This document shows, one piece after another, positions 1 through 51,690 of a stretch of DNA of 51,690 bases (its first letter is position 1; every line of letters begins with the position of its first letter). Position numbers and translations under genes: made by a program. The stretch spans positions 1 through 51,690 of the forward strand of contig NZ_PVWK01000135.1 of the NCBI RefSeq assembly GCF_003003795.1, read 5' to 3'. The notes under the pieces were generated by a model. It was not told the DNA's origin. It worked only from the letters and a program-made list of their open reading frames with translations, and searched no databases. Origin of the DNA: Stenomitos frigidus ULC18. Lineage in GTDB: Bacteria; Cyanobacteriota; Cyanobacteriia; Leptolyngbyales; Leptolyngbyaceae.

Positions 1-35
1 TTTGCTTTAATTGCTCTATGAGGGTCATGGACTGA

Positions 36-64
36 ATGGACTGAATAATAACTACTCAGTCCAT
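36..64. other. Stem-loop near the window start
   Basis: The arms ATGGACTGA (36-44) and TCAGTCCAT (56-64) are perfect inverted repeats around an 11-nt loop, followed by a T/C-rich run. It could be a weak terminator for a gene that ends left of the window or an insertion-sequence end. I see no gene in positions 1-187. Confidence 0.3.
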
Positions 65-187
65 CCTCATTTTCTTATTCTTGTATGAAACCACCCTGCC
101 TGACCAGAGGGAAGGGGGACGTCATGCGAGTGCTGCGGCTGTTCTCTTCTTCTGGCTCAAGACTAACTGCTACGTCTTGCCTAGTAT

Positions 188-446
188 TCACTTGGTAGAC
201 TCAGGCTGCTTCCCTAGCAACCGCCCAAAACCAACCGTTGATTGGTCGTTTGGTGGTGAGGATTGACCGCTCTTGCGCTCGATTAGCCACTTTAGGAACA
301 AAGCAACCGAACCAGAGCCGACAAACAGGGAACTGATTGCTTGCCAATTTGTGGTCGCAAATTTGTTCAGCGAGTAGCCCAGGTTGCTTAGCTTTGCACA
401 ACTACGGTGCTCAATTGCCAGTACGACCAGCGCTTTTTGGACAGCT
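188..446 (-). pseudogene. Unrecognised C-terminal gene fragment fused to an IS110 scrap
   Basis: Reading leftward from about 446, one frame stays open for roughly 85 codons to a TGA at 188-190. It has no start codon of its own and begins where the IS110 similarity stops, one frame away. The translation contains a hydrophobic stretch (SSLFVGSGSVALFLKWL) and does not look like transposase. It may be the tail of a host gene cut by the IS110 element. I do not recognise it. Confidence 0.25.
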
Positions 447-660
447 GCGCGAGGGCTAAGGCCGCGGCGGCTGGGGCTTCTAGACCGCCAGTCGCTTCCA
501 TCACAACCAGCGTTGGTTGCAGTTGCTGTAAGCGTTGCACCAAAGCGGCAATGCCGGCTTCCGTATTGGCGACTTGAAACGCTTCTGCGGTGGGTCGAAT
601 GTGACCATCAAGTTGAGCCTTCGAGACATCAATCCCAACCCAATATGCGGTTTGATTCAT
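388..660 (-). pseudogene. IS110-family transposase, N-terminal fragment
   Basis: The first 70 or so residues carry the IS110 DEDD-transposase start: GIDVSK with the first catalytic Asp near residue 11, and VVMEATGG with the Glu near residue 55. A full-length IS110 transposase has 300-400 residues and a second transposase domain, both missing here. Similarity ends after ALALAQLS, and the remaining residues to the stop at 388 are out-of-frame junk. This is a 5' remnant of an old insertion lying 255 bp beyond the 3' end of the integron integrase. No partner piece was found in the window. Confidence 0.7.
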
Positions 661-915
661 GAGCTTTTTGGAGTAGACAGCATCCTGGTCGGACTCAAAC
701 TTGCACGATACGGAATCAAAGTTCCAGGCGATTGTTCGAGTTCAGTAGCCAAGGTGTGTGGTGACCCAAGCTTCTGCTCGGCTTCTAACAACCCAGTGCC
801 AATCGGTCTACCACACACTCTCAACATACAAGTGCAAGGCAGGCGATCGCCAATTAAAGATAAGAACTGGTAGACATTCACGTTGGGTGGTAGCTCGTTG
901 ATGCCCAATTCATCG

Positions 916-1887
916 TCACCCATCAAGTGGACTACGAACTCCTCGCCCACCCCGGTTTAGGACATGGGTATAAATCATGGTTGTCTTAACGTCCTTGTGC
1001 CCAAGCAACTCTTGAATCGTGCGGATGTCATACCCGTTCTCTAACAAATGAGTGGCAAAGCTGTGCCGGAAGGCGTGACAGCCAATCCGCTTGGTAAGCC
1101 TTACAGCCCTTGCTGCTTGTTTAACCGCTTTTTGTACTCCACTTTCATGCAAATGATGCCGACACATCAGCCCACTGCGTGGATCTTTGGTAAATGAACC
1201 GGATGGAAACACGTATTGCCAGATCCACTCCCGATTGGCATTGGGATATTTACGCTCCAGCGCAAAGGGCAAATTTACGGCTCCAAACCCTCTGCTCAAG
1301 TCCCGTTGGTGTTGTCGTTGGAAACCCACTAGATGATCTCGTAATTCTGCTGCGACACTCGCTGGTAGCAGCGTCACACGACTCTTGCTACCTTTGCCGT
1401 CTCTGACCACAATTTGGTGTTGGGCAAAGTCAACATCCTTGACTCGTAAGCGCAACCCTTCGCTCAAGCGAAGACCACTCCCGTACAGCAGCTTCACCAC
1501 CAATTGATAGACTCCATCACACTGCTGGATCACGGTGATTGCCTCCTGCTTGGTCAACACTGTAGGCACATACTGAGGTCGTTTCGCTCGAACAGCATCA
1601 ATGCCCGTCATTTCAAGATTGAGCATTTTGCACACTTCCCGATAGAGAAACAGCAAGGCGCTGAGAGCTTGATTTTGGGTTGAAGCGGAGACCTGCCCAT
1701 CAACGGCTAGATGGGTGAGAAATGCTTCGATTTCAGCTTTGCCCATCTCCTTTGGATGGCGCTTATTGTGGAACAGGATGTAGCGGCGAATCCATTGTAC
1801 GTAGGTTTCTTCCGTGCGGTAGGCGTAGTGCTTGAGCCGAATCGCATCCCGCACCTGATCCAGCAATTTCTTGGGAGGTGGTTGCAT
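916..1887 (-). CDS. intI: Integron integrase (tyrosine recombinase, IntI type)
   Basis: This 323-residue site-specific recombinase inserts and excises gene cassettes by recombining attI with folded single-stranded attC. The N-terminal SAM-like core-binding domain covers about residues 5-95. The catalytic domain has R140 (GSGLRLSE), H271-x-x-R274 ([10 protein letters not shown]), H297 (LLGHKDV) and nucleophile Y306 (MIYTH). Residues about 208-229 ([20 protein letters not shown]) are the extra IntI patch that separates integron integrases from XerC/D and phage integrases. The length is normal and the frame is intact, so it could be active. The start is the ATG at 1885-1887. It is divergent from the NACHT cassette, with the attI region between them, which is the classic integron arrangement. 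A LexA-like box lies just upstream. Assignment to IntI is firm from the patch and the neighbouring attC. Confidence 0.93.
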
Positions 1888-1917
1888 AGAGATAAGTAGA
1901 TGTACCGTGTATTAAAT

Positions 1918-1931
1918 AGTACATATGCTCA
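1918..1931 (-). promoter_or_regulatory. Possible LexA (SOS) box upstream of intI
   Basis: AGTACATATGCTCA resembles the cyanobacterial/Gram-positive LexA operator RGTACNNNDGTWCB, with one mismatch in the inner core and one at the last position. It sits 31-44 bp upstream of the intI start, where an operator would act. SOS control of integrase is known from other integrons. The match is imperfect, so this is tentative. Confidence 0.3.
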
Positions 1932-1940
1932 TCCGTATAA

Positions 1941-2105
1941 GGGATCTGAAAATATGCGGAAAGATTCTAGCTAATCAGCTTAAACGGCGTATTATGCGGA
2001 AATAATCAGCATAAGTAGTGATTCGGGATCTTAGGCTGAATCGTTCTGCCTATCTACCCATTTTGGGATCTTAGGCGGAAATTTTCAGTCTAATAATAGT
2101 TAGGC
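1941..2105 (+). other. attI: Integron attI region with roughly 40-bp spaced repeats and recombination core GTTAGGC
   Basis: GTTAGGC at 2099-2105 fits the core site GTTRRRY. Cleavage would fall between G2099 and T2100, so the cassette starts TTAGGC. To its left, a T-A-(T/G)-G-C-(G/T)-G-A-A motif recurs at 1953, 1993, 2032 and 2072, about 40 bp apart. The 12-mer GGGATCTTAGGC occurs exactly at 2025 and 2065, and GGGATCT also at 1941. Such direct repeats next to the core are expected for integrase-binding sites in attI. The position, 212 bp upstream of the intI start and before the first cassette, is canonical. The role of each repeat is inferred. Confidence 0.7.
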
Positions 2106-4519
2106 GGCTTGAGTCCTCGGCGGGGACAGTGGTGGAAAATGCTTTGTCGGTATTCAGCATTAAGCTAACCTGAAGATCCCTGAGCCAGTGGAGCAATACC
2201 CCAATGTTCCTCTAAAATATTGTTAAGTGTCTTTAGTGTTTAATGCCATGACTGGGATAGAACCCTTTGTTGATCCTTTAGCAGGTGGTTTGGTTGGGAT
2301 TTTGGTGGACACTGCAAAGAAAGTTGGGGGTGGGTTCGCTCAAGTAGTAGGCGATCGCGCCAAAGCTGCTGCTGCTCTGAGGCAGTACGCTGATAAATAC
2401 GCTAATCGCTATGGGGAAGTCCGTTTTCTGGGAATGAGACAAGGTATCCCCTTGGAAGGGATTTACACCAAAGTTCGCTTTTTAGATGAGTTGAGTATTT
2501 GCAGCTTAACTTCATTAAAAGCTCTAGAACAAAATTACCGAAAGACCCAGAAACAACGTTTTCAAGCCCAGAAAACTGCTGGGTTAGATAGCTCAACGAT
2601 CGTTAATGAAAATCAATTTTTAATGGTGTTGGGCAAACCTGGCTCCGGAAAATCTACGTTTCTACGACGCACAGGACTAGAGGCACTTAAAGGAGAAAAA
2701 GGCAGTCTTAGGCATCGCTGTATTCCTGTACTTTTAGAACTGAAACGGTTTAATACTAATGAAATTGACCTTACCAAAGCGATTGCAGATGAACTATCAA
2801 ATTTTGGATTTCCTGAAACCGAAACATTCACTTTAAAATTACTAGAACAGGGTAAACTGCTGCTTTTAATGGATGGATTAGATGAAGTTCCTATAATACA
2901 TCAAGATGCTGTTATTGGAGCTATCCAGGGCTTTGTTACTCGCTATGATAGTAACCGCTATATAGCATCTTGTCGTATCGCTGCTTACCAAAGTGCCTGG
3001 AATCGTTTTCAAGATATTGAATTAGCAGATTTTGATGACGACCAGATCCAGCAATTTATTTGCAATTGGTTCCAATCTGAAGCGAATCGAGAAGTACAAG
3101 CTGCTGAAAGATTCTGGGAATCTCTGAATGATCCTAATAACGTTGCTGCAAAAGAACTAGCGCATACACCTCTGTTACTTACTCTGCTTTGCAGAATTTA
3201 TAAACATGAACAAAAATTGCCGTCGAGTCAAGCAACTTTATATCGCAAAGCATTAGACCATCTTTTAGAGGATTGGGCAAAGGAAAAAAAGCTTCAGCAA
3301 GATCCTATCTATCAGCGATTCAGCAATGAAGTAGAAAAGGATTTATTGTCTCAGATTGCTTATCAAGGTTCTGTTAATGATCAAGTTTTCTTCACTCAAG
3401 AAGAGCTGATAGAGCAGATCAAAGATTACTTGTCCGATATAGTAGATAAGCCAAAATATTTAAATGGGAAAGCAATTTTAGATGCAATTTCAATTCAACA
3501 AGGTATTCTCATTGAACGTGCTGAGTACATTTTTTCATTCTCTCATCTTGCTTTTCAGGAATATTTGACAGCCCAGTATATTGGTCGAGATTCCAGTTTA
3601 ATCAGAAACTCTTTAGAACAAAATTTAGATAATTTAAGATGGAGAGAGATATTTATTTTAATAGCTGGTTTGCTGCGTTGTGGGGATACGTTTTTAGAGC
3701 TTATGGAGGAAAGATTGCTATCCTATAATTATCTCAAAACACCTAAGCTTAGGGGACTGGCTAAATGGGTAGTTCAAGCAGTAGATGATTCAGAAGAAAA
3801 GTGCAGATCTGCCACAAAGCGGGCTGCAATATATGTGTTCATCAGTATTATCTTCGATGAGCAACGTGATGCTGGCAAGCCACATTCCTACCGAGTAAAT
3901 CATTTACTCAATGCACTCTCACCTAGCTTATTTGGTGAGATATGGGAGCTTGGATTTCCTGTCCCTGACATTAATTTTGTTGCTGAAGATGGATCGGAAA
4001 TAATATTGGATGATCGACCTGTTTATCCTGATCAAATGAATAAATATCTCCCTCTAATTCATGATAAGCCTAGTCTAGAATTTGCATGTGATTTAGTACG
4101 CAAATTTGAAGAAAACAAAATTTTTAGAAATATTGATTGTCAAGGTTTAATTTTTAAACTAGAAGCACTTCAGGATGAAGCTCCTATCGAAATTTCAGCG
4201 GTATATGCAGATGATGAAGGTTATCGATTCTATATAAATCGAATTCGGCAAGTGTGGCTCGAATCCCTTGAATTTCAGGAGGAATGGCTTGATTTACCCT
4301 ATGAAGAGTCTTACGCCTTGGCAAATTATTTATATATCAGCGAACTAATGGTTCGTTGTAAAGAAGCGGCAATACAGATATCTAGGGAAGTTTGGCAGGG
4401 AATTGAAGAGAGAATGCTGGTAATTATGGGAAGTGAAGCCACCTAACAAGTCGATGAAGCGGACGAGCGAGAGATCTTGGGGGGTTGCCGAGGTTATCTG
4501 CCGCCGCTTATCTTGGTCG
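2100..4519 (+). mobile_element. Integron gene cassette carrying a NACHT gene
   Basis: The cassette runs from the first core (cut after G2099) to the attC R' core (cut after G4519), a length of 2420 bp. As a free circle its attC would join G to TTAGGC, giving R' GTTAGGC. That complements R'' ACCTAAC at six of seven positions, one better than the junction present now (GTTAGAC). This is the relationship expected if the cassette was inserted by site-specific recombination. Typical cassettes are well under 1.5 kb, so this one is large. It is the only cassette; the next gene begins (by its 3' end) 31 bp beyond attC. Confidence 0.85.
2227..4446 (+). CDS. NACHT-domain NTPase (bacterial NLR-like, candidate anti-phage protein)
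   Basis: This 739-residue STAND ATPase has an N-terminal helical region (about 1-125) of the kind found before many cyanobacterial NACHT domains. The NACHT core follows, with Walker A GKPGSGKST at 136-144 and the NACHT-type Walker B LLLLMDGLDEV (D216, D219, E220). The conserved winged-helix motif FSHLAFQEYLTA lies near 438-449, and an unassigned C-terminal region of about 230 residues ends the protein. No nuclease, TIR or leucine-rich-repeat domain is visible. Bacterial NACHT proteins are known to give phage resistance; that role is inferred here. The GTG at 2227 or the ATG at 2248 may start translation; neither has a clear Shine-Dalgarno, and family members favour the ATG. The TAA stop (4444-4446) lies inside attC, as in true cassettes. 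The gene is visibly more A+T-rich than its neighbours, consistent with transfer. Confidence 0.9.
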   Translation: MSLVFNAMTGIEPFVDPLAGGLVGILVDTAKKVGGGFAQVVGDRAKAAAALRQYADKYANRYGEVRFLGMRQGIPLEGIYTKVRFLDELSICSLTSLKALEQNYRKTQKQRFQAQKTAGLDSSTIVNENQFLMVLGKPGSGKSTFLRRTGLEALKGEKGSLRHRCIPVLLELKRFNTNEIDLTKAIADELSNFGFPETETFTLKLLEQGKLLLLMDGLDEVPIIHQDAVIGAIQGFVTRYDSNRYIASCRIAAYQSAWNRFQDIELADFDDDQIQQFICNWFQSEANREVQAAERFWESLNDPNNVAAKELAHTPLLLTLLCRIYKHEQKLPSSQATLYRKALDHLLEDWAKEKKLQQDPIYQRFSNEVEKDLLSQIAYQGSVNDQVFFTQEELIEQIKDYLSDIVDKPKYLNGKAILDAISIQQGILIERAEYIFSFSHLAFQEYLTAQYIGRDSSLIRNSLEQNLDNLRWREIFILIAGLLRCGDTFLELMEERLLSYNYLKTPKLRGLAKWVVQAVDDSEEKCRSATKRAAIYVFISIIFDEQRDAGKPHSYRVNHLLNALSPSLFGEIWELGFPVPDINFVAEDGSEIILDDRPVYPDQMNKYLPLIHDKPSLEFACDLVRKFEENKIFRNIDCQGLIFKLEALQDEAPIEISAVYADDEGYRFYINRIRQVWLESLEFQEEWLDLPYEESYALANYLYISELMVRCKEAAIQISREVWQGIEERMLVIMGSEAT

Positions 4520-4525
4520 TTAGAC
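4441..4525 (+). other. attC: attC recombination site (59-base element)
   Basis: This 85-bp imperfect palindrome has all the conserved parts. R'' is ACCTAAC (4441-4447, fits RYYYAAC), followed by a 5-nt spacer and L'' GATGAAGCGG (4453-4462). L' is CCGCTTATC (4504-4512), followed by a 6-nt spacer and R' GTTAGAC (4519-4525, fits GTTRRRY). L'' equals the reverse complement of L' plus one extra G at 4456, the extrahelical base that polarises attC folding and tells the integrase which strand to cut. The NACHT stop codon overlaps R''. Confidence 0.92.
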
Positions 4526-4556
4526 TGCTCAATTTAATCAATGTAGGTTTCACAAA

Positions 4557-7556
4557 TTACCTTGATCCACTTCGTTCCATAGGGCGCTTGGTTCGATCAA
4601 CGGTTGCACGTGAAACAGGGGCAGCAGTGGTCATAATTCGAGTGCGACTTTGAGATTTCCAGTGCTGATACTGTAGGAGCGGGAATGATGCGACCTGTTT
4701 TGCCATTGCCCAGAAGAACACATAGCTCGCTAACAATCTCTCAAACCCAGTAAATCTTGATTCTCGAAGTTCTTCTAGCGTGATTTGGCGATCGAAAGAA
4801 GTGTCAATGTTGGAACTAGAAAGAACGATCGCATCTTGAAAGCTTTGATGTGCGATCGCTGGATCATGTCCTAGAGCAATAATCTCTGCACCTGTACTAA
4901 GGTTTTGAACTCCAATGGCTTGCTTCCCGCTCATCACAATGGCACTTTCACTCTCCTTCTGCATCGGACTCCGCCGCCCATCGGGAATGCCCAGAAAGAT
5001 CAGTGAGCCTCTGACCACTCGATGTCCATACTGGTGCAGCATATGATCTTGTGGATTCCCGCCATGCACATCTAAAGAAGCAATCCCATAACTGAGAGAA
5101 AAGAGCTTACTCACATAACATCTTAGAAGTTGATGAATCCAAGGCGCATCTCCAATAACGACAGAACGTTTCCCTGTTCGTGCTAGGAGCGGTCGATGCT
5201 GAAAATATCGCAATGCTAAACTCCAGAGCCAAGGACCAAAGATGTAAATCAGAATGTCTGCAGCGATGAGTAAAGGCAGTAAAAATCCAGGAATCGACAG
5301 GCTGGCAAAGCCAAAAATGATCCGAAATACAGTTTGAATGAATGGGATGCCTAGTCCAACTGTGAGCGCAATGTAGAGTGAGTGAATTGCCCACACAAGC
5401 GGCGCTTCAATGATATGCTGTGCCCACTTCTTACTACTTTGAAGGAGTTGAGAATAATCTGACGAGCGATTGATTTTGCCTTTCGCAGTTATCCCCACGA
5501 TCGCTTCAGCACGATTGGGGAAATCAATTTTCATTTTTTCTAGCATCAACACATCGGCGGTCGATAATGTCATGCCAAATGCACCTTGATGAGCAGGGAA
5601 TCTCGCTCTTAACTGTTTTGCAACGTGTAGCAGTAGCTCTGTTAAAGTTGCTTGAGCCGCAGCGATCGCAACGGTTGTGGGTTCTGCGGTTCGTCGTCCA
5701 CTGCCATTGATGAAAATTCGTCTCGTAAAACTTGACTCTTGATAGTAGTACTGGGAGATTGCAGTTCCCATCAGACTGCACAGCTCTCCAGTTAGGATAA
5801 AGAATTCGCGAATGTTTCCTTGAAGGTGCAATTCTTCTAGAGCATTCGTTGCTTGCAGGGTTGGGAAGGTTTGTCCAGACTGACTGATTGCAAGCACGAT
5901 CGAGGTCTTGCCCAATCGTAAACTGCCGTCGTACTGCAATCGTTGGAGAAGCTGATTTGAGGAAATGGTTTTAACCGTCAAGGCTGGACATATCAGCGTG
6001 AGATCTTGAGCAAATCGCTCACCGAGCCAAAGACTACTTTCAACTCCTGTAATCAATAAATCGATCGCGGGTGTATCCGTGACCCGCTCTAGTTTGAGGT
6101 TCTTAGCTTTCTCAATGAGTAGTTCAACTAAGTAATCTGCGGTCTGACGATTAAACGAAGTTGGATCATCCCAAGATTGCTCGATCGACTTTAGAATCTT
6201 AGGAATTTCCTGAATGTCACGTTGGACGGGATCTGCTGCATGTTCTTCCGGGGGCAGAATGTAGGAATTGCCTTGCAGCGGAATCCAGCGCTCTTCAAGT
6301 TCTGAGCTTCTCAGTTCTCGGTCTTCGAGCATTGAGTAAACGGTGATGTGATTCACGCCGACCCAGGCAATTTCGCCACCTTTCTGGTCCAGATCTAATC
6401 GATACGATCGCGGAATATGAGACAGTACCGCATCGACCGCAGCAGGTTCTGAAGCATAGACCATATAATCATCTTGAACATTGAAGCCAGTTGCAATCGG
6501 TTGTCCCCAAGCACTGACAACAAGAGTGGCTTCACTCAGAGTTGAAGCTGTGACCAAGCCGAAACTGCCGTGCGCTCTGGATAAAAAGAGTTTTGTGGCT
6601 TGATACAGATTGTTATGAAAGAAAACGTGAATTGCAGTTTTGACAAAGTTAGGAAGCCTTGCAGACCATTGTCCGATTGAATGATGCTGACTGAATGCTT
6701 GAACTAGCTCTTGCTCAAATTGATTCACATGTTTTCTCGATAGTTCAAGCATCGAACTGGCATACGGCATTAGAAGCTTACCCTGATGACTGAGAAAAAC
6801 TTTTTCTGCAATCGCACTCCACTCTTCGATCTCGACTTCAGTGGGAGCCGTATTTGGAGCATCTTTGGAGGGAGTTCTGCCACCACAGGCATCTCGCGTC
6901 GATTCTGCGATCGCAAGCTGATGTGCCAATCTTAAAGAAGCATCCCACATGCCCTGAGTGATGAGCAAATCCATCATGCCAGCAATTTTGGGAGAGTCGC
7001 CCAATGCTGCATTTGGCGTGTGTAAGACTCGTTGTAGCCAAAGTCCTAGCTCTGCATTCTCGATCGTGTTATCAAAGATTGTCCAGCCATCAAAGTCGCC
7101 GTTGTGTGTGATCCGATGATTCACTAGATGTCGACCGCAGATCCATTTTCCCTCTTCGACGCGCCAAACATTTGCAAATCGAGCAGGCATCCACTCGTGC
7201 CAGTGAGTCTCTAAAACAGCCGGTGGGCTACTGGTTGCAAATCGATAGTGCCAGATTCCTAAAACTGCAACATCTGAAGCCTTAGCGCCTTTTCCTGCGG
7301 CTTTGCGCCGAGTCTTTGAGAAAGCAGATTCTAGAGATTGAGTCAGATTTTTTCGCTTTTGATTGACAACTTTTTCGCCAACGAAAATCGCTTGATTTGC
7401 GCGATCACGAGCGAAAATAGCACCGCCGCCTGCTTGCTCTCCTCGAATTTCAGTCTCTCGACCCATTGTTTTGAAAATCTCTACCACTCGTGCGGGTAGA
7501 AGTTCAGCATCATCTTGCGGGAGCCGTTTTCCCAAAAAACCAAAATTTCCACACAT
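4557..7556 (-). CDS. Membrane-embedded GlmS-like protein: class II glutamine amidotransferase + SIS domains + TM helices
   Basis: A 999-residue protein. It starts MCGNFGF, so Cys2 becomes the N-terminal nucleophile of a class II glutaminase. The supporting motifs are present: GIWHYRFAT near residue 100 (GlmS HTRWAT equivalent) and THNGDFDG near 150. A sugar-isomerase (SIS)-like region follows, with AISQSGQTFPT near 555-565. A hydrophobic block of two or three membrane spans lies at about 720-790, and a second SIS-like part at about 795-900. Classical GlmS has about 610 residues, is soluble, and makes glucosamine-6-phosphate from fructose-6-phosphate and glutamine. The membrane insertion and large spacer between glutaminase and SIS parts make simple housekeeping GlmS unlikely. 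It is the last gene of the leftward signalling operon, 6 bp after the three-receiver gene. Substrate unknown; a regulatory or cell-envelope sugar role is inference. Confidence 0.75.
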   Translation of the reverse strand: MCGNFGFLGKRLPQDDAELLPARVVEIFKTMGRETEIRGEQAGGGAIFARDRANQAIFVGEKVVNQKRKNLTQSLESAFSKTRRKAAGKGAKASDVAVLGIWHYRFATSSPPAVLETHWHEWMPARFANVWRVEEGKWICGRHLVNHRITHNGDFDGWTIFDNTIENAELGLWLQRVLHTPNAALGDSPKIAGMMDLLITQGMWDASLRLAHQLAIAESTRDACGGRTPSKDAPNTAPTEVEIEEWSAIAEKVFLSHQGKLLMPYASSMLELSRKHVNQFEQELVQAFSQHHSIGQWSARLPNFVKTAIHVFFHNNLYQATKLFLSRAHGSFGLVTASTLSEATLVVSAWGQPIATGFNVQDDYMVYASEPAAVDAVLSHIPRSYRLDLDQKGGEIAWVGVNHITVYSMLEDRELRSSELEERWIPLQGNSYILPPEEHAADPVQRDIQEIPKILKSIEQSWDDPTSFNRQTADYLVELLIEKAKNLKLERVTDTPAIDLLITGVESSLWLGERFAQDLTLICPALTVKTISSNQLLQRLQYDGSLRLGKTSIVLAISQSGQTFPTLQATNALEELHLQGNIREFFILTGELCSLMGTAISQYYYQESSFTRRIFINGSGRRTAEPTTVAIAAAQATLTELLLHVAKQLRARFPAHQGAFGMTLSTADVLMLEKMKIDFPNRAEAIVGITAKGKINRSSDYSQLLQSSKKWAQHIIEAPLVWAIHSLYIALTVGLGIPFIQTVFRIIFGFASLSIPGFLLPLLIAADILIYIFGPWLWSLALRYFQHRPLLARTGKRSVVIGDAPWIHQLLRCYVSKLFSLSYGIASLDVHGGNPQDHMLHQYGHRVVRGSLIFLGIPDGRRSPMQKESESAIVMSGKQAIGVQNLSTGAEIIALGHDPAIAHQSFQDAIVLSSSNIDTSFDRQITLEELRESRFTGFERLLASYVFFWAMAKQVASFPLLQYQHWKSQSRTRIMTTAAPVSRATVDRTKRPMERSGSR

Positions 7557-7562
7557 AGTTAT

Positions 7563-9359
7563 TTAGCGAGAGATAGAGCTTTTCAAGCAGTCTTCAATTT
7601 TGCTAAGTAGGCGGGGTAACTCAATCGGTTTGGTATCATAGTCATCGCAACCGGATGCGAGCGCTTTTTCACGATCGCCTGTCATCGCATGAGCCGTTAA
7701 AGCAATGATTGGGATGCGGCTCGTTTGTGGATTGGCTTTGAGTCGCTGTGTTGCTTCCCATCCATCTATGACAGGCAAATTAATATCCATCAGAATGACT
7801 TGGGGTTGTTCTGAAAGTGCTTTTGAGACTCCTTCTGCTCCATCACTTGCGAGTACAACTTCATAGCCGTGACGCAGTAACCGACGACTGAGCATATCGG
7901 AGTTTAGTTCATTGTCTTCAACTAGTAGAATTTTCAAGGGTAAGTTCGGGGATTGTACTCCCGGAAACTCAGGCTGGAGATCATCGGTTTGTACAACCTC
8001 TGCAACTTGATGCGACGACGATCGCTTCACTTGCTCTAGTTCAAACTGCAATGCTTCGACTTGCTGCTTGAGTTCAGCTTCGAGTTGCTTTTGTTCTCTA
8101 AACTCTTCGACAACGCCTTGATAATGCTCGACTTGCTCGCGTAACTGAACTGCTTGTAAACAAGTTGCTACTTTTGTACGCAGCAGCGTAGATGGGAAAG
8201 GTTGGATAAGGTAATCTGTTGCTCCGAGTGCAATTCCTTGTAAAACTTGCGGCATCTGATCAGAGGCTGCAATAAGCAAAATAGGAACGTCTTTCAATTT
8301 CTGGTCTGATAATAGTTCTGTGTGATTCACCTCTAACAAAATTAAATCAAAAGTAGCATCAGGAAGAATCTCTAAAGCTTGCTGCTTGGTTGTCGCCATC
8401 TTGACCTGATAGCCCTGGCGTTCGAGTTGTCTAGCGATTGCAGTATTCGCAGCAATGATGAGAATATGATTGCTTTCACTCAGAGAGAAGTCAGTTCTTT
8501 GTGTCGGTTGCCAAGCTAAAAACTTCGACTCACTTGATTCGCTAGTTTGAGTGTGACGAGCTAAAACGCTATCGAGATTGTTCACCAGACTTAATAACTT
8601 CTGTGCTGAGTTGTGAAGTTGTTCTAGATCTGAGACGAAATCATGAGGGGCTTCTTCTAGTAAAAGTTCACAGTAACCGATAATGGTGCTGAGCGGGGTT
8701 AGAAGTTCTCGTCGGAGTGCTGGAGCAAAAAGATCGATCGTCCAATCTTGCTGTTGTACTTCGAGTAAGACTGGATTCAAAATACCTTGCACCAATTTGA
8801 GCAATTGCAAGGCTGAAACATAAATCTTTTGGAGATCATTCGAGAGCGATGAATCTTCATCGCTCGCATCTAGCAACATATCGCTATAGCTGATCATGCT
8901 GTAGATTGGCAGTTCAAGCTCTTGGCGAAGCGATGTCCATGAAAGTGATGGTTGAGTGTGATTCAGAGTCACTGGCTCTGGAGGCTTTGGTACGACTGGT
9001 TTGAGCAGCGAATCCATTTTCTCAACTAATCGTGCGAAATCTACAGGTTTCGTATCATACTCATCGCAACCTGCCGCGAGAGCTTTTTCACGTTCACCGA
9101 CGATCGCATCTGCCGTCAAAGCAATGACTGGAATCTGCTGAGTTTGTGGATTGGCTTTAATCTGTCGAGTTGCTTCCCATCCATCTAAGATTGGCAAATG
9201 CAAATCCATCAGAACGAGATCAGGTTGATCTGATTGAGTCTTCGTCACCCCTTCTTCACCATTGACTGCGATAATCACCTGATATCCTTTTCGTTCTAAA
9301 CGACGACGGAGCATATCACGATTGATTTCGTTATCTTCAACTAAAAGGATCGTGGTCAT
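7563..9359 (-). CDS. Three-receiver response regulator with two pseudo-DHp segments
   Basis: A 598-residue protein. REC1 (about 1-120) has an intact acidic pocket (VEDNEINRD) and phosphoacceptor Asp in LVLMDLHLP. Two segments follow that look like histidine-kinase dimerisation helices (about 140-190 and 208-265): LRQELELPI and LRRELLTPLSTIIGY. The phosphoacceptor His of the HELRTP motif is Gln or Arg in these, and no ATPase domain follows. REC2 (about 290-400) is degenerate, with Glu replacing the phosphorylatable Asp (LILLEVN). A coiled coil spans about 405-455. REC3 (about 475-595) is intact (VEDNELN, VILMDINLP). REC1 and REC3 are so alike (both WEATxxxKANPQT, DYDTKP) that duplication within the gene is likely. 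It has no DNA-binding output, so it probably works by protein contact. It lies 18 bp after the REC-MinD gene in one operon. Confidence 0.85.
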   Translation of the reverse strand: MTTILLVEDNEINRDMLRRRLERKGYQVIIAVNGEEGVTKTQSDQPDLVLMDLHLPILDGWEATRQIKANPQTQQIPVIALTADAIVGEREKALAAGCDEYDTKPVDFARLVEKMDSLLKPVVPKPPEPVTLNHTQPSLSWTSLRQELELPIYSMISYSDMLLDASDEDSSLSNDLQKIYVSALQLLKLVQGILNPVLLEVQQQDWTIDLFAPALRRELLTPLSTIIGYCELLLEEAPHDFVSDLEQLHNSAQKLLSLVNNLDSVLARHTQTSESSESKFLAWQPTQRTDFSLSESNHILIIAANTAIARQLERQGYQVKMATTKQQALEILPDATFDLILLEVNHTELLSDQKLKDVPILLIAASDQMPQVLQGIALGATDYLIQPFPSTLLRTKVATCLQAVQLREQVEHYQGVVEEFREQKQLEAELKQQVEALQFELEQVKRSSSHQVAEVVQTDDLQPEFPGVQSPNLPLKILLVEDNELNSDMLSRRLLRHGYEVVLASDGAEGVSKALSEQPQVILMDINLPVIDGWEATQRLKANPQTSRIPIIALTAHAMTGDREKALASGCDDYDTKPIELPRLLSKIEDCLKSSISR

Positions 9360-9377
9360 CTGTCATTCCTGCGAATA

Positions 9378-11504
9378 CTAACCAATTAACTGCTGACTAA
9401 TTTGATCAATGACTTTTGTTAAAGGATGATCGGGGTAACAAACTGAGAAAATCTCGCTGCTCGACAGGTGCATCATCTCTTCTGAGAAGGGCAAAATTCC
9501 GGCAACTGGAACATCGTAAGAAGTTTCTAGCTGCTGACGATAGGTTTCTACATCAAAGTTCGGCAATGCCCGATTCACAATTAAAGAAATATTTTCAACC
9601 GACAGCATTCGAGCAAGTTCTACAATCACCGCTGTTCCCTGATAATCCTGATAGTCCGGGCGAAGAACGAGCAGCAATAGACTGGAAGCCGCGATCGCTT
9701 GTAAAGTCTCCGGAGCGATCCCAGGATGACTATCAATCAGTAGAAAATCTAGACTCAGATCGCGACTAATTTCAGAAAATCCATCGAGTAACTTCTCATC
9801 GTGGTAGCCTTCTCGCAAAATTCGAGTAATCTCATCTGCTTTGACACTGGCTGGAATCAGATAAACTGCCCCCTCAGATTGTTCCGGTAAAACCCGGCTG
9901 AAGTCATAGGTTGCTTCATGCAAAGCACAGCGCCCCGACAAGTAATCATTCAAAGTTAGTGTGACTGTTTCATCATCTAATCCAAACAGGATATGAATTC
10001 CGGGTGATTGCAAATCAGTATCCACAATCCCTACTCGGTATCCCTGCTTTGCCAGGCTAATTGCGAGATTGCACGTCAAATTCGATTTGCCTGTGCCACC
10101 TCGGAAAGCGTGAACTACGATCTTTTTAGTGGTGCGATTGCCTTCGGCGACAGCGAAGCTCCCGCGTTTTGAGATCGTTGACAAATTCACTTTCTGAATC
10201 GTGGAACGTTCTTCATTTGCAGAGAAGCGAGAGAGCGAAGGATAGAGAGAACCCCGATATAAGTTCTCAACATCTCGCCCGCCTTTGCCCCGTTTCTGAT
10301 TTTGGCGAAAATGGTTGGTTGCTGCAAGTTCGTCTGCGATTTGAACCCTCTGATCCTTGTGAACGGCAGCTTGCAAGAAATTCACTTGTTGTACTAGCGT
10401 TCGTTCGCGGGACTGAACTTCCTGCGCCATTTTCTGAAACACTCGGACTAACTGCCCAAACTCATCCTGTTGCTGGTTGAGGTCATTTAGGCTACCTGGG
10501 GTAAAGGTTTTTGCTTCGATTTCTGCTGCTGCTGTGGTTAAGCGATCGACTTGTTGTAGATAGAGAATTTCTTGATCTCGCAAACGTTTCTTCTCTAAAC
10601 AAGCTCCAATTCTTGCCTTTAATAGCGTGGGATCAAAAGGCTTCTGCAAATAGTCTTCCGCTCCAAGTTCGATACATTTCACCGCCCCCTCAATTTCCTC
10701 TAAAGCAGAAATCATGATCACTGGAATATCCCGCCAATTTTCATGCTGTTTGAGTTGCTCTAGCAATTCCAAGCCGTTCATGTCTGACATAATCACATCA
10801 AGCAGGATGAGGTCACAAGGCGCTGCTTTGAGTTGTTCTAACGCTTGCTGAGCGCTGGTCGCAGTGGTAACCGTTGTGTAGCCCTGTCGTTTTAACTTGC
10901 GAGCAAGAAGATCAGGATTAGAATCATCAATGACTAAAATCATCCCGTCCTGAATCTGCTTTTCAGGAGATTCTCGATGTAAACTCACAAACGTTGTGGT
11001 TGCATTTTGCAGAAAATTAACTGCGGCTAGACTCTTGACTGAAAGAGTCGCAGCGTCCCCTTGTTCGTCGAGAGTTTGTAGCTGCTGCTGTGCTAAGCTC
11101 ACAATGTCATTCACAAGAATGAGAAGCTGTTGAGCCGAAGCATTAAGATGATTTAAGTCGGGGATCGATTCGGCTGGTGCATCTTCGAGCAGCATTTCAC
11201 AATAGCCCATAATCGTACTCAAGGGCGTAAGCAGTTCGACTCGCAGCTTCGTTCCAAACCTGTCTAGCTCTCCCTCAATCTCGCTGACTTCTAGCTTTTC
11301 GGGATCGAGCGTTGTGATGACTAGACTAAGTAACTGCTTGCTGCAAGCATGGATTTTTTGCAAATCATCAAGAAGCTCTGGCCTCTGCTGAATTTGTGGT
11401 TCTTCTAGCAGAAGCTCACTGTAACCGATCATGCCATTGATCGGAGTACAGAGTTCGTGACGAAGATAAACGAGCAGGCGATTTTGAACTGGGGAGCGGT
11501 TCAT
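9378..11504 (-). CDS. DHp-like/REC/MinD-ParA ATPase fusion protein
   Basis: A 708-residue fusion. It begins with a kinase-like dimerisation segment that keeps its His (LRHELCTP, H16). A second copy follows with Val in the His position (LRVELLTPLSTIMGY, about 85-140). A complete receiver comes next at about 190-305 (VIDDSNPD, LILLDVIMSDMNG, QKPFD), then a HAMP-like/coiled segment (about 345-390). The C-terminal MinD/ParA-type ATPase (about 460-708) has deviant Walker A FRGGTGKSN (K about 473), VDTDLQSPG and LIDSHPG. No kinase ATPase domain is present, so the DHp parts cannot autophosphorylate in cis. CpaE-like pilus-assembly proteins also join a receiver fold to a MinD-type ATPase, so spatial positioning of a surface machine is a reasonable guess. 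It follows the hybrid kinase gene by 9 bp, and that kinase is the obvious phosphodonor. Confidence 0.85.
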   Translation of the reverse strand: MNRSPVQNRLLVYLRHELCTPINGMIGYSELLLEEPQIQQRPELLDDLQKIHACSKQLLSLVITTLDPEKLEVSEIEGELDRFGTKLRVELLTPLSTIMGYCEMLLEDAPAESIPDLNHLNASAQQLLILVNDIVSLAQQQLQTLDEQGDAATLSVKSLAAVNFLQNATTTFVSLHRESPEKQIQDGMILVIDDSNPDLLARKLKRQGYTTVTTATSAQQALEQLKAAPCDLILLDVIMSDMNGLELLEQLKQHENWRDIPVIMISALEEIEGAVKCIELGAEDYLQKPFDPTLLKARIGACLEKKRLRDQEILYLQQVDRLTTAAAEIEAKTFTPGSLNDLNQQQDEFGQLVRVFQKMAQEVQSRERTLVQQVNFLQAAVHKDQRVQIADELAATNHFRQNQKRGKGGRDVENLYRGSLYPSLSRFSANEERSTIQKVNLSTISKRGSFAVAEGNRTTKKIVVHAFRGGTGKSNLTCNLAISLAKQGYRVGIVDTDLQSPGIHILFGLDDETVTLTLNDYLSGRCALHEATYDFSRVLPEQSEGAVYLIPASVKADEITRILREGYHDEKLLDGFSEISRDLSLDFLLIDSHPGIAPETLQAIAASSLLLLVLRPDYQDYQGTAVIVELARMLSVENISLIVNRALPNFDVETYRQQLETSYDVPVAGILPFSEEMMHLSSSEIFSVCYPDHPLTKVIDQISQQLIG

Positions 11505-11513
11505 GTTTTATTC

Positions 11514-14006
11514 CTACGATCGCGGGGCTTTTTTCATCAAACTGCGAATCTCATCTAGAAGCTGACGGTTACTAGAACCCTTTGAATACACTCGTTGCGT
11601 TTGCTCACTTAACCATTGGCGCTCCTCAGCAGTCAAATCTTTTGCAGTTAGAACAATGACAGGCAGCGATCGCCACTCAGGATGCTGGCGCAGTTCGCGA
11701 ATGAACTCAAAGCCATCCATTTCTGGCATCATCAAATCTGATAAAATCACGCCCGGTTTCTCACTTTGCATGACTTCTAAAGCTTTGCGCCCATTCTCTG
11801 CTTCTAAGACCTGCCAGCCTGCTTTAGTCAGTTGGCGACTGATCACGTCTCGGTTTTCCGTGTTGTCTTCTACAACCAAAACAGAAGTTGAAGCAGCGTT
11901 TGCACAGTACGGCTCTAGTAAGGCGATTAAGCGATCGTAGTCCACAGGTTTAAACAAGTAATCCACGGCTCCCAAGGCTGATCCCAGAGCTTGATCCTCT
12001 TCGATCGTGACAATGACAACCGGAATCTTCGTGAGTTCAGGTTCAGACTTGAGCAGGCTCAAAACCTCCCATCCACTCATCTGAGGCATTCTAATATCGA
12101 GCAAAATCACATCGGGAGCATGCTGTTTCGCAAGATTAACGCCCTCTTGCCCTCCGAGTGCTGCAATGACGTGATAGCCTTCACGACCGAGAAAACGCTG
12201 CATCAGATCATGAACGGCGGGATCATCGTCAATCACAAGAATGGTTCCACCATCGCCCATGACTTCACGCTGAACGGTTGGCTGAGGAATCTCTGGTGCA
12301 GCTTTCTCAGTTTGAGCCGTTTCTGCTGGGAGCCGCATCTTAAAGGTTGTGCCTTCTCCTGCTTCGCTCTCGACTTGAATCTCTCCACCCAAAAGTTTGC
12401 AGAATTGCTGTGTGATCACCAGCCCTAATCCCGTTCCGCCATATTTGCGCGTGGTCGAAATATCAGCTTGAGTAAACGCCTGAAAAAGCTTAGCTTGCTG
12501 CTCCGAAGACATCCCAATGCCAGTATCGCTGACTGAAAAAGTAACCCAGTCTGGCTCTGGACGCTCCACTGTAAGAGTGACTGTACCATTTTCGGTAAAT
12601 TTGCTTGCGTTACTTAGCAGGTTAAATAAACTCTGTCGAAGCTTTGTGATGTCCGATCGCATTGTTCCAATGTCAGATGGACAATTTACAACGAGTTGAT
12701 TCTGGTTCTTGACGATTAAGGGATGGATTGTACCGATAATCTCCTGCATTAATGGCGCGATCGTAAAAGTTTCTAGAAACAGTTCAACCTTACCCGCTTC
12801 AACTTTTGAGAGATCTAAAATATTGTTAATCAGACCTAAAAGATGCTTGCCCGCGCCATGAATCTTCCGCACATCGGGAATCAAGCTTGGAACTTTCAAA
12901 TCTGTGATCTCTTCGACCAAGATCTCGCTATAGCCAATGATTGCATTCAAAGGAGTGCGAAGCTCATGACTCATATTCGCAAGAAACTTACTTTTCGTAG
13001 TATTCGCTTCTTCGGCTTGAGCTTTTGCTAGTTGAGCCGTTTTCATGCTTTCAGCCAGTTGAGCCGTTCGCTGTTCAACGGCTTGACTTAGCGTTTGCTC
13101 TCGTCGAGCGACTTCTAGTGCCATGTGTTGAAACGAGCGCGCTAGTTGCCCTGGTTCGTCTTCACGTCGCGCAATTTTACTAATCTTAGGTGAGTTAAAT
13201 TCGCTCACTTGCTCAGAGGTAATGGTGTCAGTCGTCAAACTTTGCGCGATCGAGGTTAGCTGATTGAGTGGACGAATGACTCTGCGCTTGAGCAGTCTGT
13301 TAATGAGCAGAACGGCAAAGGCAAAGATGGAGGCAAAAATGCCCATCGTCAATCCCAGATACTGTTGCCCACGGTGAAAGACCTGATCCGATGGAACGTA
13401 AATGGTTTGAGCCGCAACAATGTCATTAAGTTGCCACCCGAAGCCTCCCCCAGACGGAAAGCTCGCAAGCTGACTTTTAGGAGCCGCTTCAGGCTTACTG
13501 TGGCACTGTAAACAACTCTCCTTTTTCACAGCTAACGGACGAGCCGTATAAAAGAGATTCACGCCCTCCATGTTGCGGTAGCCAGACAGCTTGTTGAGGC
13601 TTGGCTGCTGCCGAAATTGCTGGACTAGGTTTGCTTCAAACTTGTCCGCTTTATCTCTTGGATTGGTCGGATTGAGCGTTGCTTCCCGATAGATATAGTT
13701 CCGATGTTCAGGCTGACTGCGAAAATTCTCAAACACCTCTAGTGCTGAATAAGCAGGAACCGTTTCGCTAATAAACTTGGGTGAGGTCATTAACTGTGCT
13801 TGCAGGAGAGGGGCAATGTGCTCGCTGGTGTAGCTCCTGACGGCATTCATGGTTTGAGTTAAGATTTCTGCTTTGGTTGAAACTTCATCCTCTGCTTTTC
13901 GCTGCATTGCGTGGGACAACGTGATCCCGCTAAGGATGATGCCAGCAAAGAAGATCAGAGTAAGCAGCAACGTGAACTGGTCTCCCAGCCTGAGCTTTCT
14001 CAGCAT
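11514..14006 (-). CDS. Hybrid sensor histidine kinase with Tll0287-like (DUF3365) c-heme domain
   Basis: An 830-residue membrane kinase. An N-terminal membrane helix (about 15-35) precedes an extracytoplasmic DUF3365/Tll0287-like domain with a c-type heme motif [10 protein letters not shown] (C165, C168, H169). A second helix (about 215-237) and HAMP lead into the DHp box [15 protein letters not shown] (phosphoacceptor H347). The HATPase domain has N, G1 and G2 boxes ([26 protein letters not shown]). Two C-terminal receivers follow (about 592-705, VILLDIRMP; and 712-826, VILSDLMMP). Heme suggests redox or gas sensing (family knowledge plus inference). It is the first gene of the leftward operon; the upstream gap to the IS6 copy (14007-14115) should hold its promoter. 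It likely phosphorylates the receivers of the next two genes. Confidence 0.92.
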
Positions 14007-14115
14007 TTCTATTCCTTGAGTAAGAGTGCTAGAACAATGTCGTAATTGAATTAAGTTAAAAGACTAGACCTGTTTGGCAATAACAATGACAATCCTGAGA
14101 TTGCAGAGTATCGAA

Positions 14116-14936
14116 GGTTGTGTCGCAAATACTTTTTAATGACAAACGAAGTATCTCATTCGTGTTCCGTTAAGCGCTAATTCCGAAGAGTTCTTCAATA
14201 AATTTTACTTGAGACACACTGTCCCCTTGACTGATTTCCTTCGCTTGTCCTTTGCGACTTATACTCATTGCTTCCATCCCGCTCAAGGTTCGTCTTGCCG
14301 TGTGGAATGAGCCAAAGCCCATCATCGGTTTTGTCAGTCGCTTGATGTTGCGGTGATCCTGCTCGATCACATTGTTCATGTATTTGCTTTGCCGTAATTC
14401 CGTCTCTGCTGCCAGCGTTTCATCCGCTTTCAACGCTTCGACTGCCACCGGATAGGCAGCGTTCTTATCCACTGTAATCACCCGTGGCGTTTGCGTATGA
14501 GTCGCCTTCAGCAGTTCGCGGAAAAATCTTGCGGCTGCTCTGCCGTCCCACTTTGCACTTAGCATGAAGTCCAACGTGTTGGCCATTGAATCCACCGCTC
14601 GGTAAAGATATTTCCACACTCCTTTGACTTGGATGTACGTCTCATCCACCCGCCACGAGTCGTTGGTCTGGTTCAAGTGCGGTCGACTCGTTTGTCCAAT
14701 TCTGGGGTCTAGCTCAACACCCATCGATGAATGGTGGAATGATCCACCTCCACTCCTCGCTCCGCCATCATCTCTTCTAAATCCCGGTAACTTAAAGAGT
14801 AGCGACAGTACCAGCGCACATTCAGCACGATGATCTCCGGCAGAAAGTGTCGCCACTTAAATAGGGACGCGCAGCCATTTAGGTTGAGGTCAGAGAATAT
14901 TGAGCCTTCCTACCTTATCATTCTTGCGACACAACC
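14116..14936 (-). mobile_element. IS6-family insertion sequence (decayed)
   Basis: An 821-bp element bounded by perfect 13-bp terminal inverted repeats: GGTTGTGTCGCAA at 14116-14128 and its reverse complement at 14924-14936. Length and single transposase fit IS6. No 8-bp target duplication is seen (flanks GTATCGAA and ATAAATGT), so the flanks have drifted or the insertion arose by recombination. Confidence 0.85.
14170..14880 (-). pseudogene. IS6-family DDE transposase, frameshifted with an internal stop
   Basis: The main part reads in one frame from the RPHLNQTNDSWRVDETYIQVKG region to the stop at 14170. It has the catalytic motifs DETYI, VITVDKNAAYP and a distal Glu in NNVIEQDHRNIKRL. The N-terminal helix-turn-helix region is in another frame (SLFKWRHF...VRWYCRYSLSYRDLEEMM...HSTIHRWVL). 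It is cut off by a TAG and by a one-base deletion near the CGAGTCGACC sequence at about 14680-14690. An intact protein would have about 230 residues. The copy should not transpose by itself. Confidence 0.85.
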
Positions 14937-15068
14937 ATAAATGTCACTGATTTAACTTGCATTCTCAGTAACAGAAATATACTCTTAGGCACGTTGGGAA
15001 GTCATTAATAGTTATTGAAATTGACTTTCCAATTTTGGAAATGCTAGTGAAAAGTATTTGAATCAATA

Positions 15069-15319
15069 TGGACCAGCGGGCGCATCCATGCAGAAAGTTA
15101 CGGTTTCGCTGTGTCAGGAAACTTAGAGCTGACCATGTAACCTGATTTTGATTTCTTGATGAGTTTTCTTGTGCTGATCAAGACATCATTGCAGCGAAAA
15201 GCTCGGCACAAAGAAAACGGTCGTTTTTCTAGCTGTTGCCTTTACAAGAAGTGAAAACCTTATGGAGTGGGATTCTAGCCAAAACCGTAACTTTCTGTTC
15301 AAATGCGCCCGCTGGTCCA
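15069..15319. repeat. 251-bp non-coding element with 38-bp terminal inverted repeats (MITE-like)
   Basis: Positions 15069-15106 and 15282-15319 are inverted copies, identical except for a 5-base patch in the middle (CCATG-type versus TTCAA-type). The interior has no convincing reading frame. No target-site duplication is visible. It may be an internally deleted insertion sequence. The neighbouring stretch 14937-15068 holds nothing I recognise. Confidence 0.6.
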
Positions 15320-15416
15320 ACTTGTTGTCGAAGTCATCATGCAGTCTGGAGAAGGATTGGTATGGGAAACAGAACCGCTACCAGATGACTACGATCGCGA
15401 AGTGTTGCGCTTTTAA
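15303..15416 (+). CDS. 37-residue open frame starting inside the inverted repeat; doubtful
   Basis: ATG at 15303, TAA at 15414-15416. The short acidic translation (VVEVIMQSGEGLVWETEP, then PDDYDREVLRF) has protein-like composition, but its start lies in the right arm of the 251-bp repeat. It may be the tail of a gene cut by that element. No family recognised and no clear ribosome-binding site. Confidence 0.25.
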   Translation: MRPLVQLVVEVIMQSGEGLVWETEPLPDDYDREVLRF

Positions 15417-15467
15417 CGAAACTGTCAGACTGGATATTCAAGTTGAGAGTAGAAGCCCTGGAGTGAA

Positions 15468-15655
15468 CCCCTGTTTGATAGGCTGGCTATCGCCCTCAAA
15501 CTTCTGCCCAATGAACTTCTTGCGGATTGTCCTCACTACTGCTCGACTCGCACAAGCCAACTGCAACGCACAACAGACCTGGGCTATGGGGTGTTTCGTT
15601 GTAAGGCGTGTCATCGCATGTTCAAAGCCAAGTATCACGGGAAAAGATGTCAAAT
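15468..15655 (+). pseudogene. Transposase N-terminal zinc-ribbon fragment
   Basis: One frame reads LKLLPNELLADCPHYCSTRT, then LGYGVFRCKACHRMFKAKYH. It contains two Cys pairs (CPHYC and CKACH) in the spacing of the zinc ribbon that opens several insertion-sequence transposases. Similarity stops at about 15650, exactly where the truncated end of the TIR-FGE gene lies on the other strand. The insertion of this element is therefore the probable cause of that truncation. Confidence 0.45.
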
Positions 15656-16705
15656 GGGTTCTATATCCATGCTTCTATAGTTTGCCAAATCAGTCGTAAT
15701 CGTCTCCCCAAAATGAAATGGGGTCGTTGTCCCAGCACGGCAGGCATATTCCCACTCCGCTTCACTAGGCAAACGGTACTCTCGTCCAGTCTTTTGAGAA
15801 AGACGATCGCAGAACTCCACAGCTTCGTCCCAGAAAACTTCCGTGACCGGACGCTTCAGTCCCTTAAAGCGAGACGGGTCTGACCTTATAGCCGAGTTAA
15901 CTTTCGGCAACTCCGACACTGCAAACCATTGCTCTTGAGTCACCAGGTACTTGCCCATACAGAAGGGCTTAAACCTGACCAGGTGTTGCGGTCGTTCCCA
16001 ATCCCTTGACTCTACTTCTGTTTGGGGTGCCCCCATAACAAAAGCTCCACCCAGAATGCTTACCATTTCCAGTCCGACACCATAGCCCAGGTCTTCTTGA
16101 AAGCTACGCGCTGTCCCTTTTTCTGACTTAACCTGCTCCCCTCTCTCATTCACCGTCACCACCGTAAAGTCAAAGAGCTGTAGCTTCAGACCAGACCCAG
16201 CAGCAGTCTCAACCGTCGCCTCAGTCCCCGGAAACGCCACTGGTTCCGGCTCCACCCGTTCTGCTTTCGGTACCACCGCACCGGGAAAACTGGGCTTCTT
16301 GTCTGGCACTGCCCGCGCCTTCAAACCGTTCAGCAACCGCCGTTTAGCTTCGGTTTCAGTCACTCCCACCAGATCCACGTAGACAATTTGGGACAGCAGT
16401 CCCGCTGGTTGACACTCCCCGACTCTCACTGGAATCAGCTTGCGCTCCAAGCCCTGTGGGTCTTGGGCAAACGCCGCTGCCCACTCCGGGTGAACATAAT
16501 TGGCGTCCAGGAACGGCTGAGAAAGGACTGCGATCGTCTGTTTGGCTTCTTTAATCGCTCGGTCCATATACAGGGCAAAGTTACCGCCAGGTTGAAAGTC
16601 CCAGGCTTCCACAATGACGGTGTAGCCTGCCTCTTCTAACGTCCAGGCAAGCCACACGGCCCAGGTTTTGTCGTGACGGTTATAGCTAATAAAGAAGTCT
16701 TTCAC
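15650..16705 (-). pseudogene. TIR domain-FGE/sulfatase-modifying-factor protein, 3' truncated
   Basis: A 351-residue open frame. A TIR_2-type domain (about 1-130: DFFISYNRHDKTWAVWLA, VEAWDFQPG, HPEWAAAF with a likely catalytic Glu) is joined by a Pro/Glu-rich linker to an FGE-sulfatase (SUMF1-like) domain from about 212 (FVMGA, MGKYLVTQEQW, RLPSEAEWEYACRAGT). FGE domains normally continue another 100 or so residues with the N-G-N-V-W-E-W core. This one stops after TDLANY with a foreign end. Such TIR-FGE fusions are common cyanobacterial conflict or signalling proteins; TIR domains often cleave NAD. The start is GTG at 16703-16705, overlapping the stop of an upstream frame by 4 bp (translational coupling). 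Probably non-functional. Confidence 0.75.
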
Positions 16706-16859
16706 ACGTACTCCGTCCCGTCAGTTCCCTTCTCTTTATACTCCCCGTTCAGCTTAAACCCGGCACCCCAACCGGGCAAGGCTAAGGTCACTGGGCAGTG
16801 CAACCGCTTGACGTACCCTTCTGTCCCCGTTACCGTGAGACCAGTACCAGGAAGCAGAT
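16702..16859 (-). pseudogene. C-terminal remnant of the gene formerly upstream of the TIR-FGE gene
   Basis: A frame ending in TGA at 16702-16704 overlaps the GTG start of the TIR-FGE gene by 4 bp and reads back about 50 residues (LPGWGAGFKLNGEYKEKG near its end). It loses coherence near 16860, close to the IS5 remnant. The tight overlap says this was an operon partner of the TIR-FGE protein. The family is not recognised. Confidence 0.35.
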
Positions 16860-16934
16860 ATGAGCGGTGTCAGGCTAGACGGTCAGTTGCAACGGGTGCC
16901 CGGTGGGTCGTCGATTGTCCTGCTAGCCAAGGAG

Positions 16935-17145
16935 TTGAAGTACTGCTACTTGCGCATTACCACCTGCAGGTGGTGCTATGACCACCGCAGGCCAAAGGCT
17001 TTGTGTTACTCAAGAAGCGTTGGGTCGTGCAGCACGCATTCGACTGGTGGATGGGAGGTCGAAGCTTGGCGCAAGATTGTAAGCCTACTGCCGCAAACCG
17101 TAGAGGCACTCATTTACCTTGCTAAGCGCCAGATTCAGGGTTAGG
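16935..17145 (+). pseudogene. IS5-family transposase C-terminal remnant
   Basis: The piece PPQAKGFVLLKKRWVVQHAFDW matches the conserved C-terminal block of IS5-group transposases (usually F-x-x-L-x-x-R-W-V-V-E-R-T-F-x-W). After a frameshift, LPQTVEALIYLAKRQIQG gives the usual E-A-x-I-x-x-A tail. There are stops and frame changes throughout. It sits immediately upstream of the glycosidase gene. Confidence 0.6.
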
Positions 17146-17229
17146 CGCTCGGACTATCTTACCGCTACAGAACCGTTAAAGTGTCCTCTAAAAGCGAGAT
17201 ACTCTCGCCAGAGCTTCCTTGCCGTTTCA

Positions 17230-20151
17230 ATGGAGAACAGTATGCGCAGAAGAAAGTTTATTGGTTACACCTCAGTGGGACTCGGTAGTGCCATCTTCTT
17301 ACCGAATGGTTTTGCCGCTCTAGGTAAGAAAGGTATTGAAAACATTTCTGCGCAAGAGTTACCTGAAAAGGCACAATTTATCTGGCACGCTACTGAAAAT
17401 GCAGGAAGGAATCAATACGTTAATTTCAGAAGAAAAATCAAATTGAGTGGCACCATCAAGGAGTCGATCTTTAACATTTTTGCGGATACCAGCTACCAAT
17501 TATTTATCAATGAAGTCTTTGTATGTCAGGGGCCGATACGCTTTGACCCGCGATACCCCTTTTTTGACTATATTGATTTAAAGCCCTATTTGAAAGAAAA
17601 CGCAGAAAATGTTATTTCAATTCAGGCAAATTTTTTTGGCTGTAAAACATATAAAAGTATTAATCACATTCCTGGATTGATTTGTTGGGGAAAGATTTTT
17701 ACTAAAAAGCAAGCAGTTGACTTATCATCCAACAGTCAGAATTGGAAAGCAGCAATTGCATTGGAAAGGAGCAGATACACACCCCAACTAAGTTTCGCAC
17801 TAAATCCTAATGATTTCTACGACCAATCAAAGGAGGAGAAATGGAAGCAAGTAGCCTTTAACGATCAAGCCTGGAAACCAGCTGTTGCAATAGCCAAGCA
17901 AAAAGCATGGGGAAGCTTAGCTAAAAGAAAGATTCCAATGCTTAGGTACGAGCCAGTGACCATTAATCAGTCTATGCCTCCAATCAAGGTGATACCGCTC
18001 ATTCATCAAGAAGATAAATATTCTTTTACGATTCCTTTTCCAGACAAGCTCAATGACGCGGTTGTTTATCCCGAACGTTATTATATTGCCTATTACACGT
18101 ATGTGTTTTCGGAAAAGGAGAAGATCGTTCGAGACATTTCAGCCTTTTGGGGCGAAATGTGGCTCAATGGGAAAGAGGTGAAACCCTACAGACATGATAC
18201 TGAATTAAAGCTGAGCTTAGAGTGGCACTTGCAAGAGGGCTGGAATTATTTGTTTGGCAAAGTCGCTCCTTACGCAGATATCCTTGATTTCTATCTAGGT
18301 ATACCGAAAACAGCCAACTTAACGCTTTCTGCAAATAAAAACGATGTATCAGATGTTTTGTTTCGGCATACTCCAAATGTATCGATTTCTGCTTTTACTG
18401 ATTTTCTAGAAGCATTGCCACTACCCTATCCGGAGGGTGTCCAACTGCCGGGAGGTATCGAGTGGTTAGAAGTACGTCAAGCAAATAGGGCAGAAAATCC
18501 AGCTTTTGAATCTTGCTGGGATGTCTATGGCGCTTCATTTGAGTCGTTTGAAATTCAAAAGATACAGGGAAAAAGATTTTCAATTACTGACTACCCCAGC
18601 GGCTTTGCTTTACTCTTTGATCTGGAATATATACGATTGTGCTATCCCATACTAAAAGCATCAGGGACCAAAGGTTCATACATTGATTTTGTCTATTGTG
18701 AATATATCGATGACGATCAAAGGCATCTTAAACCCACCTTTAATTATCAGAGTGCCGATAGAGTGAAATGCACCGAAGATGTTATTGCCTATATGCCCAA
18801 TCAACCTCGCGGTGTGCGGTATATGCTCATTACCTTTCGAGGCATTTCTGAAAGCATATGTATTGAAAGTTTTTCACTTCGTAAAGCGACGTATCCTGTA
18901 GTCAAAAAAGGTGCGTTTAAGTGTTCCGATCCCTTACTTAATCGTATCTGGGAAATGTGTGCACTGACTCAAGCAACAAACATGGAAGATGCTTATGTAG
19001 ATTGTGTCGGGAGAGAACGTGGCATGTACATAAGAGACACTGTTATTCAGTATCACAATAACCTCGTCCTGTTTGGTGACCAATTATTGTTTCAACGATG
19101 TATGGAACTCTATGGGCAATCACTCGACGCATCGGGTCGGTTTCGAGCTGTCTATCCCAACTCAGGCACGTATGTGATTGCCGATTTTGCGCTTAATGCC
19201 GTGGAAGGCTTTTGGGCGCAATACGAAAATACTGGTGATCAATCATTACTAGAAAATTTTTGGCCTGAGATGTTGAAGAATATTGCTTGGTTCAACAACT
19301 TATCAGACGCACGTGCAGATTATCTCCTGGATGCTGATTGGCTTAAAAAAGGAGGAGAAGTGTCAAGCAATGATGGTTTTGCTGGTGATTCATGTGTCGT
19401 TGATGGCTATAGAGATATAGCAGGCATCAATTGTGAGTTTTCATGCACCTATGTTATTGCATTAAGATGCTTGTCTAAAGCAGCTAACGTACTAGGGAAG
19501 CCAACAGAGGCAAATGCCTTTAAAAAGCGCCTTGAAAAGGTAAGTCAAAGTATCCATGCTTTGTTGTGGGACGCTAAAAAAGGCTGTTACTCAGATAATC
19601 TAGAGAAGAGAACACATTCTGCTCAAGCTAATTTATTCGCTCTCCGTGCAGGAGTCGTGGATGCAAAGCAACTGGAATCAGTTAAAAAGCATATAGCGCA
19701 GACTTTACGCTGCATCTTTGTGAACGGCTATGACGACAAAGCAGGTGTTTATATGTCGCCAAGCTATGCGTTTTATTTATTTGACGGCTTGTATACTGCT
19801 GGCTTGGAAGAGACCGCTGAAAATCTGATGCGACAGGGATGGGGGTTCTTCTTGGCCAAAGGGTATCAAACCACACCTGAAGATTTTCACGACAGTCCTT
19901 ATCAAAGCCTTTGTCATGCGTGGTCAGCCAGCCCGGTGTATTACCTTTCTAAATATATCTTGGGCGTACATTACACTAAAGCACCTGATTTTAGCGAAGT
20001 GTTGATTAAACCACAAACCAAATCAGTTCAACAGGCTGAGGGTAAAGTCCCCCATCCTAAAGGTGTGGTTGAGGTGAAATGGCACAGGGAAAAGGCTCAA
20101 ATTGTGTTTGATTATCTCAAGGCTCCGGAAGGAGTCAAAGTAGTGATTTAA
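17230..20151 (+). CDS. Tat-exported GH78-like glycosidase (alpha-L-rhamnosidase family)
   Basis: A 973-residue protein. I chose ATG 17230 because it puts a twin-arginine signal at the N-terminus (MRRRKFIGYTSVGLGSAIF, positions 5-23); the longer upstream frame lies in the IS5 remnant. The N-terminal half is beta-rich, as in rhamnosidase carbohydrate-binding modules (YQLFINEVFVCQGPIRFDPRYPF). From about 590 there is an (alpha/alpha)6 six-hairpin glycosidase region (CSDPLLNRIWEMCALTQATNMEDAY). It ends with the C-terminal motif LCHAWSASPVYYLSKYILGV, as in GH78. The usual catalytic stretch C-P-x-R-D-E-R is replaced by DCVGRERGMYIRDT, so the exact substrate or even activity is uncertain. Codon use is A+T-rich compared with flanking genes and the flanks are IS debris, so recent acquisition is likely. 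Role: periplasmic or outer-surface polysaccharide degradation (inferred). Confidence 0.75.
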   Translation: MENSMRRRKFIGYTSVGLGSAIFLPNGFAALGKKGIENISAQELPEKAQFIWHATENAGRNQYVNFRRKIKLSGTIKESIFNIFADTSYQLFINEVFVCQGPIRFDPRYPFFDYIDLKPYLKENAENVISIQANFFGCKTYKSINHIPGLICWGKIFTKKQAVDLSSNSQNWKAAIALERSRYTPQLSFALNPNDFYDQSKEEKWKQVAFNDQAWKPAVAIAKQKAWGSLAKRKIPMLRYEPVTINQSMPPIKVIPLIHQEDKYSFTIPFPDKLNDAVVYPERYYIAYYTYVFSEKEKIVRDISAFWGEMWLNGKEVKPYRHDTELKLSLEWHLQEGWNYLFGKVAPYADILDFYLGIPKTANLTLSANKNDVSDVLFRHTPNVSISAFTDFLEALPLPYPEGVQLPGGIEWLEVRQANRAENPAFESCWDVYGASFESFEIQKIQGKRFSITDYPSGFALLFDLEYIRLCYPILKASGTKGSYIDFVYCEYIDDDQRHLKPTFNYQSADRVKCTEDVIAYMPNQPRGVRYMLITFRGISESICIESFSLRKATYPVVKKGAFKCSDPLLNRIWEMCALTQATNMEDAYVDCVGRERGMYIRDTVIQYHNNLVLFGDQLLFQRCMELYGQSLDASGRFRAVYPNSGTYVIADFALNAVEGFWAQYENTGDQSLLENFWPEMLKNIAWFNNLSDARADYLLDADWLKKGGEVSSNDGFAGDSCVVDGYRDIAGINCEFSCTYVIALRCLSKAANVLGKPTEANAFKKRLEKVSQSIHALLWDAKKGCYSDNLEKRTHSAQANLFALRAGVVDAKQLESVKKHIAQTLRCIFVNGYDDKAGVYMSPSYAFYLFDGLYTAGLEETAENLMRQGWGFFLAKGYQTTPEDFHDSPYQSLCHAWSASPVYYLSKYILGVHYTKAPDFSEVLIKPQTKSVQQAEGKVPHPKGVVEVKWHREKAQIVFDYLKAPEGVKVVI

Positions 20152-20437
20152 GCTATTGCTTCGATGACTGCCCCCCAGACTCCTACGCGGCTGCAAGCAT
20201 TTCCCAACCGTCTTACCCGTGCTAAGTGTTGCGATAGCATGCCCTAGGCACAGGTAAGGAGCAAGGGTGATCACTTGGCCAAAAGAACAGCATCTTGCTC
20301 CGTTTCACATAGCTAGCACACTTAGTGCTGCCAAACGGCTGCGACGTTGAAAGTTTTTGGGGCATGACAACCAAGCACCAAAACAGTCTGCGCTTTGACA
20401 GTGGCAGTGTACTGCGGCTCGGTAGTATAAGGTGCTG
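20152..20437. other. Gene-free stretch after the glycosidase
   Basis: I see no gene, RNA or terminator here. The sequence is mixed composition with stops in all frames, consistent with eroded mobile DNA. Confidence 0.4.
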
Positions 20438-20602
20438 ATGTTTTTCTTACTGTTAGGGCGCAAAGCTCTGTTTGATTTAACGCAGTGGTATCGCCAGAAA
20501 GGCTACCAGGCGGATGTTCCCAGCTTGCGAGCAGCCTTCCCCGGACGACTGACGACCTTTGCTCAGTTCCCGAAGAAACCAATTGGGCTAACGCCGCGTT
20601 GA
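20438..20602 (+). CDS. Small unrecognised open frame (54 residues)
   Basis: ATG at 20438, TGA at 20600-20602. The translation (FDLTQWYRQKGYQADVPSLR in the middle) looks protein-like but matches no family I know and has no obvious ribosome-binding site. It could be a fragment of an older gene. The following 20603-20730 shows nothing. Confidence 0.2.
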   Translation: MFFLLLGRKALFDLTQWYRQKGYQADVPSLRAAFPGRLTTFAQFPKKPIGLTPR

Positions 20603-20731
20603 CGTATCAAGATTTGTAGAACGCCAAAGACGAGATAGGGCGATCGCGCCTTTAGTGACAAAAAAGTTAAGTGTCTGAGTGGCAGCAGGAACAGTTAGAT
20701 TTGAGCCTGGACACAACCGTGGTTTGACACT

Positions 20732-20752
20732 CCCCGCAATAAATTGACGGGG
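20732..20752 (-). other. IS605-type right-end hairpin
   Basis: CCCCG and CGGGG arms with CAA/TTG extending the stem, 8 bp beyond the tnpB stop. This is the usual place and form of the subterminal hairpin recognised during IS605 transposition. It also forms the 3' part of the guide RNA. Confidence 0.6.
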
Positions 20753-20900
20753 ATTCTTAATTAACCGGAGTTAACTAATATCTGGTTTATGTTCCAGTTC
20801 TCGCCCTGCTGCCGTTTGCCCAAAAGGGCGGCATCATCACTGACAAGCATGACTTTCCCACAGTCGGCGGGTAGGCACTTACGGCTAGTGCGTCGGCTTT
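20732..20900 (-). ncRNA. Possible omega (guide) RNA of TnpB
   Basis: In IS605 elements the omega RNA overlaps the 3' end of tnpB and runs through the right-end hairpin to the element boundary. The position is inferred from tnpB and the hairpin only; no conserved fold was computed. Because tnpB is broken, any RNA here is probably a relic. Confidence 0.3.
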
Positions 20901-22419
20901 TTACGTCTTTGCTGACAAACTTGAAGCCAGCCCTGCGGTTGATCGTCCGGCTGGCTTGCGTATCGGCATGGTCAAGATGACCACACGCCTCACAGAGAAA
21001 CTTCTCACCATCACGGTTCGCTTAACTGCAATGACCACAGGCAGAGCATGACTAGCTGGTATATTGCGGGTTTTCTGCCAGCACTGGCTTCCCTGCCTTC
21101 TGACCGAGCCAAGCAATTTTGTCAAACAATCCGCCCCAAGCGGCATCACTGATGGCACGGTTCAGACCACGTTTAGCCGCTTGACCATTGGGCAGAAAGC
21201 GACCCTGAGAGCGTTTGGGCTTGCATCGCGCTTTCATCCCTTTGATGTTGAGGTCTTCACGAACAACCACATCCGCTGTCTTGACAATCTTGCTGGCAGC
21301 TTGCCACTGATACCCGTCACGGTGATCGCGGATTTGTTTGTGCAACTTCGCTACCAGGAGGCCAGCCTTGGCGCGGTTCCTAGAACCTTTGACTTTGCGG
21401 TTAACCCGTCTCTGCCTGATGCGTAAACGCCGTCTAGTAGCTTTATTGGTGGCGAACTTAGGGTTCTCAATGAAGGAACCATCGGAGAGCGAGACGAGCT
21501 TGTTAATGCCAACGTCGATCCCAACGGAGGATTGAATATCAACCTTGAGATCGAGCAACTCTTCAGCCAGCTCTAACAACACGCTGATGTACCAACCATC
21601 TGCCTCTTTTTTGACCGTGATGGTACGCTGTGCAGCCGTCTCAGGGATTTCGCGACTATCGAGAAACCGTATAGTGCCGATACTAGGCAGGTAGACACGG
21701 GAATAGCAAGGTTTTCTCTCACCCGTGCGCTTATAGCGTTTGCCGTCACGGTTGATGATGAGTTTTGCCACCCCTGGCTTGTACTGAAAGCTCTTGAAGT
21801 TTGAAACCTTACGAAAGGCTGGAAAGCCTCTCTGATGCTTGAAAAAGCCAGTGTAAGCCTTGTCTAGCTTGGCTAGATTGCCTTGCAGGACATCAGCGTT
21901 GATCTGGCTGTAATAGGGGTTCTCTGCCCTTAGCTCGGTTGTCCGCTTGCTCTGCACATCAGAGGCACTGCCCCATTGCAACTGCTTCTTACTGATCTTG
22001 GTTAAACCAGCAGACAATACCCCGTGTTTAACGACTGGACAGGTTAAAGGGCAGTAATACCAAATCAATTAGTAAAGGCTACAGATCTTGCCCTCATCCC
22101 CAACCCTTCTCCCAAGGGGAGAAGAGAGCCGGATTCAAAGTCCCTCTCCTGTGGGAGAGGGATTTAGGGTGAGGGCGTATCTGTAGTGTTTATTGCGAGA
22201 TTTGGTATAAGCACCATACGCAACACGGGTAGTCAGATCGCAAAAGGCACCATAGGCGTATATCACAGGTTCGTCTGAATCTTGATGGTTAGATTCAAAA
22301 CCACGCTGACGCTCTGCCAAGCAATAGTTACGATGCTTCCGCAAGGTGACAAGCCACTCCGACATCAGCGTTTGCTGCGTCCGATTTGGTTGTAGTTTGT
22401 AGTTCCAGCGGACTTGCAT
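20761..22419 (-). pseudogene. tnpB: tnpB (RNA-guided RuvC nuclease), interrupted by a MITE and two nonsense codons
   Basis: Three collinear pieces make one TnpB. The start (ATG 22417-22419, VRWNYKLQPNRTQQTL) runs to VAYGA. The main body (about 22055 down to 21050) has RuvC motifs GIDVGINKLVSLSDG (first Asp) and VVVREDLNIKGM (Glu). The C-terminus has the zinc ribbon and last Asp (CEACGHLDHADTQASRTI). A 150-bp MITE sits between pieces one and two. Within the zinc ribbon a TAG replaces the codon after NPQYTS and a TAA follows SCSACGHCS; both would be sense codons in an intact gene. The reading frame is otherwise preserved, so decay is recent. The intact protein would have about 500 residues. Confidence 0.85.
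22058..22209. repeat. Palindromic MITE inserted in tnpB
   Basis: The ends are TACCAAAT and ATTTGGTA, flanked by TA. Inside are nested inverted repeats: CCCTCATCCCCAA against TTAGGGTGAGGG, plus two short perfect hairpins (CTTCTCCC/GGGGAGAAG and CCCTCTCC/GGGAGAGGG). Removing the element and one TA copy joins the tnpB codons into AYGAYCPLTCPVV in frame. A TA duplication points to mobilisation by an IS630/Tc1-type transposase (inference). This repeat style is common in cyanobacterial genomes. Confidence 0.75.
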
Positions 22420-22471
22420 GACTTTATGTTGCGTTATTATATTAGTATACCAATATATTTAGGGTCGTGTT

Positions 22472-22648
22472 ATGCCATTCCAGAAAGATCACAAACTGGG
22501 TTTCACTAGCGACGATCCGCTAGACAGAAAACCAATTTGCTTCAAGGTGAAACCCGGTGTCAGGGACAAACTAAAGTCCGTACCCGACTGGCAGGGACGA
22601 CTGAGAGCGGTGGTTGATCAGCTTATTGAAGAAAGCTTAGGCGGTTAA
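22472..22648 (+). CDS. 58-residue tnpB-associated protein
   Basis: ATG at 22472, TAA at 22646-22648. It is short and basic-acidic with no membrane segment (KLGFTSDDPLDRKPICFKVK, then a helical tail RAVVDQLIEESLGG). It is divergent from tnpB, with 52 bp between the starts. I recall small proteins of this kind beside tnpB in cyanobacterial IS605 elements; function unknown. The frame is intact although tnpB is not, so it may be kept for its own sake or simply be small enough to have escaped mutation. Confidence 0.6.
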   Translation: MPFQKDHKLGFTSDDPLDRKPICFKVKPGVRDKLKSVPDWQGRLRAVVDQLIEESLGG

Positions 22649-22816
22649 AACCGCTCGTGTGCGTTTTCCCCTTCGGTCTGAAGACACGAAGCTCCCAACG
22701 CTACCGCTATTTCCTGGTGGTGAGGCAGAACCGCTAACCAAAACCTGGAGGGTCGTTTAACTGGGCTCAGAGCACCAGGCTTCCACTACAATTTGGGCAG
22801 TTTGCGTTCACACCTC

Positions 22817-24691
22817 ATGCTCAAACAACCTGATCTTAATCACGATGCCCTCTGGAAACAACGCTTCCGCGCCCACAAGGTCCTCTGGGCTCAACTAGCT
22901 GTAGCCGCACCGCAGCGAGGGTTGGTCTGTACCAATGCGTCTGGTGTCAATCAGCTTTATGCCTGGGAGGTTGCGACCAATCAACTGACCCCACTGACAA
23001 CGCACCCTGAGGGCAAAAGCCGTGGTTGGATTGCTGCCGATGGTCGCTATGTCTATTATTTAGAGGACCAGCAAGGTAATGAAAGGGGTCACTATGTGCG
23101 TGTCCCGTTTGAAGGTGGCGCACCCCAGGACATCACCCCAGCCCTACCGACTTATGCCTCAACAAGTCTGAGTGAAAATCGCACTGGTACCTTACTTGGA
23201 CTCATTGCCGCTGATGAAACTGGGTTTCAGCTCTATCTTCTCGAGCAGCTAGAAAACGACGTACTGTCATCACCGCGTCTCTTGTGGCGTTCGCCAGCCT
23301 TGTGCAGTGGTGTCACCTTCTCTGCCGATGGTGCCATCGTAGTGGTAGCGACTACAGCCCGCACGGGCAGTCGAGCGTTTAGCTTGATGGCATGGGAGAC
23401 CGCTAGCGGGACGCTGATCAACGAGTTACATGAAAATGACACCAGTTTCAGCCTCGTTTGTTTCTCACCCCAGGTGGGTGACCAACGCCTACTGGCAACC
23501 AGCGATCACTCTGGATTCAACCGCCCGTTGCTTTGGCAACCCCGTAACGGTGAGTCAGTTGCGCTACCGCTAGCGACGGTGCAAGGTGAACTCGATGTGT
23601 GGGACTGGTCTGCGGATGGGGCACAGCTTTTGCTGTGCGAAGCGCGGCAAGCCTGTTACAGACTCTCAACCTACTCTTTAGCAACCCTGCAAGAGCAACC
23701 CCTGCCACTACTGCAGGGGACTTTTGGTAGCGGACAGTTCACAGCCAGTGGCGAGGTCTTGGTGACCTTTAGTAGCACGGAGCAGCCGTTGCACTTGATT
23801 GCACTGAACACAGCGACCAAAGAGACCCGGATGGTGCTGTCGGCAGGGGTCGCACCACCGACTCGTCCGTGGCAATCAGTCACCTTCTCGGCCTTCGATG
23901 GGGTGGCGCTGCAAGCCTGGTTAGCACTGCCGGAGGGCGAAGCGCCATTTCCGACGATCCTGCACGCTCATGGCGGCCCTACCAGTGTCACCACCGCTGC
24001 TTTTGCGCCCAGTTGTCAAGCCTGGTTAGATCATGGCTTTGCCTGGTTGTCGGTGAACTATCGGGGCTCTACTACCTTTGGGCGGGACTTTGAGCGGGCC
24101 ATTTGGGGGCAACTCGGTAACCTGGAGGTGGAGGATTTGGTGGCGGCCCAGCACTGGTTGGTCGAGCAAGGCATCGCTCAAGCAGAAGCAATCTTCTTGA
24201 CGGGCGGTTCCTACGGGGGCTACCTGACCTTGCAAACCTTAGGCAAAGCACCTGCTTTGTGGGCCGGTGGCATGGCAGATGTAGCCATCGCTGACTGGTT
24301 TCTAATGTATGAAGACCAGGCAGAAACGATGCGCGGTGTACAACGCAGTTTGTTTGGCGGTACTCCTGAAGAGAAGCCGGCAGCGCATCGGGCCGCCTCA
24401 CCCTTGACCTATGCAGACCAAGTCACTGCCCCCATCCTGGTGATTCAGGGGCGTCATGACACGCGCTGTCCGGCGAGACAGATGCAGGTATACGAGGCAA
24501 AACTGCGGTCACTAGGTAAGACGATCAACGTGCATTGGTTTGATGCGGGCCATGTGATGGGCAACGACGAGCAGAGTATTCGTGATCAGGAAACCAAGCT
24601 CTGCTTTGCCTACCAGGTTTTGCAACAGCAATCACCGTCTTCGCCGACTTCTTCTTCAGGTGGCGATCAAGAACCGACTAGCCAACAATGA
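22817..24691 (+). CDS. S9-family serine peptidase (prolyl oligopeptidase/acylaminoacyl-peptidase type)
   Basis: A 624-residue protein from ATG 22817 (a TTG 24 bp upstream is possible). The first 370 residues form a WD40-like beta-propeller (repeated blades such as GWIAADGRYVYYLEDQQGNE, LWRSPALCSGVTFSADG). The alpha/beta-hydrolase part follows with HAHGGPTS (oxyanion side) and the triad S465 (GGSYGG), D548 (QGRHDTRCP) and H579 (FDAGHV). Length and order are normal for S9C-type oligopeptidases that trim short peptides or acylated N-termini in the cytoplasm. No signal peptide. The C-terminal 20 residues are Ser/Pro/Gln-rich. It stands alone, with no operon partner. Confidence 0.9.
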   Translation: MLKQPDLNHDALWKQRFRAHKVLWAQLAVAAPQRGLVCTNASGVNQLYAWEVATNQLTPLTTHPEGKSRGWIAADGRYVYYLEDQQGNERGHYVRVPFEGGAPQDITPALPTYASTSLSENRTGTLLGLIAADETGFQLYLLEQLENDVLSSPRLLWRSPALCSGVTFSADGAIVVVATTARTGSRAFSLMAWETASGTLINELHENDTSFSLVCFSPQVGDQRLLATSDHSGFNRPLLWQPRNGESVALPLATVQGELDVWDWSADGAQLLLCEARQACYRLSTYSLATLQEQPLPLLQGTFGSGQFTASGEVLVTFSSTEQPLHLIALNTATKETRMVLSAGVAPPTRPWQSVTFSAFDGVALQAWLALPEGEAPFPTILHAHGGPTSVTTAAFAPSCQAWLDHGFAWLSVNYRGSTTFGRDFERAIWGQLGNLEVEDLVAAQHWLVEQGIAQAEAIFLTGGSYGGYLTLQTLGKAPALWAGGMADVAIADWFLMYEDQAETMRGVQRSLFGGTPEEKPAAHRAASPLTYADQVTAPILVIQGRHDTRCPARQMQVYEAKLRSLGKTINVHWFDAGHVMGNDEQSIRDQETKLCFAYQVLQQQSPSSPTSSSGGDQEPTSQQ

Positions 24692-24971
24692 TGTGATCAT
24701 GGCTGGCTCGGCAGATCAGCATTGGGGGTAGAAGTGGTGCTCAGGCTCAGAAGCGCTGAAGAACAGTACGTGGCAGCGGTCAAGGCGGAGCCGCTTTTGA
24801 TCGTGCTCAGCCCTGCTTGCTTGGGGGCATCGATCCATCTACTTCCCCAGTTTGGGTGAACGCTTTCAGCCTCACACTAGTGAACTGAGGCCAGATCAAG
24901 TCTTGGCACTTCGGCATGGAGTGGTTACGATCGCGTCATTCACATCACGACCAATCTATAGTTGTAGCATC

Positions 24972-25951
24972 ATGCAATGCCGAGTAGCCTTTTCTTGTTT
25001 CTTGGTTGCCCTCGCTGTCGTTGCCGTAAAACCGGCCCTGGCCCAAACGGCCATCACGATTGCTTACGACACCCAGGCGTTTCAATCCCGCAAACTGCAG
25101 GCGGGCACCATTGGGGCTTCCGTAAGTTATGAACCCTACAAGCCAGCACAAGACTCTCCAGAAGCGGCCAACAACCTTCGGTATCAACTTTCCTACAACG
25201 GTCAGGTCAAAGTAAGTGCAGCGGTTTCCACCTTGAGTAGTGGCGAAGTGGCACTCAAAGATCTGGATGGTGATCGCACGGCTGAAGTCATCGTGAGCAG
25301 CTTTAGCGGTGGTGCTCACTGCTGCACCAACCTTAAAATCTATATGTGGCGGGGGGATCAATTTATCGAGACCGACACGGGTTTCTTAGATGGTATAGGC
25401 GGCTCGTTTCAAGACATTGATCACGATGGTAAGCAAGAGTTTTTAACCGTTGACAATGCCTTTCTCTATGCGTTTAGCTCCTATGCAGGTTCCGTTCCAC
25501 CCGATCGTATCTACGCGTTGCGCCAGGGGCGGCTTCAAGACGTCACTCGCAACCATCCTAAGGATCGTGGATTAAATAACCTGAACGATCGCTCGGCTCT
25601 AGGGGCTTGGCATTGACAAGCCCCTACCCCAGAATTGCATCTTATTAAATTCTCGTTCCTAAATATCTGCGGAAGCAACTGCAAGCGATGTTTAAGGCCT
25701 TCCAAGAGCGTCGTAACCAAGGGGAGCGGAATGGTGTGTTGGCTGGCTACGTTGCCCAAAAAGCGCTTTTGGGCGAGTTTCAGCAGGGCTGGGACTTGAT
25801 GCTGGCAAATTACGATCGCACCTCGGACTGGGGGCTGACTCGCTATAACAGTGAGGGGCGAGAAACCGGGCGCTATCCCAACTTCCTCGCGGCCCTGAAA
25901 GCACTCCTGATCCAACGCGGTTACCTGAAGGCCCAAGGGCAACCCCGTTAG
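24972..25951 (+). pseudogene. Exported FG-GAP/VCBS-like protein gene split by a 96-bp MITE
   Basis: ATG 24972 begins a clear Sec signal peptide (MQCRVAFSCFLVALAVVAV, cleavage after ALA-Q). The mature part has Asp-rich repeats of the FG-GAP type (LKDLDGDRTAEVIVSSFSGG, FQDIDHDGKQEFLTVDNA) with a CC pair (GAHCCTNL). The frame hits a stop at 25616 inside an inserted repeat. Deleting 25562-25662 restores one continuous frame (NHPK joined to YLRKQLQ) through ERRNQGERNGVLAGYVAQKA to the stop at 25951. The ancestral protein had about 292 residues. Function unknown; probably periplasmic or outer-surface. Confidence 0.75.
25562..25657. repeat. 96-bp MITE with 5-bp target duplication CCTAA
   Basis: It is flanked by CCTAA at 25557-25561 and again at 25658-25662. 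Its ends are imperfect inverted repeats (CGTGGATTAAATAA on the left, CGAGAATTTAATAA reading in from the right). The middle holds a perfect hairpin, AGGGGCTTG/CAAGCCCCT. Too short to code. The exact repair of the host reading frame on removal proves it is an insertion. Confidence 0.85.
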
Positions 25952-26370
25952 TTGCTTGAGGTTGCCATGCTTCTGTCAAATGCATCTGCAAACAGGTTGG
26001 CAGCAAGGGAGAAGGCAATGCATTTTAGACTGCGCTTAAACGCTTGTGTCAGAGGCGGCACTGCTGTTCAAGGTTGCCCTCACTTTAACGATCAGACGCA
26101 GGTTTATTCGCACCTGGTAGACCATTGAGTGTATAACCGGGAGCACTGGCCCTGAACAGAGGCGTTAAAGATCTTCTGCTTGGACTCCTTTCAGCCTGAT
26201 GAATGGGTCGTCGCAGTCTGGGAAAACGCTTCTATGGGAAGCCACTCTGATGCTACAGAGAAGAAACAGCAAATAGAATGGCGGCCTGTCCGCTACTGAG
26301 CCACGCCTTTACCTCTCAAGACCAGTAAACGCTTCGTGCTGCGCCTCTAGATCCAGTGCTAACGCAACTG
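25952..26370. other. Gene-free stretch
   Basis: No convincing gene, RNA or repeat was found in these 419 bases. The right part (26340-26370) still carries a degenerate piece of the beta-helix repeat gene that follows on the minus strand. Confidence 0.4.
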
Positions 26371-27321
26371 TCAATGGACGTTCAGTGCGGTTTCCGCATG
26401 CAAAAACTTTCCTTCACATTCGAGGGTGCCGCCAATCGTGGCACCGACTAGAATGACTGTTCCCTTCGCCTCAAAGCCCTCGCGCAGGAAAACATGCCCA
26501 GTCACGTTGACCCTATGGGCAGTCAGTGCGGTTTCCGCATGCAAAAACTGCCCGCTGTCGCATTGGAGGTTGCTGCCAATCGTCGCACTGAATAGGTTAA
26601 CCGTCCCCTGTGCCTTAAATTTGTGGCTTAGGTTCACGTTACCTTTTACGGATGCACCCTCTAGATCCAGTGCAAGTGCCGGTTGCAGGAATTGTCCCTT
26701 GCTACAGTCGAGATTGCCCTCAATCCTGGCACCACGTAAGATAACGGTGCCTTCGGCTACAAAGCCTTGGAGCAAGAGGATACTGCCAGTCACTTCGACC
26801 TCTCTAGCGTCAATCGAAGTGGGAACCGCTGCCTCAGTGGAAACGGTTTCTATTTGACTCGGAGCCAGGCGTGTACCACTCAGATCGAGTCTTCTCAGCG
26901 TTGTTTGCTGCAGACGCAGCGGCTCAGCAAAAGAGCAATAGGCGAACCTCAAGGGAATGGCAATGTCTGAGAAACTAAGGTTCAATGCGCCCTCAATCTT
27001 CGCGCCTGCAACGTCCAGACCTTGAGGCAAGCACAACTGCCACACTGCGGGCTCAATACACAGCCACCGGAGACGATCACCGCGTAGAGTACGCTCCTCT
27101 CCCCACTGTGAGGCATTCTCAGGTTGGTCGTCTACCACTACTCCTGTTTGGTAGTCAATCCGTTTACCGTTGGCGATCGCGCGAAAGAGCTCATATTCCG
27201 AAGCACTTAGTTCCTGAAACTTCTCCTGTGCCAAAGTGAAGAGCTTCTTCTCGGCAAAGTTCAACACCCCGTACTTTTGCGTTGCGACAACTAGCAGCTC
27301 CTGGACGGGATTGTTTTCCAT
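26371..27321 (-). CDS. Right-handed beta-helix (pentapeptide-like) repeat protein, C-terminally truncated
   Basis: A 316-residue protein. The first 110 residues are a non-repeat head (LLVVATQKYGVLNFAEKKLF). Repeats of about 20-40 residues follow, each of the type GARIEGNLDCSKGQFLQPAL, ATIGSNLQCDSGQFLHAET and GATIGGTLECEGKFLHAET. These are typical of cyanobacterial and proteobacterial beta-helix proteins of unknown function. The DNA repeats are nearly identical (GCGGTTTCCGCATGCAAAAAC occurs twice). After the stop, another frame continues with ALALDLEA, the start of the next repeat unit, so the 3' end was lost by deletion or repeat collapse. Start ATG 27319-27321. No signal peptide. Confidence 0.6.
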   Translation of the reverse strand: MENNPVQELLVVATQKYGVLNFAEKKLFTLAQEKFQELSASEYELFRAIANGKRIDYQTGVVVDDQPENASQWGEERTLRGDRLRWLCIEPAVWQLCLPQGLDVAGAKIEGALNLSFSDIAIPLRFAYCSFAEPLRLQQTTLRRLDLSGTRLAPSQIETVSTEAAVPTSIDAREVEVTGSILLLQGFVAEGTVILRGARIEGNLDCSKGQFLQPALALDLEGASVKGNVNLSHKFKAQGTVNLFSATIGSNLQCDSGQFLHAETALTAHRVNVTGHVFLREGFEAKGTVILVGATIGGTLECEGKFLHAETALNVH

Positions 27322-27568
27322 AACCCAAGCGACAACGACGGTTCATAATACCCTTTATGGCTGAGTTTAACTCCGCTGCTAAGCCTAAACCTACTGATGG
27401 ACGTTAAGAGCCTCCTTTCTGTGATCAATGGCTATTTTTCTGGGTAGTTGTCTCTAACAGCACAAAGAAACGGTACGCAGTCATATCCTCGCGGAAAAGG
27501 TAGTCGAAGCTCACCTGGAGTCCCCAACACAACGCCAACTCACCCCGCTTCGCAAGGGTCAACCGTTG

Positions 27569-28285
27569 CTACGTGTGCAAGAGCAACTCAGCAAAAGTCG
27601 CCAACTCTTGCACCCTGTCAACCGGTGGTGGTGGCTCTGGTAGTGGAGTCGCTGGTGTTACAGCCCCTTGCTCCACTGCCAAAGGAGCAGTCTCTACCAT
27701 TGGTTCTGCCAACGGTATTACAGGTAACGACTCTGGCACTGTCGATTCATTCGCGCCCAGAACGCCTAAAGTATTAGCGCCCAGAATGAAGCTTGTTGAC
27801 TGCTCAAAGGTTTCAGGCGTTTTTAAGACTTGCTCTGCTGACCCGTTCATAGCGTGCTCAGCAACAATTTTGTCAGCCATTTCGAGTGCTGCCCGTAACT
27901 CAATGGTTGGCGCTTTGGATTCCTGGTCGGAACTCAAAGGTGCCTGAACATTGACTGTCAGGTCTGACGTAACTGGCAACGCTAAGACGGTTGCTGCAGT
28001 ACGAACGGCTCCGTTTGGGAGCTCTGGGCGCTCATTTAAAGGTTCTACGAATGAGTGGCAGGAATGCGGCTCAGGCGCTACGAATGAGTGGTCAGAACTC
28101 TCAGCCTCCGTGACTGGCTCGACAATGGCTAACTCTACGTTTTGCCCCAGTTCGAGTGCTGGCAGCAACGCTTCTGTAGGCGTACTCAATGAGCGCCCAG
28201 AACTCGCTGTCTCGACTGTTGGCGCTTCTACACTCTCTACAGTTGTTGTGCAAGCCACAGGTGCTACTGGCCAGGGCGAACGCAC
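27569..28285 (-). CDS. Hypothetical Pro/Glu/Thr/Val-rich protein
   Basis: A 238-residue open frame from a GTG, acidic and low-complexity, with a plausible helix ELRAALEMADKIVAEHAM and a proline tract (PLPEPPPPVDRVQEL) near the end. The opposite strand is also open, so the coding direction is uncertain; the acidic, helix-containing minus-strand reading looks more protein-like. No family recognised. It may be the disordered tail of a lost protein. Confidence 0.3.
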   Translation of the reverse strand: MRSPWPVAPVACTTTVESVEAPTVETASSGRSLSTPTEALLPALELGQNVELAIVEPVTEAESSDHSFVAPEPHSCHSFVEPLNERPELPNGAVRTAATVLALPVTSDLTVNVQAPLSSDQESKAPTIELRAALEMADKIVAEHAMNGSAEQVLKTPETFEQSTSFILGANTLGVLGANESTVPESLPVIPLAEPMVETAPLAVEQGAVTPATPLPEPPPPVDRVQELATFAELLLHT

Positions 28286-28365
28286 ACGTAACTTAACAAT
28301 GAGTGCATGGAGAATACAGAAGACTTAGGATTCAAGGCAGTCGTGCATCTGAGTCGAGGTTCTTC

Positions 28366-28533
28366 ATGCCTGAATCAGCCATTACAAGCCTCAAAGCCCA
28401 TTTCGGAGAACTGCCTGATCCATGTGCCCAACACAGCATTGAGCATTTACTGATTGATATAGTGATGATCACAATTTGTGCTGTGATCTGTGGTGCAGAG
28501 AGTTGGGTGGAGATCGAAGCGGTACGGTTTTAG
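28366..28533 (+). pseudogene. ISAs1-family transposase N-terminal fragment
   Basis: ATG 28366 opens the conserved ISAs1 (H-repeat) N-terminus: LKAHFGELPDPCAQHSIEHL, then LLIDIVMITICAVICGAESW and a stop at 28533. Full-length proteins have about 370 residues. The sequence after 28540 belongs to something else. Confidence 0.75.
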
Positions 28534-28559
28534 CCTACCGCGTAGCATCCTTGTAGAAT

Positions 28560-28825
28560 CCCCGCTCATTGATGACAAGGAGAGTCAACATCTCAAGAGT
28601 CTGCGCAGTCAGCATTATGACATGGCGTATTGCTTGCTAGAAGCGGAGCGTTACTTGCCAGAACCACTGTCCCAGCCCGAATTCCTTCCATTGACTCTTG
28701 ATGAAAGTCAGGTTGTGCAACTCAAGCAGGAGATCAGTTGTTTGCTGGCCTTTGTGGGCGATTTGTTGAACCACCACTCCCGCGTAGAACGCTTCCGCTA
28801 TCCGTCTCAACGCTGCTATCACTGA
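28560..28825 (+). pseudogene. Unrecognised gene fragment
   Basis: One frame reads LIDDKESQHLKSLRSQHYD, then LPLTLDESQVVQLKQEIS and LLAFVGDLLNHHSRVERFRY, to a stop at 28825. It has a believable helical composition but no start of its own and no recognised family. It is probably the 3' part of a gene broken by the ISAs1 piece. Positions 28826-28972 show nothing. Confidence 0.3.
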
Positions 28826-28972
28826 TACGGCTGCATAGCGCTGCACCGCTGCAATCAGAATCGGTAGGCAGGGACGGCACCTGATCGGCATCCTAGAACA
28901 ATGCTAGCCGTCATGGCTGCCAACGCTGCGGTTGCTTGGGCAAACTGAGCCTTTACTCTAGCAAGTGCCGCA

Positions 28973-29905
28973 TCAGGGCAAGCCATTGAGGGCTTCCACT
29001 TGTGCCGCTGACAACTGCAACAGCTGCGTCACCTGCTCCAGTGCCATTCCCGTTGCTAGAAGCGTTTGTGCTGCTCGCAACAGTTGGGTCTGAGCTTGTT
29101 CCTTTGCCTGTCGCTCTTGCTCTGTATCCGTCAACAACCAGGTGCCCGTCTGGTCACACCAGCGTAACCAGGGGGCAGTCACACCTTCAAAGCTACCCTG
29201 CCAGAGCCCCAAGCCAAGGTTCAAATCTGGCAACCAGACCAGTGGCGTTTCCAGGTTGAGTGGCTGTTCCTGATACAGCCCGCCGTCAAGCTTGAAGTAA
29301 CGTAAGCACTGTGTGTAACGATTGTAAACAAAGTAGTGTGGTACCCGCAGATGCGTTTCATAGACCTCAAATTTTCCGGGTGGCTTTGCATCCAACCCCG
29401 CCTGCTCGGCCTCTGAAACGGCAGCGCTACCCGCAGGCGTTATCGGTTCACTCTCTGTCACGTTCGCTGTTTCATCGTAGAAGCGCCCCAAGTCTTCTGC
29501 TTCTGTTCCCGGTGACAAAAACTCAACGACAATATAGGGCGGATGGTCTTCCTGCCAAAGTACATAGCTGCGGCGCAAATCTCGTTGCTCGTAGAGGCGC
29601 GGCACATCGACCACGAGAAACCAATCGGGTCGCTTGTACCAAAGCGGCTGACGCACTGTGTAGTAAAGGTTAAGGTCAGAGGCCGTGAAGCAATTGTCTC
29701 GACTGTAGCCCCCTAAACTAAGCGTCCGGCTCAGGAGTTGCGGTTGGAGGTCATGAAATTCATCTGGCAAACCAGGCTCCTTGGAGTCTTCACTGGGCAA
29801 ATCATACATGGTTGGCAACACCTCCTTCGGCGGGCGTGGTGGATCATGTTGCTCAATCTGGATGGCACTACCTGTACCCAGTAGCGTGCGAGTTGTCGAA
29901 GCCAT
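28973..29905 (-). CDS. Uma2-family (DUF820) PD-(D/E)XK nuclease-like protein
   Basis: A 310-residue protein starting at ATG 29905 (MASTTRTLLG); the longer upstream frame lacks family similarity. The core has the Uma2 nuclease-fold signature: RPDWFLVVDVPR, then VVEFLSPGTEAEDLG, with the catalytic D and E-x-x order expected of the PD-(D/E)XK superfamily. An FVYNRYTQCLRYFKLDGG strand pair and the usual C-terminal Gln/Ala-rich coiled coil (ERQAKEQAQTQLLRAAQTLL) follow. Uma2 proteins are hugely expanded in cyanobacteria; their cellular role is unsettled. An acidic insertion lies around residues 150-185. It is a solo gene. Confidence 0.85.
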   Translation of the reverse strand: MASTTRTLLGTGSAIQIEQHDPPRPPKEVLPTMYDLPSEDSKEPGLPDEFHDLQPQLLSRTLSLGGYSRDNCFTASDLNLYYTVRQPLWYKRPDWFLVVDVPRLYEQRDLRRSYVLWQEDHPPYIVVEFLSPGTEAEDLGRFYDETANVTESEPITPAGSAAVSEAEQAGLDAKPPGKFEVYETHLRVPHYFVYNRYTQCLRYFKLDGGLYQEQPLNLETPLVWLPDLNLGLGLWQGSFEGVTAPWLRWCDQTGTWLLTDTEQERQAKEQAQTQLLRAAQTLLATGMALEQVTQLLQLSAAQVEALNGLP

Positions 29906-30415
29906 AAGCATCTCAGCGTAATGATTTCTTAGCCCCCATCTTATCGCCCTATCAAAGCGGATGAACAAATCTAGCGGCTTGGTTTTACGACTCTCGGGTC
30001 ACATTTAATGGTAGTCCTAAAGATGTAAGGATGGCTAAAACGCTTTGCCAGCCTTGAGTTTATCGAGACACTGTCGTTTGGAAAGCTCCAAGTATCAGCT
30101 TAAGACGGAAGCTACAAGGCTGATTCTCTCGTTGCTCCCTTGGGCGTGTGGCTGCAAAGACGTGGAAAAAGTCGGTATACTTCCGAGCTGCAAAGTTGGC
30201 TGTAGACTCTGAAAGCCTTATCTGGAAAAACTTACAGCTATAATTACCTGTTTAGCACTACCCAAACGCTTAGTCAAACGCTAGAAACACTGGGTCATCA
30301 AGTCTCTGTGCAACCCCAAGGTGCTTCAGCAAAAGCTTAACTAGACGAGATTTTCAAGTCAGTATCATCGCTACCTTTACCCCATCTATTGACATACCAG
30401 TTGGAGCACCTGACG
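29906..30415. other. Intergenic region upstream of the CHAT operon
   Basis: These 510 bases should hold the divergent promoters of the Uma2 gene and the six-gene operon. I see no convincing gene. A short open piece near 30225-30340 (TLSQTLETLGHQVSVQPQG) is without start or family. No clear operator was recognised. Confidence 0.4.
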
Positions 30416-31777
30416 ATGGCTAAAGTGTGGATGTCGGTGCAGGTTCAAATGATGGAAAATTGGGAACTGTCAATGTATTGGTCACTGGTTCGGTTGAATC
30501 CTGCAGGCGGCTACCAGGTTAATCACATTCGTCAAGTTCATGCTTATCTTCAGCATCTTTTTCCAGACTTACAAGCAAAACCTAAGCCCGACCGAGCGCT
30601 TCAGAGGCGGCTTGCCCAACTATTTCAAGCGGGTGAATTAAAAGCTGGTTTGAGCCTGCGCTGCTACATCTCTCATGTAATTTTGCAAGAATGCCAAGCC
30701 CTAGTAAAGCAATTTGGGGCTTATTACGGCTTTGACGTGGCAGATCTATTGTCCTATGTGCTGAATGACGAGGGTGAGCTTACTATTGGCACCTTCAAGC
30801 CCTTTGGGTATGAGATTTTGGAGAAATATAATGCTGAGGTTGCCGCACTGAGTACTTGGGCTGCGCGATTAGTGCGCCAGAATGCTGATTTAAAGCGATG
30901 CTTGAAGGATTACGGGCTTTTGCTCATTTCAGATTGGGGTTTACTCAATGACACAAAAGCTCGACAACTTCGGCGCATTCTGAGGGAATATTTTGATGAA
31001 GCTGAAGCAATTACCAATCAGGCGATATGGGTGCATGAAGCTTATCGATTTGTTTACCTACCCGATCGCCCAGGTAGTCGAGGAGAAATTTGCGCGGACC
31101 CGACAGCAGAGCAGTTGCAGCGAATGGTAGCCTACATTCAGGCAACATTCCAGCAATCTCTATCCCCTGCAACGGTGATGACTTGCCTACAGTGGAGTGC
31201 AAAGCGGCTCCGCCAATACCGACTAAAGCAGCAACCCAAGTCATTTCAACGCATTGATCCACCCGTTGAGCGAGAGGACGATCTTGAGATCGATCGTTTC
31301 TTGCATGACTATCAGCAGCAAGTCTTGCAGTGTCTGGATCAATCCATCAATACCGTTGTAAAGGGGCGAATCCAGGGAACGTCTCGCCGCATTCGCGTCA
31401 CAACCGTCGAGAATTTTTTGCAGGCACTCAACTCCTATTACTGCGAAGGACTCTCTCAGGGTGAGATTGCTAAAAAAATGGAGGTTAGTGGGCAAGACCG
31501 GATCGCTAAACTGCTAAAACTGACTCAACTCCGATCGGAGATTAAACTTCATATGTTCGCCTGCTTGCAGAACTATATTCAAGTAGTTGTGAATGTGGGA
31601 GATAGCCCAGATCAACTCCTAGCCATTGATGCAGCCTTGACTGAACAACTGGATCAACTAATTCAACAGGATCAGGATTGGGGCTTTACGACAAAAGCTC
31701 ATCTTCAGCAACAAGGCAGCTTACTCGGTCGGCGTATTTGTGAATACCTTAAGGGACTTTCGCTTAAAAGCCGATGA
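30416..31777 (+). CDS. Sigma-70-like regulatory protein, first gene of the CHAT operon
   Basis: A 453-residue protein (ATG 30416; ATG 30389 and 30431 are alternatives). A segment like sigma region 2 (EILEKYNAEVAALSTWAARLVRQN) and a C-terminal helix-turn-helix like region 4 (YYCEGLSQGEIAKKMEVSG, then LLKLTQLRSEIKLHM) resemble the divergent sigma-like proteins that head DUF1822/CHAT loci in cyanobacteria. It is longer than an ECF factor and lacks the textbook core-binding motifs, so activity as a true sigma factor is unproven. It precedes DUF1822 by 21 bp. The likely role is transcription of its own operon in response to the CHASE2 sensor (inference). Confidence 0.65.
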   Translation: MAKVWMSVQVQMMENWELSMYWSLVRLNPAGGYQVNHIRQVHAYLQHLFPDLQAKPKPDRALQRRLAQLFQAGELKAGLSLRCYISHVILQECQALVKQFGAYYGFDVADLLSYVLNDEGELTIGTFKPFGYEILEKYNAEVAALSTWAARLVRQNADLKRCLKDYGLLLISDWGLLNDTKARQLRRILREYFDEAEAITNQAIWVHEAYRFVYLPDRPGSRGEICADPTAEQLQRMVAYIQATFQQSLSPATVMTCLQWSAKRLRQYRLKQQPKSFQRIDPPVEREDDLEIDRFLHDYQQQVLQCLDQSINTVVKGRIQGTSRRIRVTTVENFLQALNSYYCEGLSQGEIAKKMEVSGQDRIAKLLKLTQLRSEIKLHMFACLQNYIQVVVNVGDSPDQLLAIDAALTEQLDQLIQQDQDWGFTTKAHLQQQGSLLGRRICEYLKGLSLKSR

Positions 31778-31798
31778 TTCACCCTTTCAATTGATTTT

Positions 31799-32992
31799 AT
31801 GTTTTCTGATTCTGTTGACTCAATTCCGTTAGACTTTATGCCGCAGGTGAGCGATCGCGTTGCTCTCGATCCAGTGGTCATTGATCGTGCCGTTGCCTTC
31901 AGTCAAGCGATGCCTGAACCAATTCGATGGCAATCATATCTGGCATTATTAGCACTAGAAGGGTTTGCAGCCTGGCTGGAAACCCAAACCCTACCCATTC
32001 AACTGGAGCGGTCGGATGCTAGACTAATTCAACCGTCCCACTTTGATGTCCCAGCGGCAATTACACATCTGACGCTCAGTCAACTACAGGTTTGCTTGAT
32101 TGTGGCGAGCGCCGATCGTGAAGAGGCGATCGAGGTGCCGCTCAGTGTAGTCGATGAACTGTGTCAAGTAGCCCACCTCTATGTGGCCATCGCTGTCGAT
32201 GACGAATCTGGGCAAGCGGACGTGCAGTGCTTCATCCGCTACGATCAGCTTGCTCAGTATCGGCAGGACACTGGTTTGCTCCCAACAATCCATCACACTT
32301 ACCTTCTGCCTAGAGCGATCTTTGATGCTGATTTGCATCATCTCTTACTGTTCGCAACTGGGCTACGATCAACCGCGATCGCCCAAGCCGTTCCCTCCAC
32401 TACCACTTCGCCCGCTATTCAACAAATTCTGTTACAACCAATCATCAATACAGCAACCTGGGCACAGCAACAGCTTGCAAACCTGGCCAAGGGGCTGCAT
32501 CAGTTAAGCAATGAAATTGTGCTGACGTGGGTACCACCGGAGAGGCAGACCGCTAGCGCAATGCGATCGGCTCAAGCAGCAGCAACCCAACCTGTAGCTA
32601 ATCTAGCTGCTATCCTGCAAAATCTACGCAGCCAGGGGTATGACGTACCTCAAGCGGTGCGCGCAGTTTATCAAGATGTATTAATGGGTGATCAGAAGCT
32701 GCGACTGTCGATCGTCACCTGGCAACTGGCGGCTGACTCTCTCAATGAGGCAGAGCAAGAATGGTCGCTCCTGGTGATCGTTGAAATGGTACAGGGGGTC
32801 ACACCCATCGAGGGCATTCGGTTAGCCATCCGAGAGCAACAGACATTAATGCTTGAGAGGATCTTGCTGCCGGGAGTTGCCTATGAGATAGCCCAGGTGA
32901 TTGGCTTTTTGCATGAGCAATTTATGATTACGATTAGCTTCCCCCCTGGCAGTAGCGTCACACTGCCCCCGATTGCATTTGAAGCGCAATGA
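31799..32992 (+). CDS. DUF1822 family protein
   Basis: A 397-residue protein with no signal peptide or membrane span. Recognised by its start (IPLDFMPQVSDRVALDPVVI, then A-x-x-F-S near residue 35), RWQSYLALLALEGFAAWLE and the C-terminal V-x-L-P-P-I-A-F-E. DUF1822 is almost confined to cyanobacteria and travels with sigma-like, CHAT-CHASE2 and DUF928 genes. Its molecular role is unknown. The conserved linkage suggests an adaptor between the regulator and the membrane CHAT protease. Its stop overlaps the next start by 4 bp (ATGA), indicating translational coupling. Confidence 0.88.
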   Translation: MFSDSVDSIPLDFMPQVSDRVALDPVVIDRAVAFSQAMPEPIRWQSYLALLALEGFAAWLETQTLPIQLERSDARLIQPSHFDVPAAITHLTLSQLQVCLIVASADREEAIEVPLSVVDELCQVAHLYVAIAVDDESGQADVQCFIRYDQLAQYRQDTGLLPTIHHTYLLPRAIFDADLHHLLLFATGLRSTAIAQAVPSTTTSPAIQQILLQPIINTATWAQQQLANLAKGLHQLSNEIVLTWVPPERQTASAMRSAQAAATQPVANLAAILQNLRSQGYDVPQAVRAVYQDVLMGDQKLRLSIVTWQLAADSLNEAEQEWSLLVIVEMVQGVTPIEGIRLAIREQQTLMLERILLPGVAYEIAQVIGFLHEQFMITISFPPGSSVTLPPIAFEAQ

Positions 32993-35394
32993 ACCGTTCT
33001 ACGCCAGTCCACACTCATATTTTCCAGCTTAAGGTTCAAGCTTTAGGGCAAATCTGTTTATTTGAGTTGGGTTGGGGCAAGGGGCAGAGTTTAACCGTGC
33101 AGGTTCCCTATCCTAGCGACGTGATTCAGATCTATCAGGACTGGCAACAAGCATACTTAGGGTTCTATCAGTCAGGTCAACTCAGAGGGCGAGCAGGAAA
33201 AATCGCGATAACGATGGATTGGCGCACACAATTGGATGAAACTGAGAAGAAATTGAAGGAGCGGTTTCACTATTGGTTACACAGTGCCGAACTTTACGAA
33301 TTGCGAACGCAAATTACTGCTGTTAGACCAAAATCTAATCTCCTGACTTCACGCCTAGCTACAACAATTCAGCTCTTTTTAACCTGCAACACGATCGAAC
33401 TGGAACGATTACCCTGGGAAAGCTGGAACCTAGGTGGCGAATTTGGGCTGACAGAAGTTGTACAAATTTTGCGCTCACCGCTCAATGTGCGAGATGCAGC
33501 AACCCAATCCATGTGTCAACCAAAAGGCAAACGGGCGAGAATTTTGGCGATTTTAGGCGATGATACCGGGCTAAATTTTGAGACTGATCGGCAGGCAGTA
33601 AAATCGCTGCAAAAAGTGGCAGACATTCAATTTGTGGGGTGGCAACCACAACAAACTGCAACTCAGGTCATTCAGCAGATCACTGCTGCGATCACTCATC
33701 CATCCGGATGGGATGTGCTGTTTTTTGCCGGACATAGCAAGGAAACGGCGCTGACGGGGGGAGAACTGAGTGTTGCTCCGGGAATCAACATCACGCTGCA
33801 AAGTCTGATGCCTCAACTGACGATCGCGAAGCAACATGGATTACACGTTGCCATTTTTAATTCTTGCAATGGTCTAAGTTTAGCAAAGGCCTTGATTGAT
33901 TTAGGGTTGAGCCAGGTTGCAATCATGCGCGAACCGATTCACAATGCGGTGGCACAGCAGTTTCTTTGGACGTTTTTGGATGGATTGGGTAAACATCTTG
34001 ATGTCTGTGAAGCGATTCATCGAGCACGGCACTTTTTAGAGACGCAACAAAGCATTTATCCCTCCACAGCCCTAATTCCCTCATTGTTTTGCCATCCAGG
34101 AGCGAATCGATTTCGCATTCCTCGCTCCGTTCCACATCGCTTTCGAGCTTGGTATCCCAATTGGTTGGAAGCGATCGCACTTGGCACTGGCTTAACGTTG
34201 AGCTTGCTCACACCTGTGCAAGATTGGTTGCTGGATACTCGTCTGTTGTGCCAATCCTACTATCGTGCTGTGACAGGACAAGTCCCGGCTCAAACCACAC
34301 CCCCAGTGGCGCTCATTCAGATTGATCAAGAATCCATTTACCGCCAAGGGTTGTCCCAACTGCATCCCATTGATCGCAGTTACCTCGCGCAACTGATTGA
34401 TCGACTGCAAAACCTAGATGCTTCGCTGATTGGGATCGATGTTCTGCTAGACACACGCCAACCGGGGGACAAGGCCTTGGCGGCGACTGTCCGACGTGCG
34501 CTTGAGCGACAAACCTGGCTGATCTTTTCGGCAATTTTGGATGGTGATGGAGAATTAGGAGTCAGTCAAGCCACGGGAATTGCCAACCCCAACTGGATGG
34601 TACAGGGCTATACGGATACTCACTCCTATTTTCTAGAAATGGCTGATCTGAAGGCGTGTGAACACATCTGTCCCTTTTCCTACTTGCTAGCTCTAGTACA
34701 ATCTGCAAAACAAGATCGTCCTCAACTGCTCCAACCAGCCCTGTCTCGTGCTTCCAACCTGCGAACTGAATTCTTACAAAGAGTTGGCGAAACGAGTCTA
34801 ACCAATCATCAATTAACAGCGCTCAAAACAATGCAAACGCCTCTGGGTTTGCAGCCACTAGTCGATTATTCGATACCACCCGATCGCGTATATGAACGCA
34901 TTCCAGCCTGGAAATTGCTTGACCCAAAGGCATCTCAAACCTTGCGGATTCAGCCAAACCAACTGGCGTTGATTGCAGGCGGGTGCGATGATCGCTTGGG
35001 GTTTTCAATGCGCCAAGCCGATTGCTTCTCTGCCCCTAAAGCGATCGAATTTTGGAGCCAACAATCTGGGTTAACAGGCGGAGAACTGCTGGCATATATG
35101 ACGCATCATTTTTTAACCCAACGATTGGTGGTGCCCATTCCTGATTGGTGGATGATTGGACTCGCTACCTTGATCGGCAAGGGTGTGGTGATTGGAATCC
35201 ATTCTGCCCAGCGCCAAGGCAAACGCATTCATCGCTACCAAATTCTAGGGGGAACAGTTGGAGCGAGCGCAATTTATGGACTGGCGACCTTACAGCTCTA
35301 TCTGTCTGGAGCAATTTTGTTACCGTGGCTCCTGCCAACAGGGCTTTGCTGCACATATATTTCAGTCACTTTGAAAGGAAAGTACTATGATTAA
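32989..35394 (+). CDS. CHAT protease-CHASE2 membrane sensor
   Basis: An 801-residue protein. The N-terminal region (1-150) is specific to this group. The CHAT (caspase-like) protease (about 165-370) keeps its dyad: H249 in LFFAGHSKE and C293 in IFNSCNGLSLA. A first membrane span (about 385-405) leads to an extracytoplasmic CHASE2 sensor (about 430-690: LIQIDQESIYRQGLSQLHPI, LIGIDVLL, DRVYERIPAWKLLD). Two or three C-terminal membrane helices follow (about 720-800). The layout puts a protease in the cytoplasm under control of a periplasmic ligand sensor. It is coupled to DUF1822 by a 4-bp overlap and overlaps DUF928 by 8 bp. Ligand and protease target unknown. Confidence 0.9.
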   Translation: MNRSTPVHTHIFQLKVQALGQICLFELGWGKGQSLTVQVPYPSDVIQIYQDWQQAYLGFYQSGQLRGRAGKIAITMDWRTQLDETEKKLKERFHYWLHSAELYELRTQITAVRPKSNLLTSRLATTIQLFLTCNTIELERLPWESWNLGGEFGLTEVVQILRSPLNVRDAATQSMCQPKGKRARILAILGDDTGLNFETDRQAVKSLQKVADIQFVGWQPQQTATQVIQQITAAITHPSGWDVLFFAGHSKETALTGGELSVAPGINITLQSLMPQLTIAKQHGLHVAIFNSCNGLSLAKALIDLGLSQVAIMREPIHNAVAQQFLWTFLDGLGKHLDVCEAIHRARHFLETQQSIYPSTALIPSLFCHPGANRFRIPRSVPHRFRAWYPNWLEAIALGTGLTLSLLTPVQDWLLDTRLLCQSYYRAVTGQVPAQTTPPVALIQIDQESIYRQGLSQLHPIDRSYLAQLIDRLQNLDASLIGIDVLLDTRQPGDKALAATVRRALERQTWLIFSAILDGDGELGVSQATGIANPNWMVQGYTDTHSYFLEMADLKACEHICPFSYLLALVQSAKQDRPQLLQPALSRASNLRTEFLQRVGETSLTNHQLTALKTMQTPLGLQPLVDYSIPPDRVYERIPAWKLLDPKASQTLRIQPNQLALIAGGCDDRLGFSMRQADCFSAPKAIEFWSQQSGLTGGELLAYMTHHFLTQRLVVPIPDWWMIGLATLIGKGVVIGIHSAQRQGKRIHRYQILGGTVGASAIYGLATLQLYLSGAILLPWLLPTGLCCTYISVTLKGKYYD

Positions 35395-36115
35395 TCCACG
35401 CCAATGCAGCCGATGGCTTAGTAGAGTTATCATGACCAGCCTCATACTACCCATCCTTTACCTGCCTGCGAACGGAGTCCCGTTAACGGAGTCGGAGAAT
35501 TTCTTGTTACGCGGATTTGCCCAAGCTAACTCCCAACCAACATCCAAGATAGGCTTCTGGCAGCACAAACCTAGGCGACCACGAACGATTCGCGGTAATG
35601 TTTGCCCCATTTCTCCAGGATTAATTGAAACGCTGAATATCTGGCATGATCGGCCTTTATTCATCTGGCAGGGTCAAGGGAGCCAACTCCGGGTGCGGGA
35701 CTATAACCAGCGGGACAGGGTGTTATGGGAGCGTACCATTACGGATCAAGCACCAGTACGATATGACGGCCAAGCAGCGCTGCAACCTGGTCAACTCTAT
35801 CAATGGCAGATCATGGCGACTGATCCGGCAACCCCCAATCGTTTAGCCAATCAGAAAACCTGGGAAACGTTCAGGGTTTTGCCCGCCGAGCAACGGCAAG
35901 CGATCGGCACAGCCTTGCGGACATTAGAGCAACGTTTGCAGCAACAAAACGCATCAGCTGAAGACATTGCCTTGATCAAAGCCGAGTTTTTTGCGGATCA
36001 AGACCTTTGGTCAGATGCGCTCCAGGTAATTTATGAAGTCAGCAATCCATCGGCTCAATTTGTTGAGCAGCGATCGTCTTATGTTGCTTCCCTATGTCAA
36101 TCATCTGCCCCATAA
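35387..36115 (+). CDS. DUF928 family exported protein
   Basis: A 242-residue protein. A hydrophobic N-terminus (VIMTSLILPILYLPANGVP) acts as signal peptide or anchor. The DUF928 core shows the short motifs CPISPGLIETLNIWHDRPLF, LWERTITD and YQWQI, followed by a helical second half (AEQRQAIGTALRTLEQRLQQ). DUF928 is cyanobacterial and found beside CHASE2/CHAT genes. Its beta-sandwich-like first half suggests binding in the periplasm, possibly to CHASE2 or to the exoprotein. It starts 8 bp inside the CHAT-CHASE2 gene and ends 15 bp before the exoprotein gene. Confidence 0.87.
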   Translation: MINPRQCSRWLSRVIMTSLILPILYLPANGVPLTESENFLLRGFAQANSQPTSKIGFWQHKPRRPRTIRGNVCPISPGLIETLNIWHDRPLFIWQGQGSQLRVRDYNQRDRVLWERTITDQAPVRYDGQAALQPGQLYQWQIMATDPATPNRLANQKTWETFRVLPAEQRQAIGTALRTLEQRLQQQNASAEDIALIKAEFFADQDLWSDALQVIYEVSNPSAQFVEQRSSYVASLCQSSAP

Positions 36116-36130
36116 ACCCCTTCTGCATTC

Positions 36131-39100
36131 ATGGTTTATCTCGATGAACGCCTCGGTCTATTCAGCCTTTTAACCTTGGTAATGGCAGTCATGTCCCTGC
36201 CTGCCTCTGCTCAAATTGCCGGGGATGGGACTCTGGGAACTCAGGTGAATGGTGCCCTGACGGCTCCCTGTACGGGGACTTGCTTGATCACGAATGGCTC
36301 TGCACGAGGCAGTAATTTATTTCACAGCTTTCAACAGTTCTCGTTACCGAACCCGACGGATGCCGCTGGCTTTGTCATTACTCCAGCGATTCAAAATGTG
36401 ATTATGCGAGTGACTGGGCAGGGTAATGCTTCTGTCTCTAATATTAATGGCACCCTTGCAACCATTGACTCAACAGGTGCTCTCATCCCAGTCAATTTCT
36501 TTTTGCTCAATCCAAACGGTATTATTTTTGGTCCGAATGCCACGCTGTTAATCGGCGGTTCATTCCTGGCAACCACTGCTGATCGAATGCAGTTCCATCC
36601 TGGAACAGTCTTCCATACTCGTGATCCGGCTCCTTTACTAACAGTCAGTGTGCCCACGGGTTTACAAGTTGGGCAAAGCCCAGGCGAAATACAGTCAGCG
36701 ATGCAAGTTAGTGCCGGAGTGAATAGCCTCTTCACTGATGTTGCCTTAATTGGTGGAGAGGTAATCCTGGATGGATCATTTGTCATCTCGCCAGGAAGGC
36801 GGATAGAAATTGCTGGATTAGCAGCGCAAGGGACGATTGGGCTGGATGTAAAGAACCGATTAAGTCTGAATTTTCCCGATGATACGCTCCGCTCAAATGT
36901 CACCTTGCGGAATGGCAGTGTAATTGATGTGATTGCAGCTCAGGGTGGAGCCATTACCATTACGGGTCAAAATATTGGCATTGACGGCAGTTTGTTGCTT
37001 TCAGGCATATCTGGCAACGGCGGCACATCTCAGGCGGGGGATATCACCCTCAATGCTACGAATCAATTGACGATCGCAGGCACTTCCAATACCCTCACCA
37101 ACAGTGCCATCATTAACGCCGTCTTACCAAATTCCATTGGTAACGGCGGGAATGTGCAAATTACTGCAGGCTCTCTTGAACTGAATGACGGTGCCAGAGT
37201 ATTGGTCAATACAACTGGAGAGGGAAATGCAGGAAATGTGTTTATCCAGGTTCGCGATCGTGTCACGCTCAATAATGCATCCACGATTGAGAGCAATGTG
37301 ACACAAACAGGCATTGGTCAGGGGGGCAATATTCAGATTGTTGCCAACAGCATTGCCCTGAATAGCTCTCAAATTCAATCGCTCACAGCGGGACAGGGAG
37401 ACTCAGGAAATATCAGGCTTAAGGCACAAGATCGCATTACCATCGGGGGGCGTCTAGCAAATGGTCTTAGTGGCATTGTCACGAGTGTTCTTTCCACTGG
37501 AGTTGGGCAGGGGGGCAATCTTCAGCTCTCATCCGGCACACTGGAACTAGCAGATAGCGCGCAGCTACAGGCAGCGAGTGCTGGACGCGGCAATGCGGGT
37601 GATATTGTGATTGATGCACGCGATCGTGTCACTTTTAACGCGGGGCAAGCATTAAGTGTGAATATGGGTGTTGGGAATGCAGGTGCAATTCGGATTTCTG
37701 CCAATACTTTAGAATTGTCTACACCAGAGTCCACACTGCAATCCAGTGTGGCGGGACCCGGTAATGCCGGAAATATTTTGATCAATGTGCGCGATCGAGT
37801 CCTCCTTAATGGAGGAAGTGTTCTTAGCTTTGTCGATCGAAATGCTGTTGGTCGAGGCGGAGATATTCAAATTTCCACCAAAACTCTGGAAATAACAAAT
37901 CGGGGACAACTCAATACCTCAACCATTGGAACTGGTAATGCCGGAGATATTCTCATCAATGCCAGTGATCGCATCCGGCTAAACAGTGCCGATATTGTCA
38001 GTGCTGTCCAGTCTGGGGCTGTTGGCAATGGAGGCAACTTACAGATTTCCACAAAGGTTCTGGAAGCGAATAATCAAACTCAACTAAATACGTCTAGCGT
38101 TGGCGCAGGTAGTGCTGGCGGTGTTTCTATCAATGCCAGCGATCGCGTTTCATTTGATAATTCCTTTATTGCCAGTCGTGCCCTTCCAGGGAGTACTGGA
38201 GGTGGAAACGATATTGTTCTCTCAACAAACATCTTTGAGTTGAAAAATGGCTCAACGGTAATTGCTAACACTGAAACAGCTTTCAAGGCTGGTGATATTC
38301 GGGTAGAAGCGAATACAATCACCCTTTCGGATCTAAATCCCCAGGACAAACAACCCAGTGGGTTATTTACACAAACTGGTGGTAGTGGCAGCGGTGGCAA
38401 TATTTTCGTCAATGCCAATTCCTTGCGGCTACTCAATGGAGCATTACTCGATGTCCGTACGGTTGCAACCGGAGATAGTGGCAGCATTACGGTTAATGCT
38501 AATACAGTTGATTTGCTCAACGGCAGCCTATTTAATGCAGCCACTGAAAGTACAGGTCGAGCAGGCACCATCAAAGTCACTGCCAACGATCATCTCACGA
38601 TCGCAGGAACGAATCCAGCGTTTGACCCCTCAAAACTCACGCCCATTCTGAACGGTGGAATTTTCGTTCGTTCACAGGGTACAGGTGGAGCAGGGAATAT
38701 CACCGTTACAGCGCCTCAACTTCAGCTCAATCAAGGCATTATCAGTGCAGAGTCAGCAGCCGTAGATGGGGGCAATATTAATTTGAACGTGCGCGATCTT
38801 TTGATATTGCGGAACGGTAGTGTCATCTCAGCAACAGCAGGAACTGCAGAAGCGGGCGGTAATGGAGGTAACATTACGATCAAGATACCAGAGGGATTCA
38901 TTATTGGGGTGCAAGGAGAAAACAGCGACATTACTGCGAATGCCTTCACAGGAAGCGGTGGCAGAGTGAATATTACCGCCCAAGGCATTTACGGGTTGCA
39001 GTTTCGTCCCCAACTCACGTCCTTCAGCGACATCACTGCCAGTTCTACCTTCGGCATCAGCGGCATAGTTACCCTCGACACGCTTGATATCGACCCGAGC

Positions 39101-39484
39101 CGAGGTTTACAAGACTTACCGACTGACCTGGTTGATCCATCTCAGCAAATTGTGCAAACTTGTCCTCGTGGAGTAGGAAGTCGCGAACTTGGCACCTTTG
39201 TCGTAACCGGACGCGGAGGATTGCCGCAAAATCCGACAGATTTGCTCACTGGTAGCTTTCCGGTAAAGCCGCTGGCGAATCTGATCGAAACCATTCCACA
39301 AAGGGGTTCTAAACCAATACTTTCCGAGCCAAAAGCTGTTGTACCAGATCCAATCATCGAAGCCCAAAAAATTATTAGAACTGACAACGGCGAGGTGCTC
39401 TTGGTGACCGTTATCCCAATTTCTGATGTTTTAGGTTATCCATCCCGATTGGATTGTTCTCAACTCGCTCCCCACCTTAAATGA
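36131..39484 (+). CDS. Two-partner-secretion exoprotein (filamentous haemagglutinin N-terminal domain, beta-helix)
   Basis: A 1117-residue protein. A signal peptide (LVMAVMSLPASAQ, cut near residue 28) precedes the TPS domain (about 28-190) with the hallmark LLNPNGIIFGPNA and N-x-x-x-x-R-V-T-G. A long right-handed beta-helix with 20-50-residue repeats follows (GQGGNIQIVANSIAL, GNAGNVFIQVRDRVTLNN types). The C-terminal motif VTGRGGLPQNP is characteristic of cyanobacterial members. Such proteins are exported through an FhaC/TpsB pore and act as adhesins or contact effectors. No tpsB gene is in this window, so a pore encoded elsewhere is needed. It overlaps the next gene by 4 bp. Many antisense open frames over it are artefacts of the repeats. 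Confidence 0.92.
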   Translation: MVYLDERLGLFSLLTLVMAVMSLPASAQIAGDGTLGTQVNGALTAPCTGTCLITNGSARGSNLFHSFQQFSLPNPTDAAGFVITPAIQNVIMRVTGQGNASVSNINGTLATIDSTGALIPVNFFLLNPNGIIFGPNATLLIGGSFLATTADRMQFHPGTVFHTRDPAPLLTVSVPTGLQVGQSPGEIQSAMQVSAGVNSLFTDVALIGGEVILDGSFVISPGRRIEIAGLAAQGTIGLDVKNRLSLNFPDDTLRSNVTLRNGSVIDVIAAQGGAITITGQNIGIDGSLLLSGISGNGGTSQAGDITLNATNQLTIAGTSNTLTNSAIINAVLPNSIGNGGNVQITAGSLELNDGARVLVNTTGEGNAGNVFIQVRDRVTLNNASTIESNVTQTGIGQGGNIQIVANSIALNSSQIQSLTAGQGDSGNIRLKAQDRITIGGRLANGLSGIVTSVLSTGVGQGGNLQLSSGTLELADSAQLQAASAGRGNAGDIVIDARDRVTFNAGQALSVNMGVGNAGAIRISANTLELSTPESTLQSSVAGPGNAGNILINVRDRVLLNGGSVLSFVDRNAVGRGGDIQISTKTLEITNRGQLNTSTIGTGNAGDILINASDRIRLNSADIVSAVQSGAVGNGGNLQISTKVLEANNQTQLNTSSVGAGSAGGVSINASDRVSFDNSFIASRALPGSTGGGNDIVLSTNIFELKNGSTVIANTETAFKAGDIRVEANTITLSDLNPQDKQPSGLFTQTGGSGSGGNIFVNANSLRLLNGALLDVRTVATGDSGSITVNANTVDLLNGSLFNAATESTGRAGTIKVTANDHLTIAGTNPAFDPSKLTPILNGGIFVRSQGTGGAGNITVTAPQLQLNQGIISAESAAVDGGNINLNVRDLLILRNGSVISATAGTAEAGGNGGNITIKIPEGFIIGVQGENSDITANAFTGSGGRVNITAQGIYGLQFRPQLTSFSDITASSTFGISGIVTLDTLDIDPSRGLQDLPTDLVDPSQQIVQTCPRGVGSRELGTFVVTGRGGLPQNPTDLLTGSFPVKPLANLIETIPQRGSKPILSEPKAVVPDPIIEAQKIIRTDNGEVLLVTVIPISDVLGYPSRLDCSQLAPHLK

Positions 39485-42135
39485 GGAATACAGCAGTGCA
39501 ATCAATGAAACATCGATTCATTCGCATCGTTGCACTCTTTTTGCTAGCACTTTTGCTGTGTGTTTCCTTGCCCAGTTGGGCTCATTCTCCAACAAATTCA
39601 GCAGGAGCCATTAGCCAATCTCCATCTGCCTCCGATGTGGAACAACAAGCACGATCGCGGTATCAAGCCAAACAATTCTTTGAAGCCGCAACCTTATTCC
39701 TGCAAGCTGCCAAGGCTTATCAAGCCTCTGGTGATTCCATTCGCCAAGTACTGAGCTTGAGCAATTTATCTCTTTGCCATCAGCAGATGGGAGCCTGGGA
39801 AGAGGCAAATCATGCCATTCTCGATAGTTTAGCAATTTTACAAAATCAAGTTGATGCATCTAGCATCAACTCATTAGTACTCGCTCAAGCACTCGACATC
39901 CAAGCAGATTTACTCTTAACGAGAGGACAAGCTAGAGAAGCCTTAGCCGTTTGGGAAAGAGTCACTCTCCTTTATCGCCAACAAGGACAGACAAACCGCG
40001 TCTTAGAAAGCCAAACCAATCAAGCCAAAGCACTACAACAACTGGGATTACATCGACGCGCGATCACTCTCCTACAATCAGCGCTTAACCTTTCCACCCA
40101 AGGCTCTGACTCCCTAAAAACTCAATTGGCTAACACTGTGGCATCTTCCGAGGCTGCGGTCGCCCTCCACCAATTAGGTGAATCGCTACGAGTGATTGGT
40201 GATCTATCCCAAGCAAAAAGTGTCATGGAGCGTTGTTTAACGATCGCCCAACAATCGCCCTTGAATGATCTGATTGCCCTTGCTCAACTCAGCTTAGGAA
40301 ATATTGCTTATGGCGAAACGGATTTTCAAACTGCATCAGCATTTTATCAACAGGTAATGGATAAAGATTCGAACAGTTTGCGAGTGCAGGCTCAACTAAA
40401 TCTGTTGAAACTATTGCTGCAGACTAAGCAAATAGTCACGGCTCAACGCTTGTTGCCACAGATTCAGCAACAGGTTGATGCCCTACCTGCAAGTCGAGTA
40501 TCCATTGAGGCCCGAATTAATCTGGCACAAACTCTGATGAAGTTAGCAGAAACGCCAGATCTGCAGGTGATCGCGAAGTCGTTAGCCTCCGCAGTTCAAC
40601 AGGCAAGGGAACTCGGTGATCCGCGCTTAGAATCCCACGCGTTGGGAAGTTTGGGAGGTGTTTACGAGCAATCCGCACTCAGTGGAAAGGATGAAACCGA
40701 GCGATTGCAACAATTGGCCGGAGCAGCACAGCTCACGCGAAACGCGCTCCAACTTGTGCGATCGCTGGATGCGGGAGAACTTACTTACCTCTGGCACTGG
40801 CAACTAGGACGAATTCTCAAAGCAGAGGGTAACGATGAAGCGGCCCTTGCCTCCTACCAGGAATCAGTGACCACGATCCAATCACTCCGAGCAGACCTGG
40901 CAGCAGCAAATCCAGAGGTACAGTTCTCCTTTCGAGATACGGTGGAACCCATTCATCGACAATTCGTTGAATTACTACTGCAATCCACTCAGCCTGATCG
41001 CCTGCAAACAGCACGAAACATCATTGAGTCATTGAAATTAGTGGAACTCGACAATTTTTTTCGAGAAGCCTGTTTGAATGCCAATCCAGCTCAGATCGAT
41101 CAGGTTGATCAGCGGGCAGCAGTCATTTATCCAATTTTATTGGACGATCAACTAGCAATTATTGCCAGTTTTCCCCAAAGTGCAAACTCTACCATGCGTG
41201 AATTACAGTATTACAAAACGGCAGTGAAGCGTTCAAAGGTTGAAAATCTGGTAGATATTTTGCGGGATGACCTGGATCAAGAAACAGCTTCAGATCTAGC
41301 GTTCCCTAAACTCCAGCAAATGTATGATTGGTTGCTTAAACCGATCACAGCTGATCTTCTTACCCATCCAGTTGAAACATTAGTGTTTGTACTGGATGGC
41401 AAGCTTCGTAATATCCCAATTGCAGCTTTGTATGATGGGAAACAGTTTTTAATTGAAAAATATAGTGTTGCGCTCACTCCAGGCTTGCAACTGCTATCGC
41501 CACGCTCGCTCAAACAAGAATCCTTGAGCGTGTTTGCCGCTGGACTGAACGCAGAACGTGCCAACTTTCCACCTCTCCCTTATGTGGAACGTGAAATTCA
41601 AACAATTCAATCTGAACTACCCAATCGGGTTCTGTTCAATCAAGCCTTTACCAGTACGGCTTTTCAGAAACAGATTACAGCCCTTCCTTTTCCGATCGTT
41701 CACTTAGCCACGCACGGGCAGTTTGGTGGCACGGCTGAAGAAACCTTTATTCTCACCTGGGATGGCAAACTCACGATCAATCAACTCAGCAGCACTCTCA
41801 AAAGCGGTGAATTATCGCGAACGAAGCCTCTGGAGCTACTGGTATTGAGTGCTTGTGAAACAGCAGATGGAGACGATCGCGCCGCCTTGGGTTTGGCAGG
41901 AGTCGCTGTGCGATCGGGTGCCCGTAGTACGGTTGCCACTCTCTGGCGCATCAACGACAAAGCCACAGCAAGTTTAATGGGCAAATTTTACAGCGAATTG
42001 GCGCGAATCAACAAGTCTGGTATTTCCAAAGCCGAAGCCCTACGTCGTGCGCAGCTATCAATTCTGAATGATTCCCAATACAAAAAGCAGCCCTACTTCT
42101 GGGCTGCCTTCGTTCTAATTGGGAATTGGACCTGA
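39481..42135 (+). CDS. Exported TPR-CHAT protease
   Basis: An 884-residue protein. A signal peptide (IVALFLLALLLCVSLPSWA, residues about 16-34) is followed by tetratricopeptide repeats (about 50-470; AKQFFEAATLFLQAAKAYQA, GDLSQAKSVMERCLTIA). The C-terminal CHAT domain (about 600-884) has H745 (VHLATHGQF) and C792 (LVLSACETA), plus the usual GLAGVAVRSGARSTVATLW. Unlike the first CHAT protein of the operon it should act in the periplasm or outside. It is translationally coupled to the exoprotein gene (4-bp overlap). It may process or respond to the exoprotein (inference). Last gene of the operon; no T-tract terminator is seen after it. Confidence 0.92.
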   Translation: MRNTAVQSMKHRFIRIVALFLLALLLCVSLPSWAHSPTNSAGAISQSPSASDVEQQARSRYQAKQFFEAATLFLQAAKAYQASGDSIRQVLSLSNLSLCHQQMGAWEEANHAILDSLAILQNQVDASSINSLVLAQALDIQADLLLTRGQAREALAVWERVTLLYRQQGQTNRVLESQTNQAKALQQLGLHRRAITLLQSALNLSTQGSDSLKTQLANTVASSEAAVALHQLGESLRVIGDLSQAKSVMERCLTIAQQSPLNDLIALAQLSLGNIAYGETDFQTASAFYQQVMDKDSNSLRVQAQLNLLKLLLQTKQIVTAQRLLPQIQQQVDALPASRVSIEARINLAQTLMKLAETPDLQVIAKSLASAVQQARELGDPRLESHALGSLGGVYEQSALSGKDETERLQQLAGAAQLTRNALQLVRSLDAGELTYLWHWQLGRILKAEGNDEAALASYQESVTTIQSLRADLAAANPEVQFSFRDTVEPIHRQFVELLLQSTQPDRLQTARNIIESLKLVELDNFFREACLNANPAQIDQVDQRAAVIYPILLDDQLAIIASFPQSANSTMRELQYYKTAVKRSKVENLVDILRDDLDQETASDLAFPKLQQMYDWLLKPITADLLTHPVETLVFVLDGKLRNIPIAALYDGKQFLIEKYSVALTPGLQLLSPRSLKQESLSVFAAGLNAERANFPPLPYVEREIQTIQSELPNRVLFNQAFTSTAFQKQITALPFPIVHLATHGQFGGTAEETFILTWDGKLTINQLSSTLKSGELSRTKPLELLVLSACETADGDDRAALGLAGVAVRSGARSTVATLWRINDKATASLMGKFYSELARINKSGISKAEALRRAQLSILNDSQYKKQPYFWAAFVLIGNWT

Positions 42136-42221
42136 CGATCTTGACTGAAATTGGGCTTCGGACGTTGCTACTGCTTGCGCATCAAGCTAGCGAGACTCAA
42201 CGCTCAGACTTTTGTGTGTCT

Positions 42222-42320
42222 CAAACTATGATTGCGCTTGCTAAGTTGGGTCGCTTCTTCGCTCGCAAGGATGATGTTGAGCCTGGACCAACCGTACTCT
42301 GGTGAGGCTGGAATATCCTT
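42222..42320 (+). pseudogene. IS4-family transposase C-terminal scrap
   Basis: MIALAKLGRFFARKDDVEPG, then TVLW-stop-GWN, matches the C-terminus of IS4/Tn5-group transposases (A-x-L-G-G-F-x-x-R-K-x-D-G-x-P-G-x-x-x-L-W-R-G-W), with a TGA in place of the Arg codon of WRGW. Only about 30 codons remain. Confidence 0.55.
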
Positions 42321-42434
42321 CCAAATGCGACTCGGTTTAGCACTCGCCTCTTCCCTCAACTTTGTGGGATAGTCAGAGCTCTGGTGGTGGAGCCGTTGCA
42401 GCAGTAGGTACAGCAGGTCGCATCACTCGACCAC

Positions 42435-42674
42435 ATGATCGTTCAGGAGCAGAATCGACTGGAAACAGTAGCGTCAGGTTTAATAACGGAGATCCAGGGA
42501 CAGATGAAACAAATTCTGGCACAAACAGCGATTGATCTGGACGCTCTGGGCTATGACTACTTCACAGGTAGGGGATTTGTGAATGCGAGTGCTGCCGTGC
42601 TCGGGCATCGCCTGAGCACGCGATTTTGCCTATGCCCCGCCGATCTAGTCAGACTTATCGACAAACTTGCATAG
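42435..42674 (+). pseudogene. Probable C-terminal remnant of a subtilase (peptidase S8)
   Basis: The stretch QMKQILAQTAIDLDALGYDY followed by FTGRGFVNASAAV resembles the last helix and G-x-G-x-x-N/D-A-x-A-A end of subtilisin-like proteases. No catalytic region is present upstream. The stretch between this and the FAAL start (42675-42768) should hold the promoter of the PKS operon. Confidence 0.35.
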
Positions 42675-42768
42675 GTTCCCCTCTCTTAGAAAGACTTTAT
42701 AGGTGTAAGTCAGAAACAGCCACCAAAAAAGTAGAAGCACAGTCAGAGGAAAGCCAGACAGTATAGAT

Positions 42769-44538
42769 ATGATGAGCCAATCACTCGATCCTTTTGGTTT
42801 GAAACTCAGCCCAAAATCATTGCTGGATGTGTTGGAGTACAGGGCTAGCCGCCAGCCTGAGCAAACCGCTTATACCTTCCTAGTCGATGGCGAACGCGAG
42901 GAAATTAGCCTCACTTATGAAGAGTTGCATCAGCGAGTAAACAGTCTTGCTTGCCATTTGAGTACCCTAGTTGCCCCTGGAGAAAGGGCATTGCTGCTCT
43001 ATCCACCTGGTCTGGATTACATCATTGCCTTTTTTGCTTGTCTGCAATCGCGCCTCATCGCGGTTCCTGCCTATCCGCCTCGGCCAAACAAGTCTATATC
43101 TCGTCTACAAGAAATTGTGAAAGATGCCCAGCCAGGGCTGGCACTGACGACGCAGGCAGTCTTACTCAAGGCAAAGGATCTATTCACTCAAATACTCAAT
43201 GCAGATACGTTGCCATGTCTTGCTACGGATGTTTCTCATCCTGCTTTAGTGAAGGACTGGGAGACTCCTGAAATCAATCGTCAGACGCTGGCCTTTCTAC
43301 AATATACCTCTGGTTCCACAGGAACTCCTAAAGGGGTCATGATCACTCATGGCAATATTCTTCACAACTCAGCATTAATTTATAACGCCTTTACGCATCA
43401 ATCGCAGAGTAAAGGTCTAGTCTGGTTGCCTCCTTACCATGATATGGGTTTAATTGGTGGAATTTTACAGCCACTCTATGGCGGGTTCCCAGTCATATTA
43501 ATGTCCCCTGCACACTTTTTGCAAAAGCCTCTGCGATGGTTGCAGGCTATTTCTCACTACAGGGCAACGACCAGTGGAGGACCTGATTTTGCTTACGATT
43601 TATGCGTTCGTAAGGTTACAGCGAAGCAAAAAGAGGAGCTAGACCTGAGCAGTTGGGATTTGGCTTTTAATGGCTCAGAAGTTATCCGCACGAAAACTTT
43701 AGCTGATTTTGCTAGAACTTTTGAATCTTGCGGCTTTAGCCAGAAATCATTCTACCCATGCTATGGCTTAGCAGAAGCTACTTTACTGGTTTCTGGAGGT
43801 CCCAAAACAAAAGAGCTATTGGTTCATTCCATTCGCAAGTCAGACCTTGAGCAGCACCGATCGCTAAATGATGTTTCGGAAGCAGCAGCAGTAGAAGCCG
43901 TTATCAGTTGTGGGCAAATCAGATGTAGACAGGTTGTGATTGTCCATCCCGACACTTTAGCGATGTGCTCCTCTGATCAAATTGGGGAAGTTTGGGTGTC
44001 AGATGCAAGTGTGGCGCTCGGCTATTGGAATCAGGATAGTGAAACCAGAAAGAATTTTGATGCCTATTTAGGCACTCAAGGGCCCTTTCTACGCACTGGA
44101 GATCTGGGATTTTTACAAGATGGAAATCTCTTCATTACTGGACGTATCAAAGATATCATTATTATCCGAGGTTGCAACTACTATCCTCACGATATTGAAC
44201 TCACTGTAGAACAAAGCCATCCGGCGATTCAATCTGCACCTGGGGCAGCATTTTCTGTAGAAATGAATGGTGAAGCGAAATTAGTCATCGTGCAAGAGGT
44301 CAGAAGAGACCGACTCCGAGATTTACCGACGCAGAAAGTGATGGCACGTATTCGCGAGTCTGTTGCAGCGCAGCATGGTTTGCAGGTTTTCTCTATCGTC
44401 CTCATTAAACCAGGCTGTATTCCCAAAACGTCCAGCGGCAAAATTCAGCGCTATGCCTGCCGTAGTCTTTTCTTAAACTCAGCCTTTGATGTGATTAAAG
44501 AACATGGTGGAAACACGAAAGCGAACAAGGATTGTTGA
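42769..44538 (+). CDS. Fatty acyl-AMP ligase (FAAL)
   Basis: A 589-residue adenylate-forming enzyme that activates a free fatty acid as acyl-AMP and loads it onto an ACP. The ATP motif YTSGSTGTPKG lies at about 179-189. Also present are WLPPYHDMGLIGG, CYGLAEATLLVSGG, RTGDLGF and a C-terminal domain RIKDIIIIRGCNYYPHDIE. YYPHDIE and the inserted segment after the RTGDLGF region separate FAAL from acyl-CoA synthetases. The end PKTSSGKIQR keeps the family Lys. It starts an operon with a desaturase, an ACP and a PKS, the arrangement used for lipid starter units of cyanobacterial lipopeptides and polyketides. ATG 42769 or 42772. Confidence 0.93.
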   Translation: MMSQSLDPFGLKLSPKSLLDVLEYRASRQPEQTAYTFLVDGEREEISLTYEELHQRVNSLACHLSTLVAPGERALLLYPPGLDYIIAFFACLQSRLIAVPAYPPRPNKSISRLQEIVKDAQPGLALTTQAVLLKAKDLFTQILNADTLPCLATDVSHPALVKDWETPEINRQTLAFLQYTSGSTGTPKGVMITHGNILHNSALIYNAFTHQSQSKGLVWLPPYHDMGLIGGILQPLYGGFPVILMSPAHFLQKPLRWLQAISHYRATTSGGPDFAYDLCVRKVTAKQKEELDLSSWDLAFNGSEVIRTKTLADFARTFESCGFSQKSFYPCYGLAEATLLVSGGPKTKELLVHSIRKSDLEQHRSLNDVSEAAAVEAVISCGQIRCRQVVIVHPDTLAMCSSDQIGEVWVSDASVALGYWNQDSETRKNFDAYLGTQGPFLRTGDLGFLQDGNLFITGRIKDIIIIRGCNYYPHDIELTVEQSHPAIQSAPGAAFSVEMNGEAKLVIVQEVRRDRLRDLPTQKVMARIRESVAAQHGLQVFSIVLIKPGCIPKTSSGKIQRYACRSLFLNSAFDVIKEHGGNTKANKDC

Positions 44539-44543
44539 ACACA

Positions 44544-45452
44544 ATGAAAAAAATAACCATAGCAAACGAATATCTCGTAAATCAGCAAAGGCGGTTTGCT
44601 TTAGCGACAGTTTTGCTTCCTTCTGCCGGTTCTGTTGTTGCACTTGGGCTTCTGTGGCAAGTAGGAATTACTCCGGTTGAGATCGGGCTATGTGTCGGGA
44701 TGTATGCTTTGACGATTACTGGAATTACAGTAGGCTTTCACAGGTTGTTCTCCCATAGTGCCTTTCAAACCAGCAATGCGCTCAAAATAGTTCTCGCGAT
44801 CGCAGGCTCTATGGCTGCTCAGGGACCTGTTATTCATTGGGTGAGCAATCATCGTCGTCACCATCAATATAGCGACCAAACTGGCGATCCCCATTCACCC
44901 CACTTAGAAGGCGATGGTAAGTTCAGGTGGTTGCGTGGGTTATGGCATGCACAAATTGGTTGGTTATTTACCAGTGAAGTTACTAATTCTTCACTGTTTG
45001 CGAAAGACCTGTTACGCGACCCAGTCATCACAAAAATTAATCAATACTACCTCGTCTGGTTAATTTTAGGTCTTCTTCTACCCGCTCTCATTGGAGCAGC
45101 TTTATTAAAGACTTGGATAGGGTTCACTTCTGGTTTTTTGTGGGGAGGACTACTGCGAGTGTTCCTGGCACATCATTTTACTTGGAGTGTAAACTCTATG
45201 ATGCATTTATTTGGAACGAGTGCTTTCAATACTTCTGACCACAGCACAAACAATATTTGGTTTGCCATTCCTACCTTTGGCGAAGCATGGCACAACAATC
45301 ATCACGCGTTCCAAAGTTCAGCTAAATTTGGACTCCAGTGGTGGCAGTTAGATATTGGCTATTGGGTCATTCATCTTTTTGAAAAGGTGGGCTTAGCGTG
45401 GAATGTAAAAATTCCCACAACAGCCATGATCGATGCGAGAAGAAAAATGTAG
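44544..45452 (+). CDS. Membrane fatty-acyl desaturase/acetylenase (JamB-like)
   Basis: A 302-residue di-iron membrane enzyme with three His boxes: HRLFSH (66-71), HRRHH (103-107) and HNNHH (250-254), separated by membrane-spanning pairs. This is the Delta9/acyl-lipid desaturase class. ATG 44544 is 6 bp after the FAAL stop; AAGGA at 44526-44530 is its ribosome-binding site, or serves a TTG at 44535. Its place between a FAAL and a dedicated ACP matches jamaicamide JamA-JamB-JamC, where JamB turns an ACP-bound acyl chain into a terminal alkyne. Whether this enzyme makes an alkene, a terminal alkyne or an internal double bond cannot be read from sequence. Confidence 0.88.
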   Translation: MKKITIANEYLVNQQRRFALATVLLPSAGSVVALGLLWQVGITPVEIGLCVGMYALTITGITVGFHRLFSHSAFQTSNALKIVLAIAGSMAAQGPVIHWVSNHRRHHQYSDQTGDPHSPHLEGDGKFRWLRGLWHAQIGWLFTSEVTNSSLFAKDLLRDPVITKINQYYLVWLILGLLLPALIGAALLKTWIGFTSGFLWGGLLRVFLAHHFTWSVNSMMHLFGTSAFNTSDHSTNNIWFAIPTFGEAWHNNHHAFQSSAKFGLQWWQLDIGYWVIHLFEKVGLAWNVKIPTTAMIDARRKM

Positions 45453-45471
45453 CCCCAGTCTTGTTGATCAA

Positions 45472-45480
45472 AAAGGAGAG
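45472..45480 (+). promoter_or_regulatory. Strong ribosome-binding site for the ACP gene
   Basis: AAAGGAGAG, 7 bp before the GTG at 45488, decides this start over the in-frame upstream ATG at 45398, which would overlap the desaturase gene. Confidence 0.65.
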
Positions 45481-45487
45481 GTTCAAC

Positions 45488-45766
45488 GTGGATACTCAAA
45501 ATAAGGTAAGTGAATCAGTGAGTTCAACAGAAATTGAACGTTGGTTAACCACTTACTTAAGCGAGTTGCTTGATATTAGTCAAGATGAAGTCGATATGCA
45601 AGCAACTTTTGACTCACACGGATTAGATTCTGCGGCAGCGATAGGCTTAACAGGCGAGTTAGCAGATTGGCTAGCTATCGACCTTGAACCGACCTTGTTA
45701 TATGAACATCCTAGCATTCAAAAGTTAGCTAATTTTTTGGCTGGGGAACTTAATGCTGAGAAGTAA
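45488..45766 (+). CDS. Stand-alone acyl carrier protein (JamC-like)
   Basis: A 92-residue protein with the phosphopantetheine site HGLDSAAAIGLTGEL (Ser48). The D-S-A-A-A form is typical of ACPs paired with FAAL in cyanobacterial lipid-initiated pathways, and differs from fatty-acid-synthase ACP (DSLD). The GTG start is set by the adjacent AAAGGAGAG. It would carry the chain activated by the FAAL, during desaturation, and pass it to the KS of the next gene. It lies 35 bp after the desaturase and 75 bp before the PKS. Confidence 0.92.
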   Translation: MDTQNKVSESVSSTEIERWLTTYLSELLDISQDEVDMQATFDSHGLDSAAAIGLTGELADWLAIDLEPTLLYEHPSIQKLANFLAGELNAEK

Positions 45767-45841
45767 CGCATAACAGTAACAAATTCGACAAGATGCCGAA
45801 TTTGAAAGTTGTTTACACTACTTAAAAGTAGAGATTACCAA

Positions 45842-48800
45842 GTGGAAAACATTGGAATTATTGGGATTGGTTGCCGTTTCCCTGGCGCAGAGACTCCAGA
45901 CTCTTTCTGGACTCTCTTGTATGATGGAATTGATGCCATAACGGAGATTCCACAAGACCGTTGGAATATTGATGCCTTTTACGCTGAAGGATCAGGCGTT
46001 CCGGGAAAAATGAATACGCGATCGGGTGGGTTCTTGAAGCAAACAAACGAATTTGATCCAGGGTTTTTCGGCATCTCTCCTCGTGAGGCCAAATACATCG
46101 ATCCCCAGCAACGGTTAGTTCTTGAAGTAGCTTGGGAGGCATTAGAAAATGCTGGAATCGCCCCGGACAGCTTAGCGAATACCCATACCGGAGTATTTAT
46201 CGGTGTAAGTAACGCTGATTATCATCGGTTGCTCTATCAGGATTTAGATCATGTAAATGGTTATTGTGGCACTGGTACTTCTTTTAGCATCATCGCAAAT
46301 CGTCTTTCCTATCTTTTGGATCTACACGGTCCTAGTGTCGCTATCGATACGGCCTGCTCTTCCTCTCTTGTTGCATTGCATTATGCGTGTCAGAGCTTGC
46401 AAACTGGAGAATCGGACTTGTGTCTTGTTGGAGGTGTGAATGTCATCTTAACTCCTGAACTTCACATCACATTCTCTCAGGCAGGGATGATGGCACCGGA
46501 TGGGCGTTGTAAAGCGTTTGATGCCGCCGCAGATGGATATGGTCGTAGCGAAGGGTGCGGGATGGTTATCCTCAAACGTTTGTCAGACGCAATCAGCAGA
46601 AAAGACAACGTACTAGCGATTATTAGAGGTTCAGCGGTCAATCAAGATGGTCGTAGTAATGGGCTTACAGCACCTAACGGGTTTGCTCAACAAATGGTCA
46701 TTCGCAAAGCATTGGAGAATGCCAACGTAGATTCCAATCAAGTCAGCTATGTCGAAGCGCATGGTACTGGTACACTACTTGGAGATCCAATTGAAATTAA
46801 ATCGTTAAAGGCGGTGTTGACGGAAAATCGATCGCCCGATCAATCTTGCTGGATCGGGTCAGTCAAGACCAATATAGGTCATCTAGAAGCTGCGGCAGGC
46901 ATTGCCAGTTTGATTAAGGTCGTGCTGGCTTTACAGCACAAGCAGATTCCACCCCATCTGCATTTAGAGCAATTGAGCCCATATATCTCATTGCAAGATA
47001 CGCCATTTCGCATTCCGGTTGAGCCCCAAAGCTGGACAATCGGCGATCAGAGACGAATTGCTGGTATCAGTGCTTTTGGCTTTGGAGGAACCAATTGTCA
47101 TGTCATCCTTGAAGAATTCATTAGCCCTCAAGTTTCATCTAGTTCTGCTCAACGCCCAGTTCACCTTTTCACACTTTCGGCAAAGAATGAGCAGGCCTTA
47201 AAGCAACTGGCTCAAAGGTATATAAACTTCTTTGACACACATCCAGATACATCACTTGTGGATATCTGTTCTACAACAAATCAGGGCAGATCTCACTTTG
47301 ATTATCGTTTAGCGATTGCTGCTGAATCTCATACTCAAGTACAACAGGCTCTTAATGCTTTCGTTAAGGGAGAACAAGCTCCTAGACTTGTCACAAAGAA
47401 AGCCAATCAAAGAAGAAAACCTAAGATTGCGTTTTTATTTACGGGTCAAGGCTCTCAGTATCAGGGAATGGGATCTCAACTTTACGAGACTCAACCAGTC
47501 TTTCGGAGGGCAATCGAGCAATGTAGTCAAATATTGTCTCTTTATTTAGATCAGTCATTAACAGATACTATCTTCTCAAAAGATGGTTCATCGCTTCTGG
47601 CACAACCTCTTTACGCCCAACCTGCTCTATTTGCAATCGAGTACGCTATCACCAAGCTTTGGCAATCTTGGGGTGTTGAGCCATCTGCTGTGATTGGCCA
47701 CAGCCTTGGAGAATACGTCGCTGCCTGTATTGCAGAAGTTTTTAGCCTTGAAGCTGGATTGCAACTCATTGCAGCGCGATCGCAATTAATACAGACCTTG
47801 CCTAGCGACGGTGAAATGGTAGTTGTTTTCGCAGGTGAAGCTACCGTTGAAAAAGCCGTTCAAGATCATGCACCTGGTATTGCGATTGCTGCAGTAAATG
47901 CTCCGAGTAACACCGTGATCTCTGGCTGTCAGCAAGATATCGTTAAGCTCATCACTATTTTAGAAGAATCGGGAATTAAGACTAGAAAACTAAAGGTGTC
48001 TCATGCCTTCCACTCAGGCTTAGTTGATCCAATCCTAGGTGTCTTTGAGGAAAAAGCTAGTCAAATTGAGTTTCAAGCTCCTTGTCTTCCACTTGTTTCG
48101 ACACTTACGGGTGAAATAATGCCATCAGAGTTTATGCCTGATGCTAGCTACTGGCGAAGTCAAACACGGGAAACTGTGAAGTTCATGCCTGGACTCAATA
48201 CTTTGTTGAATCAAGGGTTTGACCTATTTATAGAAGTTGGGCCAAAGCCAATTCTATTAAATTTAGGAAAAAGCTTTCAGAAAGGGAAGCAGGTTATCTG
48301 GTTGTCATCTTTAGCTGAAGGTAAAGATGATTGGTCTGTGTTGATGGAAAGTTTAGCTGAGTTATATGTCAGCGGCGTAAGCATCAATTGGGAAGGGTTG
48401 AATCTTGATTATGTGGAACGTCGATTGGAACTCCCTACCTATCCTTTTCAATGCACTTCCTACCAAGTTCAAGCAAGCCAGGAAATCACGACTCAGCCTA
48501 ATACAGAATCAGTACCTTTTAAGATTGCTATGAATACAGGACATAAAGCAGCTCAACACGAAGAAATTGTCTCTGATTTACGCTCTACTGTTGCCGAGTT
48601 GCTGCAATTAGACAGTTCAGAAGTCGATATTCACTCATCCCTTTTAGAAATGGGTGCAGATTCTCTCGTTTTGATTGAAGCAACACAAAAGATTGAGAAA
48701 ACCTACAAAGTCAAAATTGCCATTCATCAACTGTTTGAAGAACTCGCAACACTTAATATATTGGCCTTATATATTCAAGAGCAATTAGGCTCACCAGCTC

Positions 48801-50401
48801 CCATAAGTCCTGAGACCGATAAATCTCATGATGTGTATGACTCAAATGCCATTGCTCCGGATGAGATTACACAGATGTCATTAGGAAGCAAGGAATCTCA
48901 AAAATCTGAATCAGTATTAGAAGAAATCATTTTGAAACAGCTCCAAATCATGTCAGAGCAATTGCAGGTTCTACAAAGTAAAAAAAAAGATAAGTTGGTT
49001 TTAACAGCTCAAGCAGGCATACAATCCACTTTCTCAGACTTGACCACTCAAAGTTTCTTATCAGAAGGTAGGGAAGTCATTCAAAAAGGAAATGTTTTAA
49101 GCATTGGCAGTACTGAAAGTCATGAAGTCACCGATTGGTATCCCCTGAGCGACTCTCAGAAAAGGTTTTCTCGCCTAGCTAGACTAGGGTATGAAGGGAA
49201 GCAAGCTGGCAATATGGGCTGTGCCATCAAGATTAATCGAGAAATAGACTCTTCACGCTTGAAAAAAGCTTGGGAAGAAGTATTAGCACGTCATGAGTCT
49301 TTATCAGTTCAGATAGATGTAGATGGAGAGAGACAAAGAAAAAGCAGAATTATAGAAACTCCTTTTAATGAAATAGATCTATCAACCCAACAAAATTCCA
49401 CTTTAGAAGAGTTACTTACTGAGCAAGTAAATCAGGAATTCGATCTAATCAATGGCCCCCTGATTTTACTTTCGGTTATAAGAGGGACAAACTCAGCATG
49501 TTACTTGTCTTTAACTGCACATCATACCGTAGGGGATGGATGGTCTTTTTCACTATTGTTTGGTGAATTACTTAAGTTTTATCAAGGGCATGAGAAAGAT
49601 GGTACTTTTAGGCTCTCTGTACCTCCATCATATTTTGAGTATGTGATGAACGAACCTACGCGTGTTTCAGAGTCAACTTTGCAGTACTGGTTGAAGCAGC
49701 ATGCTGAAAAGCGGCCTGAGATGTTGTTGTCGGTTGTTGACGATCGCATCTCACCGTTCATTGGGAAAAGATTACTCCATGTGATTGCCATAAAATCTAT
49801 TAAAAGTAAATTAAAGCAATTAGCAATGCGTCTAAGATGCACTACATTTACTCTTCTTTTTGTTCTATTTCAGATTCATCTCTATGAAACCTATGGGAAA
49901 GAGGAATTTACTGTAGCAGTGCCAACTGCAAATCGACAGTTTGCCGAAGGCGCTTCTTTAGTGGGATGTTGTGTGAATTTAATGCCTATTGTGTGTTCAT
50001 GCAAGGCGAACAACAACAGTCCTGAAATTTTCAGTCAAACTGTCAAAGAGATATTATTAGATGCTTTTGCAAATCAAAATTATAGTTACAGCAAGTGGAT
50101 GTCAATAGTAACTCAAAATCATTCACCAGAATATCAACCGATACAAGTTAGTTTCAACATAGAACCTCAGCTACCTCTGTTTAGTGAGAGTCTTAAGAAA
50201 GCAAGCTTTCTCCCTCTTCCAATTAATTATGTAGAGTTTCCATTAATGCTAAATATTTTAGAACAAGAAGATGAATTGTATTTGAAGCTTGACTTCCAGA
50301 TGAGGTATCTCAGCGAAGCACAAGCAGAAGAATTTTTACAAAGATTTATAGCAATGATTAAAGCTCTATTACTTGAACCGAAGAAAGCACATCTTAACTG
50401 A
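45842..50401 (+). CDS. Hybrid PKS: KS-AT-ACP followed by a terminal condensation (C) domain
   Basis: A 1519-residue protein from GTG 45842 (ENIGIIGIGCRFPG is the normal KS start; a TTG 33 bp upstream is less likely). KS (about 1-430) has C172 (DTACSSS) and the two His (EAHGTGT, KTNIGHLEAA). AT (about 525-820) has S621 in GHSLGE and HAFH, the signature for malonyl-CoA. ACP (about 900-985) has S941 (GADSL). No KR, DH or ER is present, so the added unit keeps its beta-keto group. After a linker, a condensation domain (about 1098-1515) has HHTVGDG (H1227-G1233) intact. No adenylation, carrier or thioesterase domain follows, and a terminator lies 24 bp downstream. The C domain may therefore release the chain by forming an amide or ester. 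Confidence 0.93.
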   Translation: MENIGIIGIGCRFPGAETPDSFWTLLYDGIDAITEIPQDRWNIDAFYAEGSGVPGKMNTRSGGFLKQTNEFDPGFFGISPREAKYIDPQQRLVLEVAWEALENAGIAPDSLANTHTGVFIGVSNADYHRLLYQDLDHVNGYCGTGTSFSIIANRLSYLLDLHGPSVAIDTACSSSLVALHYACQSLQTGESDLCLVGGVNVILTPELHITFSQAGMMAPDGRCKAFDAAADGYGRSEGCGMVILKRLSDAISRKDNVLAIIRGSAVNQDGRSNGLTAPNGFAQQMVIRKALENANVDSNQVSYVEAHGTGTLLGDPIEIKSLKAVLTENRSPDQSCWIGSVKTNIGHLEAAAGIASLIKVVLALQHKQIPPHLHLEQLSPYISLQDTPFRIPVEPQSWTIGDQRRIAGISAFGFGGTNCHVILEEFISPQVSSSSAQRPVHLFTLSAKNEQALKQLAQRYINFFDTHPDTSLVDICSTTNQGRSHFDYRLAIAAESHTQVQQALNAFVKGEQAPRLVTKKANQRRKPKIAFLFTGQGSQYQGMGSQLYETQPVFRRAIEQCSQILSLYLDQSLTDTIFSKDGSSLLAQPLYAQPALFAIEYAITKLWQSWGVEPSAVIGHSLGEYVAACIAEVFSLEAGLQLIAARSQLIQTLPSDGEMVVVFAGEATVEKAVQDHAPGIAIAAVNAPSNTVISGCQQDIVKLITILEESGIKTRKLKVSHAFHSGLVDPILGVFEEKASQIEFQAPCLPLVSTLTGEIMPSEFMPDASYWRSQTRETVKFMPGLNTLLNQGFDLFIEVGPKPILLNLGKSFQKGKQVIWLSSLAEGKDDWSVLMESLAELYVSGVSINWEGLNLDYVERRLELPTYPFQCTSYQVQASQEITTQPNTESVPFKIAMNTGHKAAQHEEIVSDLRSTVAELLQLDSSEVDIHSSLLEMGADSLVLIEATQKIEKTYKVKIAIHQLFEELATLNILALYIQEQLGSPAPISPETDKSHDVYDSNAIAPDEITQMSLGSKESQKSESVLEEIILKQLQIMSEQLQVLQSKKKDKLVLTAQAGIQSTFSDLTTQSFLSEGREVIQKGNVLSIGSTESHEVTDWYPLSDSQKRFSRLARLGYEGKQAGNMGCAIKINREIDSSRLKKAWEEVLARHESLSVQIDVDGERQRKSRIIETPFNEIDLSTQQNSTLEELLTEQVNQEFDLINGPLILLSVIRGTNSACYLSLTAHHTVGDGWSFSLLFGELLKFYQGHEKDGTFRLSVPPSYFEYVMNEPTRVSESTLQYWLKQHAEKRPEMLLSVVDDRISPFIGKRLLHVIAIKSIKSKLKQLAMRLRCTTFTLLFVLFQIHLYETYGKEEFTVAVPTANRQFAEGASLVGCCVNLMPIVCSCKANNNSPEIFSQTVKEILLDAFANQNYSYSKWMSIVTQNHSPEYQPIQVSFNIEPQLPLFSESLKKASFLPLPINYVEFPLMLNILEQEDELYLKLDFQMRYLSEAQAEEFLQRFIAMIKALLLEPKKAHLN

Positions 50402-50424
50402 AGCTAAACTTAACATCAAAAGTT

Positions 50425-50450
50425 TTTGCGAAGCTTCGCAAATGTTTTTT
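50425..50450 (+). terminator. Rho-independent terminator after the PKS operon
   Basis: A perfect 18-bp palindrome TTTGCGAAGCTTCGCAAA (50425-50442) is followed by TG and six T. It starts 23 bp after the PKS stop and marks the end of the natural-product operon. Confidence 0.8.
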
Positions 50451-50487
50451 GGGCACGCACTGGCAGCACTACTCTTGTCCTGACGCT

Positions 50488-50919
50488 CTACGGTAGCCAG
50501 TGTTGACGGTCAATGGTGTGACTGGGTAAGCACTGTAGTCTTGCACTGGCGGCCATGCTGTCGAGGGTAGGCGTCGTGGGAGGGGTAGGAGTGGGCACGA
50601 CACTCAGGTGCGTGGCTATGTTTAACGGCATGAGTTGAATACGCCGCCGCTGTTGTGGTTTCGCCTTACTCTCAGGCTGACGGGACGTTGCTGCCTTTGG
50701 TGGCGTCTTTGAAGGCGCTGCTGGCAGTTTGAAGGCTTCTGCTTGAGCCGTGACCCACTGCAACACTTGCTGAGCGCTGTCGCCAGTCAACACCAGCGTT
50801 TCTGCCTGGCCAAACCGTAGTTCCAAAGAGTTGTCTGCCCCAGGCACAAAACGCCGTACCATGCCGAGGTTGACAAACTCGATCCCGTTTAAGGTCTCTA
50901 CCTGGAAAATGCTGCTCAC
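50488..50919 (-). CDS. Hypothetical protein with a structured N-terminus and a basic Pro-rich tail
   Basis: A 143-residue protein (ATG 50917-50919). The first 65 residues look folded (FQVETLNGIEFVNLGMVRRF, then LELRFGQAETLVLTGDSAQQ). The rest is Pro/Ala/Lys/Arg-rich (KTPPKAATSRQPESKAKPQQ) and probably disordered. I recall similar short cyanobacterial proteins of unknown function. It is convergent with the PKS operon across the terminator. Confidence 0.5.
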   Translation of the reverse strand: MSSIFQVETLNGIEFVNLGMVRRFVPGADNSLELRFGQAETLVLTGDSAQQVLQWVTAQAEAFKLPAAPSKTPPKAATSRQPESKAKPQQRRRIQLMPLNIATHLSVVPTPTPPTTPTLDSMAASARLQCLPSHTIDRQHWLP

Positions 50920-50959
50920 AAGCCGTCTTCATGGACTATGCGGCTATTCTAGTGCAGTT

Positions 50960-51534
50960 GTTCTATGGCGTAACAACTACTTGGGGCAGACTTTGACGCG
51001 TTTCCAGAGCACCTTAAGCGAGAGCCGTTGTCTTTACACACTGCCGAGCAGTTGCTAGCCCCATGGTCGCACTACGAGAACACGAAACACGCTCACTTAG
51101 AGGTGCTACCGCTGTTCCTTCTACCTACCCACCTGGAACGCAATGCAACCGTCATCGAGGCGATTGCCTATACCATCGAGCAGCAAAGCCTGCTCCTAGC
51201 GGAAGCCGAAACGGCCAAGCAATCTGAGCAACGGCTCGCCCAAGCGACCGACGCTGATGAAGACACTGATGAGGACGCGACTGCGCCCACGATTACCGCT
51301 TGTTCCTGGGAAGAGGTCGAAGAGAAGTTTCGTGGTCGCGGTCGTCACTGGCACCCATGACCGAGACAAGCGCTTTCACTATCAGGTGACTGATGATGAA
51401 AGTGCCTGCGGCAGGTAGGCGGTTTGCGTCATTGGACCTTGCGTCACAACGATGGCAAACTCATGCGCTGCCAGCCCAAACCGATCGCTTCTGTTTGGGC
51501 TGGCAGCGACTGGATTCAAGCACTTGCTCACTAG
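50960..51534 (+). pseudogene. Decayed hypothetical gene in three frames
   Basis: Protein-like pieces run on in successive frames. ADFDAFPEHLKREPLSLHTA and EVLPLFLLPTHLERNATVIE continue to a stop at 51360. Then HDRDKRFHYQVTDDESACG appears in another frame. Then GLRHWTLRHNDGKLMRCQPK, followed by WAGSDWIQAL, runs to a stop at about 51534. At least two frameshifts are needed to join them. The acidic run DADEDTDEDAT lies in the middle. Family not recognised. The last 155 bases show nothing. Confidence 0.4.
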
Positions 51535-51690
51535 TGGTAATATCTACACACCTCTGGACGTCTTAGCCTTGGCTGCCTTGTCCACTAGGGTGTGCTCAGT
51601 CTCAAAAGTATGTCTTATACCAATTAAATATGAAGTTGCGCCAAACTAAAGGAGTCCCCTTTGAGGTCATGGGTCATGCCAGGACGCCCC

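Follow-up and report, generated by a model that had tools for sequence, protein, structure and literature searches.

NACHT proteins with anti-phage activity (bNACHT) are known from bacteria. Integrons acting as libraries of defence genes have already been published for Vibrio species and for mobile integrons, as stated in the parts of the sources used here. At least 16 of the 179 cassettes in the chromosomal integron of V. cholerae are anti-phage (Darracq 2025), as are 9 of the 57 tested from V. parahaemolyticus (Getz 2025), both according to the sections of PMC12409362 covered here, and phage-resistance cassettes have been described in mobile integrons (Kieffer 2025, drawn on in part). Cyanobacteria are likewise known to carry intI genes, and an attC model specific to the phylum is available from the literature (PMC2426708, PMC8352920); the portions of these two papers at hand do not mention defence cargo, attI in multiple copies or cassettes carrying operons. 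The integrons of Stenomitos frigidus ULC18 analysed here share with the sedentary integrons of Vibrio, as far as these are presented in the same sections, the platform of IntI and attI, the cassettes with attC sites and a share of anti-phage cargo. While V. cholerae has one large array with cassettes typically containing one ORF (PMC12409362, same sections), we found 12 attI-like copies, five of them with a single cassette, two of which contain a multi-gene defence operon. Few cassettes per integron and defence cargo are also features of the mobile integrons (Kieffer 2025, same part), from which the present ones differ by their location on cyanobacterial contigs, one of them plasmid-like, by an IntI/attI lineage of their own and by large cassettes. 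Within the literature searched, the cyanobacterial setting, the operon-size cassettes and the scattered, mostly integrase-less copies are new.

The integron at 916–4525 of the analysed window, a stretch of 51,690 nucleotides, starts with an intact integrase gene (intI, 916–1887, minus strand) coding for 323 amino acids, which scores 459.5 bits with the family model TIGR02249 (cut-off 265). Residues 9–322 of the protein align with the solved structure of IntI4 (2a3v; E 3.7e-92), including the stretch reading ...RAVRL and the C-terminal active-site region, in which the roles of the individual IntI residues are presumed. By family score and alignment, the protein is an integrase with the integron-specific patch, as a previous sequence-only reading of this DNA had claimed. 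A weak candidate for a cyanobacterial LexA-like box is present at 1918–1930 (unstranded), judged by a consensus which we take to be the valid one; such boxes occurred in 4 of 27 intI upstream regions, compared to 1.8% in single-base shuffles. In a tree, the intI copies on the contig of the window (C33) and on contigs C6 and C155 cluster together with a support of 0.988.

Between intI and the cassette lies the attI region (1888–2105, plus strand), which contains four repeat units on the plus strand at 1952–1974 and 1992–2014 (both of direct-repeat family D1), at 2031–2052 (inside family D2, 2022–2052) and at 2071–2093 (families D1 and D2). The last of these adjoins the core GTTAGGC at 2099–2105 (plus strand), within which we assume the crossover to occur between the first G and TTAGGC. 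Because five of the seven non-self genome BLAST matches of region 1888–2226 stop at 2102–2105, within the core (the others at 2109 and 2125), the boundary between attI and cassette is marked independently of the motif read in the sequence, and the divergent attI-type core proposed earlier is borne out. A search of 1860–2300 for sigma-70-like promoters yielded none. Palindromes as potential IntI sites were rejected, since those in 26 attI-side regions seldom exceeded shuffled sequences and did so clearly only in loci L129 and L038.

The attC site on the other side (4441–4525, plus strand, 85 bp) consists of R'', L'', L' and R' elements with one extrahelical G in L''. Its outer boxes read ACCTAAC (R'') and GTTAGAC (R'), and the R'' box indeed contains the TAA stop codon of the NACHT gene at 4444–4446, as had been noticed from the sequence. 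By a strict rule (RYYYAAC/GTTRRRY plus a stem), this site was the sole place in the window with a score of at least 9, compared to none in each of three shuffles; at a score of 8, one extra place appeared, with 0, 0 and 4 hits in the shuffles. The site scores 70.2 bits with covariance model R1, which had it in its training set, and is still recovered with 39.4 bits (E 1.1e-7) by model R2, which was built without it and trained solely on seven attC sites of another integron. A covariance-model search, proposed earlier as a check of the attC, therefore finds it at 4441–4525. Three of five covariation measures in an alignment of eight sites exceeded all 500 shuffles, and the other two were reached by 106 and 52 of the 500. 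Folded alone, the site was no more stable than its shuffles (z −0.85 and −0.76), and an Rfam scan of window positions 1–9000 retrieved no attC, its single match being a snoRNA with an E-value of 0.64. The strict search was abandoned for a relaxed rule combined with the covariance model: in loci L037–L056 it recovered none of the 15 attC sites later found by R1 and proposed three places without R1 confirmation. These misses are partly due to the many R' boxes reading GTTATGC or GTTCTAC.

Bounded by the attI core and the R' box, the cassette (2100–4519, plus strand) is 2,420 bp long and contains a single intact gene for a NACHT (STAND/NLR-like) ATPase (2227–4446, plus strand), in agreement with the 2.4-kb cassette with one NACHT NTPase gene claimed before. 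With integrase, attI, bounded cassette and attC all present, the integron is complete, and its observation at 916–4525 is confirmed as real. The gene codes for 739 amino acids from GTG 2227 or 732 from ATG 2248, the latter being the likelier start by comparison with the relative at locus L016. Pfam matches are NACHT (PF05729; residues 132–284) with 53 bits (cut-off 26.7) and NCH2 (residues 662–732) with 42.5 bits; the Walker A motif GKPGSGKST and the DGLDE box are largely kept in an alignment with two relatives. The protein thus has the NACHT STAND ATPase core of bNACHT proteins and EruA, and differs from them by its NCH2 C-terminus; with the EruA equivalog model NF058535 it scores only 45.9 bits, against a cut-off of 1000. 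PADLOC gave a weak match to PDC-S60 (44.7 bits), no sequence relative was found in the PDB at an E-value of 0.01, the AlphaFold model was unusable (mean pLDDT 36.7), and a scan of viral contigs revealed no relative.

At 39.6% GC versus 47.5% for the window, the cassette is A+T-rich, as previously claimed. Because one NACHT gene located outside any cassette is equally A+T-rich (36.0% GC), this property alone is weak evidence of capture. The gene had also been called giant: the cassette is large, but its size is not exceptional, since 16 of the 30 bounded cassettes of the genome exceed 1.5 kb, provided that no attC was missed.

The best NACHT relatives found are 50–52% identical and reside at other loci; close relatives at this same locus without intI, which the sequence-only reading had named as an argument against its view, were not what we encountered. 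A search for the gene with attC-type flanks elsewhere, also suggested there, found no attC within about 1.5 kb at any of 35 scanned loci of relatives, so capture of this NACHT subfamily is seen only once. The genome itself contains 24 NACHT-like matches, some being fragments of the same gene. Just two contigs, C33 and C76, have such a match near an attC recognised by R1. The outer edge of the integron is marked by a right-flank gene for 999 amino acids (4557–7556, minus strand). Genome G388 of the same genus contains a 73% identical gene with DNA homology from window position 4596, and no attC occurs there within 1.5 kb of it. On the left, the integron is preceded by an N-terminal remnant of an IS110-family transposase (388–660, minus strand; NF033542 45.7 bits, below the cut-off of 140; PF01548 29.2 bits, cut-off 29).

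In the genome, 40 attC sites were found at an E-value of 0.001 or better. The 12 attI-like copies, obtained by nhmmer in the fetched loci and including the eight of the model's own training set, are located on different contigs; two have a full intI, two a truncated or fragmentary one, and eight showed no match in the family search. Two of the single-cassette copies carry multi-gene operons between attI and attC. That at C61a is a Thoeris-like operon of 2.29 kb, coding for a ThsA (ThsA_Macro 94 bits; PADLOC ThsA1 9.2e-44) and a TIR protein (PF10137 63.4 bits; PADLOC PDC-S35 34.2 bits, with no match to PADLOC ThsB). The other, at C87 on a contig with a relaxase gene, is a Lamassu operon of 3.65 kb (PADLOC LmuA 6e-122, LmuC 4.9e-53), in which lmuB is split into two overlapping ORFs matching positions 2–208 and 204–609 of the 610 of the LmuB profile. 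The genes of the C61 and C87 operons overlap or are 68 nt apart, and R1 detects no attC between them; the attC sites observed here are 80–98 nt long. A second NACHT gene, distantly related to that on C33, lies between two attC sites at C76. GC content is 38.6–42.3% in the defence genes of the C33, C61, C87 and C76 cassettes, compared to 46.7–51.4% in the measured flanks. A helicase-nuclease of 1,357 amino acids is encoded by the first cassette in another cyanobacterial family.

Defence genes were recognised in 4 of the 30 bounded cassettes, a share not above that published for V. cholerae in the sections of PMC12409362 covered here, and most cassettes carry ordinary cargo. PADLOC covered 73 and Pfam 43 of the 76 cassette ORFs; because PADLOC was run on 62 ORFs as an alignment, its matches (e.g., exonuclease 'Effector', 3.7e-40) are not tied to individual members, and the count may be too low. 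Post hoc, defence genes were present in three of the five single-attC integrons versus 1 of the 25 remaining bounded cassettes (p 0.009); for first cassettes, the counts were three of nine versus 1 of 21 (p 0.07). The idea of a defence-capture platform therefore stands in part: it is strengthened by the Thoeris-like, Lamassu and second NACHT cargo of the sister copies and with the helicase-nuclease cassette elsewhere, but does not describe most cassettes. We found no support for a Tn3 transposon as the vehicle of the copies: the sequence at the contig break of the transposon occurred at 4 of 21 known ends, from fetched and mostly integron-bearing contigs, versus 2 of 40 sampled contig starts (p 0.17; four of the 40 starts read N).

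It is highly improbable that intI, an attI-like repeat and an attC-like stem became adjacent by chance or IS activity next to an ordinary chromosomal NACHT gene. Although an IS110 remnant adjoins and none of the 35 loci of relatives has an attC, this explanation is largely refuted by the independent R2 match, the end of attI homology in the core in five of seven matches, the GC contrast of the cassette and the repetition of the attI-cassette-attC layout at C61 and C87. We regard it as possible, if rather doubtful, that the integron is a fossil of an old capture with an inactive IntI or attC, which mobilises nothing at present. Its single cassette, the attC folding no better than shuffles and the full intI in just 2 of 12 copies would fit, whereas the intact intI, attI core and attC boxes of the window and the seven cassettes with well-formed attC sites of the C6 copy argue for continued function.

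The TIR/ThsA and Lamassu families have an established defence role, and their presence in sister integrons speaks against a NACHT protein serving programmed cell death, stress or developmental signalling, with a correct integron anatomy around it and an incidental placement in the cassette. We consider such another role unlikely, even though most cassettes here lack recognised defence genes and, apart from those on C33 and C76, the NACHT-like matches of the genome are not near an R1-recognised attC; moreover, conflict and cell-death systems have been described in multicellular prokaryotes (PMC7159879 and PMC8195603, in the parts covered here).

The locus is thus probably a complete chromosomal integron with an IntI-captured NACHT cassette, belonging to a multiplied lineage with several likely anti-phage cargoes. 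From sequence comparison, we infer the capture events themselves: the A+T-rich NACHT gene would have been taken up as a large cassette through IntI-catalysed recombination of attI and attC, the lineage would have multiplied in the genome with separate copies acquiring separate cassettes, and most copies may have lost their integrase afterwards. Transcription of the NACHT gene may start from the intI/attI side or from a cassette-internal promoter, and its product, as a STAND ATPase, would assemble on sensing a phage product and kill the cell or shut it down. Both this role in phage defence and the present mobility of the cassette are what we infer for the locus.

Judging from the sister copies, these results suggest that integron platforms can collect whole defence systems. 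We advance only tentatively, and with more doubt than belief, that platforms of a single integron lineage, scattered over chromosome and plasmids rather than joined in one long array, each take up one large and often operon-size defence system (NACHT, TIR/ThsA or Lamassu), which becomes fixed upon loss of the integrase. Relatives of NLRs are patchily spread among bacteria, which is otherwise ascribed to defence islands, phages and plasmids; if our reading is true, a recombination route would be added. Besides small single genes, integrons beyond Vibrio and the clinical mobile integrons would then be able to take up and move NLR-like sensors and immune systems of several genes, and this genome offers a natural set of integron copies with and without an integrase.

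The window, contig C33 of a 7.0-Mb genome placed among cyanobacteria because its relatives among the named genomes are cyanobacterial MAGs, carries an integron integrase gene (intI, 916–1887, minus strand) whose product scored 459.5 bits against TIGR02249 (curated cut-off 265). The solved IntI4 (2a3v) aligned with residues 9–322 (E 3.7e-92), with both the integron-specific stretch and the R...H-R...H...Y region preserved. Upstream of intI lies a 218-bp attI region (1888–2105), which ends in the core GTTAGGC (2099–2105) and contains four repeats, each about 23 nt long and spaced by about 40 nt, the last of which adjoins the core. Because five of seven non-self genomic matches of 1888–2226 end at 2102–2105 (the others at 2109 and 2125), attI is conserved as far as the crossover and followed by copy-specific sequence, which is what cassette capture predicts. 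A candidate LexA-like box at 1918–1930, between intI and attI, resembles the cyanobacterial consensus, and SOS control of the integrase could be exerted through it; among 27 regions upstream of intI, one of them over-long, such boxes were found in 4 (the window, the second intact copy on contig C6, and the genomes G060 and G185).

The cassette gene (2227–4446, plus strand) contains a NACHT domain (Pfam, 53 bits vs. a cut-off of 26.7) and the NACHT C-terminal helical domain 2, while its N-terminal part gave no Pfam match. Because of the alignment with a related stretch (L016), ATG 2248 is the more likely start. A scan of genome contigs found two relatives in loci of cyanobacterial MAGs, with best-segment identities of 43% and 50%. 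An identity as EruA was rejected (45.9 bits vs. a cut-off of 1000), and the predicted structure was unusable (pLDDT 36.7).

The cassette is closed by an attC (4441–4525, plus strand) overlapping the stop codon of the NACHT gene. A covariance model of this site and the seven attCs of the C6 array (R1) scored it at 70.2 bits with the site in its own training set, and a model trained without it (R2) still detected it at 39.4 bits (E 1.1e-7). Two relative genomes (1.7 and 3.0 Mb) were free of attC at E 0.001, which supports the specificity of the model. Of the five covariation measures taken on the eight-site alignment, three exceeded all 500 shuffles and two did not. The single strand folded alone was no more stable than shuffles, which counts against the site; the case for the predicted attC rests on its boxes, the covariance model and the layout. 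Based on the integrase score, the attI boundary and the R2 match, the claim made by the sequence-only reading is borne out: as far as sequence can tell, the integron is genuine and complete, and its cassette is a captured NLR-like gene.

At least 40 attC sites were found in the genome at E 0.001 or better and at least 43 at E 1 or better, both lower bounds because scoring covered 150 of the roughly 1,200 candidates from the first look. In the loci searched, nhmmer yielded 12 attI-like copies, eight from the model's training set and four new. A full intI adjoins two of them (C33 and C6), a truncated intI lies alongside that on C155 and an intI fragment alongside that on C78; the family search listed no intI on the contigs that carry the remaining eight. 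Of intI, C100 retains just the first codons. On C87, a contig end comes about 76 bp from the attI, and an intI may lie beyond the break. C137 has no attI but carries a short C-terminal piece of intI, which in the intI tree falls with integrons from genomes of the same family (support 0.907). From the grouping of C33, C6 and C155 (support 0.988) and the multiple attI copies, we read these loci as one integron lineage which probably multiplied in this genome. The C6 array holds seven ordinary cassettes of 0.6–1.0 kb, coding for four GNATs, a hydrolase, a hexapeptide protein and one unknown. An attC cluster on C50 (L067/L068), where no integrase was detected, contains cassettes of up to 4.2 kb with SDR, NmrA and F420-oxidoreductase-like genes, and the first cassette behind the attI of C57 (L069 13566–14315) codes for a TPR plus rifampin ADP-ribosyltransferase-like (Arr-ms) protein.

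Three sister copies carry apparent defence genes. The single 2.29-kb cassette of C61a is, by its gene content, a Thoeris-like operon that pairs a TIR gene (PF10137; PADLOC PDC-S35 rather than ThsB) with a ThsA macro gene (PADLOC ThsA1, 9.2e-44). C61a and C61b are two outward-facing intI-less integrons on contig C61; between them (L042 7919–15592 and L043 568–8393) lie an MMPL transporter, a PKS-like gene recognised by eye and an NRPS gene with Condensation, AMP-binding and reductase matches in Pfam. C61b carries HNH/T5orf172 genes. The single 3.65-kb cassette of C87 matches Lamassu with an apparently split lmuB, containing LmuA (6e-122), LmuC (4.9e-53) and LmuB as two overlapping ORFs. Its neighbours (L044 6965–14904) are genes for a MobA/MobL relaxase, a DUF1016 nuclease and a ParA-like ATPase; outside the cassette, on the opposite strand, there is another ThsA macro gene. 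Because of the relaxase, the ATPase and this gene, the contig looks plasmid-like. C76 contains a second NACHT of 669 aa, distant from that of the window and flanked by two attCs. These finds favour the proposed defence-capture platform, but recognised defence genes occupy only 4 of the 30 cassettes with both limits placed, a share no higher than that reported for V. cholerae in PMC12409362 (at least 16 of 179). They occur in three of nine first cassettes behind an attI and three of five single-attC integrons, classes tested post hoc on data already seen; attI copies without attC (C100 and C22, both near contig ends, and C139) were left out of the counts.

The cassette is A+T-rich, as the sequence-only reading stated. 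Its GC content is 39.6% vs. 47.5% for the window, and the defence genes of the four cassettes range from 38.6 to 42.3%. Seven NACHT matches outside cassettes in the same genome show 47.3–54.8% except for one at 36.0%, because of which low GC is no proof of capture. None of 31 relative loci (18 from other genomes, the two MAG loci named above and 11 of the 24 own-genome matches) and none of four same-genus loci contained an attC, which argues that this NACHT subfamily normally resides outside integrons. Twelve own-genome matches without locus scan were compared with the genome-wide attC list instead; among the attC matches listed, both occur together only on C33 and C76, and a NACHT match on C73 lies about 39 kb from the nearest listed attC. 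In the same-genus genome G388, the right-flank gene is present (73% identity) in a locus without attC, and DNA homology to the window starts at 4596, 71 bp outside the attC.

Matches to intI at E 1e-80 or better occurred in 23 of 386 genomes, the present one included. Outside this genome, 24 intI loci were examined, and 11 of them have attC. Within the family attC sites are frequent: 13 of 15 genomes searched contain them, including 10 of 10 from the same family. In G357, from another family, intI has an internal stop and the first cassette (4.5 kb including attI; L140 1313–5386) codes for a 1,357-aa DUF4011-helicase-MTES_1575 nuclease, a candidate defence gene by its matches to PADLOC PDC-S37 (1397 bits) and Hhe (4.3e-160). 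The G185 array consists of 15 ordinary cassettes of 0.6–1.4 kb. R1 found no attC on six intI stretches of family f19 (L131, L133–L136, L138), whose integrases are about 56–59% identical to that of the window; these integrases may lack an integron or use attCs of a different type.

In the papers covered (PMC12409362, PMC12444791, PMC13064858, PMC2426708, PMC8352920, PMC3108266 and PMC3710099), anti-phage cassettes are reported for the chromosomal integrons of Vibrio and for mobile integrons, with Darracq, Getz and Kieffer 2025 as the cited or reviewed sources. Titles and abstract openings, with subscription papers mostly outside the search, yielded no report of defence cassettes in cyanobacterial integrons. 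The integron as a defence library is of a known kind, and its form here, with scattered, mostly integrase-less copies and operon-size cassettes in a cyanobacterium, looks new. The window integron belongs to a multi-copy family whose cargo includes Thoeris-like and Lamassu operons, and it is one of the two members in which the integrase is intact. Its NACHT cassette is putative phage-defence cargo whose attC is a predicted substrate of the window IntI.
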